This document shows positions 1-64,000 of a DNA stretch of 64,000 nt, piece after piece. Both the position numbers and the translations under genes were made by a program. This DNA is from Effrenium voratum (lineage: Eukaryota; Sar; Dinophyceae; Suessiales; Symbiodiniaceae). The notes below the pieces were generated by a model. The model searched no databases. It was not told the DNA's origin and was given only the letters and a program-made list of their open reading frames with translations. Every line of letters starts with the position of its first letter. The first letter of the stretch is position 1. The stretch lies in contig CAUJNA010002779.1 of the NCBI GenBank assembly GCA_963377175.1, positions 1,090,382 through 1,154,381 on the forward strand, in the 5' to 3' direction.

Positions 1-935
1 AGTCCCTTTCTACGCATCCTTGCAGTGGCCTGAAACATCCTGAAACCCAATTGATGCATCAAGAACTGATCTTCACTTAATTGTTGCATCCAGTCGGTTT
101 ACGTGCGATACCTACTACAATCCACGGCAAATGGTGTATGGCAAGCATTGAGCACCACCCGCAGGCAGTCACTCACTTGTGCACTTGGGAATGTCCCCTA
201 GAAATGGCTGGTCATTACGAACGCTCGAGTCTAAAAGCCCTGTAAATGCAGCCGCGAACCTTGGGGGTTGCCAAATACAGTTGCCACAAAGTGAAAAATG
301 GAAAACCACAAGGAAATCATCAGCTTGATTCACCTGGAAAAGTGAAAACAATGAAAAGCAGGTGGCGACCGACTCTGAATTCAAAGGTTGGGGTAGATCA
401 TCCCCAACCACCACCTCCAGAAAACAAAACAATAGACGTTGCCAGGTGAAAGAAGTGTGAACTCTATGATGGCCAGACCTTTCCAGTGCAAGGGCCTGAC
501 TTCCGCAAGCAAGCCCAGGTATTTTGTTGAATGGAGTTGAACCAAACTGATTCAAACTCATGTACCTGTTTGATTCCATGTATCTATGTCAGCTAGACTA
601 AACCAACAAGGAGACCCATGCTCCTTCGTTTGCCTTTGATTTCCTTGGATGCCAATTTGCTTATTCTCCTGAACGGTGCCTGCTTGATTCCCGGAGTCCC
701 AAGTCTCATGCCAGCAGGCGTCCCCCTATGCCCCTCCCAAATGAAGCACAGACTGCTGTTCAATTTGGGTTTGTCCTTTCTGATGGCACCATTTTTTGGG
801 GGTGTTGTATAAAAGGAAAGAAAAGGACACCGAGCATTTGTGAGAGGTGCCCCGAAAACGGCTCCCCCATTCTGACCAAACCCCACGTCCTCCGACTGAC
901 CTTCGATTGACCGAGCCGAAAAGGATCGACCGCAC
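1..935. other. No gene recognised; intron or intergenic
   Basis: Mixed sequence with short ORFs on both strands and no codon bias. It probably continues the intron or 3' part of gene L. Confidence 0.4.
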
Positions 936-1001
936 CTTGGCGCCGGAGGTCCACGGCACCAGCTTGCTCTTCCCCGTGCCCGTGTTCCGGTTCGAAGTCT
1001 C
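936..1001 (-). CDS. Gene L exon 7 (internal, after discoidin-like domain)
   Basis: A 66-base phase-0 reading frame of 22 codons, nearly all ending in G or C, with an AG acceptor upstream and an AAG|GTGCGG donor. It encodes a polar Thr/Asn/Lys-rich stretch containing KSKLVPWTSG. It joins in frame to the Trp-Lys end of exon 6 and may be the end of the discoidin-like domain. Further exons would lie left of the window. The boundaries are inferred from splice-site-like sequence only. Confidence 0.5.
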
Positions 1002-3493
<2,492 letters not shown>

Positions 3494-3600
3494 CTTCCAG
3501 GTGGATTGGTCGTTGGAGGCCTCCAGTCGCCACTCCACGGGGTCCAGCTGCTCCTCCGAGGGCGCTGTGCGGAAGCTGAAGCTGTCGATCAGCGCCTCGG
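3494..3600 (-). CDS. Gene L exon 6: discoidin (F5/8 type C)-like core
   Basis: Encodes 35 residues including IDSFSFRTA, DPVEWRLEASND and a terminal STWK. This is the pattern 'Y/F-x-F-x-T-A ... D-P-x-x-W-x-L-E-x-S-N-D ... W' seen in F5/8 type C-like domains of protists. The acceptor is AAG|CC. The donor appears to be AAG|GCGCGG, a GC donor. Starting with two bases of a split codon, it joins in frame with the exon at 4608-4657 and ends in phase 0 for exon 7. Such domains usually bind carbohydrate or lipid on secreted or surface proteins; that role is inference here. Confidence 0.65.
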
Positions 3601-4607
3601 CTTCACTCGGCTTCGGCGGGGTGAGTTCTCGCGGTGGCCCAAAACGGGGTTTTCCACGGAAGAACGGGGAGACCAAAAAGAAGGCCCGGAGTGGGTGTCT
3701 TTGAAACTGCCATGATTGGTTTGACCCTTGAAAGGAAGCACATTCTGGAATCAGAAAGGGGAGGGATGATCTTCGAATCTTGGCGAATCCGACATGAGAA
3801 CAGTAGCATTTGCTGACTGAATCGGAACCACGCCAACGCTCCTGAGGCAGGGGTGTCTGAACAGCTCTGTTGGACATGGGCTGCGGACAATTTTGTTTGT
3901 GCCCCGCACAAACCCGAAAAAAGTCGCGCGTGAATGGTTGGCAGCTAGGCGCTGCACGTGCACAATCAACACTGCAACACATTTCACAGTTTGCACAAAA
4001 TGACGGGTGTCTCAGAAGGCAAAAGTCGGCGAATGTTCAGCCCGGCTGTTATAGAGGGCGGTGCAGCTTGGTCGTCGGTGCCACCGCAGAACTTCTCTCA
4101 GTGTCTTCTCATGGGAAACCAGGCCGCCCCTCTTGGAGATCAAAAACGAATCCATGATCAACCAGGTGCTTGTCCGACTTTGGCTTCCCGTTGAGACGAG
4201 GCCGCGGCTTCAAGCTGGGCCCCAAATGAGTGGACCAAACTGGTGGACTTCCTGTTGGTTTTCCTTTAGCCTGCCAAAAGGGTACCCTCGAAACCCAACC
4301 AAATGCACGCACCAGTGTTCGGAGGACTCAAGTGGACAGGAGGGGGGGGGTCCCAAAAGGAACAAATGTCTTCCAGAACCCTCCTGTCAGTGCTCTGCCA
4401 TCAAAGCGATGGGAACAGGCCTCACAGACCCAAGGAAAACCATGTTTTTGTGAAATCCTCCATGAAGTATCCCCCCCCCACTCTGTTATACAACTTTAAG
4501 GAGAGGGTCAGCTCCCATTGTTGGAGGCTCAGCTACCCCCGTCTTTCGGACAGGGCGCCGGCTTCGGGAGCTTGATCACCAGGGGGCTCAGCACTGAGGT
4601 GTGCCAC

Positions 4608-4657
4608 CTGAACCGAACGCCATCGATGCGATGACATCGCCCCGGTCCGGTAATGTC
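4608..4657 (-). CDS. Gene L exon 5: short discoidin-like segment
   Basis: A 50-base exon candidate with a GAG acceptor and a strong TTCAG|GTGGCA donor. In the frame set by its neighbours it encodes DRGDVIASMAFGS, which would supply the strand before the IDSFSFRTA block of exon 6. Taken alone it is weak. Its support is that it repairs the phase between exons 4 and 6 and supplies the expected F-G pair. Confidence 0.45.
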
Positions 4658-5035
4658 CTCAAACGGACTCTGGTCTTCGGGTGGAAATCTGGGAAACCAA
4701 CTTGTTTTGGTTCCTTCTTTCTTGTTTCTTTCTTTTTCTTTCTTTCTTTCTTTTTTCTGGGGTGGGGGGGTTCCCCTACTTGTTTCTCAGACCCCTTCAA
4801 CACGAAACTCACATTTGTTCACCCCAACTCAAGAAAACTTACGGGCAAAAAAGGATTTCCCCACTTCCCAAACGACTTGCAGGATTCTCCAAACGATTCA
4901 TCCCGAAATCGCGCCCAACATCTATCCATATCCCTGACAGTAGCTTTCCTCTCAGGCAGGTGCCGTGACTTTCAGCCCAATCTCCAACCCATCTTCCGCT
5001 TTAGGCAACCAACCAAGACCAGCCCCCAAACAAAA

Positions 5036-5165
5036 CCCCATACCAAACCTAAAGCAAAACAAACCCCAACCTAACCAAAAACCAACCTAACCCCAAAACA
5101 ACCCAAACCAAAACACAAACCCAAACCCAACCTAAACCCAAACCTAAACCGAACCCAACCCCAAA
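5036..5165. repeat. Degenerate telomere-like repeat (CCTAAACC type)
   Basis: CCTAACC, CCTAAACC and CCAAACC units related to the TTTAGGG telomere repeat, with the C-rich strand on plus. No perfect array is present. It lies about 75 bases from exon 4 of gene L. Confidence 0.55.
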
Positions 5166-5239
5166 GCAATACCAATGCCTCGCCCCGGCTCCGCGTCTTT
5201 TTCTCCGCGGTTCCGCTTCCGCCCCGCCTGGTGGAGGTC

Positions 5240-5334
5240 CTGCCGTCGATGGCGTTCTGCGGGCCCTCCCCGTCCGCGCATTGGCCGTCCGGGTTCTCCG
5301 CCGTGGCCTCTGCGAGGTCCAGCTCCACGCCCTC
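5240..5334 (-). CDS. Gene L exon 4: discoidin-like N-terminal part
   Basis: Encodes 31 residues, VELDLAEATAENPDG then GPQNAIDGR, matching the start of an F5/8 type C-like domain ('NP.G ... P.NAIDG'). The acceptor is GCAAG|GAG and the donor appears to be GCAG|GACCTC (GA). Phase matches exons 3 and 5. Codons are almost entirely GC-ending, unlike the flanking intron. Frame and family are fairly secure; the exact ends are not. Confidence 0.6.
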
Positions 5335-6088
5335 CTTGCCGACGAGACCGGCGCGGACGAGGCGCGGACGACGCGGACGAGACGTGCGTCTAAGCGGACG
5401 CGGAAGGCGAGGACGGCTCCAAAGGCGGCAGGGCGGTGAGGAGGAGCCCGTCTTTGGGTTGGTGTTTCAAGAGAAAAAAGAACAGAAGGAAACTCAGAAA
5501 TCCACATGTTTTTGGGGAGGAGACAAAATATTTTGAGAAGCTCCGGAATGGCTTGGTTTCCCTTCGTGTCTAACAAAATTGGTCTCCAAAGAGGTTGTCT
5601 GACGGGGCAAACCGGTGGTTCAGTTTTTGGTTTGCCTCTTTGTCCAACTCCGAGGGCACCGAGCCTCAAAAAAATACACCGAGCCCCAGATGGGTCTGTG
5701 ACTCGAAATGGGCGCCTAGCGTCTTTTTTTGAAGGGTACCACCCTGTTTCGGTTGGTTTTGAAGGGACAACTAAAGGGAAAACCAAAATCCATTTGTGCG
5801 GGGGGGCCTAAACAAAGACCCACCCAAATAGGGGTACCCCAAGAATGGGGGGGTCCTGCTGCTTTCGCTTCAAACCAAACCTTAAAACGGATCTGTCAAA
5901 AAAGCACGCATGGCGAAATGGAAGAGTCGGACTTGGCAGAAAGAGGTGGTCACAACAAGAAAACTCTGAGGGTGAGACTTGGGGGGGTCAAAGTCAAATC
6001 TAAGTTTTCTTTGAGGGGGAACCCCCCGAAAATGCTTGGATTCCCTCCAGCCTTGCCAACAGTAACCCTTGAGAACACCACGCACACA

Positions 6089-6204
6089 CACACATGGCTG
6101 TGGCTCAAAAAACCGGTACCAAAATGGAACCCTGGTGAATGGAACCAAAGACTAAAACCCGCGTAACCCCCCGTGTTTAATTTTGAGCCACACACACACA
6201 TGGG
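6089..6204. mobile_element. MITE-like element, family C
   Basis: About 115 bases bounded by inverted ends: CATGGCTGTGGCTCAAAAAA on the left, and TTTAATTTTGAGCCACAC...CATG on the right. The interior shares CCGGxxxCAAAATGGAAC with the copy at 29588-29683 (opposite orientation). Non-coding; presumably mobilised by a transposase elsewhere. Confidence 0.6.
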
Positions 6205-6252
6205 CGTGACTCCCCTGCTCGCCGCTGTTTGATCCGCCGGATCGATCCGCTC

Positions 6253-6341
6253 CTTGCGGAGCAGCAGCTGCCCCAGTGCCACGCCGTTCACCGTGTCGCC
6301 GCCGCGGACTTTGGTCACCACCAGGCGGAAGAACTTGAAAC
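6253..6341 (-). CDS. Gene L exon 3: end of a preceding discoidin-like repeat
   Basis: Encodes FKFFRLVVTKVRGG then GVALGQLLLRK. The 'FRxxVTKxRG ... LxxLxL' pattern is the last strands of a discoidin-like domain. The acceptor is TTCCCAG|G and the donor AAG|GAGCGG (GA type). The phase is 2 at entry and 0 at exit, fitting exons 2 and 4. Because exons 4-6 begin a new domain, gene L probably carries at least two tandem discoidin-like repeats. Confidence 0.65.
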
Positions 6342-7819
6342 CTGGGAACTGTCGGCTGCCAGGCACACGAGCCGTGGCCAGTGAGGAGAGAAGAAAAAAT
6401 CGGGGGCCGCACGCTTTGTTCGCTTTGGCTTGGACGCAAGTTGGCCAAAGCTACTCGTCGGATGCCTTTCTTTCGCTCGGAGCCTTGTGCTCCAAAAGCC
6501 GAAGCTTTGGGGCCGCTAGGCCGGTGGTTTGGGGATGCACCATCACCGCGCATTACTTGGACTCCGGCGCCTTTGCAGCAAGTCACCAAACGCAACCTGG
6601 GACTGGGAGACTCAAGACAATCGAAAACTGGCGGGTCTTAGGCTTGGATTTCGTGCCTTGATTTTTTTTCCTTCGGCTTGAGGATTGGCCCACAGGGGAA
6701 TTACTCAACCCTGGTGCAATCATTGGCCACAAGCCAAACCATTGGCCAACATCAACTTTAGGAACTCTCCGCATGTCTAACAATTGATCAAAAAGTGCAG
6801 TCCTGTACCCCAGTCAGCAGGGAGTACCTAATGGCTCCATAGCTCCAAGGAGCCGAAACCGTGGTACGCCTTCCTTCGACAGCGACTGGAATCATAATTC
6901 AAGTGTATTCCCCATTCTTTTCAAAGAACCTTGCTGCCAGACAAGTTGTCCAATACAAAATGGAATTTGTGTTGTCTGAAAAGAACCATGGGTGAAAAAA
7001 GGAATCAACCTTTAGAATACTCAACGGCTGGTCCTCTCCAACCCCATGCATCAAAAAGGAAGCAGCTCCAAGGCTGCATGTATCAATGAAACAAAACTGT
7101 TTTCGGGGCCCTGTTTTGAGAAACCTGCTGTGGGTGTGAGTTTCAACTAGGGACCCGTGGGCGGAAGTAAATGAAGATTCATGCCCACCAACCATTTTCT
7201 CGAATGGTTCCTATTGACATTCATTGCCATACTGCCATATGAGTGGTCAAGAGCACTTGTTCTCAAGGGTCGTGGGAAAACTAGGGCTCCCCTGGGTTTG
7301 GGAAATTGAGTGACCCACGTCCTGAACCCCAAATGGACCATAGACTGGACATTTTGAAAAAAGCTCATATCCTGTGCTCGACTGGTGATAGTGTCCCAAT
7401 ACATGGATCATGTAGGGAGAGTTTCTTCAACCTTCTGGGCTTCCTTTTTTCACGAACCCGTTGGAAATCAAGCAAGATACTTGTGTCGAGTCCGGCTGTA
7501 CGACATTCTGCACCAATTGGTATGACGAAACACATAAAACAACTGCGGTAGACCACCCTACCAACTGGTGCAGGATCTTCCCCATGCAGGGACAACAAAC
7601 ACGTTCCCATTTGAGTAACTCACTGATCTTACAGGAAATCTCAGGTTACCATTTGGGTTCAAAATCAAAGCACCAGGACAGGGACCGCAGGCTGGGCCTT
7701 GCCAGTTCGGGCAAACCCATTTCGGGGTTACCCTATTTTTGACAGAGCACACCCATTAGAAAACGGGATCCTTTTCTGGGAATCCCATGCCTGACATCGC
7801 CTTCTGCATGCCGCGGCAC

Positions 7820-7876
7820 CGTTGGCATCTCCACGCTTCTCCAGGGCGTCGATGGTGGATGGCAGCGGCGTGAGGC
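7820..7876 (-). CDS. Gene L exon 2
   Basis: A 57-base GC3-rich exon candidate encoding LTPLPSTIDALEKRGDAN. A GACAG acceptor and an ACG|GTGCCG donor bracket it, and its exit phase joins directly to FKFFRL of exon 3. No family is recognised from this piece alone; position suggests the middle of the first discoidin-like repeat. Confidence 0.5.
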
Positions 7877-7931
7877 CTGTCCAGCTGCCCAGCGCGATGT
7901 TTGGGGAAACTCGCTTGCCCAGAGCACCTGG

Positions 7932-8037
7932 ACTAGGTCCTCCAGAAGTTAGAACAAGGCTACCAACTTTTTTCTGTAGTCTTTTTTTTGGTAGGGGACC
8001 CGAAAAAGGGTCAAAGGGCACTACTGGGGGACCTAGT
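7932..8037. mobile_element. MITE-like element, family A, copy 1
   Basis: 106 bases starting ACTAGGTCCTCCAG and ending CTGGGGGACCTAGT; the two 14-base ends are inverted repeats with one mismatch. The interior has AGTTAGAACAAGG and ACTTTTTTCTGTAGTC. Four copies are found in the window, all in introns on the left side. Confidence 0.7.
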
Positions 8038-9187
8038 GGAAACAAAAAAGGTTCACCTTTTGGAACCTTGACCAAACATGGACCAAATCAGGGAAACCAA
8101 AAAGGTGAAAAGGTCGGCTTTGGGCAAGTGAGCAAAAAAAACAACCCCCAAAACACGACAAAAACGCGGCTTGGCAGGGGTCCTTCCGCACAAAAAAAAC
8201 GCCCCGAGGCAAAAAGAAACCACCTGTAAATTGAAACTGTTGAAGGGGAAATCCAGTGAGCCCTGCTGTGGGGTACATTTTGGCCGCCCAACTTTAGCAG
8301 CTGTTGCAAAGGAATTCTACATGTGAAGGTTTTTCGGTGATCCTTTAAAGAGCCCTGTTTGGGGGGGGGACTTTTGGGTGAAATAGCTGGCAAATTCCTT
8401 TGTGTGGGCAAAAAAGAGAGAATCCGACTGAAATGAGGAACTGTGACATCTGCTTTCACCCGACTGTACTTGGAGAAGCCACTAATATGTTCGAGCATGC
8501 ACTAAACAGCAAAAGAGGGGTCCACGTGGTCTCGCAATGTACTTGAGCTGCTTCCAGAAGACAGGGAAGGCCCTTAGTAAGGAGGTTGATAGGTCGAGGG
8601 CTGCATGGGACCGACATGGTTTCCCATGTCTTATCAATAACAACAAGTGGCACGATTTTTTTGTAGGCCCCCCCCCCACAAATGAAAGAGGTTGGTTTTG
8701 CATTTGGTTCACCACCAAACAAATTGGGGGTTCTAACTCCAAAGGAAAAACGCCAGCCTTATCCCTTGTGGGAGGCTTTGGGCTGCGATACTTGTCTTTG
8801 GTGAGTGGATGGACAAAATCGAATCGCACCAGTTGTGATTGACGGTGTATCCTGTAGGTTTTATCCATCCCAAGTGGTGCGAAATGGAGTTCGTTCACAC
8901 ATACCACTGTGACAAGCTAGTTTCTATTTTTATCCCATTTGTGACTACCCTCTTTCCAATCATGGCAGTGGACAGAGGGTTCTTCACAACGAAAAATCGT
9001 CTTCCAAAACCCTCCTGTCAGCTTCCCTGAGTTGTTGGAGTGTGTTCTGGTGCACAGATAAATTCTTTGCACTAGCAGTCGCACCTTGTTTTTTCCCCCT
9101 CGGATTTTGGCGCCCGGAGGCCCAAAAAAAATCCGCAGGCCCAGAAGCGGGGCCTGTGCAAAGACGTCCCAGCGCTTCCAGAGAGAC

Positions 9188-9230
9188 CGGGGACCAGCCG
9201 CCGTTGTGGCGGACCCACTTCACCCCGTTC
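9188..9230 (-). CDS. Gene L exon 1 in this window (tentative)
   Basis: Encodes NGVKWVRHNGGWSP with GC-ending codons, after a CCGAG acceptor and before a CCG|GTCTCT donor. A longer version continues into VSLEALG and ends at a GA donor; that version fits the phase of exon 2 better. Whether it belongs to gene L rather than the gene upstream is not certain. Confidence 0.4.
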
Positions 9231-10084
9231 CTCGGTGTTTGGGAGTCGCCTGGGAGCGCTTTCTGGAAAATGGGCCCACGCGCGCGAATTTTTTTGGAAG
9301 GGTACCAGGCATTGCCCTGGTTTATCCCCCCCAGCGAACAGGGGGTGGCTGGAGTTGCAAAGGGACTGCCCCCAAAGAGCAACAAACCAGTGAGAACGAT
9401 TGTTTCCCGGATCTTTTTGCAGCTTTCAAGTATGTTGGCAAAGCATCCACGGAAACGCCCGGAACACACCGAAACGTCAAACGCCCCAGGACCAAACGTG
9501 CCTGTCCCCAAAATAGGGGACCGCCAAAATGGTTGGATTCCTCTTGGCTTCCTCGTTGAATCCATCGAAAGGGGGAAGGATCACTGGACCAAATGTTGTA
9601 GACTCGTGCTAAGGCGGGGCAAGGGGGGTTTCTGCTGCTCCTTTTGCATCAGTTATCTTCCTTTAGCTTCCTTTATGATCCTTTTGCTTCCTTTAGTTTC
9701 CTTTTGCGTCCTGTAGTATCACTTCCTGAGCCAAAAGAAGTACTCAAACTTGATGCTTGCCACTAAAATGGCCCAAACCCAAAATTTGACTGAAGTTCAC
9801 TAATAAAAAAAATAAAACAGGAAGTGAGTAGTTTCCTTTCTTGCTGGTGCTCAGTAGGGAATGACCGAGTCCGGGTTTTGGGAATGAACCGGAAGATGAT
9901 TTCCAAGTGAAGGAAACCAAATCAAATGGATGGATTATCGCGGGGTCCTTGCATTTCTCATTCCCTACTGAGAACCAGTGGGAGGGTGCCTGGAAGATCA
10001 GTTTCATCTTGGAGGGGCCATTCCCCTTTAACATTCCCCTTCTCCTCGACCGGAAAGGGGAATTCCCGAAGAAAGGCGCGCATT

Positions 10085-10205
10085 CTAGGTCCTCCAGTAG
10101 AGAAGGTAGAATAAGGGTACCAACTTTTTTCTGTAGTCTATTTTCGTCGGGGAACACTCCCCAAAAAAAAGAAACGGTAAAAGGGCACGATCCTGGGGGA
10201 TCTAG
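10085..10205. mobile_element. MITE-like element, family A, copy 2
   Basis: Starts CTAGGTCCTCCAG and ends CTGGGGGATCTAG. It shares GGTAGAATAAGG and ACCAACTTTTTTCTGTAGTC with copy 1. It lies just right of the possible stop codon exon of gene M. Confidence 0.7.
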
Positions 10206-10278
10206 CATTGGGCTCATGAGCCATGCACTGACCGATCGCCCGAACCGCTCCATCGCTCGCGTCTACCTTCGACCTCCG

Positions 10279-10368
10279 TCAGAGGCGCTCCTCCGCCAGC
10301 GCCAGCTCCTCGAAGCCCCACTGCGCCTGCAGGGACTCCGCGCCCTCCGCCTGCCGCGACGGCTTCAC
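10279..10368 (-). CDS. Gene M candidate terminal exon with stop codon
   Basis: A phase-0 frame after a CCTGAG acceptor encodes VKPSRQAEGAESLQAQW then FEELALAEERL and a TGA stop at 10279-10281. It continues in phase from the exon at 12736-12783. The acidic amphipathic composition suggests a helix. If the TGA is used, gene M ends here and gene L starts to its left; a GA or GC donor just before the stop would instead allow splicing onward. Confidence 0.4.
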   Translation of the reverse strand: MKPSRQAEGAESLQAQWGFEELALAEERL

Positions 10369-12735
10369 CTCAGGCGGGCGCTGACAGGGGGCGCTGGAAA
10401 GCGCGGGGGAGGGGACGCGGAGGGAGGTGAAACCCTCCAACATCCAATCCGTCCACTTACTTTTTCGACTGGACAAAATGCGAAAACGTTTCGAGTAGTG
10501 AAATCGTTTGCATTTCAATCCAATGTGGGAAAACAAACAAACATAGTCTGAAGCAAATGGAAGAATCCAAATCTTAACTAAGGGTTGCCTGAAACTGAAT
10601 TGCATTTCCTTTGGTTTTTCTTGAATTCCAATCTGAACTCAAACCACCACTCAGGGGTTACCTTCAAAGGCTGATTGTATGGGTCCAGGTTAGACCCATG
10701 TATGAACCCATGTTGCCATGTTGGACCGTAAAAGGGGGCTGGTTTCCCGTAAATAAGCCATAACCAACGAATAATTAAGTAATTCACCATATAGGGGTTC
10801 ATACTCAAAATAGAAATGCGTGCGTCAAAATAGGAGGATCCCCAAAATGGCGTTCCTCTACGTTCCAGCAATATTTCCCACCCATGGCCCTGCCAGGCAC
10901 CCCCAGAGCCAACCTTAAGCAGAGTCTACGCCCCTACTCCAAACCCTCTCTCAACCTGAATTGAAAGACCTAATCAACCTCTCTAGTAAGGGGGCCCCGT
11001 TAATCAACAGATAAGGGACCCGATCAATGGTAAAAGAGGGGCAACGAATCATCAACCCTTCGTTCATCAACCCAGGAATCCCCACGAATCCCCCTCCACG
11101 GGGTTCGGGACATCCAATGGAACCTGACTGGGGGGTTCGGTTCCGTCTTGGAGTCAAAGGGACCTCTTCCGTGCTCATGGCTTGCTGGTCAGGGAATGAG
11201 AATGACCCCAAGAAAACCCATCCAACTGGTGGTTGCCTTTAAGGGAATCCCCAGGTTCATTCTCTCATTCCCTAAAGAACCAGCAAGATGATTCAGCCCT
11301 CGCATAGTGCCGAGGTGGAACAAGGAGACGCAACAGAACACGTGGGGAATAATGATCTGCTTAAAAATATGATGGAGATTGGTATCATTTGGTATCCAGC
11401 TACCTGGCCCACGCAGGATGGACTCTGCGGATACCGTTCTTCTACCCCAATTTCTAAGTCATGCATCTGCGGGTTTGTGCTTTCTCAAGGGAGGCACCTT
11501 TTAACAACCCCAGGAAGGGTCGAAGGATTCACCCAGATCCCTAGGCGACTGCCAAGTGGCGTAGACTGGCCACGTCTCCACATTGTCAGGCAACGTCACC
11601 TCAGTCACCAAGCTTGCTCAGTTCGCTTCAAAGCAGTGACCCTTCTTACTCTGTTGGTTCCCTTAACATGACCAGCCCTACCAACCCCTAAAGGAGCATG
11701 ACTGCAGCATACTTAGCAACAGTCTTTCAAGCTAACAATTGTCAAACTCGTCCAAGCGTTTGGCTAAGTCGTTCGTTTGATCCGCAACATCGTGAAACAA
11801 CTTCGGTCAAACATAATTTGGATCGTAAAGCACGTTGGGATCCGGAGTACGGTTGCTAGCAATTCAGCCTAATATCAAACATGTGTTCTTGCTTCATGGT
11901 TCTGAGGGACGGTTTGGAGAAGCAAAAACTGTGCCTCGGTATCCGAATCCAATGTACCTTTTGAACCTCTTTTGTCGTGGTGCGCCACGCCACAAGGGCA
12001 ATTGTGGATGAACGAAATCCTGCACCACCCAAGAAACCACAAGAAACCATGGTGCAGGATTTCGTCCATCCGCAGTATGCCATCACGTTGTTGGCCGCCA
12101 TGGATAAGATTACACATACACCAGAACGGTAGCCGCCTTGTCCTCGATCGACAAACCAACGAGGGGCAATGCCTAGCGCGCAGGTGGATATAGGAAACTC
12201 AAGTCTAGGACCTAGCAGTAATTCTGTCTGGCAGTTTGCACAAACCACTTATACCTTTGGGGCGGCCGAAATTGACACAAGGCCTGCCGAAATTGATGCA
12301 AGTTTGCCTCGACTGGTTGTGTTCCTTCGGGAATGGCGCGTGTAGACCAGTCGGCAACTTGCTTTTTGTTCAAAGGGCCCACCTTGCAGAACTCGGGAAC
12401 CAGCCCACTTTTCACCTTGAGGCCTCGAGAGACGTCCATACTGTGGGTTAAGTGGGGACACGCCTTGGGCTGTGTCAAAACAACTGCAATGAGTCTTGTG
12501 GTTCCGGAGCCGCAGTTTGAGGGCCACAAAACCATGTCTGTGTGGGTGTCAAAACAACGGGATACCTGCTGGCTGCCACTAAACCAATCTTTAAAAGTAC
12601 CCTCAAACAAACCCACGCTCATATCAGTGGGCTAAAATTGGGGATCCCCAAAAATTTGGGTTTTCATTTGGTTTCCCTTTAAAGCAGCCCCAGAAAGGGT
12701 TTCCTTGAAACGACGCCATTTTCATGCGAAGGCAC
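10369..12735. other. Gene M intron, nothing coding seen
   Basis: 2.4 kb with no GC3-biased frame. It contains one family B element (12003-12074). Confidence 0.5.
12003..12074. mobile_element. MITE-like element, family B, copy 1
   Basis: 72 bases, almost entirely inverted repeat. The left arm contains GAAATCCTGCACCA and the right arm TGGTGCAGGATTTC, inside TGTGGATGAAC and GTCCATCCGCA. It would fold into a near-perfect hairpin. Confidence 0.65.
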
Positions 12736-12783
12736 GCGCCACTGCTTGCGCAGCTCCATCAACTCCGCGATCGGCTTGTACTC
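12736..12783 (-). CDS. Gene M exon: short helical segment
   Basis: Exactly 16 codons (EYKPIAELMELRKQWR) between a CAAAG acceptor and a CGC|GTGCCT donor, phase 0 at both ends. It is strongly GC3-biased and helical or amphipathic. It lies between the SPRY-like tail exon and the possible terminal exon. Confidence 0.5.
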
Positions 12784-13124
12784 CTTTGCCTCAAATAGTC
12801 TTCGTTCGGGCTTTCTGGGACGTTGCTCCAAGAGGGATCCTGCATGCTTGGGGTGTCCGTGTCACAAGCTTGCTGTTGCTCCATAGGGAATCCGTTCAGG
12901 GCGTTGGAAATGAGCCGGAAGGGGATTCGCTTTAAGGAAACCAAATCGGACGGATGGTTTTCTTGGGGGTCATTCCAACTCATTGACCTACTCCTCCATT
13001 TGCTTTTGTCCCCTGGAAAACACATCCAGTGGTGATAGATTCCCTTTAAAACCAACACGGGAAAATAAAACATATTCTTAACCGAATGGAGGTTACCGAG
13101 AAGCAGTAAGAAAAACCAGTTGAC

Positions 13125-13215
13125 CGCTCGGCCAAGGTGCCGGGGGTTGGAGCTTGAAGGGCTGCTGCCCCACGTTCACAGTCATCGCCCCCTTGTCCCC
13201 CGGCGACAGAAGTGC
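13125..13215 (-). CDS. Gene M exon: SPRY-like C-terminal strands
   Basis: Encodes GAMTVNVGQQPFKLQPP preceded by ALLSPGDK. The 'V-x-V-N-x-G-x-x-P-F-K-x-x-P-P' pattern is how many SPRY/B30.2 domains end. The acceptor is CTGAG|GCA and the donor GCG|GTCAAC. It lies three exons downstream of a fragment resembling the SPRY core (15149-15207). SPRY domains mediate protein binding; the partner is unknown. Confidence 0.5.
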
Positions 13216-13615
13216 CTCAGATGCCATGGCTTCAAACAACTCTTGGGGATGGTTCGGGCGTTTTCCGCTTCCCCACCATTTCAGGGGGTTAAGTCTCCAA
13301 AACCCCGACTTAAATGCCAAGTCCAAGGATGTACTTTCGCCTTTTTCAAGATGCACCGCATGTCCTTCTACAGTGGGAAGCCCCCGGGTTTTGCCTAATT
13401 CCAGGGAAAAGTCCTGGGGCTCAACCAGGTCAATGCGAGCAGAACCAGTCTAAGAGTCTAGGCAAACATCCAGAATGCTTGGTTCCCTTTCGAAACAACC
13501 CCAAGAAAGGTATAGTCAAAACAAACATGCCCGTACCGAAACCGAGACAGCGTTCTGTGACCTTGAACGCCAGCCAACCTTGCAACTCAAACACAGACTG
13601 CTCTCCAGTTCATAC

Positions 13616-13732
13616 TGTGGATGGACAAAATCCGCACCACCTAACAAACCCTGGAATGATGATTATCTTGCACATACCTACGAATTATGGTTTCCCATGG
13701 TTTCCAAGTGGTGCAGGATTTCGTCCATCCAC
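13616..13732. mobile_element. MITE-like element, family B, copy 2
   Basis: Ends TGTGGATGGACAAAATCC and GGATTTCGTCCATCCACA, with GCACCAC / GTGGTGC next to them. It has the same ends as the 72-base copy but about 60 bases between the arms. A decayed third copy may lie at 28111-28204 (GGACGGAAAAAAATACTGC ... GATTTTGTCCATCCA). Confidence 0.65.
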
Positions 13733-14377
13733 ATTATTTGGTGTGCTTCACATGCGGGCCACAAGCCAAGTGGATTGCCTGGAACATGCTGTAACCTGCA
13801 ACTTGTTGTCCACACATGACCCCAAGCACAACGGTGGGGAGGGTGTAAGTTGAATGTATCCATGTAAGCATAAATTGTTTGATGGCACCTAATAATTCAA
13901 CTGCAGAGCTTCACACCATATGCATGATCGCTGTTCTTACAATATTGATGAACATATTCCAAAATGCATATGAGGGCCAAAACCATGATCAAAGCCTAAT
14001 TTGTATAGGTCCATATATGAACCCGTGGCCCTGTTGGACCCTTCGGGGGCTCATGTTCAAGGATTAAGCCACAACTAATGGTTGGTTATTTAACCCGTAC
14101 ACCAGGGGTTCATATGGACATATGCATTCAGCCTTTGAACTTAGAATGTGGCTTACTCTCAAGCCATTATATTCACTCATGACCATACGATAACTATGCA
14201 ATTACAACTTGTTCAAGGTTTAACTGGATGTCCCCTTCACCAGTTGGACAATTTACCGGAGGTGTCCAATGAAACTGCCGCTTTTGGAGGTTCTCTTGAA
14301 AGGGAAACCGCTCGGAATCCCTGTTACTGGCCCCCTAGTTTCACCAACACAGCCAGCCACCCACGTTCATCGACCAC

Positions 14378-14545
14378 CGCCCCAGTGCAGTCCATCCATC
14401 GGGACGAAGTCCGAGGCACCACCAGCGGCAGGCCCACCTCCGCCGGCTTCTCCTCGTCCGCGAGCTGCAAGACCGTCTCGAAGGCGGGCTTGTCCAACGT
14501 GGCGATCCTCACGTGGCACCCCGACCCCGACGGGGAGCCCTTGCC
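14378..14545 (-). CDS. Gene M exon: 56-codon phase-0 exon
   Basis: This is one of the clearest coding blocks in the left half: 168 bases, almost every codon GC-ending, with acceptor TTCAAG|GGC and donor GCG|GTGGTC. It encodes RIATLDKPAFETVLQLADEE, a GLPLVVP stretch and SRWMDCTGA. Phase 0 at both ends fits the exons on either side. It may be a loop-rich part of the SPRY-like domain or a linker; no family is recognised with confidence. Confidence 0.6.
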
Positions 14546-14955
14546 CTTGAAGATGGGTTCCCGCTGTTTTCGTTACACCCCGCAAAACGCCAGCAAAAGG
14601 AATCTCACAAAGGAAATTGGCACATGATTGTTGTTGCGAATCTTCATTCATCCAGAGGACCTGGATTTAAAAGGTCCTTTGGAAACTTGACTTGCGGACC
14701 AAAACAGGAAAACCAACAACGGCTTAAAAGCGCTGAGAATCTTGTTGTTGGTTGTCCCAACATCGAACCCCAAAAAAAGGCGATGCCCCCATTAGATTCC
14801 CTTAAAACGGGTAGATTCAAGAGACACGCCCACATGATTCTATCTTCTTTTGGTGGCACCCCTCTGTCTTCTGGGCTTCCTTTAAAGGGAAACCGAAGGA
14901 CACCCATCATTTTGGGATCCAAAAACAACCGACCGACCCACCTGGCGCACCCGGT

Positions 14956-15102
14956 CTAGGTCTTCCAGTACAGAGGTTAGATAGTTTATTTTAGTAAAGG
15001 AACCCTCCCTCAAACAAGGTCATTCCCCAAAACACAGGGGTCATTCTTCCCTGTTTGACGGGTCGTGGAGACTCCAGGATGGAACACTACTGGGGGACCT
15101 GG
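14956..15102. mobile_element. MITE-like element, family A, copy 3
   Basis: Starts CTAGGTCTTCCAG, ends CTGGGGGACCTGG, and shares CAGAGGTTAGAT with the others but has a different, longer centre (147 bases in all). It lies within the intron of the SPRY-like region, 46 bases from the exon at 15149. Confidence 0.6.
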
Positions 15103-15148
15103 CGGTTCTTCCTCCCAGCCCGGTACCATCCATCCCAAGGGGCTGCAC

Positions 15149-15207
15149 GGTGCCGGCGTCGCAGTCCACGGCCACGCACAGCACCACGCCGTCCTTCCAG
15201 GCGGCAC
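15149..15207 (-). CDS. Gene M exon: SPRY-like core
   Basis: Encodes AAWKDGVVLCVAVDCDAGT, closely following the SPRY pattern 'W-x-x-G-D-V-x-G-x-x-x-D-x-D-x-G-T'. It follows a CGCTGCAG acceptor and ends at ACC|GTGCAG. The exon is phase-compatible with the one at 14378-14545. Together with the exon at 13125-13215 it supports a SPRY-like domain split by introns of 0.6-1.2 kb. Confidence 0.55.
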
Positions 15208-16039
15208 CTGCAGCGGTTTTCGGGACTTGTGAGGTCTGTTTTGGTTCGCTGGTTTTGGTTGGTTGGTTGGCTTCCTGGACCCGCGAACTGCTTTCATAAA
15301 AATGGGCTGATTGCCCCAAAATGATGGGGTGAAATCCCTTTTGTATAATAGTTGGAGGATCCAGGGTGTCTCCAAATAGGGGAAACCCACAAAAAGGTAC
15401 CCCACAGCAACCGCCGCATCCATTGCAGAACCCTAACCCAACCCAACCAACTAAAAACACCCTCGTCAGGGGAAAACTCACCCACGCGAAACGTCAAGCA
15501 TGTAGATGGTGGGGGCTCTCTGTCGATTTTGGGTCTCCGAAATCCTCGTCAAAGGCGTTCGAAGGCCTGCCGTCTACGCTCGAAATCTGTAGGGTCGCAA
15601 ACAACTGGAGCCTTTGACCGGTGTTCTGCTTGTGCCGCTTAAGCAAGCTGCATTTCGCCTAGGCTTCAAGGGTGGGTTTGCCTCAAGGCAGGTGTTGCAT
15701 CATCGAGATCTCTCTTCAGAGCTTGGCTCTTGGAGCTCCCCCAACTGGTCTCTGTAAACATGGAACCGAGTCTTCCAAAGGGGTCCTGGGAGGTTCCATG
15801 GCAATGGCCTGGCGGAGAGTACATAGTACAGCTTTTTCATGGAATCTCCACGGGTCTCGAACACTTTACCTCAGCACAGCCAACTAGTAACTGGTGGTAT
15901 CAGTGTACGTATCCAACAAATCGGTCCTTTTCGGGGCCCTGAAAAGCCCAAAGGGGAGACAGTTCAGACCCCGAGATCCGTGACCCCGATATGTCCAGGG
16001 CACTCTTGCCGTCATCCTTGCCATTGTGACGGCAAATCC

Positions 16040-16094
16040 CCGAGTGCATCAGCGCGAAAGTGCCCATGTCCTCGCCGGGGGCGTAGTCGTCGTC
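16040..16094 (-). CDS. Gene M exon (start clear, end uncertain)
   Basis: After a CACTAG acceptor the frame encodes DDDYAPGEDMGTFALMHSG. In many SPRY domains such a segment precedes the W-x-x-G-D motif, which is in the next exon here. The frame stays open to about 15990, so the donor cannot be chosen from sequence. Assignment to the SPRY-like domain rests on order only. Confidence 0.4.
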
Positions 16095-17114
16095 CTAGTG
16101 CCATTCGCAGGGTTGTTTCATGGGGAGCCACTTTTGGATACATAAGAAAGGGGAAACCGAAAGGAACATCCGCCTTTTTTAGGAGCCCTTGTTTTTTTGG
16201 GCAACACCTAGATGGCTTTTTCATGAAGGAAAAAGTCTATGTAGCATAGTACTTTGACACCGGTGGTCCAAGCCACATGCCGGGATAGGTCTGGGGACAA
16301 GTCTGTTCCCCAACAAATAAGGTCGCGACCACCCAAATGAATCCATGGGAATTGTAACCCGGCCCACCGTTGATTGTAAGGGCCATCAGGATTTCAAGTA
16401 TCTCAGTTTCCATCCAAAACAAAATGGTGTTCCTTTGCAGAAACTCTATAATTGACCGCAACATAGGAACCTCAGATTTGTAAATCCGGCACACGCACCC
16501 TGGTTACTAGCATAGCAGGGCACGCCCTCCTCTCCCCCAAAGAACAGGATTAAAGAAATCCGATCCAAGTCCGCGCTGAGTCCTAATTAAAAGGCGGCTC
16601 GGGTGCCAAAACAAGAATCCAATCGCAAAAGCGGAATCCCGGTTGATTTTTGTTGGTTTCGTTTTGACAGCTTTCTGCAACGTGCGCGAGTCGATTTGAT
16701 ATCTTCTTGTTGTTCCTCAAACTCTCGACTCATCTTGGCCCACATCCGCCGTCCCCAAAACTAAATGGTCAGTCTCCGTGTCATACTTCGCCTACCCCAA
16801 AATATTAAGTAGTCCAGTATCAAAGGTAAAGCCGGACCAAGGTACTCGGGTCCCAGTCAATGTAAAGCCACTTAGGGCCCTTGTTTACTATTCGCCCCAA
16901 AGGAACACAAAAAGAGCCCCCTCCGAGAAAAACTTGTTTCTAGACTTTTTGGGCCTGAGCTTTCCTGAGAGTCACTCCTTGGCAGTGAGGTTTTCTGAGG
17001 CTGAACCCGAACTTGTGAGATTCCATCTGGGCAATTTACATAAAAGTCAGGTACGGACAATAAGAACTGAGAAACCCCCAAGTGAGTCATAGTCAAACCC
17101 TGGTATCAAAATGG

Positions 17115-17332
17115 TCTCGCAGAACCATTATAGATTATATATAAATAAGAGTATATGTAAAAAAAATTGATGTAGTAAAGATAGAGTATAATAAATTTTA
17201 GATAAATAATAAATTGAAGTTTAAATTGTAAAGTTGTTAGATAGTATGTAATTAGATAACTAATGTTATGAATTTAATTTAATGAATATAGTTAATATTT
17301 TAATGGAATTTTAGGGGCTCTCGCAGAACCAT
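17115..17332. mobile_element. AT-rich insertion flanked by a 14-bp direct repeat
   Basis: TCTCGCAGAACCAT occurs at 17115-17128 and again at 17319-17332. Between them lie 190 bases that are almost entirely A and T, in sharp contrast to the surrounding sequence. This looks like an insertion with target-site duplication. The source may be organellar DNA, a short retroelement or filler DNA. It carries no ORF. Confidence 0.65.
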
Positions 17333-17639
17333 GCAAAGAATCAAGAAGGCGGATATCCGCACCTATTTTTGGTTGGGATTGTCCCCTTAAACAAGCTGCA
17401 TCTACCCGAATCGGTGTTGAGCACACGGCTCAAGTAAGAACCGTCCGGCGGACCAAAAACTTCCGCGACTCCATCGGCTTTCTTTCTGCTGGCCTGTCCT
17501 CAGATCCCCTGCTAAAAGTCTTTCACTTTCAGTGGGTTAAATGGAAATCCAACCACTAAACACTAGCAACCAAAAAACCTATCACCCAGCCATAAAAGGC
17601 CCAAAAAGCTCAGGAACCGGATGGCTGCGGAGCGATGGC

Positions 17640-17751
17640 TTTTTGCTTTCGCCGGGCGTCGGCGTTCTGCAGGGCCAGGCCCAGCAGGCCGCCTTCCCCG
17701 ACCTTCTCCACGGACAACTCGAAGTAGACCTCGCGAAGCTTCAGCTTCAGG
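17640..17751 (-). CDS. Gene M exon: PDZ-like first strands
   Basis: After TTGACCCACAG the frame encodes LKLKLREVYFELSVEKVG then GLLGLALQNADA. 'F-E-L-S-V-x-K ... L-G-L-A-L' resembles the first two strands of a PDZ domain, though later strands are not found downstream. Two donors are possible, AAG|GTCGGG or a later GC site. A 44-bp-arm hairpin lies about 30 bases upstream of the acceptor. Confidence 0.45.
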
Positions 17752-17780
17752 CTGTGGGTCAATAGGTACCCCAAATGGAA

Positions 17781-17886
17781 CCACTTACCAGGGCGAGCCA
17801 TTTTGGGGATTCCTATTTTTGACCCACACCCATATGGCCATTGGTCAAAAATAGGAATCCCCAAAATGGCTTGCCCTGGTAAGTGG
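17781..17886. repeat. Long inverted repeat (44-bp arms, 18-base loop)
   Basis: The arms at 17781-17824 and 17843-17886 are complementary with one mismatch. The inner ends TTTTTGACC / GGTCAAAAA recall family C MITE ends. On the minus-strand transcript it forms a hairpin ending about 30 bases before the 3' splice site of the exon at 17640-17751. Confidence 0.85.
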
Positions 17887-19061
17887 ACACATGGACCAAA
17901 ACCTGCGGTCCAGTTTCTTGGTGGCTTTTTTTTGACCCATACCCAGGTGGTTTGGAGTTCGGAGGTGCGGAGGTTGGGTAATTCCCCATCTACCCTCTGC
18001 AAGAACAGGTAATTGGACCTAAAGGTGATCACCTTTTGGGTTGACTAAAAGTTGTTGCCTAGTCAGAAACCACACGGAGAAACAATTCATTTTGGGGTCC
18101 GGACAACCCCTCCCGCCCTTTCGGGTTGCTCCCCCTCCCCTGTCCACCCTCCCATCCCAACCCCTCTCCCTCCCCCCTCCCATCGCAACCCTTCTTTCAC
18201 TCCACGCTGGCTCAAATCGCAGGGGTTGAACAGTTACTCATACTTGGATTCCTGCTGCCCGCTCAACAAAAACAACACACAAGTTTGCCTCCATTTGCTT
18301 GAGTCGCCTGGAAACCAAAAAACGGAAACCAAAAAAAGTCCAGTAGTATAAAATCCCCCTGAAAATAAATAGATTATAATGCATTAGTTAAGGTTATGAG
18401 TGAAAAAAAAGAATTAAGTATAAGAGAGACGGATAAAGAAAGTATGAATGAAACTTCACACATACCCGGTCGGCTTTTTTTTTTTGAGTTTGCTTTGGGG
18501 TTGGGTTTGAAGGACGGGCCAAGGAGGTAGAGGGTGAATCAAACTCCATTTTGGGGTTGTTTTGTTTTTTCCTATTGTCTTTTTTTTTGTTTTGTCTTGG
18601 TGTTTTTTGTTTTTCTTTTTTGTTTTCTTTTTTTTTGGTCTTTTTTTTTTTTTTTTATTTTGTTTTGTTTTTCTTATATATGTTTCTCCAAATTAATACA
18701 AACACACACACACACACACCGATTTATGTCTCAACTCGATATCGGTGCAAACGTGAAGCACGTTGACCGCCTAAACATTTCCCCCTCGCACTGACCATCT
18801 CCCGCCAAAACGTGTCAAAACAGGGAGAGCCTGTAGTCGCCATTGTCCCGTTTGTGTCCTTCAAGAAACCGACAAAAAACACACCCGTCGAAAAAAAACA
18901 CTGCAAACGCTGCCTTTCCATGTTGAAGCACGCCCCCCTCGGCCCCCAAACGCCTACCCTTCACTGCGAACCCCCCCAAACGCGTACCCTTCGCCTGCGG
19001 GCCGAAATCGCTCGCGCGCAAGGAGCCGCCAGGGGCCCCGGGCCGTCTCCAGCGCCGGCAC
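17887..19061. other. Gene M intron with C-rich and T-rich tracts
   Basis: A CCCTCC-rich tract at about 18100-18190, a short AT-rich stretch at 18361-18440 and a T-rich region with (CA)n at 18475-18720. No coding frame is seen. Confidence 0.5.
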
Positions 19062-19115
19062 CTCGCTGGGGCGCCGGAAGTCCCAGATCGTCTGCATGGC
19101 GTGCTTGGTGGCCGC
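19062..19115 (-). CDS. Gene M exon: PDZ-like last helix
   Basis: Phase-0 exon after CGGGAG encoding AATKHAMQTIWDFRRPSE and ending at GCGAG|GTGCCG. It continues exactly in frame from the exon at 20025-20064 and supplies the helix that closes a PDZ fold. The frame stays open for about 45 further bases past this donor, so a longer exon ending at a GC site is possible. Confidence 0.6.
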
Positions 19116-19823
19116 CTCCCGGGCGTCGGGGCGTCAGCATCGTCGGCTGCTTGCGGCGGCGGTTTTTCAGCGCGGCGCCAAACCCAGCGAACGGTGTCTA
19201 GGGCGGCGTTCGGCTTCTTTGGTCTCTGCACCAAGAAACCGGCAGATCCAGTTTTTCCCATTGGCATCACGTGCAAATCTTCAAACATGGTTCCGCGAGA
19301 GTAGGAAATGAAACCAAAACTCTTCCGACACTTCAGACGGTTTGTTTCCAGGGAACGGGGTCGCGTTTCCCTTTGCCGACCAAGGGCTGCAAAGAATCTG
19401 CAATGGCAACCCTCGGCCTGAACCAAAGGCGGGCCATACCATGTATCTGTCTTCTGGGGTAAGTTAACTGGAACCCAAGCCAGGCCACCAAGTTTGAGGG
19501 ACATCCACAAGACGGTCGAGCGTGACCTGGCGCACCGGCAACCGTCGGATTTAGTCCGCAACTCTCCCAGGAACCTGAAAAGTGTCTATCCCAAAGGGAG
19601 GATCTGTAAACGGTTGCCTTAAAACTAAAATTGAAACCACCCATTTAGAAGCTTGCAACCCATTCAAGCTGTGCGATGACTTCTCAGCTTACTCGCCAAG
19701 CTCTGCTTCTGCTTCCCGTGTCACGCGCTGCACGTAGGCAAACACCAGACGTGAGCAGAACCAGTCAACCTTCTCTCAGCTCAAGGCTCCAACCTGGCAA
19801 CTTGCCAGCTTCGCACCTCGCCT

Positions 19824-19959
19824 ACTAGGTCCTCCAGAGAGGTTAGAATAAGTTGGCACCGTTTTTTGTTTTTTTCTTCTGTTCTCTATTCTAGGAGAGA
19901 ACTTTCCCTGACCCAAAAACGACTCGGTGTGTCCTGGCGCACCAATTGCTGGGGGACCG
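19824..19959. mobile_element. MITE-like element, family A, copy 4
   Basis: Starts ACTAGGTCCTCCAGAGAGG, continues TTAGAATAAG and a T-rich centre, and ends GCTGGGGGACC. The right end is less well preserved. It lies 66 bases from the PDZ exon at 20025. Confidence 0.6.
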
Positions 19960-20024
19960 TTTGGCCCATGTCCCGGCCACGTTTGGCCAAGGCCCGGCTG
20001 GCCACTTGCGCGCCCGGATCGGGC

Positions 20025-20064
20025 CTTCCAGCCCGCGAGGTCCGTGATCTCCTCGCCGTTGATC
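20025..20064 (-). CDS. Gene M exon: PDZ-like carboxylate-loop region
   Basis: A 40-base exon after GTGCCCAG encoding INGEEITDLAGWK. 'I-N-G-x-x-I-x-D-L' follows 'G-L-R-x-G-D-E-L' in PDZ domains, and that motif is the end of the previous exon (21650-21716). The split codon completes as Arg-Ile-Asn-Gly across the 1.6-kb intron. The proposed donor is AAG|GCCCGA (GC type). Confidence 0.65.
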
Positions 20065-20402
20065 CTGGGCACATGGGACTCGGGCGCTGGAAACATCGGG
20101 CCCCAGGCGAAACATATATACCCCCTTTTTGTTGCCTGGTAAGTGGAAAGCCAAGGGACCCCAAAAAACAAAGACAAGAAGGGGAGCCAAGTCTGGGGAA
20201 GATGGGTGTGGGTGTGTGTGCCTGTGCATGTTTGAAGGTACCTTCAAATGGTGCGAGGAAAATCCAATTCCCTCTTGCCTATTCTACACATATTCCTTGT
20301 CTCAAGGGCGCGTCTGCATAGAACCCTTTGGACAGCTGGACCCACACACAGCAAGGCATTCAAATTTGGGAATTTAACTGCAAGTGAACAGCCCTGGTCG
20401 AA

Positions 20403-20819
20403 CGTCGGAACTCCCGACCAACCAATCCAAACAACCAACCAACCGACTTTTCAAACCAAGTACAACAATAATTCAACTCAAACCAAATTGTATCAATACC
20501 AAAATAAAATCAAATCAACTCAAACAAGTTCAAAGAAGCAGTTAACCAATTAATCAGTAAACCAACCAACCGGCCAACCAGTCAACCAGACCAACCAACA
20601 AAAACCAAACCAGACAGCCAACCAGTCAATCATCCAGTCAACCACATCAACCAGAACAACCAACCAACAGCCAACCAACCAGACAACCAACCAACCGACC
20701 AACCAAGCAACCAACCCAATCAAACAACCACACAAACAACAAAAACAAACCAAGCAATTCAAAAAGAGCAATCAGGAAAACCGAAGAAGAAACAAATCGA
20801 ACCAACATGGCCAGACTTG

Positions 20820-20900
<81 letters not shown>

Positions 20901-20953
20901 TCAAATCAAATCAAATCAATTCAATTCAATTCAATTCAATTCAATTCAATTCA

Positions 20954-21024
<71 letters not shown>

Positions 21025-21265
21025 TCAAATCAATCAATCAATCAAATCAATCAATCAATCCAATCAATCAATCAATCAATCAATCAAATCAGTCAGTCAG
21101 TCAGTGTCAGTCAGTCAATTAAATCAAATCAAATCAAATCAATCAACCAACCAACCAATCAATCAATCAATCAATCAAACCAATCAAATCAAATCAAATC
21201 AAATCAAATCAAATCAAATCAAATCAAATCAAATCAAATCAAGTCAAATCAATCAATCAATCAAT

Positions 21266-21296
<31 letters not shown>

Positions 21297-21560
21297 CCAA
21301 CCAACCAATAGTTCAACAAACAAACAAACAAACAAACAAACAAACAAACAAACAAGAGAGGCATGCAGGCAAAAGGACAGGCAGACAAACAGACAAGCAA
21401 AGAGGCATGCAGGCAGAAGGACAGGCAGACAAACAGACAGGCAAAACGGCACACGCAAGCAAGCAAGCAAGCGAGCAAGCAAGCGAGCAAGCGAGCGAGC
21501 GAGCAAGCGAGCAAGCGAACAAGCCAGCAAGCAAAGAAACTAACAAAAAAACTGACAAGC
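20403..21560. repeat. Chained microsatellites, AACC to AATC to AAATC to AAGC
   Basis: About 1.1 kb in which the motif changes stepwise: AACC/ACCA (20403-20800), perfect (AATC)n with (AATTC)n and (AAATC)n (20819-21260), (AAGC)n, (AAAC)n, and a 45-base GGCA-containing duplication (about 21355-21445). It is intronic, between the two parts of the second PDZ-like domain and its upstream linker. Spurious ORFs cover it in every frame. Confidence 0.95.
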
Positions 21561-21649
21561 ACTCGTGCAAACACAACAACCCCAACAAAGCATCAAACAC
21601 ACCAGACGAACTTCCACCCGCTCAATTGCCTGTCTCTCGAGCGAATGGC

Positions 21650-21716
21650 CTTACTAACTCGTCGCCCTGGCGAAGGCCCAGCAAGGGCAGCGGCTGGAGC
21701 ACCACCAGCGTGCCCC
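21650..21716 (-). CDS. Gene M exon: PDZ-like GLRxGDEL exon
   Basis: Encodes GTLVVLQPLPLLGLRQGDEL and continues as Val plus a split Arg codon. This is a textbook PDZ stretch (V-V ... G-L-R-x-G-D-E-L). The donor that preserves frame is AAG|GCCATT, a GC site. A GT site five bases earlier (TTA|GTAAGG) would break the frame to the next exon, so the GC site is preferred. It sits beside the large AATC/AAGC microsatellite. Confidence 0.65.
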
Positions 21717-22367
21717 CTCAGTGAGTCTTGAAGAGGCTTCCTGCCTTCTACCATATGATTGGAATTCATGCAGCACTCTCTTGTTGGGCACTGCGCGCGA
21801 GAAAGCTGAGCAAAACTAGGAAACGAGGGAAACTGGAGCAAACTGCAGGCCTTTCATGGGTAGATCAAATACGTGATCAAAAACGGACACATGTAGAGTG
21901 GAGAAATTTGGGGTGGGCCCGGCTGAGACTACTCGTACTTGTACTCGTGCTAGTGCTAGTGCTAGTGCTAGTACTACTACTAGCGTGAGTACTATGCTAG
22001 CACCAGTAGTTTGAGTGCTCAGAAGCGTCCGTGAAAATACTGGGAAAATGGCAGTCGTTGTGAAAAAGGTAGCAGCCAAGTAAGCCGCATAGCAGTTAAA
22101 AAGGAATAGCAATAGTCGTTCTAGCATGCGCTGACAGAGAAAACTGTGGGAGCTGTAGTAGCTGTGGGAGTAATCGTACTAGTAAGAACAGTAGTGTCAG
22201 TAATGGTAGGTTGTAGTCAAGGGAAGTTTTGTTGTTGTTGCAGACACTAGTAGAAGGTGGTCTTGCGCACAGATAGGATGAAGAAAGAATGATGGGCATG
22301 TGGCTTCCTCGTCGCGACACAGTCTTGGAGCAGCTTCAGAGCGAAAAGCTCACTGCAGCGCCGTGCA
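21717..22367. other. Gene M intron, degenerate short repeats
   Basis: GTACTAG/GTGCTAG runs at about 21930-21995 and AGTAGTAG-like runs at 22140-22260. No coding frame is recognised. Confidence 0.4.
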
Positions 22368-22580
22368 GATTTCGTGGCAGGCACGCCACTGTCGCCGGCG
22401 CAGGCCTGTGATTTCCGCAGCAGGCGCAGCACTTTTGCAAGGTCAGGTAGATTTCGTGGCAGGCGCATCAGCACTTTCACGAGGTCAGGTACGGATTTGG
22501 TGGCAGGCGCATCAGCACTTTCAGAAGGTCGGGTACGGATTTCCTGGCAACTGCAGCGTTTTGAGAAGATAGGTATGTGG
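22368..22580. repeat. Minisatellite with 40-44 bp unit
   Basis: About five copies beginning GATTTCGTGGCAGGCGCATC and ending CAGGTACG, at 22368, 22410, 22450, 22494 and 22538. The last two intervals are exactly 44 bases. The repeats are open on the minus strand, but no gene is evident. Confidence 0.75.
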
Positions 22581-22819
22581 GTAGATAGACGGAAAAAGAT
22601 AGAGATATGATGGCTATACATGTATATATATATAATAGAAAGACCAAGAAATATATAGATACATAGATAGGTAGATGGATCGATAGATAGTTAGATAGAA
22701 GATGGGTAATGAGATTAGACTAGATTGGGTTGGATCAGATTGGGTAGGAAGATACATAAGTACGTAGAAAGTGAGGATAGTGCAGATGGAGGAAACGGCA
22801 AGCTACTAGATAGACAGAT

Positions 22820-22838
22820 AAGTAAGAACAAGAGGTAG

Positions 22839-22902
<64 letters not shown>

Positions 22903-22917
22903 TAGATAGATAGATAA

Positions 22918-22957
<40 letters not shown>

Positions 22958-22990
22958 ATCGATATAGATAGATAGATAGACAAATAGATT

Positions 22991-23049
<59 letters not shown>

Positions 23050-23074
23050 TAGATTAGATTAGATTAGATTAGAT

Positions 23075-23123
<49 letters not shown>

Positions 23124-23158
23124 TAGATTAGATTAGATTAGATTAGATTAGATTAGAT

Positions 23159-23204
<46 letters not shown>

Positions 23205-23246
23205 CGATAGATAGATAGACAGATAGATAGATACACAGACAGACAA

Positions 23247-23277
<31 letters not shown>

Positions 23278-23278
23278 A

Positions 23279-23318
<40 letters not shown>

Positions 23319-23763
23319 GTAGATAGATAGATAGATACGATAGATAGATAGACGGATAGATAGATAGACAGATAGATAGATAGATAGGACGCAGGTTGAA
23401 AGGAAGAAAGAAGAAAGAAAGAAAGAAAGAAAGAAAGTGCATAAAAAGATTAGATAGATAGAATACTAGATAGACAGACAAACAGAGAGACAACATCCTC
23501 AGACTATACAGGCTGAAAAGTTGGATAGACAGCAAAACCAGAAAGAATAAGATGGAAAAGAATTAGAGGAAGGAAGGAAGAAAGAAACCAAGAATGGAAG
23601 AAAGAAAGAAAGAAAGAAAGGCAGACAGACATAAAGAATTCAGAAAGAAAACAGAAAGAAAGAATGAATGAGTCACAGAAAGACAGGGGAAGAAAACACG
23701 GAAGGAGGAAAAAAAAACAAGAAACAAACAAATAATCAGTAAATAAACAAATATAAAACAAAA

Positions 23764-23795
<32 letters not shown>

Positions 23796-24227
23796 AGAAA
23801 ATAAAGAACAAAAGAACCAAATACATAACCAAAGAAAGAAAGAAAGAAAGAAAGACATAATAAAAGAATGAAAGACTACGTCGCCGAAAAACAGAAAGAC
23901 TGAAAGAAAGCCGGAAGGAAGAACGAAGGAAGGAAGGAAGGAAGGAAGGAAGGAAGCCGGAAGGAAGAAGGAAGGAAGGAAGCAAGCAAGCAAGGAAGAA
24001 GGAAATAAATAAAAAAAGGAATGACGGAAGGAAAGAAGGAAGGGGAAAGAATGATTGCTGCAGTGTTAGATTCTTGAATTTTCCGGATGGGCTTCGCCGT
24101 GTTACTTGTAGCGAAAGTAGTAGTAGTAGTGGTAATAGTAGTACTAGTAGTAGTAGTAGTAGTAGCAGCAGTAGTAGTAGTAGTAGTAGTAGTAGTCGTG
24201 GTAGTAGTACTAGTAGAAGTAGTACTC

Positions 24228-24281
<54 letters not shown>

Positions 24282-24305
24282 AGAAGTGGTAGTGGTAGTG
24301 GGTAG
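22820..24305. repeat. Chained microsatellites, GATA to GATTA to GAAA to GGAA to GTA
   Basis: About 1.5 kb: (GATA)n with interleaved (GATTA)n blocks to 23390, GAAA- and GGAA-type purine repeats to about 24020, then (AGT)n at 24115-24290. As in the array at 20.4 kb, neighbouring motifs differ by one base. It is intronic in gene M. Confidence 0.95.
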
Positions 24306-24376
24306 TAGCAGTAGCAGCAACCATAATAGCATCACCTTCGCAGGGCACCAAAGTTCTGCCTTCTCCTTCTGTGATC

Positions 24377-24446
24377 CTGCCGAGCTGCGGCTGCCCGCCG
24401 GGCTGGCTTCCACCTGCGCTTGGCCGGCCAAGGGCGAGCGCTGGAA
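24377..24446 (-). CDS. Gene M exon: Ser/Ala/Gln-rich linker
   Basis: After CCCTCAG the frame encodes FQRSPLAGQAQ and, if extended to a GA donor at GCAG|GATCAC, VEASPAGSRSSAG. The longer form leaves one base that fits the phase of the PDZ exon at 21650-21716. The shorter form would end at GCAG|GTGGAA. It is probably a disordered linker ahead of the PDZ-like domain. Confidence 0.45.
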
Positions 24447-24586
24447 CTGAGGGCTCGCCGTGGTTCCGATTTTGGAGTTGGTCAACTCGAAAAATCGAGC
24501 AGCAGCGCCGAGAAATGGAGGGCCCTTTCTCATCTCGGGGCCCGGAACCCCGGCAAAAACGGCGCGCGCTTTTTCCCAAAGCGCGC

Positions 24587-24636
24587 CTCGATCTGCTCCT
24601 CCGCCTGCCGGAGCCACGAGTCGCGCCAGGGGGACT
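24587..24636 (-). CDS. Gene M exon: helical segment
   Basis: Encodes SPWRDSWLRQAEEQIE between a GAGGCAG acceptor and a GAG|GCGCGC (GC) donor. All codons are GC-ending. The sequence predicts an amphipathic, possibly coiled-coil helix. It ends in phase 0, as required by the next exon. Confidence 0.5.
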
Positions 24637-25241
24637 CTGCCTCGAGCCCGCTCCGCGCACGGAGCGCGTGGAGCCCTTTGTGGGGGATGGCTTCAAGGAA
24701 TCGAACAATTTGTACCCCACAGGGATCCGACCCTTTGGGGATGGCAGGGATCCTTTGAGCTTCAAGGGAAGTCAGTGGAAACCTAAGTACTCTTCGGGGG
24801 GGCTCAACATTCATAACGCCCAAGGAGTGAGCTGTATAACCCTGATATGAGCAGCCCGGTGCGCAGCTTCCATACCGGCTGCTGCGGTCTGCAAAGGACA
24901 AACAGCGCACAAAAGGGACACCCCTTAACAGCGGCCTTTTAGCCAGAACGCCAAGTGAGACATCTGCTTCGGTCGCAGGATTCGCCTTCAAAGGAAGGCC
25001 CTTCAAACGCCCATGCAATGCAACGATTGGTCCAAAAAATCAAACGAAGAAATACAGAAGGCGCAGCTCAACCGGGCCTGCGTCGAGCCCCCTCTTTCAG
25101 GTCCCCCTCCCCCACAAGAAAACCAAAACGGCCTTTTAAAGCTGTTCCAAGCTGGTTTTAAACAAGGGCCACTAAAACCGCAGGTGCCCCGTCTTCAAAG
25201 CCCCACTTGTCCCGGCCCCCGCCAAGCGGAGAGATGTCGAC

Positions 25242-25321
25242 CCCTCGCCGCTCGCCTCCGTCTCGGAGCTAAAGGACTCCACCACGCAGAGCGCGGGCCG
25301 GGGAGGCTTCAGCAGGCCGTC
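25242..25321 (-). CDS. Gene M exon: Ser/Glu-rich segment
   Basis: After a CGCGAG acceptor the frame encodes DGLLKPPRPALCVVESFSSE then TEASGEG, with a donor at GGG|GTCGAC. The GC3 bias is strong. No domain is recognised. Its exit phase does not match the exon at 24587-24636, so either an exon between them is missed or a boundary is wrong. Confidence 0.45.
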
Positions 25322-27718
25322 CTCGCGACGGCAAGGCGCTCAGCGGGGCAAAGACCCAGGCTTGCGCGTAAGGCAGACGAAGGCGTTGGAGCTAGAAGCC
25401 GCTTTTCTTTCAACGTGTTGAAGGCGTTGAAGCGGTTAAACTACACAACATCAAGTTACGTTTCATGGATTTGTTGCGAAGGGCTTCGAAGGAAGGCTTC
25501 GAAGTACTCCGACGTAGGCTGACGGTATGAAACACGTCGTCAGAAACACGTCATTCCGCGCAAATCGCAAGGCGCAAGTCACCCTCAATCACTCGCGCAT
25601 CACTCGCGCGCCGGCCACAGTGCAAAAGTCACTTTCAATTTTCCCAAGGTGTGATTGACGACCTGGAGGCCCCCTTCAAACGTTCGGATGTCAGGCACAA
25701 CGCGAAGATCACGTCGAAACTTTTCAGGTTCTGCTCCTGTGCGAAAACCACCTTCAAACTGTTCTACTTCGTCTTCTCTTGGCGGGGTAGGGCCGACGAA
25801 AGCTGCTGACCGAACTTGCGCGTGCTTTTCGCGCCTGGGCATCTCTTTCAAGATCCTGTTGACTAAGTGGAAACCCAAGATGAACAATCCCCTGGCGGAT
25901 TCATAGGGGTGCCATTGTTTAGAGCGAGATCCTTTAGGGGAAAAACCCGAACGATCCACGAAGTTGATCTATGCGGGGTGCATATTGCCTGCGAAAATGC
26001 CAGAGGTAACGCGCGATCAAGCGATCGGTCCTCAGAGGCGATGTTCGAGACATCCGAGGCTTCGCAATCTTTTGGCAAGAAGCCCAGCGGAAGTCCAAAA
26101 CTCTGCCTGACGCAGCAGCTCGGAAGCGGAAAGACAAATGGTTTTGTCGCAAAAGAGGTGAGAAACTGAAAGTGCTGGTGCTTGTTCACGTAACTCATGT
26201 CCGGTCAAAGCAATACCGGGAAAAGGAAAATCACACGTCGAGGAAACAAATCACAAGATTGAAGCCAACCAGCACTCCGTGAAGTTTTGCCTGTCAACAC
26301 CAAAAAATAAAGCACGCCAAATGGCGATGCGGGCCCCATGCGCCAAGAAAGATTGCACACAGCTGAGCAGCCACAGGCATCAAAAACCGTCTCTAGGGCA
26401 GACTTCACTGGTTGCAGTGAAGCGTGCTATTCTTCACCAGACATGACTCCTCCATGTAAGGGTATCCCCAAATCCGGGGAAGGGTGCGTCGTGATGCGGC
26501 TTGTTTGGAGGGAAACCCACAAGGAACGCACCAGAGTTTGGGCCAACACTCCTTTTGAATGCAAAGCTCAGTCTAGAGTCACTGGATTCCACCAAACAAC
26601 TCCAAGCGCCAAACTCGGCTTTTCTCACCGGGGAGAAAGTAAAAACAAACTGAAGCTGGCGTTGGCTTCCTCTCAGCTTTCCTTTGACCAAAAAAACAAG
26701 TTGCAACCCTCAAAACACCCCCCCCCCCCAAAAAAAAAAAAAAAACGAGGAAAAACAAAAACACGGCCCCCTCTCCCCCTCTCTCTCTCTTTCTCTCTCT
26801 CTCCGAGAGAATCCCTGCGAACCCACTCAAAAAACCGTCTGGCTCGTGTTTGTTTTTGCTGCGGGCTGCTTCAGGGAACCCCGGTGCAGCCGCAGCTGAA
26901 GCAGGCCACCTCGGCAGAGCCACCGCCCCAAAGTGTGAAGTCCGGGAAGTCGGGATGTGAGTTGTTGATCCCTGACCTCTCGGAATTCTTCTGGTTTTAC
27001 AATGCTTGAGATTTGTGATGCGAGTTTTTGAGACTTGCGACCTCAGGTTTTGCACCACAACATCGGAAACAAGACGGGTTTTGTTTGTTCATAGTTAGAC
27101 CTGCCAAGGTCAAATAAGGTCAAACGAGATCCAATCGACATTTGTCCGATGAAATGAAGTGGATGTCCAGTACACCATGCTCAAAACTCTCAAAAGGTTC
27201 CCTTGACCCAAGGATTCCTTGCCACAGGGGCAAGGAGAAATAGTCGATGAGGACGTTCATACCTGGATTTCAGCCTCAAGTGGTGGATTGATGTCAGCGG
27301 AGTAAATCAAATCATGGCATGAAAATTACCGGGGACTCTGAGCTTTGTATATATGCTTCATGTGAACCTCATCAGCGATCATCCTGGGCTTGTTCAATGT
27401 TTTACCCCCAAACTCACCAGGTGCGTTCAACAGGCTCCGACTCATTGCAAGGACTCTTCCTCACGGAGCCTCGCGCGAGAAACCTAGCAACACTTCCCCA
27501 CCCCCTCCACCCTAAAAAGCAAAGATCAACACCACTTGCTCCAACAAAAACAAAACCTAAACCAGCGGCGAAAAGAATGGCCAATCAAAGAGAAAATGGA
27601 TCAACTTCGGAAACTAAGCCAACCAACCGCCCCAACACACCAACAAACCAACAAACCAACCCTTCACCGACCAACAAACCAACCGCCTCACCGACCAACG
27701 CCCGACCGACCCCGCGAC
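25322..27718. other. Gene M intron, nothing certain
   Basis: A GC-rich block at 26860-26960 has open frames on both strands but no convincing codon bias; it may hide one exon. A poly-C/poly-A/CT tract lies at 26722-26800. Confidence 0.4.
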
Positions 27719-27851
27719 CGGGCCCCGCGCTGGGCAGCACCGAGGCCTTGGAGGCCGCCAGCACCTCCCGCAGCGGCCAGCGACTGGCGCGGCACCTGCG
27801 CTGCGCGAAGCCGTCGTCCGAACGCGAGGCCAGGGGCGTCCGAAACCGGCC
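27719..27851 (-). CDS. Gene M exon: Arg/Ser-containing segment
   Basis: A 133-base open block encoding GRFRTPLASRSDDGFAQRRC then SRWPLREVLAASKASVLP. It is bounded by a GAG acceptor and a CCG|GTCGCG donor. Two other frames are also open here because the block is very GC-rich. This frame was chosen for the best GC3 bias and residue mix. Confidence 0.45.
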
Positions 27852-30646
27852 CTCTCACCTTGGCCTCGAATTACTCAGTATTCGGCTCGCAGGAATATGC
27901 ATATATATATATATATATGTATATCGTTCTAGGTGTGGATCATGGGGGGTGACCATATATACATATACATATATATATATATGTGTGTTTGATGATATAC
28001 ATAGGCCGACAGGATCGACGAGGGTTTCTCGCGGCTGGGATGAGAAGTATAGAAATCTGTGCGCTTCTGCATGCCAGTCAAACAACCTTCGCCCACTAGC
28101 CCACTAGCATATGGACGGAAAAAAATACTGCACTGGTTGGTATGCGGTCGTTCCCATGTCAGCTTAATCCATTTCAACTGCAAAGCAGATTTTGTCCATC
28201 CACTGTGTCACCAGGGTGATCCCTTGATTTTCCCGCCAAAAGTCAAAAAAGAAAAAGGAGCACAGCACGGCCCCCAGCTCATTCAAAAAAGGGGTTCAAA
28301 AAAGGATGGTCTCCTTCTGGGCAAGAATCGTTGAAGCAAAGTGGGCTTCTATGGCAAAAACCGCCTAAACCATGGCAAAATGTCAAAGGAGAGATCCAGC
28401 CGAACGAAATAACGCATGTCCAGCTCTCACCAACGCACGTCTTACCACGGACCTGTCTTCAATTTGGAGGATGCCCAGGCTTTGAACATGGTTCTCGAAC
28501 ATGCCTGACTTTGGCACCTAAGTGGTTGATTTCCGTCCAACCATGACCATGACTGCTTATGACTTTGCCGGGATTTCCGTGGCCACTCACAGAGAATGAG
28601 AAACCCGAACCTTGCTTCCCACAACCAATCGGACCTTCAGCGAGTCGTTCGTGCGAACGAAAGGGGGCTCCATAAAAGGGGTCCATAACCTCCAACACCG
28701 CATAGTAGACAAGGCTGGCTATGTCAAGAAATGGAAACGAATGACATAGATCCCAACTCAATAACATCTTCTCGCTCCGAATGATTTCCTTGCCCAAAAA
28801 AAAACAGAATTCTTAAAACTCGTAGCAGCCAGGTCTCAAGGTTTGCAAACAGAAAGTGTTGCACTCAACAGGTCACAACTTGTCAATTGGATCCGACTGA
28901 CGGTCAGTAGAAACGCGGCTGTTCCTTACGGTGTTCAACCGATGCTTCAAGGCGTGTCAAGTACAAATTTTGGGATCTTTTGGGGCTTGCCAAAAGAGGA
29001 AGGCTTTGGGGAACCAGCAAGAAACGCCCAGATTTCCCCGAATATCCCCTCTACCAAGAGAAGCTCACGCGAAACGGGCCAAAAGGTGATGTTTCAAGCC
29101 AAGAAGGGAAACATAGGGAATTTCTGTGACATGCTTCCGTCGAGATGGGCGTACGTCTAACTGAGCAATGCCCAGGACGGTTGGGACACCAGACTCTTGA
29201 AACAAGCAAGTCGAACCCTCCACACTGGCCAGCATGAAAGGCCAGCCGTAAAACATCGTGCAAAAAAAGGAGAAACACCATCGTTGTTTGCCAAGCACAA
29301 ACAAACCATCAACTATTCAGCCATGGGGGAAAAATGAACCCGGAAACCCGCAGACCCACTGGTTGGTTCCCCGTTGCAGTCCCTGTGCGCCTGGGCTCTG
29401 GAGGATTGAAGAAGAAATCGCACCACCTCAGCAAAACAAGCTTGGAGGTGTCTCAAAACGAGCCCCCGCGTTCTGATCTTCGTTTTTCTGCGGGCGCTGA
29501 AAAGGACTTGCTGACTTGGGAATCCCTTGCTTCCCCATGGCAGGCCCGACAAATCCAGCTGAAATCACAGGCTCTTTCGAGATGTCATCATGTGGGTGTG
29601 GCTCAAAATTAAACAGCAAAGGATACGCAAGTTTGGTCCAGTTCCATTTTGGAATTCCGGTTTTTTGAGCCACAGCCATGTGTTCCCATTTTTTTTGTCC
29701 AGGTCCAAGAGCATCTCCGCTTCCTTCCCGTTTCCCCTTCCCACCAACCAAAAACGAGCCGCTGCTCTGAGCCGCGAAACCGAGAAAAAAACGAGAAACA
29801 CGCCCTCAGCGAGTCGAGTCTGCGCTGCCCTGAGGCTGCCACATCGGCATCAGCTGAGGTGTGCAGATGGGAGAGCAGCACGTGTCGAAGACGTCCTCCT
29901 GTTCCGAAACAAGAGAAGCACGCGGGGGGAACCAGCAAAAACATGGCCACGGGTTTTTCAAAAGCCAAATCGACTAGCCCCCTCTGAACATCCCCATCCA
30001 ATTCCCTCTAAAATAGGTTCTTAATTGAGTGGTGAATTCACCTACCAACCAAAATGGGATTCCATTGGTGTTGCCCCACGGCCATATCATCAATATGCCG
30101 AGCGGACAAATTGGTACACGAGCCAAACCAAAAAAAAACACATATGGATGAGAGCCCAACCACAGACACAATATGGCCTGACAAAAGTGCAAAGCTCTGA
30201 ATGAACCTAATGATGACCTTCTGGAATGGGGTCCCCGCAGTTCAACAAGATCTCCCTCTCCCCCAAAAGCCCTTCAAGCGACGACCAGCACTGCGACGGA
30301 GATCCCTGGCTAATGATCTGGATCACTTTCGCTAAAAACACCTGCTTTCATGATCTGCCAGGTCCTTTTCTCCGGGTGAACATGCTTGGGGCTTTGCCTT
30401 TAGATGCTCAGCTGCAATCTGTCTCTCTCTTCTTGGCTCGGCACGGCACGGGAAGTGTTTTCCCCGCCCGCCCTGTCCTCCCCGGTCTGCCCCCCGAACT
30501 CCTGCGATCGAAAAATCAAAACTCGGCCCATCGATTGGTCGAGGCGAGCCACCGGATCCGATTCCCGAAGGCGAAGACCCCAAGCGAAAGGCGAAAGGCA
30601 CTTCGGGCTCGGGGTCTTGATCCTCAACCTACCCCTAACTTGGATT
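27852..30646. other. Gene M intron, mostly unremarkable
   Basis: Contains a TA-rich tract with TATATACATA repeats (27896-27985), a possible decayed family B element (28111-28204) and a family C element (29588-29683). A minus-strand frame after TCGCAG at 30501 (FGGQTGEDRAGG ...) might be an exon, but its codon bias is weak. Confidence 0.4.
29588..29683. mobile_element. MITE-like element, family C, second copy
   Basis: Inverted ends CATGTGGGTGTGGCTCAAAA and TTTTTTGAGCCACAGCCATG about 55 bases apart. Read on the minus strand it aligns end to end with the copy at 6089-6204. Relatives with GTGGGTCAAAA ... TTTTGAC-CCA ends lie near 35391-35545, 36959-37150 and 39596-39715. Confidence 0.6.
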
Positions 30647-33600
30647 GGTGGTTTGGTGGTTTGGTTTTTTTAGTGGATTGGTGGATTGGTGGTTTGGTGC
30701 TTTGGTGGTTTGGTGCTTTCGTGCTTTGGTGGTTTGGTGGTTTGGTGCTTTGGTGGTTTGGTGGCTTGGTGCTTTGGTGGTTTGGTGGCTTGGTGCTTTG
30801 GTGCTTTGGTGCTTTGGTGGTTTGGTGGTTTGGTGCTTTGGTGGTTTGGTGCTTTGGTGCTTTGGTGGTTTGGTGCTTTGGTGTTTTTAGTGGATTGGTG
30901 GATTGATGGTTTGGTGCTTTGGTGGTTTGGTGCTTTGGTGCTTTGGTGGTTTGGTGGTTTGGTGTTTTGGTGGTTTGGTGGCTTGGTGCTTTGGTGGTTT
31001 GGTGGTTTGGTGGTTTGGTTTTTTAGTGGATTGGTGGATTGGTGGTTTGGTGCTTTGGTGGTTTGGTGCTTTGGTGCTTTGGTGGTTTGGTGGTTTGGTG
31101 CTTTGGTGGTTTGGTGGCTTGGTGCTTTGGTGGTTTGGTGGTTTGGTGGTTTGGTGCTTTGGTGCTTTGGTGCTTTGGTGGTTTGGTGGTTTGGTGCTTT
31201 GGTGGTTTGGTGCTTTGGTGGTTTGGTGGTTTGGTGGCTTGGTGCTTTGGTGGTTTGGTGGTTTGGTGGTTTGGTGCTTTGGTGATTTGGTGCTTTGGTG
31301 GTTTGGTGGTTTGGTGCTTTGGTGGTTTGGTGCTTTGGTGGTTTGGTGGTTTGGTGCTTTGGTGGTTTGGTGGTTTGGTGGTTTGGCGCTTTGGTGGTTT
31401 GGTGGTTTGGTGGTTTGGTGGTTTGGTGGCTTGGTGCTTTGGTGCTTTGGTGCTTTGGTGGTTTGGTGCTTTGGTGGTTTGGTGCTTTGGTGCTTTGGTG
31501 GTTTGGTGGTTTGGTGGTTTGGTGGTTTGGCGCTTTGGTGGTTTGGTGCTTTGGTGGATTGGTGGTTTGGTGCTTTGGTGCTTTGGTGTTTTGGTGCTTT
31601 GGTGCTTTGGTGGTTTGGTGGTTTGGTGGTTTGGTGCTTTGGTGCTTTGGTGCTTTGGTGGTTTGGTGGTTTGGTGGTTTGGTGCTTTGGTGCTTTGGTG
31701 GTTTGGTGGTTTGGTGCTTGGTGGTTTTGGTGGCTTTGGTGCTTTGGTTTTGGTGCTTTGGTGCTTTGGTGGTTTGGTGGTTTGGTGGTTTGGTGCTTTG
31801 GTGCTTTGGTGCTTTGGTGGTTTGGTGGTTTGGTGGTTTGGTGCTTTGGTGCTTTGGTGGTTTGGTGGTTTGGTGCTTTGGTGGTTTGGTGGTTTGGTGG
31901 TTTGGTGCTTTGGTGCTTTGGTGTTTTGGTGCTTTGGTGCTTTGGTGGTTTGGTGGTTTGGTGGTTTGGTGCTTTGGTGCTTTGGTGCTTTGGTGGTTTG
32001 GTGGTTTGGTGGTTTGGTGCTTTGGTGCTTTGGTGTTTGGTGGTTTGGTGCTTTGGTGGTTTGGTGGTTTGGTGGTTTGGTGCTTTGGTGCTTTGTGTTT
32101 TGGTGCTTTGGTGCTTTGGTGGTTTGGTGGTTTGGTGGTTTGGTGCTTTGGTGGTTTGGTGGTTTGGTGGTTTGGTGGTTTGGCGCTTTGGTGGTTTGGT
32201 GCTTTGGTGGTTTGGTGGTTTGGCGCTTTGGTGGTTTGGTGCTTTGGTGGTTTGGTGGTTTGGTGGTTTGGCGCTTTGGTGGTTTGGTGGTTTGGTGGTT
32301 TGGTGCTTTGGTGCTTTGGTGCTTTGGTGGTTTGGTGCTTTGGTGCTTTGGTGGTTTCCTGGTTTGGTGGTTTGGTGGTTTGGTGGTTTGGTGGTTTGGC
32401 GGTTTGGTGGTTTGGTGGTTTGGTGCTTTGGTGGTTTGGCGGTTTGGTGCTTTGGTGGTTTGGTGCTTTGGTGGTTTGGTGGTTTGGCGCTTTGGTGGTT
32501 TGGCAATTTGGTGGTTTGGTGGTTTGGTGGTTTGGCGCTTTGGTGGTTTGGTGGTTTGGTGGTTTGGTGCTTTGGTGGTTTGGTGGTTTGGTGGTTTGGC
32601 GCTTTGGCGCTTTGGTGGTTTGGTGGTTTGGTGCTTTGGTGGTTTGGTGGTTTGGTGGTTTGGTGGTTTGGTGGTTTGGCGCTTTGGTGGTTTGGTGGTT
32701 TGGTGGTTTGGTGGTTTTGTGCTTTGGTGGTTTGGTGGTTTGGTGGTTTGGTGGTTTGGTGGTTTGGCGCTTTGGTGGTTTGGTGGTTTGGTGGTTTGGT
32801 GGTTTGGTGCTTTGGTGGTTTGGTGGTTTGGTGGTTTGGTGGTTTGGCGCTTTGGTGCTTTGGTGCTTTGGTGGTTTGGTGCTTTGGTTGGTTGGTGGTT
32901 TGGTGGTTTGGTGGTTTGGCGCTTTGGTGGTTTGGTGGTTTGGTGGTTTGGTGCTTTGGTGGTTTGGTGGTTTGGTGGTTTGGTGGTTTGGCGCTTTGGT
33001 GGTTTGGTGCTTTGGTGGTTTGGTGGTTTGGCGCTTTGGTGGTTTGGCGCTTTGGTGGTTTGGTGGTTTGGTGGTTTGGCGCTTTGGTGGTTTGGCGCTT
33101 TGGTGGTTTGGTGGTTTGGTGGTTTGGTGGTTTGGCGCTTTGGTGGTTTGGTGGTTTGGTGCTTTGGTGGTTTGGTGGTTTGGTGGTTTGGTGGTTTGGT
33201 GCTTTGGCGCTTTGGTGGTTTGGGTGTTTGGTGCTTTGGTGGTTTGGTGCTTTGGTGGTTTGGTGGTTTGGTGGTTTGGCGCTTTGGTGGTTTGGTGGTT
33301 TGGTGGTTTGGTGCTTTGGTGGTTTGGTGGTTTGGTGGTTTGGTGGTTTGGTGGTTTGGCGCTTTGGTGGTTTGGTGGTTTGGCGCTTTGGTGGTTTGGT
33401 GGTTTGGTGGTTTGGTGCTTTGGTGGTTTGGTGGTTTGGTGGTTTGGCGCTTTGGTGGTTTGGTGGGTTGGTGGTTTGGTGGTTTGGTGCTTTGGGTGGT
33501 TTGGTGGTTTGGTGGTTTGGTGGTTTGGTGGTTTGGCGCTTTGGCGGTTTGGTGGTTTGGTGGTTTGGTGGTTTGGTGGTGGTGCTTTGGTGGTGGTGGT

Positions 33601-34000
33601 TGGTGGTTTGGTGGTTTGGCGCTTTGGTGGTTTGGTGGTTTGGTGGTTTGGTGGTTTGGTGCTTTGGTGGTTTGGTGGTGGTTTTGGTGGTGTTTGGTGG
33701 TTTGGTGGTTTGGTGGTGGTTTGGTGGTTTGGTGGTTTGGGCGCTTTGGTGGTTTGGTGGTTTGGTGGTTGGTGCTTTGGTGGTTTGGTGGTTTGGTGGT
33801 TTGGTGGTTTGGCGCTTTGGTGGTTTGGTGGTTTGGTGGTTTGGTGGTTTGGTGTTTGGTGGTTTGGTGGTGGTTTGGTGGTTTGGTGGTTTGGCGCTTT
33901 GGTGGTTTGGTGGTTTGGTGGTTTGGTGCTTTGGTGGTTTGGTGGTTTGGTGGTTTGGTGGTTTGGTGGTTTGGCGCTTTGGTGGTTTGGTGGTTTGGTG
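30647..34000. repeat. 3.35-kb minisatellite of a 9-bp unit
   Basis: About 370 copies of three closely related nonamers: GGTGGTTTG, GGTGCTTTG and GGCGCTTTG. Because nine is a multiple of three and no unit contains a stop in any frame, several frames on both strands stay open for over 1000 codons; none is a gene. Left-end units with TTTTTAGTGGATTGGTGG recur near 30667, 30889 and 31021. The GGCGCTTTG form is almost absent before 31380 and common after 32160. It lies in an intron of gene M. Confidence 0.97.
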
Positions 34001-34496
34001 GGGTGGTTTCCCATTTACCCTCTACAACAGCCAACAAATGCCCAAGCCGCCAACCCGAACCACCAATCAACTCCTTTCGGGTGTAAGGGGTGTCCAGGGC
34101 TCAGGTGCAACCTTTCCGAGCTCCGTGAGCTCGGCAGTCATTCTTGGGGGGGGGGCCAAAACCTTCCCATGTCAAAAAGAACACGCCAAACCCTAACAAC
34201 GGAAAAGAGAGAGAGAGAGAAGAAGAAGAAGAAACAAAATATCAGACCCAAGGTGGCAACTGCGTTGCAAACAAATAGAGCGAAAAGAAAAGCACAAACA
34301 AGGGGGAAGGTTTAGACAGCCCACAGTGGAGCCAAACCGCAGACTAAAAACAACCACAATTTGCATTGAGAAGTGGGCAGATTGTCTGCTGCACGTAGAA
34401 AAAACAGGACACCACAAATTTGTGTTGGCTGACATTCACAGCTCGCTGTCCCCAGCCCCAAATGGACCATAGAATCCGGACATACACTGCCCGAAC

Positions 34497-34543
34497 CTCA
34501 CAGCCCGCTTGCTCCGCGCCTTGTGGTAGAAGTGGATCTCTAC
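34497..34543 (-). CDS. Gene M exon: short basic segment
   Basis: Encodes VEIHFYHKARSKRAVR between a CTGCCAG acceptor and a GAG|GTTCGG donor, with 13 of 15 codons GC-ending. An alternative frame is also open but has poor codon bias. It lies just upstream (in transcription) of the intron that carries the 3.35-kb minisatellite. Confidence 0.45.
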
Positions 34544-37150
34544 CTGGCAGGAAGCAGTGGATGAGAAGGAAACCTGGGATTCCTGCCTGCTGTGTCCGGT
34601 ACCAAGCCAGTGGCAAGATTGAAACAACCGACGATGCCATTTTATGGGGGCACCCAAACATTTCTAATAGAAGAAATTGCAACTGCAACCTGCACCTCCA
34701 AACCATATGTTGGACTCGAACATGCCAACATCTCCTTTTTGAATCGCACCATGCGTTCCCCAGGCGAATGTAAAACTCCGCTTGGAAGGTGATTGCAATA
34801 TCATCGTTTCAAGGGATGCGTCATGGTAAGTCGATTCGGAAAGAGTACCTTCGAATCAGAGCAAATGGTTTCAAAACCAAAATTGTGTTATGCTCTCTCG
34901 GAAAAAGTTCCATCACTCTGTCACTGTGCAGTGTTTCACGCTTGCAAATGTCTGTTTGCCCTTCTTTTCAAATAGAAGATGTTGTGCCACCAACACAAGC
35001 GGCCAATGAAAAGATAGTGCGCGGACAAAATCAAATAGAACATATTCCCTTTTTAACCACAAACTGGTCAAACAGCAGCTTGTGCATGGTCAACCAAAAT
35101 CCGTCCAAGCAACACTGGTGGAAATTTAAGAAAACGGCCCGTCTCAGTTTGCTGGTGGAAAAATACAGAAAATGGTTTTCGCCCTTGGTAGGTAAGTGTT
35201 GACTACACTGAGTTTAGAAAGGTGAGTGAGCACTTTTGTTTTTGAGGCCGACAGTCAGCACATGTCTAGCCTGGATTTAGGGGCCATTCTCAACAGTCAG
35301 CCATGTGTTTCCTTGGGGGCCATTGAAAAAGCAGCTGTGAATCAAGCTGGGCTGGCTAAATTGCAGGGAGAAACTGACTTTCACAAACAATGCCACCATA
35401 TGGCCATGGGTCAAAATCCAAATCGTACCCCCAGTGAACATTCGATTCAATCCAACCACTAAAATAGGTCCTAAAATGGGTGGTGAATTCACCAATCCCA
35501 ACCAAAATGGGATCCCATTGGTTTTGACAACCACGGCCAGATAGCCAAACTTCTCCGTGAGCAGTTCCGGTGGTGCCTCGGAGTTTGGAACCGCCCCACC
35601 TCTGATGGGCCCAGGTCGTTTTTCCTGTCCGAACAGTCCGTTACCATCACCTTGAATACAAATATGTACATAGGAATAAATACCAGATATACTGAATATA
35701 TGTTCAATATAATATGTGCCCTAAATATAGGTATGTACAATAACTATCACCTTAAATACAATTCAGTTACCATCACCTTAGATATACTAACATGTACATT
35801 ATAGGTTCTGTGGAGAGAGACCTTGTTGCCGCGTTCCAGAGCCGTGTTCCGCCCTGGGACCCCTGAGCCGAAAGTAGATTCCTCCGCCGTAGATCAACGG
35901 CTCTGATGTTTTGAGACCCGTTTGCGGGCGATAAGTTTGGGTTTGTGTCTTGCCTGAGCTTTTGATGGAGACCATTTTCATACAAATTCGTATTTGCGGA
36001 TAGCCCATAGTACAGCTCCGGCAGAGCGGAGCAAATAGAAACACGAAAGCTCAGAACAAAGTTGACTCTTCCAATTTGCCACTCTTGCAGTCTGTCCGTG
36101 GTTTACGGCAGCTATAATATCTTCCAACTTAAGTGTTTGGCGCAACCGGGGCATCCAAAGGCGTCTCCCTTGGTCAAGTCCAAAAAGGATTGTTGCATAG
36201 TATTGGTTTGAGCCACAACCGGAAAACCTTCCAAACCACATGGAAACATACCCCGTGCACGCTATTCCTTCCCCCTCAAGAGGAAACCGGGAAATCGGAT
36301 GTTTCCCCTGCTCCACACATGTCCTCCCACAAATCGACAGGGACTACTGACAATATTGCTTCGCTCATATGCTCCACGAATGAAACCCCGAAACACTGTG
36401 CAATTCAAATAGAAGATCTTTGACAGGGGTCGCCCGTACCTTTCAAATAGAGATCATTCACACCAAGTAGTTCCACAACACTAAAACGTTTGGGGGATCT
36501 TTGCCATTATGCATCAATAATTTCTAATAGAATACTAAGAATACGGGCCAAAATTGATTCTGGGAATATCTCCTATAATAGCGGCGCAAAATATACGTCT
36601 GCGCCATTTTGCGCCGCTGGAAACTGGCAGTTTCAACGGTGTCTTAAAAGCTCAACCTCCACTCAGGAAAGTCCACTTAGGAAAGGGAAATATTGGGCCC
36701 TGGCTGGTATCCTTTGAGGGACACTCAAAGCAAGCTCAGCGCGGGAACCCGAAAACAACACAGAAGTACACCTATGTGATGCATCTGCTGAAATGGATTC
36801 CTATCCTTTGAGGGACATTGAGAAAGAAGATCAGCCCATTTCTCCACGAAAACCATGGCTTCGAATCGCCGATCCAAACTGCCCGGATTGGCTACCTGAT
36901 GGTATCCTCTAAGGGACACTGAGGAAAAACAACCAGGGTCTGGAGCGTCCAGTGTTACATGGCCATGGGGTCAAAATCCCATACCCCCTGTTAACATCCC
37001 AATCCAGCCACTAAAATAGGTCCTAAAATGGGTGGTGAATTCACCAATCCCAACCAAAATGGGATCCCAAAACGGCTTGAAATAGACTAAAATAGGTTGG
37101 TGCACCTACCCAAAATAGGATCCCAAAACGGTTTTGACAACCACAGCCAC
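34544..37150. other. Gene M intron region around the exon at 35822-35902
   Basis: Apart from that exon I see no coding frame. Two family-C-related repeats (35391-35545 and 36959-37150) share the block AAAATGGGTGGTGAATTC and a GGTTTTGACAACCAC end. Confidence 0.4.
35822..35902 (-). CDS. Gene M exon: GGGIYF-containing segment
   Basis: After an AACATCAG acceptor the frame encodes PLIYGGGIYFRLRGPRAEHG and ends at CAAG|GTCTCT. The 'G-G-G-I-Y-F' string is reminiscent of ADP-ribosyltransferase cores, but nothing around it supports that, so no function is proposed. Confidence 0.35.
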
Positions 37151-37251
37151 ATCTCGTTTCTCCCGCCTCCTGGTCGCATTGCTCCAAGAGCTCCGCGAAA
37201 TGCTGCAGGTCCTTGACCGCCACGTCGTTCACCAGGAGCACCTCGCCGGTG
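37151..37251 (-). CDS. Gene M exon: PDZ-like second half
   Basis: Encodes STGEVLLVNDVAVKDLQHF then AELLEQCDQEAG. 'G-E-V-L-L-V-N-D-V-x-V-x-D-L' is the carboxylate-binding strand and following loop of a PDZ domain, with the closing helix after it. The acceptor is GACTCAG|C. The donor may be AT|GTGGCT or an earlier GA site. With the exons at 38869 and 37916 it would complete the first PDZ-like domain of the protein. Confidence 0.55.
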
Positions 37252-37915
37252 CTGAGTCATCCGACTGACCCGGAGTAATCCCAGTCACCTTGAAAGAGAA
37301 ACCAAAAAAAATGAGTTGAAGTTTGTTTGAAGATGTCGAAGATGGTTCAAGCTTTACCCATGTTCAAACAACATATATTTCTATTTCAATCCCACTAGCC
37401 ATGTTCAAGTTGGCCGCACCTTTTCCGGTTCTCAACCCCCCGAGCCCCAAGAAACCTGACCAAAATCCACCAGGGCGTTGCAGGTGGCCGGGATTCGAAG
37501 GGCCTCAACGGGAAAAAAGGTGTTCTTTTCACAAGCTCTGGATCCCATAGCGGGATCCAGAAGGATGCTGCCCTTGTCTTTCCTTGTGAGATTGGGCCCT
37601 CCAAATGCAAGTGCAAACTAGTGTCATATTTTCCGAACACGTCCCGCGGAAAAGGAAAAGGAAAGCCGTTTGGATAGGTCAACATGGGGCGCTCCCCTAC
37701 ATTTTACACTCCCGAAGTGAATCAATCCAACAACAGCTAAGCAAAGTCTAAGGGACCTTTGTCATGGGTTTGCAAGTTTGCGATTCACAAAAAATGATCC
37801 CAAAACCTGAGGCAACGGACTCCACAAATCAGGACCATCATGATCGACGTACCCGGGAGCTGCAAGAAGTTCGGCAACTGGGTGGGTTTGGTTAGATTTC
37901 GCCTTGCCTGATCAC

Positions 37916-37963
37916 CTTTGTAGATGCCCAGGTGGTTGAAGTCGCTCATCACCACTACATCAC
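37916..37963 (-). CDS. Gene M micro-exon: PDZ-like middle strands
   Basis: A 48-base exon with good splice sites (TTTGCAG| and AAAG|GTGATC). It encodes DVVVMSDFNHLGIYK, which would be the middle strands of the PDZ-like domain begun at 38869-38992. The split codon with that exon is compatible. The phase into the next exon is not, so one more micro-exon (perhaps near 37831-37856) or another donor is needed. Confidence 0.4.
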
Positions 37964-38868
37964 CTGCAAATCAAATCGCATGGGCAGGCGACTTGAACTT
38001 GGGATTCACAAAAAGGACGCCCCTTTCGGGTGTTCCAAATGCAAACAAAGTAGCACCGGCCACAAACGCCGGCAGCCACCTTCTGAAACACCCACTTGCC
38101 GGCCCCAAGCACAACTCATGTCTAACACCCATGCGAAGCTCAATCGAGTTGGGTTTTGCCCCAGGCAAACCAGAAACTTGCCCGGCAATTCGCGGGCAAC
38201 CTTTGCAAGAAATTATGCAAACCATGCGCGCCAAGCCCACCCAAGAGGCTACAAATGTCGAGGACACCTGTTTTGTCTGAAAAAAAACCCACCGAACTCC
38301 TCCGTGCCTAGACATGGGAGTCTGGCGCGTGTCAAGGCCCTTCCACGTGCTCTGTGTTGGGTTCGCACTGTGAGAAATATTACCGGACGCCTTGCGAGTT
38401 TCCCGTGGTCAAAAAAACGCAAAAAACTCCATCCCCAATCAGCAACTGATGGCGCCCCAAGTCCCCAACATGGCTTTTGGACGCTGTGGGTTTTGAAAGC
38501 TGCGGACAACTTGTGTTGGCGGTGAAAAGCCGCTTTGAAACCAGAAACATTGTGTTTTGGGGCACTGAACATGCAGGGGCCCTGATTGACGAGCTTGAGC
38601 TAATTTGCTTCGTGTTTGGATTTCGTCCTAAGTAGGAAACTAAACGGAAGATTTCTTGTATCCCCCTCACTTCCTGCTTCCCCCTAGCTCCCTTCCTCCC
38701 CTTCCCCCTCACCAAATCCAAACCCACACCCTAGTTCAGCACTCCTCCCATCTTTCTGCTCCACCCATCTCCCATCTCCACCTCTCTCCACCCATCTCCA
38801 CCCATCTCCCATCCATCCACCGACTCTACCCATCCACCCGCCAGCTCCATGCACCCCCCACCACCCAC

Positions 38869-38992
38869 ATCCCTCCAAGACGCCTTGGGTGCTAGCGCCC
38901 AGCGCCAGCTGCAGCCGGTGCTCCGCGCTGGCGCGCCACAGCTGCAGCTTGAAGCGCCCCGCCAGGCGCCCCACCGGGATGGGCGCCGAAAC
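38869..38992 (-). CDS. Gene M exon: PDZ-like first strands
   Basis: A 124-base exon after CGGGAG encoding VSAPIPVGRLAGRFKLQLWR then EHRLQLALGASTQGVLEG. 'F-K-L-Q-L-W ... L-Q-L-A-L-G' resembles the first two strands of a PDZ domain. Nearly every codon ends in G or C. The donor is GGAT|GTGGGT. A pyrimidine/CACC-rich microsatellite follows in the intron. Confidence 0.55.
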
Positions 38993-41311
38993 CTCCCGGC
39001 GGCGAAAACGCGTGGCACTCGGACACATCGGGCGCTCGGGCGCTCGGACTTTGACGGCCCAAAACCCGGGGGAGGGTGGGAAACTTTCCCTGAAAAAGAC
39101 CCGGCTTATTCCCTGAAAAAGACCCGGCTTACAACGAAACCTGAAAAAGCCTGGGTTACAAGCCCCTGGGACAAAACCTGGGCTACAAGCTTTGGATTGC
39201 CTCTGATATGCGGTGGGTTCCTTTGTCTTCCCTCAAAAAACAATTGGCTCCCTGGGTTAAAAACACGAACGAACTGTAGCATGGGTTTTCCAAGGGGGGG
39301 GAATAGCCTCTGGCCGACTCAATGCCATGGCCCGACTCAACATGGCCCCCCGAGGTGAAAATCCATTGGCTACTACAAGGTGACGTCTGCACCACGAAAC
39401 GGAAATATGATAAGCTTGTTTTTTGGTGTGGCTCAGAAAGAATACACCTGGATTACATCAAACCATGGCAAAAATGCGTTGTCCGCGCATCCGTTCCCGA
39501 AAATGAGCTGACAAACCTGTCAAACATACACTGGTGCACTTGTGGTTGACAGTCTGATGTACCTTCGAGAACGCTCAGAAACGGGTGTCTGTTGACACAT
39601 TTGGCTGTGGGTCAAAACCAATGGTACCATTTTGGGCTAGGTGCACCACCCATTGTAGTCTATTGTAGTGGGGGATGTTCACTGGGGCTGCGAGATTTTG
39701 ACCCATGGCCATTGGGGGTGGATACAAGCCACGCCTAACCAAACGGGTCTGTTGCAGCCAAGGATTCCGCCCAAGCCGAGGATCAATGCGGAGCCTTACG
39801 TCTTTCAACAGGTTTGAAGATGCGTAGCATTGTGGGAATCCTGCCAGATCTGTTTTTTTTCTGATTAAAAGGCAGAACGGTTTGAAGACAAACCGACTCA
39901 ACCCTGAACTTGCAGTATTGAAAACCATGACTCCATGGTCTATCAAGTTTCGTGCGGAAGCGAGGAGTCTCCCTTTGAATCATGCATGCAATGTCGTTCG
40001 AAAGGGGAAAGGTATTCAAAAAACAAACATGATCCTGAAGTCCTGAAGTCACAAGTTCCTTAATCCAAAATAGATAACACCCAGTGCCTGAACACTGAAT
40101 GCACAAACTCGACATGTTTCAAACATCCAAATGGTACATTGCAAAGATTGGAGCTCAACCAAAAGATGAAGCGCAAAAGAACAAGTAGGTCACTCAATGA
40201 CTTCAAGCAATATCTAAAGCATGTGGTCATCCACACACTTGCTTGTGTACTGCCGGTTACCAGTTTCTTGTGCTTTGACGAAGCGCATGCGCATGCCCCG
40301 CCTTCAGCAGTGGAAATACTTCAGGAATCTCCTGCCATTTGAGCCGAGGAACCCAAGAAGGAAAACGGAACACAACAAAACACATACACAAACATGATTA
40401 TACAACTTGTTTTTAACCCACTAGCCATACACACAGAAAACAAAAACGAAAACAATCTTGGCAGATTGTCCTTCATTCACTGGTTTGCTTGCTGAATCAA
40501 TACATGAGTGGGGCGCTGTTGAAGCACGGCAAAACGCATCGGATGACGTGCAACGCCGTCCTCCTTGGCGGTATGCATTATGGCAAGTGGCCAAGTTTCA
40601 GACAAGGCCAAGTAAGGAGTTCTGTGCTGTTTTGTGTTGGGTGCAACGTTGTAGGCTGGCTGTTTTGCCTTACAGGGTGAATGCGACGTTTTGCTACTAG
40701 ATCAACGCGCTCACGTTTTGATGTTCCACGGTAACTTGGTTTCATCGGTGTCGACTTGAGCCAAAGTGTTGACATCAGAACATCACCCTGTTCCCCCCTA
40801 TTGCATTCAGTAGCAAACCATGCAGGCCAACATCACCGCGGCATGTCAAAAACCACAAACCACGCGAGCTCTGCTTTTTCCTTCGCAAGTGGACGCTTGC
40901 CGGCACCTTGGCCGATTTGTGCGCAGTCCTGCCCCCCCCCCCCAAATCATATCGCCATGAAGAGGGTCCAGCAGATTTTGCCATTGTATCATTGATATTG
41001 AGCTGGTTCTAAGAATTGATTAGTATATGCCGGAACACTCAGTTTGGAGAGAATCACAGAATGTAGTACTGAGCCGCTTGGAAATCTTCAAAATGGCCCG
41101 TCATAACAAGCAAGCCCAAGTCAAACTCAAGGCGCCCAAAGCCTCGGGCGGTCTATGTATGGCGATGCAGGGCATCCTTGGCCTGCGGTGCAGAGATGTC
41201 CGGCGGCCAGTTTCTATGAGCAAATCCATGTGCCGAGAATGCGACACACGGCGAACGACCGGCGCGGAGGTTCCGGTTAACGACCGGCATGACCTAAGCA
41301 GAGCTCCAGTT
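38993..41311. other. Gene M intron, nothing coding seen
   Basis: 2.3 kb of mixed sequence with one family-C-like repeat (39596-39715). No GC3-biased frame is found. Confidence 0.45.
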
Positions 41312-41586
41312 CTGTGCGCCTGCTCCGCTGCCGCTGCTGCCTGGAAGTTGCAAGCACTCGAGTGCCCTCGGAAGGTCGCCTTTCGGGTTCGTGAGCACTG
41401 CCTGATACTGCCTGAAAAAACAGCGCGCGTAGCTTCTTTTCTCAATGGCCATCGGCGGAAACGGGGGCTTTTGGGGAAGATTTTGGACGACCAGCGCGAA
41501 CTCCCTTGCCAGGACTGGAAATGCAAGGCTCACCTTGTGGTACCTTGACTGGCCAAAAATGGAAGGTACAAGTTAGGTTAAGAGAC

Positions 41587-41653
41587 CCTGAAACGCGCCC
41601 AACGATGCCTGCGTTGCGGCCTGGGAAGCTGCGTCTGATGCAGAGGCCATGCC
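41587..41653 (-). CDS. Gene M exon: Ala/Ser/Gln-rich helix
   Basis: Encodes GMASASDAASQAATQASLG then AFQ between ACCGCAG and CAGG|GTCTCT. A second tiny candidate at 41312-41339 (AAAAAEQAH after CTTCCAG) has similar composition but is too short to list alone. Both fit a long Ala/Gln-rich helical rod. Confidence 0.4.
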
Positions 41654-42201
41654 CTGCGGTGCCGGAAAGACCTCTTTTGCTTCTGGGTTCAAACGTCCCC
41701 TTAAACCACCTGCAGGAAAAAGCAAAACGGGGGTTGCTTGCACAGCTGCTTTCAGGAGTCCGTTTACCTCATGAATCAACCCCGGAAATCTTACTTCCAA
41801 AGGAACCACGACCTACATGACCCGCGGACAATATCATTTGATTCCCAAAAGGCTATGGGCAGCAAGCACAGGTCACTACAGAAATCGTCTCCCCTTCAAC
41901 GCCGACACCAATCATCAACCTGAAGCCGGAAACGCCGAAACCCTCCGTCCGGGAACCAGCGGAGGACTTTCGAACCCCAAAATGACCTGACCCCAGCCGG
42001 CGCTGATAGCAAACAAGCCAAAAGCAGCACCCACCAAAACCACACACCTACACCTGACTGCAAGTTAGGCGACATCCCCAACCAAAACCTCAAAAACTGA
42101 GAAACCCCTCTTGAAACAAGTCGGTCCCCATGTTTTTCCCCCAACTCTTCGCAGATCTTCGCGGTTCATGGCTTCGGTTTCCGCTTCAGCTCTCATCGCG
42201 C

Positions 42202-42279
42202 CCGGTTCGCCTGCTGCACCGCAGAGCGCCAGTCCGCGCTGGCGGACGCCTGCTGCAGCTGCTCGGCCGCGGCCGTGGC
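42202..42279 (-). CDS. Gene M coiled-coil exon (26 codons)
   Basis: Phase-0 exon after CTGTGTCAG encoding ATAAAEQLQQASASADW then RSAVQQANR. The donor would be CGG|GCGCGA (GC) or, four bases on, a GA site. Ala/Gln/Glu composition and spacing indicate a coiled coil. It is one of several phase-0 coiled-coil exons between 41 and 51 kb. Confidence 0.5.
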
Positions 42280-43201
42280 CTGACACAGGACGAGAGCCGG
42301 GCTCGCCGTTGAATGGGAAATGGGCGGGCTGGTGTTTGGTTTCCGTTGGTTTCGGTTTTTCTTCTCCCTGCGCTATCCTCAGGCCTGCTTCTAGTGTCCG
42401 TTACTTGCGTTGTTTCTTGGTTCCGCTTCTTTTAGTTTCCCTTTGGTGTCCCGTTGGTTTAGCTTTGGTTTGCCTTTGGTTTCCGGTTGGCCTCCCTTCA
42501 ACCAACCCCTGCAAAGGAACCGCACATAGAAAATGAGTGGCTTCCCTTCGGAGTCCTTTCAAAACAAGCCCCAAAAAACAGCGGGATCGGAAAAACGGCC
42601 CACCCCCCGGGAAAAATCAAAAGTCAGGGGTGCCCTAAAACAGGTCTTCCCAACCACCACGTCAGCCAAAAGCTGACCGAACTTCGGAGATGCGGCCCGA
42701 GGAAGCGGCCGACCGTGCTTCTCGATTGGAAAAAAGCCACTCCTCACAGGCCCTGCTTGCAATCTACCTCTCTTTTTTTTTAATACGGCCGTTCAGATCT
42801 GGTTGTCCCAATCTGGGGGTGTTTGGACACATCCCTACGGCTTGAAGCAAATTACACGATGCTTCAACTTGATGCTGCTCCCAGCCCTCTCTGCCAAAGG
42901 GTTGCGAACAGGGGGTATGTGCATATAGATCTTTCGGCCAAACACATTCACAATCAACAGAGCCAGGCTTGCCCAAAACCTGCCAAGACTGCCATCGGGC
43001 TTTGCGAAATCGCCCGCGACAATTCAATCAGACCAAGTATCCTATCTTCAAACGTTCACACTATTCCCATCTATTTCCCCAACCACCTGATATGAGGCAT
43101 CCCCCAGTCCAGCCCCTTTTTGCAACGGCTCATCTTCCCCTTCGCCCTCCAACCCCCAACTTCCGCGCCCGCACCGACACCGGCGGGCGCGGGGCGCGGA
43201 C

Positions 43202-43261
43202 AAGCGCCTGGGCCACGGACCCGGCGGCGCTCTGCAGGCGCCCGGAGGCCGACTGGAAGGC
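43202..43261 (-). CDS. Gene M coiled-coil exon (20 codons)
   Basis: Exactly 60 bases, phase 0 at both ends, between GCCGGAG and CTT|GTCCGC. It encodes AFQSASGRLQSAAGSVAQAL, with hydrophobic residues spaced as in a helix. Other frames are open across this GC-rich block; this one was preferred because both ends carry splice-like sites. Confidence 0.45.
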
Positions 43262-43818
43262 CTCCGGCTTCCGCGGCTTCGGCTTCGGCAGAGTTGGCCG
43301 ACGAGGAGCGGACCCGAAGTTGGACGGACCGAACGCCACATTTGGAGGGGAGAGGTCTGGGTCGAAAACTGCTCTTGGGCGGAACGCCCCCCCGTTTTCT
43401 TCTTTTTTGCCAACGCCCTGCTCTTTTTTTTCGGTGACCAAACGGTCCGAAGTGGGTTGAGGAGTCAGCGCAAGCCACAAAGAACCTGACATCTTGGGGG
43501 CCCCGTACTCAACCAGGGCGCGACTAATCCGCGGTTCCCGTTAAGAATTCACACCTTATTTCTCCTGGAGGTTTCCATGCCACCTTTCTGGCCCAACATT
43601 GGCTTGAGCCGGGCGCAGAAGACAAACACGCTAAGTCAAAAGCCGGGTCCCTTTCCCAAGCGGTATTTCGGGACCCCTTACTGCACCCCCAGCTCCAGGT
43701 ACAACCCTACCCCCCACCCCCAGCTTTCACCCCCAGCTTGCACCCCCAGCTTCCACCCCACCCCACCTCCCCTTAAGGCCTCCCCCCAAAGGCCCCCAAC
43801 CCCGAGCCCCGCGAAAAC

Positions 43819-43884
43819 CGCGGCCTCGGAGTCCTGGAACTGCTGCGCCAGCTCCGCAAAACGCGCCAGCAGGCGGTCCAGCTC
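43819..43884 (-). CDS. Gene M coiled-coil exon (22 codons)
   Basis: Exactly 66 bases, phase 0 at both ends, with acceptor TTTTTGGCCAG and donor GCG|GTTTTC. It encodes LDRLLARFAELAQQFQDSEA flanked by Glu and Ala. Leu/Phe/Ala fall on heptad positions, making this the clearest coiled-coil exon of the set. The flanking C-rich repeat (43690-43790) is intronic. Confidence 0.6.
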
Positions 43885-45419
43885 CTGGCCAAAAACTCCT
43901 TCCCCTCTGTGGGAGACTTGAGGGGAACAAAAAGGAACTCTGACCAGTAGTGACATATCCCCTTTGAAAGCAACAAGGTTCTTGGTGTTATTCTTTTATA
44001 TTGCCAGTTTTTTAAGAAAAAGAATCGTAAGCAACTGGAAGGCCCCTGAAGGCGTGCGGTTTTGGGACCGGCTAGCCAGCCTCCCCGCCATGTGATCCAA
44101 AGGCCACCCGAGTGCTGCCCTTTGGCTTTCGCAGTGCTCAAGAAACTAAGTAGAGGTTGACTGCGACGGTTTTTCAAAATATGTGTTTCTTTAAATTGAA
44201 ATGTTTCTCTTTTTGTTGTAATATGTTGAGTGATCTTAATATTTAGTTATTATTTACATTTTTGGCACCACCCTCATCATCTACACAGCTACACCTGGCC
44301 TGGCAACGAAGCCTCACCATCAGAGCGTGTATGTTGTGGAGTGCTTGTGGAACCACCTGTGTAAACAAAGCTGTGCTTCAAATGCACGGAGTGGGCAAGA
44401 ATGAGAACATTACCCCTGGTTGATCCATGCAAGAAGATCTGCAAACTACAGGGAAAATGTATCTTAAGCAGCGCCAACTGAAACAAGAGCCTTCTCTTCT
44501 TACGGAGAAGCTCCACTTTTTGGGGTTGAAGCCCTGTTCAAACGGACGTTGAGGGCGTGTACAGAAGCATGTTGGGTGCAGAGCGCGTGTTTGTATTTGT
44601 CACTTCCCGAATAATAAACGCCCCACTAAATACACAAACGTCATGTCAATAATCCCGCATCGCAAATAGTTGCTGAATTTGGACAACGTCAATTCTAAAC
44701 ACATGCTAAACTAGTGTTTTCTCTTGCTGGCCCCAAGTAGTGGCCCAGTTGGTCAGGAGGGGTTCAAATCCCCACACCACCAATCCAAATCACCAACTAC
44801 CTGAGTCGCTTGATTTGAATGTCAGCCTTGTCTGACAAATGGGATGGAACCAAGAGGGGTGGAACTTGGCGTTGGAAAAGGTTTGGAAAAGCCCGGGGAG
44901 GTGAAGGAAAAGCCCGGGGAGAAGGAAATTGGGGCTGGAAATGGGTGGGAAAACGGGGGTTGGACATGAGGTGGGACAAAGACAAACTGGGGGTGTGCAA
45001 GAAGTGAGTTGGAAAACGTGGGGGGGAAATTTGTGGAAAGCATGATGGGATGGTTTGTGGTCGGACAGGAAAACAGGCGGTTGGAAAAAGTGGAGTGAGC
45101 AAATATACATGTGTATATATATATATATATATGGGAGCGGGGGATGTGCGGCTCGGAAGCAAAATGTGGTTGGGAACCATTGGGGTGGTACAAAATGAAT
45201 CGAGGGCTGGGAAAAAATGGGGCAAGAAAAATGGGGGGGACCTCCAAATCATGAGAAGGAGCCCAAAGGAGCAAGGGCCCAAAAGTAGACACGATTCCTG
45301 CGAAAGTGGATTGTTGTGTCTGGTGTTCTTTCCACTGATATGCAAGTTAAGTAAGAAAGCGAGCTCCCAACCTGAAACTGTGTGAGCCTTCGCATTGTGT
45401 GGTGTCCCTTTAAACCAAC
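43885..45419. other. Gene M intron with AT-rich stretch
   Basis: An AT-rich stretch at 44160-44275, a (TA)n tract at 45113-45132 and GGGGAAA-type purine-rich sequence at 44830-45060. No coding frame is recognised. Confidence 0.45.
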
Positions 45420-45478
45420 CCCCTCCAGCAGCCCCTTTGCTCCTCGGTGGTTTGCTGCGTCACGGCGGCGGCGCGAGC
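45420..45478 (-). CDS. Gene M exon: polar helical segment
   Basis: After GCGTGCAG the frame encodes ARAAAVTQQTTEEQRGCW and ends at GGG|GTTGGT. It has polar, helix-forming composition similar to its neighbours. Support is GC3 bias and sites only. Confidence 0.4.
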
Positions 45479-45665
45479 CTGCACGCACCAGAACCCGCGT
45501 TGACGTCTGCTGTTTGTTTGCCGTTTCTGGGACCCCGAAATTTTGACCTACGCCCCAGAAAAGTGTCCCGAAGGAAAAAAAAAACTCAGCCAGTTCTTCT
45601 CGGGGTGTCCGAGCCCCTATTTTTCGCATGGGTGGCGTTCCTCTAGGCTGGTTGGAATTCCACGC

Positions 45666-45698
45666 CTGCGCCTCGTCCACTGCCTTCTGCCCTTGCTC
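45666..45698 (-). CDS. Gene M exon: 11-codon helical segment
   Basis: EQGQKAVDEAQ after an ACCTGCCAG acceptor, followed by a possible GC donor (CAG|GCGTGG). The acceptor and phase 0 agree with the other coiled-coil exons, but 33 bases is too short for certainty. Confidence 0.35.
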
Positions 45699-46750
45699 CT
45701 GGCAGGTGCCACCCGATTTTGGGGGGTCCGTTTCGAAGGCAAAGCCAAGGGAAACAGAAGCGAGCTGTGGGGGAAGATCCGGGTGCCATGGTGAGAAACC
45801 CTACCCTTTCTCCGGCAATCAAAGTGGACAGAAAACAGTTTCAAGCTGGCTGTAGCCTTCCCAACCCCTGAAACCAAGTCCAAATTGACAATGCCCCACC
45901 ACCATGGGGCATGGACGAACCAGGTGGCATTGCAAGCACCAGCCCAGTGGTCTGCTGCGACCAGTTGGTCACTGAAAAACAGTCTAGGGTAGGTCTTAGG
46001 GCTGCGACTCAACGCACAAAGCTACTAGGCGCCTACTGTTTGTTTGGGCAGGACCAGATGGGGGGGGGACCCCAAATTTGAACCACAAAACCTGGAGCCA
46101 AGGCCAGGGCCCAATTTCCCAATTGAAAGGAGGATTATCGGGGAGGTAAGCCCCGGGCGAGCGGTCATATCGCGCCAGACTGGTCCGGCTGCTTCGAGAG
46201 AACTTTTCCAGGCGCTCGGAGTTTTGCACCGTTGGCATAGATGTCACTCTGGCAATCTTGCACTGATCCAAACGCTCACGCCAAGAGTACTTGTGTTGTA
46301 CAGTTGGCCTTTGAGCTATGGTTTGTGTCCTACTGGATGGAGGGCTTATGTCAGGTCTTCATCCCCTTGAACAAACAGTCATGCTGCTGTGGGGAGGTGT
46401 GCCCCGTAAACAGCACAGCAGGAAAACCACACGGAATGTCTTACTTCTTGAAATAACGGCCCTTTGTTGTGCTTTAGGACAAAGGGAAACCGCCTGCTTG
46501 AAAACCCCTTGCAGCCCTTGATTTACCAGCAGCTTGAAGTTGGATGACCTACAGAACTAGGACCCAAATAGGCTCTGTGGAAGGCCAGGGCCAAATACCG
46601 AGCAACAAACAAGCGGATTTCTCTCAAGTGGTCGGAGGGGAGCCCTTTGAAAATGACTTGCCCATGATTTTTTTTTCAGCAAGCCAACCGAAAAGGGGGA
46701 CTGAGCCTCCCAAAAAGAAACCCACACCCAAGCGGGAAATCACGCGCAAC

Positions 46751-46799
46751 CCCGCGAAACGAAAGAGCGCGGCAACTCCTTCCACTTGGCCCCGAGCTC
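46751..46799 (-). CDS. Gene M exon: ELGAKWKEL segment
   Basis: After CCGTCAG the frame encodes ELGAKWKELPRSFVSRG, ending at GGG|GTTGCG. The start resembles the second helix of an HMG box, but no following exon supplies the rest of that domain, so it is left unassigned. Confidence 0.35.
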
Positions 46800-47566
46800 C
46801 TGACGGGCCAATTGTTGCGCAACCTTGCTGCTAGAAACCAAGAAGAGCCAAACACACGCAAAAAACCAAACCACCAAATCCAATCCTGGATTTGAACCCC
46901 ATGGGCTGGATGTCCTCCAAACAGTTCCCCTCAGCACCTTGCAGCAGTTTTGAATGGACCTCACAAATGTTTAGCCACATGCAAATACCCGGCGCGACAA
47001 ATCAAGCGAAGTAAAGTGTCCAATGGACTTGCACCCAAACTTGACTTGACTTCCGTGACCCAGTTTCGATTGCTTTGTGCACTACATCGTGCTTCACCGC
47101 CCCTTGGGATGTCTTGGAGCTTCGCTCGCAGGCTTCTACCCATTTTCTCCCCCAACTCATTAAACATGCTGGACTCCGACTTCCCGCAGATTCAACTGGC
47201 TGCGTGCTTCAAGCGGTCAAGTCTGATGTGATGTTGCCGCGAGGGAAGCGCCGGAAAACAAACGCGTCTCCAACCGTGGATGCAAAACGAGATGCAAAAT
47301 ACCACTTTCAACCATGCCCACCTCCATAAAAAAATGAATGGACATTCCCAAAACTGCACAGCATACAATGCCCACAAAAGAAAAACTCGATATGTTTATT
47401 ATGACCACAAACCCGCCGAAACCCCTGCCAAACCAGGCGCAGCAAAAAAGCCCTTGACACACCACCAAACGAAGACACCCTTTGCCCAAAACGCAAAAAA
47501 CAAAAAACAAAAAGAAGCATGGAGTGGTTGGATGAGGGGTGCTTTTTGGGTATCAAGGCCAGTTAC

Positions 47567-47649
47567 CCGGAAGCCACGACGCGCGGCCTCCACGTTGGCC
47601 GACTCCAGGGCCTGGACGCCGGCCTGGAAGCCCATGGGGTCCGCGACGC
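47567..47649 (-). CDS. Gene M exon: 27-residue helical segment
   Basis: Encodes ADPMGFQAGVQALESANVEA then ARRGFR between CCCGAG and CGG|GTAACT, a good donor. The GC3 bias is strong and the central part is helix-like. It lies 100 bases left of a perfect (TTC)n tract. Confidence 0.5.
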
Positions 47650-47742
47650 CTCGGGAGGCATGGGGAGGAGTCCTGCAGTGGCTTGGGCCAAGAAACCCCG
47701 TGGTTCTTGCAGGTGTGTTTGTTTTGTGTGTGTGTTGTTGTC

Positions 47743-47825
47743 TTCTTCTTCTTCTTCTTCTTCTTCTTCTTCTTCTTCTTCTTCTTCTTCTTCTTCTTCT
47801 TCTTCTTCTTCTTCTTCTTCTTCTT
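47743..47825. repeat. Perfect (TTC)n / (GAA)n tract
   Basis: About 27 uninterrupted copies. It reads GAA on the transcribed minus strand, within an intron between exons at 47567 and 48342. Such tracts are prone to triplex formation and length change. Confidence 0.97.
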
Positions 47826-48341
47826 TTGTTTGGGGGGGGGGATGACTAGGCATTTGTTTGTTTGTTTGTTGAGGGGCTCGCCACCTTGGCAGGCTTGCCC
47901 TCTGGCCATTTCCTGCTGCCACACACTAAAACAACTACACCACTTGGAGGAGGCGCACAGGTTTCTCCAGGGAAGTCAAAGACAACCGACTTTTCTTTGA
48001 TTGAAGGAGATATTGCTGCAAATGCCCAGCTGTAGAGGGAAGATCTAGAAGATTGAGCATGCCCACCATGTGGCGCTGGCGGGTGTTGCATGGCGTGCCG
48101 ACGGCGCATACCAACCCGCCCAGTTACAAGCAGAGCCCCGCGTCGCGCAGAAGGCGAGCCACCAAGCACTTGCTTCCTGCTTTCTTCGCTCGCTGCGGGC
48201 TTTTCGGCCTCCGGGCGCAAACAACCATCTTTGGGGTTTGGTTCCGGGCATGGGTCAGTTCAACTCACCTTGCGCGCCTTGCGCACCGCGCGCGCCGCGC
48301 CTCTCGCGCGCGCAGTGACCAGAAAAGAATAAGCCCCCGGC

Positions 48342-48378
48342 CGGTGGCTCTCGCCTCGTCAGCCTTCGCCTTGATCTC
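48342..48378 (-). CDS. Gene M exon: short coiled-coil segment
   Basis: EIKAKADEARAT after CGCCAG, with a probable GC donor (CCG|GCCGGG). Another possible exon at 48269-48302 ends at a perfect CAAG|GTGAGT donor but has no clear frame. Both sit right of the (TTC)n tract and left of the telomere-like block. Confidence 0.4.
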
Positions 48379-48424
48379 CTGGCGAAGGCGAGATCCCCGA
48401 AGCGGATCGGGGGAGTTCAAACAA

Positions 48425-48550
48425 CCGGGGTTGGTTTATGCTCGATTTGGGGTTGGTTTAAGGTCGGTTTAGGGTTGGTTTAGGGTAGGGTTGGCGTAGA
48501 ATCGGCTTAGGGATGGTTTAGGGTTGGTTTTGGGGTTGGTTTAGGTTCAT
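48425..48550. repeat. Degenerate telomere-like repeat (GGTTTAGG type)
   Basis: GGTTTAGGGTTGG, GGTTTAAGG and TTAGGGTAGGG units related to TTTAGGG, with the G-rich strand on plus. This orientation is opposite to that of the block at 5036-5165. Not perfect enough to be a true telomere. Confidence 0.6.
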
Positions 48551-48644
48551 CTTGCGCTGCTCCTGGGACTAAATAATTTAACCCCAGTTCTTGGATTCAA
48601 TGTCTGTCTGTCGTTTCTTTCGCTCCCCTCAGCAGGTAAGTAAG

Positions 48645-49800
48645 TAGTTCAGGTTACCACTCCAGAACGCAACCAGGCATGTCGTCACGATTGGACTTCA
48701 ACAACCGCAACCCGATCCTAAGCCCTAAAACGCAAATCTGTTGCAGCCCTTCGTAGAAGTGGCGGATAGTACTATTGCGCAACGAGCACTAAACCAGTCC
48801 CACAACAAGGCACTCAGAATGTCCTCACTGACGTCTTAGTACTGGCTTGGCATCTGACATTGCTACAGCATAAACCGTGACGAACCTAAGCCCAAAGACG
48901 CATATCTGTTTCAGCGCTTCGTAGAAAGTGTGTATAGTGCCATTGCGTAACAAGCACTAATCCATTTCCACAACAAGGCACTCAGAATGTCCCCGCTGAC
49001 TTCTTAGTACTGGCTTGGCAGTCACATACGAGATTGCTACAGCATAAACCGTGATGATCCTAAACCCTAAGTCGCAAATCTGCTTCAGCCCTTCGTACAA
49101 GTGGTTTATAACATCGCATAACAGACACTAAACATTTTTTACAGCAAAAACCGCGACGATCCTGAACCATAAGACAATAATCTGCTTCAGCCCTTGATAG
49201 AAGTGGTGTATAGTACCATTGCGTAACAAGCACTAATCCATTTCCACAACAAGGCACTCAGAATGTCCCCGCTGACTTCTTAGTACTGGCTTGGCAGTCA
49301 CATACGAGATTGCTACAGCATAAACCGTGATGATCCTAAACCCTAAGTCGCAAATCTGCTTCAGCCCTTCGTACAAGTGGTGTATAACATCGCATAACAG
49401 ACACTAAACAATTTTTACAGCAAAAACCGCGACGATCCTGAACCATAAGACAATAATCTGCTTCAGCCCTTCGTAGAAGTGGTGTATAGTACCATTGCGT
49501 AACAAGCACTAAACCATTTCCACAACAAGGAACTCAGAATGTCCCCGCTGACTTCTTAGTACTGGCTTGGCAGTCACATACGAGATTGCCACGGCATAAA
49601 CCGTGGCGATCCTAAACCCTAAGAGGCAAATCTGCTTCAGCCCTGTGTAGAAGTGGTGTATAGTACCCTTGCATAACAAGAACTCAACCATTTCCACAAC
49701 AGGGCACTCAGAACATCCTCGCTGAATTCTCTTTTACTGGCTCCACTGTCACGTCCAAGATTGCTAAAACATAAACAGCGTCCCGATCCTAAGCCCTAAA
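48645..49800. repeat. Satellite-like array with 168/276-base higher-order unit
   Basis: The phrase CACTCAGAATGTCC recurs at 48811, 48979, 49255, 49531 and (variant) 49705, giving spacings of 168, 276, 276 and 174. The 276-base units equal a basic unit plus an extra 108-base half-unit beginning TTTACAGCAAAAACCGC. The two 276-base units are nearly identical over long stretches. No coding frame is seen. It is intronic in gene M or lies between genes. Confidence 0.85.
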
Positions 49801-49887
49801 CGGGCCGATGTTCCTTCATCTGCCCAAAGCATCAGCTTCATGAGGGGTCAAAACCCCCGCAGCCCAGAAGCTCCTCTCTCGACCCAC

Positions 49888-49968
49888 GTTCCCCGCCTCC
49901 ACCTCGGCCTGCCGCGCCGCGATCTGCAGCTGCAACTGCGACACTTGCGCCTCCAGCACCGCCTTCTC
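49888..49968 (-). CDS. Gene M coiled-coil exon (27 codons)
   Basis: Exactly 81 bases, phase 0, from GCCGAG to AAC|GTGGGT. It encodes EKAVLEAQVSQLQLQIAARQ then AEVEAGN, with a regular heptad of Val/Leu/Ile. The length, phase and composition match the exons at 43819 and 43202, suggesting a long rod assembled from phase-0 exons. Confidence 0.6.
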
Positions 49969-50704
49969 CTCGGCCAGCGAGAAGAAAGCGGCAGAAGCGA
50001 GCCCCGCAAGCCCGGGAACAAGAACCAGAAAAACAAAGCGTGGGGCCTATTTGGTGTGGAATTTTAGTGTAGTGTTGCGAAAGTAGACCCCGAGTGCGTA
50101 AGTCGGTTGCAAATTTCTTCCAGGATGAAAGTGCATGTATGGATATCCGCCCCTTTGTCTCCGATTTGACGGATGGTAAACCCTAAATGGAGAGGTTGTG
50201 CCATCCACTTTCATCATACTGGACCCCGCTAAGCCTGCGCAACAAAAGTGTTTTGTGGCAGCGGCAAGACGTTTGAATGGGGCCGCTGGCAAGCGAAGCC
50301 AGGAGCCAGTTGGAATACAACAAACTCCAGGGCAAGAGTGTCTGATGTCTCTAAAAACGGCACCCAAAACAGGCATGCAGATTCGAATGGCTTCGTTTGG
50401 CCGCGTGCCGATGCGATATTCGCGGTCTTTGCTCATCATGTTGCTTGGCTCTCAACTGAGCACCCATTTCGAACTCTGGCATCTGGCACCTTTATTGATT
50501 ACCGTACTATCGTCCTTTTGGTTTTGCATGTCCCCTTGGTTACACATGGGAACGGGCATGTGTCAAAACAGGGGGTGTACCCCCATTTCGGCTCTCTTTG
50601 GCTTCATTTTGGCTTCCTCAGCAACACCACCCCCCCAACCAAAAAAAACACGAATGAACAAACGAAAACTATATAAATGAATAGACGGCTTTCGCGCGGC
50701 CCCC

Positions 50705-50791
50705 TTCCGAGTTCCTTCTCCAGCGCCGACTTGTCGCTCTCTGCGATGGAGAGCTTCGCGCCCAGCGTCTCCGAGCCTTGGACGGAGGTCG
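50705..50791 (-). CDS. Gene M coiled-coil exon, most upstream one seen
   Basis: After TCCCAG the frame encodes TSVQGSETLGAKLSIAESD then KSALEKELG, another acidic heptad helix. The donor is not clear. No start codon or trans-splice acceptor for gene M could be recognised between here and the RRM genes at 51.5 kb, so the 5' end of the gene is not placed. Confidence 0.5.
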
Positions 50792-51491
50792 CTGGGACCC
50801 CCCAAGAAGGGCTCCTGTGAGAAAGGTGAAAAGCCAGGATTTTGTCTAAAGTTGGGCGTGTTAGACTTGCTTCTCAAGAGCCAATCCTTTCCGGGTGGTG
50901 GGAATGGTTTGAACCATTTTGGGATCTGCGCACGATCCACCAGTTGGATGGCTCATAGGAACCGGCAAACAGAATGTCAAAGCCTCCATCTGTGTCCTTC
51001 GTGGCAAGACAAGAACTTCCAATTTCCATGTGGGTGTTTCATGAAGGCTATGCACCCCCTCACTTCCCGAGTGGGTGGCTGAAAAAAGTCACTTTACCTT
51101 TTTCTTTACCACGAGGATGACTGGGGGGCAGCATCAAGCAAGGCCAACTTTGAAACATGTTTTGGCAACAAGCACGCAAAGAATGACATGCACGTGGCAA
51201 GCGCAGCTCAAACATTTAGAGATTTGACTTCACGGCATAAGACAAGAACGTTCGGAAACAGCTCGTGACATGTGGTGTCAATCAGTCTTGGCATATTATG
51301 GACAGGCGTGCGCCTGTGCTGTCTCGCAGCTGATCTTTTTGTCCTCATGGTTGATACTCTGCATCACAATCATCTCCATCACAAAATGGGGCCCGGTCTA
51401 ATGATAGACCCCCCGACCAGTTCAGAGGCATCAGAAAGACTCAGAAAAGAGCAAGATACAGCGATATTTAAATGTGTCGTTGGCCAAAACT
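50792..51491. other. Region between gene M and the RRM genes
   Basis: 700 bases with no recognised gene. It should hold the 3' end of RRM copy 1 and, if gene M starts nearby, its acceptor and start, but neither could be identified. Confidence 0.4.
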
Positions 51492-52145
51492 TCACGCTGT
51501 CTTCTTGCCCCACATCTCCACTTGCAGCATGACCCCCTCAAAGACGGAGCCGTTCAAGGCAGCTGCTGCAGTCTGCGCCTCTGACTCGGATTTGAAAGCA
51601 GCTCCCCCGCTGCCAGTCCTGTGAATCTCCGCGTAGACACATGGGACACCGGCTGTGGACAGGTGGTCCTTCAGCTTCTTGTTGAGTTCCCTGCTGTTGG
51701 TGCCCGGCGGCAGTCCTCCGATCCACACCTTCCGGTCGTTCTTGAAGTCGCGCAGGCCGTTGGAGCCTTTGCCCATGCCCTTCATCATCATCATGGGGTT
51801 GAACATGGGTTGCCACACGCCGCAGCCGCCCCAGTTGCTGCCGCCGCCTTTGCCGCCAAAGCTTTTGCCACCTCCAAAACCTTTGGTCGGGGGGGCGCTG
51901 GCACCCTTGCCGCCCCAGTCCTTGCCACCCCAGTCCTTGCCACCGCCACCGCCATAGCCGCCGCAGCCGGCACAGCCGCCGCAGCCGCCTCCACCGCCTC
52001 CCCAATCCTGACCTCCTTTGCCGTAGCCGCCGCAGCCGCCGCAGCCGCCGCAGCTGCCACAGCTGCCGTTGCCAACCCAATCCTGACCGCAGCCGCCGTA
52101 GCAGCCGCTGCCGCTCCAATCCTTGCCACAGCCGCCCCAGCCCAT
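51492..52145 (-). CDS. Gly-rich RRM protein, copy 1 (217 aa)
   Basis: Complete intronless ORF. Residues 1-110 are Gly/Cys/Trp-rich with repeated KDWG/QDWG units. Residues 111-128 are a conserved WQPMFNP-MMMM-KGMGKG linker, and residues 138-217 form one RRM with RNP2 VWIGGL (140-145) and RNP1 GSGGAAFK (178-185). The protein ends MWGKKTA. RRMs bind single-stranded RNA; many dinoflagellate genes encode this type, so a role in RNA metabolism is likely but the target is unknown. The start was chosen because MGWGGCGKDW is identical in the paralogue and a pyrimidine-rich stretch with AG (52155-52156) lies nine bases upstream, as expected for trans-splicing. It is transcribed after copy 2. Confidence 0.92.
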   Translation of the reverse strand: MGWGGCGKDWSGSGCYGGCGQDWVGNGSCGSCGGCGGCGGYGKGGQDWGGGGGGCGGCAGCGGYGGGGGKDWGGKDWGGKGASAPPTKGFGGGKSFGGKGGGSNWGGCGVWQPMFNPMMMMKGMGKGSNGLRDFKNDRKVWIGGLPPGTNSRELNKKLKDHLSTAGVPCVYAEIHRTGSGGAAFKSESEAQTAAAALNGSVFEGVMLQVEMWGKKTA

Positions 52146-52577
52146 GATGAGAAGCTGTCTGGATGCAACAAACAGATGTCATGAATTCACATGATTGGCA
52201 CACTTTGTTGGTGGCTAATTTTGCTTGTCACAGGTTCTTGCAGAAACCAAATGGCATGCGCCAAAACCACGAGCAAAAATGGAACCTCTCAATGGGAACC
52301 TGTGCCAAGCGCGTGGTTTCGGTGTGGCTCCGGGCCGTCCGTGAGGAACAAGAAACGAGTCTGGTGAAAGCTTTTTCCAGGGCTCTCTCTCTACCGTCAG
52401 TTAAAGTCATTTAGCTTGGATTGTGCGTCGGTTCCCGCACGCCTCTGAAGGCAAAACTGGTGTTTCCGCTGTCGAAAGTGCCGCACCCTGCGTGCATGAC
52501 AATAGAACACTTGGAACTCAGCACGCCATTAGCGCTGAGTCTTGAGACATGGCGCTCCTGTGGACTCCCAGCAACTC
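52146..52577. other. Spacer between the two RRM genes
   Basis: 432 bases with no ORF of note on the minus strand. It contains the trans-splice-acceptor-like sequence of copy 1 at its left end and presumably the 3' end signals of copy 2. No poly(A) signal of animal type is visible. Confidence 0.5.
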
Positions 52578-53141
52578 TCAGGCGGGCTTCTTGCCCCACA
52601 TGTCCACCTGTAGGGAGCCGCCCTCAAAGGCGGAGCCGTTGAGGGCGGCGGCGGCGGTCATGGCATCGGAGTTGGTCTTGAAGGCAGCACCGCCCTGCCC
52701 GGTTTTGCCCACGTCGGCGTAGAGGCAGCTGACCCCGGCCGTGGACATGTGGTCCTTGAGCTTGATGTTCAACTCCTTGCTACAGCTTTCAGCCGGCAGG
52801 CCTCCTATCCAAACCTTCTTGTCGTTGGCGAAGCCTCGAAGGCCCTGCGCCTTGCCCATGCCCTTCATCATCATCATGGGGTTGAACATGGGTTGCCACA
52901 CACCGTAGCCACCCCAGTTGCTGCCCGCGCCCCCGAAACCTTTGCCGCCACCGTAGCCCTTGCCACAGCCGCCACCACCATACCCGCCGCCACCGTAGCC
53001 ACCGCCCTTGCCCCAATCTTGGCCGCCCTTGCCCCAATCTTGGCCGCCCTTACCCCAATCTTGACCGCCGCCCTTTCCCCAATCTTGACCGCCGCCACCC
53101 CAGTTGCCACCCCAGTCCTTGCCACAGCCGCCCCAGCCCAT
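52578..53141 (-). CDS. Gly-rich RRM protein, copy 2 (187 aa)
   Basis: Complete intronless ORF, tandem paralogue of the gene at 51492-52145. The Gly-rich N-terminus (1-78) is built of QDWGKGG units. The WQPMFNPMMMMKGMGK linker is at 82-97. The RRM at about 108-187 has RNP2 VWIGGL (110-115) and RNP1 GQGGAAFK (148-155), ending MWGKKPA. The RRM halves are far more alike than the Gly-rich halves, which differ in repeat number and have lost Cys. Reading further upstream would add 38 unrelated residues. The Met used here follows TTTCGCAG|C directly, a likely trans-splice acceptor. A long CA/CCCA repeat lies about 120 bases upstream. Confidence 0.92.
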   Translation of the reverse strand: MGWGGCGKDWGGNWGGGGQDWGKGGGQDWGKGGQDWGKGGQDWGKGGGYGGGGYGGGGCGKGYGGGKGFGGAGSNWGGYGVWQPMFNPMMMMKGMGKAQGLRGFANDKKVWIGGLPAESCSKELNIKLKDHMSTAGVSCLYADVGKTGQGGAAFKTNSDAMTAAAALNGSAFEGGSLQVDMWGKKPA

Positions 53142-53260
53142 GCTGCGAAAGGCTGGGCCCGAGCCTTCTGGGAGGGCTGGAGCGCGCATGCACAACGTCA
53201 GGACTAAGGCCAACTTCCAAGGAGCCACTGTTAACACAAAAACGCTCACAAACACGCAAA

Positions 53261-53698
53261 CTCACACACACACACACACACCCACACCCACACCCACACC
53301 CACACCCACACCCACACACGCACACACACACACCCGCACACGCACTTGCACACGCACACGCACGCACGCGCGCGCGCGCGCACGCGCACGCACACGCACA
53401 CGCACACGCACACGCGCACGCACACGCACACGCACACGCGCACGCACACGCACACGCACACGCACACGCACGCGCACGCCCGCACGCACGCACGCCCGCA
53501 CGCCCGCCCACCTGCCCGCCCGCCCGCCCGCCCACCCACCCAGCCACCCACCCAGCCAGCCACCCACCCACCACCCACCCACCCCCACCCACCCACCCAC
53601 CCACCCACCCACCCACCCACCCACCCACCCACCCACCCACCCACCCACCCACCCACCCACCCACCCACCCACCCACCCACCCACCCACCCACCCACAC
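53261..53698. repeat. Compound microsatellite (CA)n / (GCAC)n / (CCCA)n
   Basis: About 440 bases moving from CA-rich through CGCACA and CGCCCG to a pure CCCA tract (about 53590-53696). All frames are open on both strands, which makes spurious ORFs. It separates the RRM genes from the compact ORF array to the right. Confidence 0.95.
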
Positions 53699-53732
53699 AC
53701 ACTTCAACTCCCAAGGGAGGATGCTAATCCTT

Positions 53733-53785
53733 CGAGTACAACTGATGAGTCTCGAGTGCAACTGATAAGTCTCGAGTAGGATAAG
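53733..53785. repeat. Short direct repeat at left end of the ORF array
   Basis: Two and a half copies of a 20-base unit (CGAGTACAACTGATGAGTCT and variants differing at two sites) lie between the microsatellite and the first ORF of the array. They may mark the edge of the array or of an inserted element. Confidence 0.6.
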
Positions 53786-54104
53786 TTTCGACTCGCGAAG
53801 CACTCGGTTTCCCTCTAGAGGCGAAAACGTTGCCAGACAGAACAAGAAGCACAAACAGCGCCGCAACCAAGGGGGCCAAAAGGACATTCAGCAACATCAC
53901 TTTACACATGCAGGTACGCTGGGGTGATCAGTCCCAGTATCACCACCGATGGCAAGTGTCTTCGTTGGCAGGAGACTTGCCATGGTGCTCCTGCCCCCTG
54001 CGCTCAATTGTGGTGACAGGGTGTTCTGCCACTCCGCACACACACGCCCGTCTACGAGGGGCGTACACTGCCTTTTACATCCGGAAGACCAAGCGCTCAA
54101 CTCC
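53786..54104. other. Left end of the compact ORF array
   Basis: Minus-strand open frames here include a continuation of copy C to 53897 and a short hydrophobic ORF (53724-53909). That ORF is best explained by a pyrimidine-rich tract ending CGCCTCTAG near 53815, another acceptor-like site with no gene after it. No confident gene is seen. Confidence 0.4.
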
Positions 54105-54696
54105 CTAGCGTCTACCAAGATGTTCACAACGGCGAGGAGAACGTGAAGTCTCACGCTCTGTGCGGTGCCGCTCAGAAGACGGGGACGTAGGGTCTCCAAG
54201 TTGAGCAGGAAATAGTCCGCGTCTGTGTCCTGCTGTTGATGGCAAGACCGGCGGAAGGAGCAGGGACGATGAATGTGCAGCGTCCGTCATGGGCGGGGCG
54301 TAGGTGAACATATCCATCACATCGCGATCTTGCTGACGAAGACCATGTTGAGAGCCCAGTTCTTCCACCTGGATGGAAAAGTCCGGGTTGCGCACGCCCT
54401 CACGCTGTTGATCCGAGGCCTTGTGGATGGAGAAAGACTCATGGCGGGTCAATATCCGTTGGTATCCTTGCATGATGCTGCCAATCCTGAATGGTCCAGG
54501 TTTGGCGGTGATCATGCGCATGGTGACCTTGCCCATCGTTGTCTTGAGTTTCATCACCTGGCGAGGTCACCATCATCCTGGCGCCATAGTTGAGGTTGAT
54601 CCGCACCCACTCTCGTTCCTGCCAGACTGAATACTCCAGCCATGGCTGCTGGACGTCATCCAGGGCCCGCGCTTGGGTCGCATCATCAATATCCAT
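54105..54696 (-). CDS. TYREW/RDW-family ORF, copy C (frame-broken)
   Basis: Starts at an ATG 42 bases after GCGTTGCTAG, a likely trans-splice acceptor. The N-terminus includes QQPWLEYSVWQEREWVRINL, related to the start of copy A (PWLEW ... QWIKIFHPGAW). It continues to QTWTIQDWQHH; the expected GYQRI follows in another frame, so one base has been gained or lost near 54470. After the break the frame runs to a stop at 54105 with an Arg/Ser-rich tail (SPSSERHRTERETSRSPRR). Another frame stays open to 53897. The family is not recognised. Confidence 0.5.
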
Positions 54697-54839
54697 GTTG
54701 AGATGGAAGATAGGGTGCACCACGGTATCCGATCCAGCTAGCAACGCAATGGAACCAACCACCATGCGCAACAGACAACACACAAGCAAGCAAGATGACA
54801 AGAAAGCACCATTTTGCCTAATGGTCGACACTCGTCAGT

Positions 54840-55421
54840 CTATTCAGCAACTAGTTCAAAAATGGGCTTCTCCTTGACGTCAGAACTGCTGGGGCGGCTT
54901 GCGGGCAGGTAAGGATCAGCGACTCCAGTAGATTCAGGAGGATCAGCGTCTCGAGAAGTACGCACTGGTTGATGCGGCCGCGATGTTTGACGCGTGCGAT
55001 CCGCAAGTTGCTGGCAGATCCCTGCCTGCAGACGAGTGAGATCCTCAGTAGAGAAGGCCGACGCATCCGAGGATCGCAGAATCGCCTCCAACATCTGCGG
55101 AGACATGCACAGAGTCGATGACTGTGTGGCCACGCTGTGCTGACCAGGGGAAAAAGTCGAAGCGAAGTAGTTGTCTGGTTCGGGAGCCGCGACACGCCTG
55201 TAACCTTCCGTGGTCCAGTCCCGTTTGTACCAAGTAGGAACAGTGGAGTGAACGCCGTCTTGAGAATGAACCTGGTCATAGAACACCTTCCATTCCCTGT
55301 ACGTATGACGTGGAGGAGGGTCATCGCGCTCTTCTTGTAGTGTCCATGCACCTGGATGAAAGATCTTGATCCATTGGGCGTCCGGCCGTTGAGGATCAGG
55401 GCACCATTCTAGCCACGGCAT
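54840..55421 (-). CDS. TYREW/RDW-family ORF, copy A (intact, 193 aa)
   Basis: The best preserved of three related ORFs. It starts MPWLEWCPDP after TTTCTTGCCTGCAG and a 24-base leader, so the start is well supported. Conserved blocks are QWIKIFHPGAW (about 18-28), TYREWKVFY (about 42-50) and TWYKRDWTTEGYRRV (about 63-77). The C-terminal half is Ser/Pro/Arg-rich and probably disordered, with a helical TEDLTRLQAGICQQLAD near the middle. No known domain is recognised. The aromatic, Trp-rich blocks suggest a compact fold conserved among copies A, B and C. Confidence 0.65.
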   Translation of the reverse strand: MPWLEWCPDPQRPDAQWIKIFHPGAWTLQEERDDPPPRHTYREWKVFYDQVHSQDGVHSTVPTWYKRDWTTEGYRRVAAPEPDNYFASTFSPGQHSVATQSSTLCMSPQMLEAILRSSDASAFSTEDLTRLQAGICQQLADRTRQTSRPHQPVRTSRDADPPESTGVADPYLPASRPSSSDVKEKPIFELVAE

Positions 55422-55550
55422 GTTGATTGAACAATGACGCACAAGGCTGCAGGCAAGAAACACTTCATGCCATGTGACGCTGAACATGCCAGTCAAACGC
55501 AAGACCCTCAACCATGCACTCAAGACGCAAGCAACATCAAGTGCAGTGTT

Positions 55551-55990
55551 TTATAGCTGAAGCCAACTCAGGCGCCAACCACCATCTGAAACCGAGGATG
55601 CCGATGAGGATGACAATCCAGCGTACATGAGATCAGGCGATCCCGACGGGAAAACCGGCCGTGCTACGCTCGGGTGTGGATTGCCGAGTCGTTGGTATCC
55701 TCTGGTGTGCCAGTCTCGATATTGCCATGTGTAAAAGGACGCGTAGGAGACCGGCAGCGCAAGGGCGTCCGCCGCTACTTTGAGTACAACATCGTGCGTG
55801 GCCCTGGAAATACAAGAGTCGAATGGATTCGAGTTTACATACCAGGCCCGTGGCAGCCTGTCGCAGAATCCACCTTGGGACCGCTCCGGATGACTCGTCC
55901 ACCTATCGTGAGTGGCGCAAGTTCTACCACTTTGAAGTGTACTGGCCTCGTGACAGCACGAATAAGCCTCTATGAGACAAAAGGAGTCTG
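55551..55990 (-). pseudogene. TYREW/RDW-family ORF, copy B, with internal inversion
   Basis: The minus strand at about 55551-55760 encodes FYTWQYRDWHTRGYQRLG, clearly homologous to copy A, followed by a Ser-rich tail ending SDGGWRLSWLQL. The expected upstream half is missing from the minus strand. It is on the plus strand instead at about 55780-55975: VEWIRVYIPGPW, then in a second plus frame SSTYREWRKFYHF. A segment of roughly 200 bases therefore appears to be inverted in place, with a frame break inside it. An acceptor-like TTTCGCAG near 56000 precedes it. Copy B cannot encode the full protein as it stands. Confidence 0.6.
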
Positions 55991-56696
55991 CGAAAGCACG
56001 GACATGGAGATAGCACAACACAAGACAAGGCAACCCAAGCACAAGCAGCAAGCGAATCGGACCATATTTTCACTCAGAAGGTTCTGTGTCACCTCGTTAC
56101 TGCCGTTGATGACGTGCACATCGGCAATGAAAGTGCCCCGGCTGACGTCGCACGCAAGGAGAAAGACACTTCCGGCCATGGTGTAGAAAAGCATGGCAGT
56201 AATGTTTGCATCTTGTAGTTCTGGACCGTGTAGCACGAGTCGATCGTTTGGGAGTGAACACGGTGAAGGGTCGTCGAGAATAGTGATCCGCTGCAGACGA
56301 GATGGCACTCTTCAATGTGAGCACGTTTCCGAGTGTGCGTGCGGCGCTGAAGATCGTCTGCACTGAGTTGGTCAGTGCTGTGCGCTGATTGTCTTGTGCG
56401 GTCAGAGGATGTAGTAGCCGGGCAGGATTCACCCCGCGGAGATGATGTAGGCGATGCACTGTGGGCACAAACTGCGAGTGGAAGATCTCCGGCGGCGGAG
56501 GCGGTGGTGGGGGTGGAGGAGGTAGAACAAATTGTGGTGATTGTGGTGGTGGTGGCGGTGGCGCCGGCACGCGTAGCGGCATTTCAGCTTGAACACCCAG
56601 TGCACGATCGTGAAGTGAAGGGCCGTGATACTGCAGCCACGTCGGCTGCACTCCATGAGTCCAGGTTATGAACGTCTGAACATTTTGCTCCATCAT
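55970..56696 (-). CDS. Pro-rich ORF D (frame-broken)
   Basis: Starts MMEQNVQTFITWTHGVQPTW after TTGTCATGCAG, a likely trans-splice acceptor. Residues about 45-75 hold two polyproline runs (PPPPPPQ and a run of eleven Pro). The first frame then runs FSAARTLGNVLTLK. The coding signal moves to another frame near 56300: LQRITILDDPSPCSLPNDR then FLLACDVSRGTFIADVHV. That frame runs on without a stop through the next pyrimidine-rich spacer to 55970, so the true end is unclear. The family is not recognised. Confidence 0.45.
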
Positions 56697-56807
56697 GACT
56701 TGATCCCTCAAGACTGCATGACAAGCAAAGCAAGGCAAAGAATCCGACACAACTCACAACACGCAAGAAGATTTTTACGGCACAAGCTCTGCGGAGCTCA
56801 CCGGAGT

Positions 56808-57547
56808 CTAGTTGCGTGCCTCAAGTTGCTGGTAGACCTTCCAGGCATGCTTGACTTCCTCCGCGGTCTTCTGGAGGGAGCGGGCGATAGTCTTGTAGGT
56901 GGGCCTCGCGTCCTTGTCCTTTTTCCGCCTGACCATCTCATCCAACCCCCCTTGCGTCCATGCCGTGAATGGTTCATGGTATGCATTGCGGAGGGCTATC
57001 GTGAACCCTTGCAGAAGTTCACAAGGACCATGCACCACTGTGGGGGACGGGCGAAAAGACGAAGCACCAGGGTGCGGACGGATAGAATGGTCCGAATCAG
57101 AGTCTGGGGGAGAGGTAGGTGTCGTCACGGGTCCACGATCGGTGTGTACCGTGATGGGAGCAGGTACTCTTGGCGGGGGCAGTCGGTCCACGAGAGTGCT
57201 GAGCACACCTCCTCGGCGAGGCTCATGTTCCGCTCCTTGGGCCTGGAACTTCATTACGTTCATCACGAGGGGGCGATAGCTCAGGTATGTACCAGGTCAA
57301 GGATGTGTCCAGAGGCCGAGTCCAGCGGCGTGCGTGACCGGTCTGACGTGATGCGTTCCGTGATGATGCGTGGCCGTAGACAATGCCGCGAATTGCGTGG
57401 CGGTCTGGGCGCCATCCTGGGATCTGATTCTGAGTTCCGATTGACCGCAAGGGCAAAGTTCAAGGTGTCCAGAGATGTCGAAATTTGTGAGGCAAGAACG
57501 TTGAGCACGGCAATCAGGTTGTTCACGAACTCCGGAGAAAGCCACAT
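56808..57547 (-). CDS. Myb/SANT-like ORF E (frame-broken)
   Basis: Starts MWLSPEFVNNLIAVLNVLAS, 45 bases after TTGTCTCGCAG. The first frame stops at 57281 and coding continues in another frame from about 57290 (YLSYRPLVMNVMKFQ) to a stop at 56808. A linker rich in Pro and Ser is followed at the C-terminus by FTAWTQGGLDEMV and then TYKTIARSLQKTAEEVKHAW and KVYQQLEARN. Trp ... Glu ... I-A ... K-T-x-E-x-V-x-x-x-W has the spacing of a Myb/SANT helix-turn-helix, which would suggest DNA binding. That is a resemblance only. Confidence 0.45.
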
Positions 57548-57672
57548 GGCAACCATAAGCAACGCGAGGACAACTCAAGCAAAAGGCAGCTGCGAGACAA
57601 CACAACTTGGGCAAAATGAAGCGCGCACCTGCTGCGTCAAAGAGCTGAGTGTCTTTTACCTGGCACCGAGCT

Positions 57673-58209
57673 TCAGCGGCCTCGGGGTAGTCCGGATGGA
57701 CGACATGCTGACATAGCCTTCACTGCAGGAGGAGCTTTCGGCGCGGCACTGCGATATTCTGATGATAGCATGGGGCCACGACGATTGAGTGGTCGCCTGC
57801 GACGACTGCGGCTCCCAGAGCGGTGCCGATGGGGGTCGCGTCTCCTCGACCGTCTCCTCCTGTTGCGTCCCCTGCAAGCAATGTCACTGACGGGCTCAAT
57901 AAGATCATCATCTTCTGCTAGATTGGTAGACGTGGCTACCAGTGTAGTAGGCATCGATGTGAAGGATGTTCTCGTCGCCAGTGCCTTTGGAGATGTCGGC
58001 GCAGGCGTCGAAGGTGGTGGCAGCGGCGGAAGTACCTTTGGCGCCGTCGGTACTGGAGGTACCACAGCGGGTGCAGCAGGAGGAAGTTGTGGTTGTGGAT
58101 GCCGTTGGTGTCCTTCAAGGCGTTGTAGTCCAGCCACTAGTAAACTGATCTGCGACGAGATGGAGTGTAGTAGGTAACGGCATTCTCGTAAAATGTCACC
58201 GTGATCCAT
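57673..58209 (-). CDS. Arg/Ser-rich ORF F (178 aa, intact)
   Basis: The ATG lies 33 bases after GCGTCACAG. The N-terminal 35 residues (DILRECRYLLHSISSQISLL ...) form a helix with heptad spacing. Next comes a Pro/Ala-rich linker, an acidic AEDDDLIEPVSD and a strongly basic block (RNRRRRSRRRDP, HRSGSRSRRRRP). A coiled coil plus an Arg-rich tail is the layout of many retroelement nucleic-acid-binding (Gag-like) proteins and also of SR-type RNA-binding proteins. The sequence does not decide. A good donor (CCAG|GTAAAA) just after the stop could mean an alternative spliced end. Confidence 0.55.
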   Translation of the reverse strand: MDHGDILRECRYLLHSISSQISLLVAGLQRLEGHQRHPQPQLPPAAPAVVPPVPTAPKVLPPLPPPSTPAPTSPKALATRTSFTSMPTTLVATSTNLAEDDDLIEPVSDIACRGRNRRRRSRRRDPHRHRSGSRSRRRRPLNRRGPMLSSEYRSAAPKAPPAVKAMSACRPSGLPRGR

Positions 58210-58510
58210 GACGGTTGGGGAACAGGCCGGCAATGGCTCTGTGACGCGATCAGGCATAAACCACAATCAATCACAAACTACAGAGGCATCAAGACCCACA
58301 AGCAAGCAAACATGCAAACCTTACAATCACGCAACTCTGCAGGCTGATCGGCACAGGATGGACTTTTCGGAAGAGCAATCCAAGCAGCCGAAAACGTCAT
58401 GATGAATATCACGAAAAGTCAACTGCCACAAACCGCATATTGCTGTTGCATGGGAATCGTCGAGTCAGCGCCTCACCGGCAGGGCTGTCACAAGGTCGTG
58501 CAGGAAATAG

Positions 58511-59923
58511 TCACCACAACATCCCCACGTAGCTGCGGACCGCAATCGATGATCGAAGTTTCCACCCGCCATCTTTGGCGTGAATGCAGTCATAGTAGTG
58601 GGAAGCGGCAATGTCTGCGTACGTGCCGCCGCGTGGAATCATGCAGCGATCCTGGCGCAAGCGTGCCTTTCCTCCGATGCAGAGGGGACGCGGAGAGTGG
58701 ACCCCGGCAAACTGGGCGGCAGACTTCACAGCGGCTTCATTGGAAATGAGGCTCCCTCTGCAATAGAAGCCCATCGGCGGAATCCACACATCGTTCCAGT
58801 TGGTGTACTCGTCGTTGGGAGATGGATGCTGCTGCCATTTCGAAGGTCGGATGAGCTCCTCGTCTTTCAAGATGCCAATGGCGGAATTGATGTCGGTGTT
58901 GTGCGCCCAAAAGAACGGCGAGATCGACTGAGTGCGAAAGTTATCCGGTAGCTTGCGGCGCGGCTCAAAGGAGAAGATGATCCCATAGCGATTGTTCCGA
59001 GAATCCTTTTTGCCTGGCTGGAAACGGTAGTATGTCCTCGGGGTCTTCTGGATGTACGGCCAGCACTTTTCCAGGACGCCCAACTGAACAATGAGTTGCT
59101 CAGGCAAATTGTCGAAAAATCCCGGGAGATCTCACGGATGACCTCCGTGGTCCAAGCTCCTGGGTTGCCATGCGGGAGTCTCTCTGCTGTCAGCTCCGAG
59201 ACAGATCTCACTCTGTGCTCATCCCGGATGATATTATCACGGTGCGGCATGAGGCTCCGGCACACTGTCTCCCAAGACTGCTTCCATTTGGATGCGTCCA
59301 ACTCGGCAATGCAAGGAAGGGTGTAGTACAAGACATCGTTGATGCGTATGGCAATTTCCTCAACCTGAAAGCCCGAGCAAAGCACGAAGTGATGGCTGCC
59401 CAGTGATGGTGCCGGAGCGCGAACACGAAGCTGAATGAGGTCAACCGTGTGCGTCGGATGGTCGCTCCTGCTGTTCGAAGCGGCAGCATGGCGTTCTGGT
59501 GGCGCTGATGGCGACCGAGGTCGCCTACGGTCCTCATGACTCCGGCGACCACTATGTGTCCATTCGCCCCAGTCACCATCATCTTCGGATTTGCCATGAG
59601 ATCCAGGGGTAAGCCTAACCCGAGATCGGCGAGGCACTGCGTGGGGAGCGTGAGCGCATGTCTGTTGGCCGGTCTTGCATCGCATGGGCGGTGCGCGAGG
59701 AGCTGTGGCTCTGAACATTTCGTAGATGCACCATGCCGTGCGTCTGCACGAAAAGCTGCACCTCATTGCCGTTGATGAAGCTAGGGAACTGGTCCAAGGT
59801 GACCTGACTGGTGGTCTGGACTGTCCCATCCGGGCGCAATAGGCTGCTCACCGTGTAGACTGCATGAGTGGACCGTATAGTCGAGTCAGCAACCTCAAGC
59901 TGAATGGGATGCACCGACGCCAT
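58511..59923 (-). CDS. ORF G, possible ADP-ribosyltransferase-like region (frame-broken)
   Basis: Starts MASVHPIQLEVADSTIRSTH. It continues to SRSPRSASP, where the frame changes (about 59640), then through an Arg/Ser-rich part and FQVEEIAIRINDVLYYTLPC to TTEVIREISRD. A second frame change lies in a run of five A (59105-59109), where six would keep frame. The last part holds FFWAHNTDINSAIGILKDEE, a GFYCRGSL block and GGTYADIAASHYYD, ending VGMLW. An 'H-x-T ... A-I-x-I-L-x-x-x-x-I-R-P-S ... G-F-Y' order is seen in some ADP-ribosyltransferase folds. This is a weak resemblance; no catalytic Glu is assigned. Confidence 0.45.
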
Positions 59924-60089
59924 GCCAATAGAAGGATAAGCACAGACAAACAAACAACCATAAAGTCCGAGCCAGCTCCAAACCATGCACACATGCACAC
60001 AATCACACATGAGCAAACGCAAGTGAGCAAAGACACCAACAATGCAAATCGGATCAACATGCTCATTTGGTTCCACTCTTCGGCGAATC

Positions 60090-62905
60090 TCAACAAATCC
60101 GGGTTGAAGCCTTTGGCTTCATAAAGACGTTTGAGGGCATCGAGACGCACTTGTTGTTGGATTGCTGGTTGAGCTCCACGCACAATGGGCCACGATCTGG
60201 ATGACCACGAGGAGTAAGTAAACATCTGATCATTGGCGCTTCGAATACTTTGATCTGAGACGGATGATCGGGCAGATGTGGTGTGATAGTCCTGGAGGCT
60301 GAATCACACATGTACCCAAGCACTTTGGTGACTGGAGGACGATAAAATTCCAGTGACAGAAAGTTCCGAAGGACTGCTGACGAAGGCGCTGCATCCCGCA
60401 AAAGTATGAAGCGATTGTCGACATAGCGCTCGTGCCAGATCACACCAAAGTCTGGCAGTTGAAACCTAAGCGTATCCATGGTCTGAATGCACAAATTGTC
60501 CTCAACCGTAGCAACGAGATTGCACAGAGGAGGAGCAGCCGGGGATCCCATTGCAACGCCTCGTTCCTGCCTGAACAAGTAGCCATTGATCTCGAAGTGG
60601 CTGTTGTCGATGACGAAGTCGAGGAGACACTGTAGGTCTTCTTCGACGGCGCCATTTTCCTTTAAACATGCGTCGCCGATGATCAGACTTCACTTCATAG
60701 ACCGACCAGTGTGATGCGTTGCGTAGACCCACCACCTGATCATAGCGATGAAGTAGAACCTGGAGAGCTTGGTGACAACGTTCCGTGGGACTTGACGTGA
60801 AGAAACCGGACAGGTCTTGTGACACCAACTGTATATACTCCGTAGGGTCTGCGGACGACAGCGCATCCCAGAGTTGTTGCACCAGCTCCTGAACCGAAAG
60901 CTGACCCGGAACGTCCGGAAAGGTGATCTTGGTGAGCTCAAAGATGAGGGCGCCGAAGGCCGTGAGAAGAGGTGCAGCCCACGTGCGAAGAAAGAAATGA
61001 TTAGTCTCGCTTTGAGCCAGTCTTTGGTCGGTTTGGGCAGAATGCGAGCGGTGGGAAGGGGTGCATGAAGTCGTAGTCCCCATGCATAGCGGTGTTGTAA
61101 TCAAGAAGGTATCATAGTCACGACTTCGGCACGAAAGGATGCGGCAGACTCGCGGCATAATGCAAATACTTCTCCTGCGCAAAAGGTCTTGCGCAACAGA
61201 GTGGAAAACAAAGTTGGGCAGATCACATGAGCACGCGAAGGGAGATGATCCGCTGGAATGACAACCCACGTCGTCAGGGCACGAGTCGTGTGCTGCAATG
61301 ACTCTGAGGTCCAGTGAGCCTGGTCTTGGACATTGGAGCGATGTTCAGCAAACAACTCCGCCAGAATGGGTTGGGAATCAGCATTAAAGCTGGACCCTTG
61401 TACCTTCCATCAGCGAGCCAGTTTGCGAAGCTGCATCTCAAAACGTTGCTGAAGTTTGTCCACATCGCCAAAATATTGATCCTTCATGGATGCAGTCATG
61501 ATGTCGGAATCAATGTCAGTGTTGATACATCGAAACTCATCCAAGATCACAGCATGAGAATGTGCACGAAAAGTGGCACGGTCATCCACGTCAATGCAGC
61601 GGCACAGGAAAGAAGTGTCCGGAGCCCATCTTCGTTGCCATTTGCGGTAGTTGTAGATGCGGTCACCCAAGGTGGCACTGCGAGTTTCAACGACTCGGAT
61701 CTTAGGAAGGAATGAAGGGAAAAGACCACGATGAGATGCCACCCGCCGTTGCAACCAGGTTCCGAGTTTGACTTTCCAGTCTCGAACATGTAGAGGTGGA
61801 AGTAGTAATTGTGTCATGGTGGTTGGGACCTGGAGTTCTCGCTTGTGCAAGACCTGGGTAAGAAGCTTCTGAGCCTTGGAGCGGAACGGCTCGTTGACAA
61901 AGGAGGAGAGCCGCAGGAAATAGTAAAGTTGAGTCGAAGGGAAAGCCGCCGATAAAAGATCACGCATGGTTTGAAACGACGCACCTGTTTTAAATCCCAG
62001 CCGATACAAAGTAGAATAGAGTGCCTGGATGTCGTCCAGCATCTCAGGCCGCAGTTGACGATGTAGATCGGGATGCAGTCGCCGCCGAAACCGCTTGTGA
62101 AGGGATAATGACGTAGGCGATGATAGCGAATGACGTCTGAAGTCAACCAGATGTTCACGGAAGCCAATTTCCCGAAGAAGTCTGTGTATCCAGGGTGCAT
62201 TTAAATGCGGGCGCAGCATGTACTGCCATTTGCTTTCTTGGACCCACAACGAGAAAGTGAGAAGCCTGATCTCGATCGGAACAGCACAGAACAGCCAGTA
62301 ATTGTTGGATCTCTTCCAATAATGAAGCGCTGGTTCAAAGAAAGCATGTTGCCCCCGCAGGGGTTGGAGATATTTGCGGCAACGGGAGGCTCCCTGCGTA
62401 GAACATCCTGATCTGTAGCTCCAATGTAGCATGGGCTGTGCCATGACGAAGGCCTGATGTAGACGCAAGGCTGCTGATGATGTCCCGGATCTTGAATGAA
62501 GTCACACAGGTCTGGAAGGCGAGCACGTAGCGATTTGAGGTGCCTCATATCAGCGAAAGTGGAGTGCACATGACTTCACAAAGCAGTGACGTCTTGTAGA
62601 AGTGAAGGACTTCAAAGAACGGAGGTATGTACCCATGGTCCTGTGAAATGAGTCGCTGTAAACAGCAAATCAGGACATACGATGTGATCCGGCATCTGTG
62701 GATCTCATGTAATATACCTATTGGCCACCGCGTGTCGGGTATGTGACATGGCAGTCGTCGGAATCTGAAGAGCAATGCGAACCAGGGTGAGCACCTCCAA
62801 AATGAGGCGCAACTGAGGTAATTGCAGAATCGATTCATACTCATCAGGAGGTGCTGTTGGTAGTGGAAGTCCAGACCGCCAGCATGCTGAGAAAAACGTC
62901 GTCAT
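60090..62905 (-). CDS. GIY-YIG endonuclease + reverse transcriptase, frame-broken
   Basis: Retroelement protein read in pieces. The first ATG (62905) is ten bases after TTCAACGCAG. An N-terminal GIY-YIG nuclease at about 62470-62200 shows CVYIRPSSW, CYIGATDQDVLRRE and, in the next frame, QESKWQYMLRPHLNAPW with the usual Arg, Glu and Asn. After about 300 residues without a known domain comes the RT at about 60900-60200: motif A SQDLSGFFTS, then EVKSDHRRRMFKG, motif B QERGVAMGSPAAPPLCNL and motif C RYVDNRFILL, where the second Asp of YxDD is Asn. A C-terminal piece (VRLDALKRLYEAKGFNPDLL) lies in another frame near 60150. At least six frame changes occur, near 62700, 62570, 62400, 61420, 61110, 60660 and 60220. 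Nuclease before RT matches the permuted Penelope-like elements (Naiad/Chlamys type) rather than classical Penelope. It is probably inactive as assembled. Confidence 0.7.
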
Positions 62906-63121
62906 CGAAGATCCCGCTGCGTTGAAGCTCAGTCCACATGATGCATCTCTGGTCAATTGCGGCTACAAGGTGGCAGCGACATGTATGTCCCAGACAAGTG
63001 CAGTGACGAACAACTCACAAGTCATGACAAGCACACATGTCAAAGGCATACAAGTTTTCAAGCGCAAATCACGACGCAACAAAGTTGCCACTCCGGGCTC
63101 ATACTGACAAGGAAAAGCACT
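62906..63121. other. Spacer with trans-splice-acceptor-like tract
   Basis: 216 bases, pyrimidine-rich on the minus strand, ending in CTTCAACGCAG ten bases before the ATG of the nuclease-RT ORF. Similar pyrimidine-AG spacers of 50-300 bases precede the other ORFs of the array (near 54707, 55440, 56720, 57590 and 58240). They suggest separately trans-spliced units, though cis introns are not excluded. Confidence 0.5.
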
Positions 63122-64000
63122 TCATCCGGTAAGAAGTCGAGCTACCACAATGAGCAGACACAGCGCCTTGTCCGAGAGCTTGGTGATGTAGCCTGGCTCT
63201 AGTCCCCACAAAGAAGCCATTGAAGCAAACGTGGGAGCATCACCTTTTGGCAAACGTTGACGCGCTTGCAGGAGCTGAACTGTTATGGGATCCAGAGACT
63301 TGTTGCCGTTGAGACGGGCGGGATGGTTGGCCCACTTGATCAACGACGGCATGGTAGTAGTAGTGGGGGTCTGCTTGAGGTAGACGTGCGGCTGATCACT
63401 GGTCCAGGAGTAGTGCTTGATGATGTCTTCAGGCGTGCTGTGCATCGTGAGCAACTTCGATGTTGTCTGCTTGGCAGGCGGGGGCGACATGCCGTGAAGA
63501 GATTGGATAATCCGAGGCTGTTGCTGAGGTGGAACATCGAATGACTTGCCGTCGAGAGCTGCCGCACTCACCGTGGGCAGAGAACTGGTGGGAGTCGAAG
63601 ACTGCGAGTGATTGACCGGAGGTGGTGTGACCAGCTCCGCATCATCTTTATGGGCAGCCATCGTAGAGGGAGGCGACGATCTCTGTGATGCCGAGCGCTG
63701 CGCCTGGAGCAGCTCATGCTCACGTTTAAGGTTGTGATACTTCTGCAGTGTCATCTTCCGGAGAGTGGGGCTTGAGGGTCTGATGATGTTGTTGAAGAAA
63801 CTGAAGCACAAGATTGCCCAAGTGCTCGTGGACCTTGATCCGCTGATTGAAGTCATCAATGTTGAGCCCCATCAAGTTTGCCAAGTCTCTCTCCAAAGTG
63901 AACAAGTGCTCCAAAGCAAGGCCTCGGTGCGCGTGCGAAATCCTTCCCACGTCACAAATCGTCCGTGAGCAAACGGCCTCAGTAGCCAGTTGGAAATGCC
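63122..64000 (-). CDS. Coiled-coil ORF, 5' end beyond window (frame-broken)
   Basis: Read from the window edge: RFVTWEGFRTRTEALLW in one frame, then ANLMGLNIDDFNQRIKVHEH and NLVLQFLQQHHQTLKP in a second, then MTLQKYHNLKREHELLQAQ in a third to a stop at 63122. The middle has two helical stretches. The C-terminal part is Pro/Gln/Thr-rich and then PSLIKWANHPARLNGNKSLD ... WGLEPGYITKLSDKALCLL. It lies directly upstream of the nuclease-RT ORF in the same direction, the place of an upstream Gag-like ORF, but no Gag motif is visible. Confidence 0.45.

What the first reader, a model, noticed from the sequence alone, without database searches (positions are those of the whole stretch)
60090..62905. 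GIY-YIG nuclease placed before the reverse transcriptase in a Penelope-like element
Seen: VYI/YIG, RRE and QESKWQ...LN blocks of a GIY-YIG nuclease at about 62.45-62.2 kb, upstream in transcription of RT motifs A, B and C at 60.9-60.2 kb. Known: classical Penelope-like elements carry GIY-YIG after the RT, and the Naiad/Chlamys group has it before. Inference: this is a dinoflagellate member or relative of the permuted group, with about 300 unexplained residues between the domains.
Basis: partly seen in the sequence, partly recalled or inferred. Interest (0 to 1): 0.75.

Follow-up and report, generated by a model that had tools for sequence, protein, structure and literature searches.

The report
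Telomerase-like jumping gene in dinoflagellates
The window holds a broken copy of a mobile genetic element, apparently from a dinoflagellate, whose DNA-cutting domain sits in front of a telomerase-like reverse transcriptase and whose intact relatives share an unusual change in the enzyme's active site.

The parts
60088..62947 (-). Decayed GIY-YIG + linker + RT coding sequence; four frame changes and five stops in aligned pieces
   Evidence: tblastn of P0001, five pieces
62966..63121 (-). Upstream stretch of the same element
   Evidence: P0006 residues 1-29, 72% identity, E 4.8e-8
62193..62467 (-). GIY-YIG nuclease core (VYI...YIG...RRE at 62,390-62,467; QESKWQ...LNAP at 62,193-62,240)
   Evidence: Coordinates; invariant residues; fold match of the P0001 equivalent
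61014..62192 (-). Linker; the part below roughly 61.7 kb corresponds to the stretch that aligns with TERT in front of the RT (placing approximate, by eye on P0001)
   Evidence: VIA rows for P0001 model residues 451 onward; tblastn piece 62,426-60,987
61596..61604 (-). CxC motif of the linker (CRC)
   Evidence: FLCRCIDVDD at 61,581-61,610; 18 of 28 relatives
61215..61268 (-). DKG-like hairpin, WVVIPADHLPSRAHVICP
   Evidence: Coordinates; same alignment column as PLE PADKG
60990..61013 (-). RT motif 2 region, KARLIISF
60787..60822 (-). RT motif A, SQDLSGFFTSSP
   Evidence: first Asp in the same column as TERT, PLE and group II
60528..60563 (-). RT motif B, RGVAMGSPAAPP
60408..60428 (-). RT motif C, RYVDNRF (Asp-Asn instead of Asp-Asp)
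   Evidence: 41 of 71 relatives RYxDN, 0 RYxDD
58514..59854 (-). Conserved downstream ORF remnant of unknown function
   Evidence: P0036 78% over 199 aa at 58,514-59,110 and a weaker piece (45%) up to 60,252 that includes the RT end; start placed at SLLRPDG block

Best explanation
This is a dead copy of a dinoflagellate retroelement of the telomerase/Penelope kind whose single protein reads GIY-YIG nuclease, then a long linker with CxC and DKG-like motifs and a TERT-like front, then a reverse transcriptase. The most likely working of intact copies (inferred, not shown) is this: the nuclease opens chromosomal DNA, the middle region holds the element's RNA, and the RT primes from the opened DNA end (target-primed reverse transcription), with an Asp-Asn motif C at its active site. 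Shown here: domain order, predicted folds, conserved residues, nearest profile relatives. Inferred: cutting, RNA binding, catalysis, mobility. Best filed as a deep, alveolate relative of the nuclease-first Penelope-like elements (Naiad/Chlamys).
Against: No Naiad or Chlamys sequence was compared. The ML tree puts the family with TERT at 65/20 and rejects neither a PLE nor a group II partnership. GIY-YIG was not seen by any sequence profile, and Foldseek E-values for it are modest (best 3.8e-3). The linker is long, while the one recalled for Naiad/Chlamys is short. No element ends, pseudo-LTRs or target duplications were found, and no other genomic copy could be read.
Confidence: 0.68

Rival explanations
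1. A third branch beside TERT and PLE that gained its GIY-YIG nuclease independently of Naiad/Chlamys. It works in the same way but is not a member of that clade.
For: Deep position unresolved, best tree with TERT at 65/20; TERT fold match extends in front of the RT; invariant Asp-Asn motif C and 89-99 residues between motifs A and B in 33 of 35, against 64 in 93 of 94 canonical PLEs.
Against: Profile scores favour PLE over TERT in 20 of 20 depth-matched draws; nuclease-first order, CxC and no Cys pair in the nuclease match what is recalled of Chlamys.
Confidence: 0.23
2. The RT is catalytically dead or host-adopted: Asn replaces a catalytic Asp, and the genes serve another purpose.
For: RYxDN in 41 of 71 and RYxDD in none.
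Against: Large clusters of copies; motif A Asp and first motif C Asp sit in the shared columns; a decayed copy in the window looks like transposon wreckage.
Confidence: 0.07
3. A group II-like or LINE-type RT that merely lies next to nuclease-like letters.
For: The NCBIfam hits are to the group II RT model, best 5.5e-7, and the AU test does not reject a group II partnership (p 0.396).
Against: Nuclease and RT are in one frame in many relatives; I-TevI fold match; TERT structures rank above group II, R2 and LINE-1; profile score to group II is the weakest of three.
Confidence: 0.02

Closest known systems
Nuclease-first Penelope-like elements, Naiad and Chlamys (Craig et al. 2021; features recalled, paper not held)
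   Same: GIY-YIG before a PLE/TERT-type RT in one protein; CxC in the linker; no Cys pair in the nuclease (as recalled for Chlamys); no hammerhead found in the window
   Different: Linker about 460 residues rather than short; motif C RYxDN; K of DKG replaced by H in 12 of 13 rows; no direct sequence comparison was possible
Canonical Penelope-like elements (C-terminal GIY-YIG)
   Same: Nearest RT profile, E 1.3e-14 over 237 columns; DKG-like hairpin in the same column; GIY-YIG nuclease
   Different: Nuclease after the RT in 112 of 113; Cys pair in the nuclease in 104 of 118; motif C DD in 115 of 120; 64 residues between motifs A and B in 93 of 94
Telomerase reverse transcriptase (TERT)
   Same: Best structural matches over RT, thumb and part of the region in front
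   Different: No GIY-YIG known in TERT (recalled); RT profile more distant than PLE; motif C is VDD in the two TERTs compared

Membership tests
Nuclease-first PLE (Naiad/Chlamys; criteria recalled) | GIY-YIG nuclease N-terminal to the RT in one protein | tested here: met
   28 of 28 family proteins with both parts; fold
Nuclease-first PLE (Naiad/Chlamys; criteria recalled) | CxC motif between nuclease and RT | tested here: met
   18 of 28 at 193-202 residues after LNxP; misses are nine with a shortened linker and P0063; present in the window
Nuclease-first PLE (Naiad/Chlamys; criteria recalled) | The linking domain is short | tested here: not met
   385-468 residues from LNxP to motif A in 17 of the 18 CxC proteins (327 in P0007)
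Nuclease-first PLE (Naiad/Chlamys; criteria recalled) | Insertion in the RT fingers domain (IFD) | tested here: inconclusive
   89-99 residues from motif A to B in 33 of 35 (two at 54-55), canonical PLE 64 in 93 of 94, human TERT 118, Tribolium TERT 54, group II 50; identity of the extra residues not shown
Nuclease-first PLE (Naiad/Chlamys; criteria recalled) | RT groups with Naiad and Chlamys | not tested
   No Naiad or Chlamys sequence could be obtained
Chlamys subgroup (criterion recalled) | GIY-YIG without the CCHH motif | tested here: met
   No Cys pair between GIY and YIG blocks in 46 of 46; present in 104 of 118 canonical PLEs. Only the Cys pair was tested, not the His pair
Penelope-like elements | RT of the PLE/TERT type | tested here: met
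   Profile E 1.3e-14 to canonical PLE, 20 of 20 draws above TERT, TERT top in fold searches
Penelope-like elements | RT tree places it with PLEs | tested here: inconclusive
   Best tree joins it to TERT at 65/20; PLE partnership not rejected, AU p 0.445
Penelope-like elements | DKG motif upstream of the RT | tested here: inconclusive
   Asp kept in 13 of 13 rows, Lys in 1 and His in 12, against DKG in 19 of 19 PLE rows
Penelope-like elements | Pseudo-LTRs, tandem copies, 5' truncation | not tested
   The element may run off the window edge and no other genomic copy could be read; no long direct repeats in 56-64 kb
GIY-YIG nuclease superfamily | Fold and catalytic residues | tested here: met
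TERT | TERT fold over RT, thumb and RNA-binding side | tested here: inconclusive

The most novel reading that the evidence does not exclude
A third, alveolate branch of the telomerase/Penelope clade: a mobile element that still carries a telomerase-type RNA-binding front and RT behind a GIY-YIG nuclease, and that polymerises with an Asp-Asn motif C. It would be a living intermediate between telomerase and retrotransposons.
Probability: 0.23. Interest if true: 0.85.

Novelty: new variant of a known kind. Interest (0 to 1): 0.56.

Why it matters
A 2025 study of Ectocarpus states that PLEs had not been reported in the TSAR supergroup before its own Chlamys-type find (passages of PMC12477816), so an abundant alveolate lineage would widen the range of the group. 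PLE RTs are called the closest known eukaryotic relatives of telomerase (passages of PMC12632851); a divergent member with a TERT-like front bears on how the two are related. A whole family with Asn at the second motif C position makes the need for that Asp testable in a natural RT.

Tried and rejected
Pfam on eight raw ORF pieces found no RT or GIY-YIG. Pfam and NCBIfam on relatives found RT but no GIY-YIG (one slice touched DUF123 at E 0.061). PDB by sequence found nothing relevant. PHROGs: no family for three proteins at E <= 0.1. Rfam on the whole window, E <= 5: 19 matches, no hammerhead. Viral contigs: no relative of the family; viral and genome contigs: no relative of the PLE query. The window's own genome could not be reached: eight attempts, all 'busy'. 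Chance motif strings are rejected by the reversed-window control. The upstream ORF at 63.12-63.87 kb looked by eye like the N-terminal extension of P0060 and P0062, but BLAST gave no hit at E 0.05, so it is not claimed. A short repeat shared by the ORFs at 54.8-55.6 and 55.6-56.1 kb is weak (25 aa, E 6e-4) and not claimed. Literature: 'YVDN' with reverse transcriptase gave four listings, none opened. No paper describing PLEs in dinoflagellates was seen in the listed parts (20 of 38; 20 of 162; 14 of 14; 3 of 3; 15 of 816); subscription journals are largely missing from that library.

Rows dropped before counts: 101 of 120 PLE proteins had a usable motif C, and 94 were kept after redundancy removal; the family profile used 18 of 71 proteins. 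The tree used 13 of those 18 and 19 of the 94 PLE rows, with 2 TERT and 3 group II rows. Only the PLE profile was down-sampled for the depth control. Motif counts use search patterns of my own making.

Full report
What is there. On the minus strand between 62.95 and 60.09 kb lies the wreck of one long coding sequence. Mechanical ORFs give fragments in different frames, and eight of them have no RT or GIY-YIG Pfam match. A read-through query built from the fragments found 39 proteins. The best, P0001, is a 1039-aa protein at the head of a cluster of 241 sequences, 76% identical over 99% of the query, with the nuclease block, the linker and the RT in one reading frame. A second search with an alignment of three of them brought the family to 71 proteins. 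Two distant members (P0038 and P0039, 24 and 26% identical to the query) keep the same order. The three named members are from Symbiodinium microadriaticum (two) and S. necroappetens; S. microadriaticum is a dinophyte. The dinoflagellate origin of the window is inferred from this.

Domain order. Of 71 family proteins 28 show both a YIG-like block and motif C, and in 28 of 28 the nuclease comes first; 26 show YIG, LNxP, motif A and motif C in that order. In the control set of 120 canonical PLE proteins, 113 show both and 112 have the nuclease after the RT.

Which RT class. Profile against profile, the family RT is closest to canonical PLEs (E 1.3e-14, 237 columns), then TERT (7.3e-5), then group II (4.4e-3). 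With PLE cut to two sequences, 20 of 20 draws still score above the two-sequence TERT profile (57.9-103.5 against 43.0), and a reversed family profile gives E 0.041 against PLE. The hairpin that PLEs write PADKG sits in the same alignment column as an Asp kept in 13 of 13 family rows, followed by His in 12 and Lys in 1. The maximum-likelihood tree groups the family (99/97) but cannot order family, PLE and TERT. The best tree places it with TERT at 65/20, and neither PLE (AU p 0.445) nor group II (0.396) partnership is rejected. Only two TERT and three group II rows were available, and the deep branches are long, so this tree carries little weight either way.

Comparison with nuclease-first PLEs. 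The paper that defines them is not held, so its criteria are recalled: N-terminal GIY-YIG, a short linking domain with a CxC motif, an insertion in the RT fingers, no canonical hammerhead and, for Chlamys, no CCHH in the nuclease. Here a CxC lies 193-202 residues after LNxP in 18 of 28 proteins; the misses are nine with a shortened linker and P0063. The window copy has it too. A Cys pair between the GIY and YIG blocks is absent in 46 of 46 family proteins and present in 104 of 118 canonical PLEs. The distance from motif A to motif B is 89-99 in 33 of 35 (two at 54-55), against 64 in 93 of 94 canonical PLEs, 118 in human TERT and 54 in Tribolium TERT; whether the extra residues are the fingers insertion is open. 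No hammerhead was found in the window. The linker is far from short.

What is unusual. Motif C is RYxDN in 41 of 71 proteins and RYxDD in none; the other 30 show neither, and none of those 30 shows motif B, so they look truncated. Canonical PLEs show DD in 115 of 120 and DN in 1. The first motif C Asp falls in the column shared with TERT, PLE and group II, and the Asn in the next. Because P0001 and P0039 are only 26% identical yet share it, it is old and kept. A further ORF follows the RT: window 58,514-59,110 matches P0036 at 78% over 199 aa. P0036 joins RT and this ORF in one frame, and P0004, P0030, P0032 and P0037 also run on from the RT into it (by eye). The window's longest piece of it matches no Pfam family; P0036 matches no PHROG, and its one NCBIfam hit lies in the RT. 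Its function is unknown.

How it probably works. By analogy with a canonical PLE studied in vitro, whose nuclease cuts DNA and whose RT starts internally on the RNA (abstract and passages of PMC11167929), the nuclease would open the target, the TERT-like front would hold the RNA, and the RT would extend the DNA end. Domain order, predicted fold and residue conservation are shown here. The steps of the cycle are inferred. The window copy itself is dead: four frame changes and five stops in the aligned pieces.

Novelty. In the parts of the held library that the searches listed, no paper describing PLEs from dinoflagellates was seen, and the Ectocarpus paper says none had been reported from TSAR before its own. 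This is a new variant of a known kind, with a real chance of being a separate branch of the telomerase/Penelope clade. The odds given are judgements.

Noticed in passing
58,514-59,854 (minus strand): Conserved ORF downstream of the RT, fused to the RT in P0036 and four other relatives; no family match, function unknown.
   Followed up: partly
63,125-63,871 (minus strand): Open stretch of 249 aa just upstream of the element, with coding look; no BLAST match to the family at E 0.05. It may be a first ORF of the element or an unrelated gene.
   Followed up: partly
54,843-58,266 (minus strand): Several further ORF-like stretches in the same direction; two of them share a weak 25-aa match (E 6e-4), so the element could be larger and have several ORFs.
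   Followed up: partly
30,673-34,193: A long low-complexity repeat tract, open in several frames on both strands, with extreme strand skew at 32-34 kb.
   Followed up: no
P0060, P0062, P0063 (Symbiodinium): These relatives carry long N-terminal extensions in front of the nuclease, perhaps gene-model fusions or an extra ORF of the element.
   Followed up: no
P0049-P0056 and P0058: Nine near-identical relatives share a linker about 64 residues shorter that lacks the CxC, perhaps copies of one deletion derivative.
   Followed up: no
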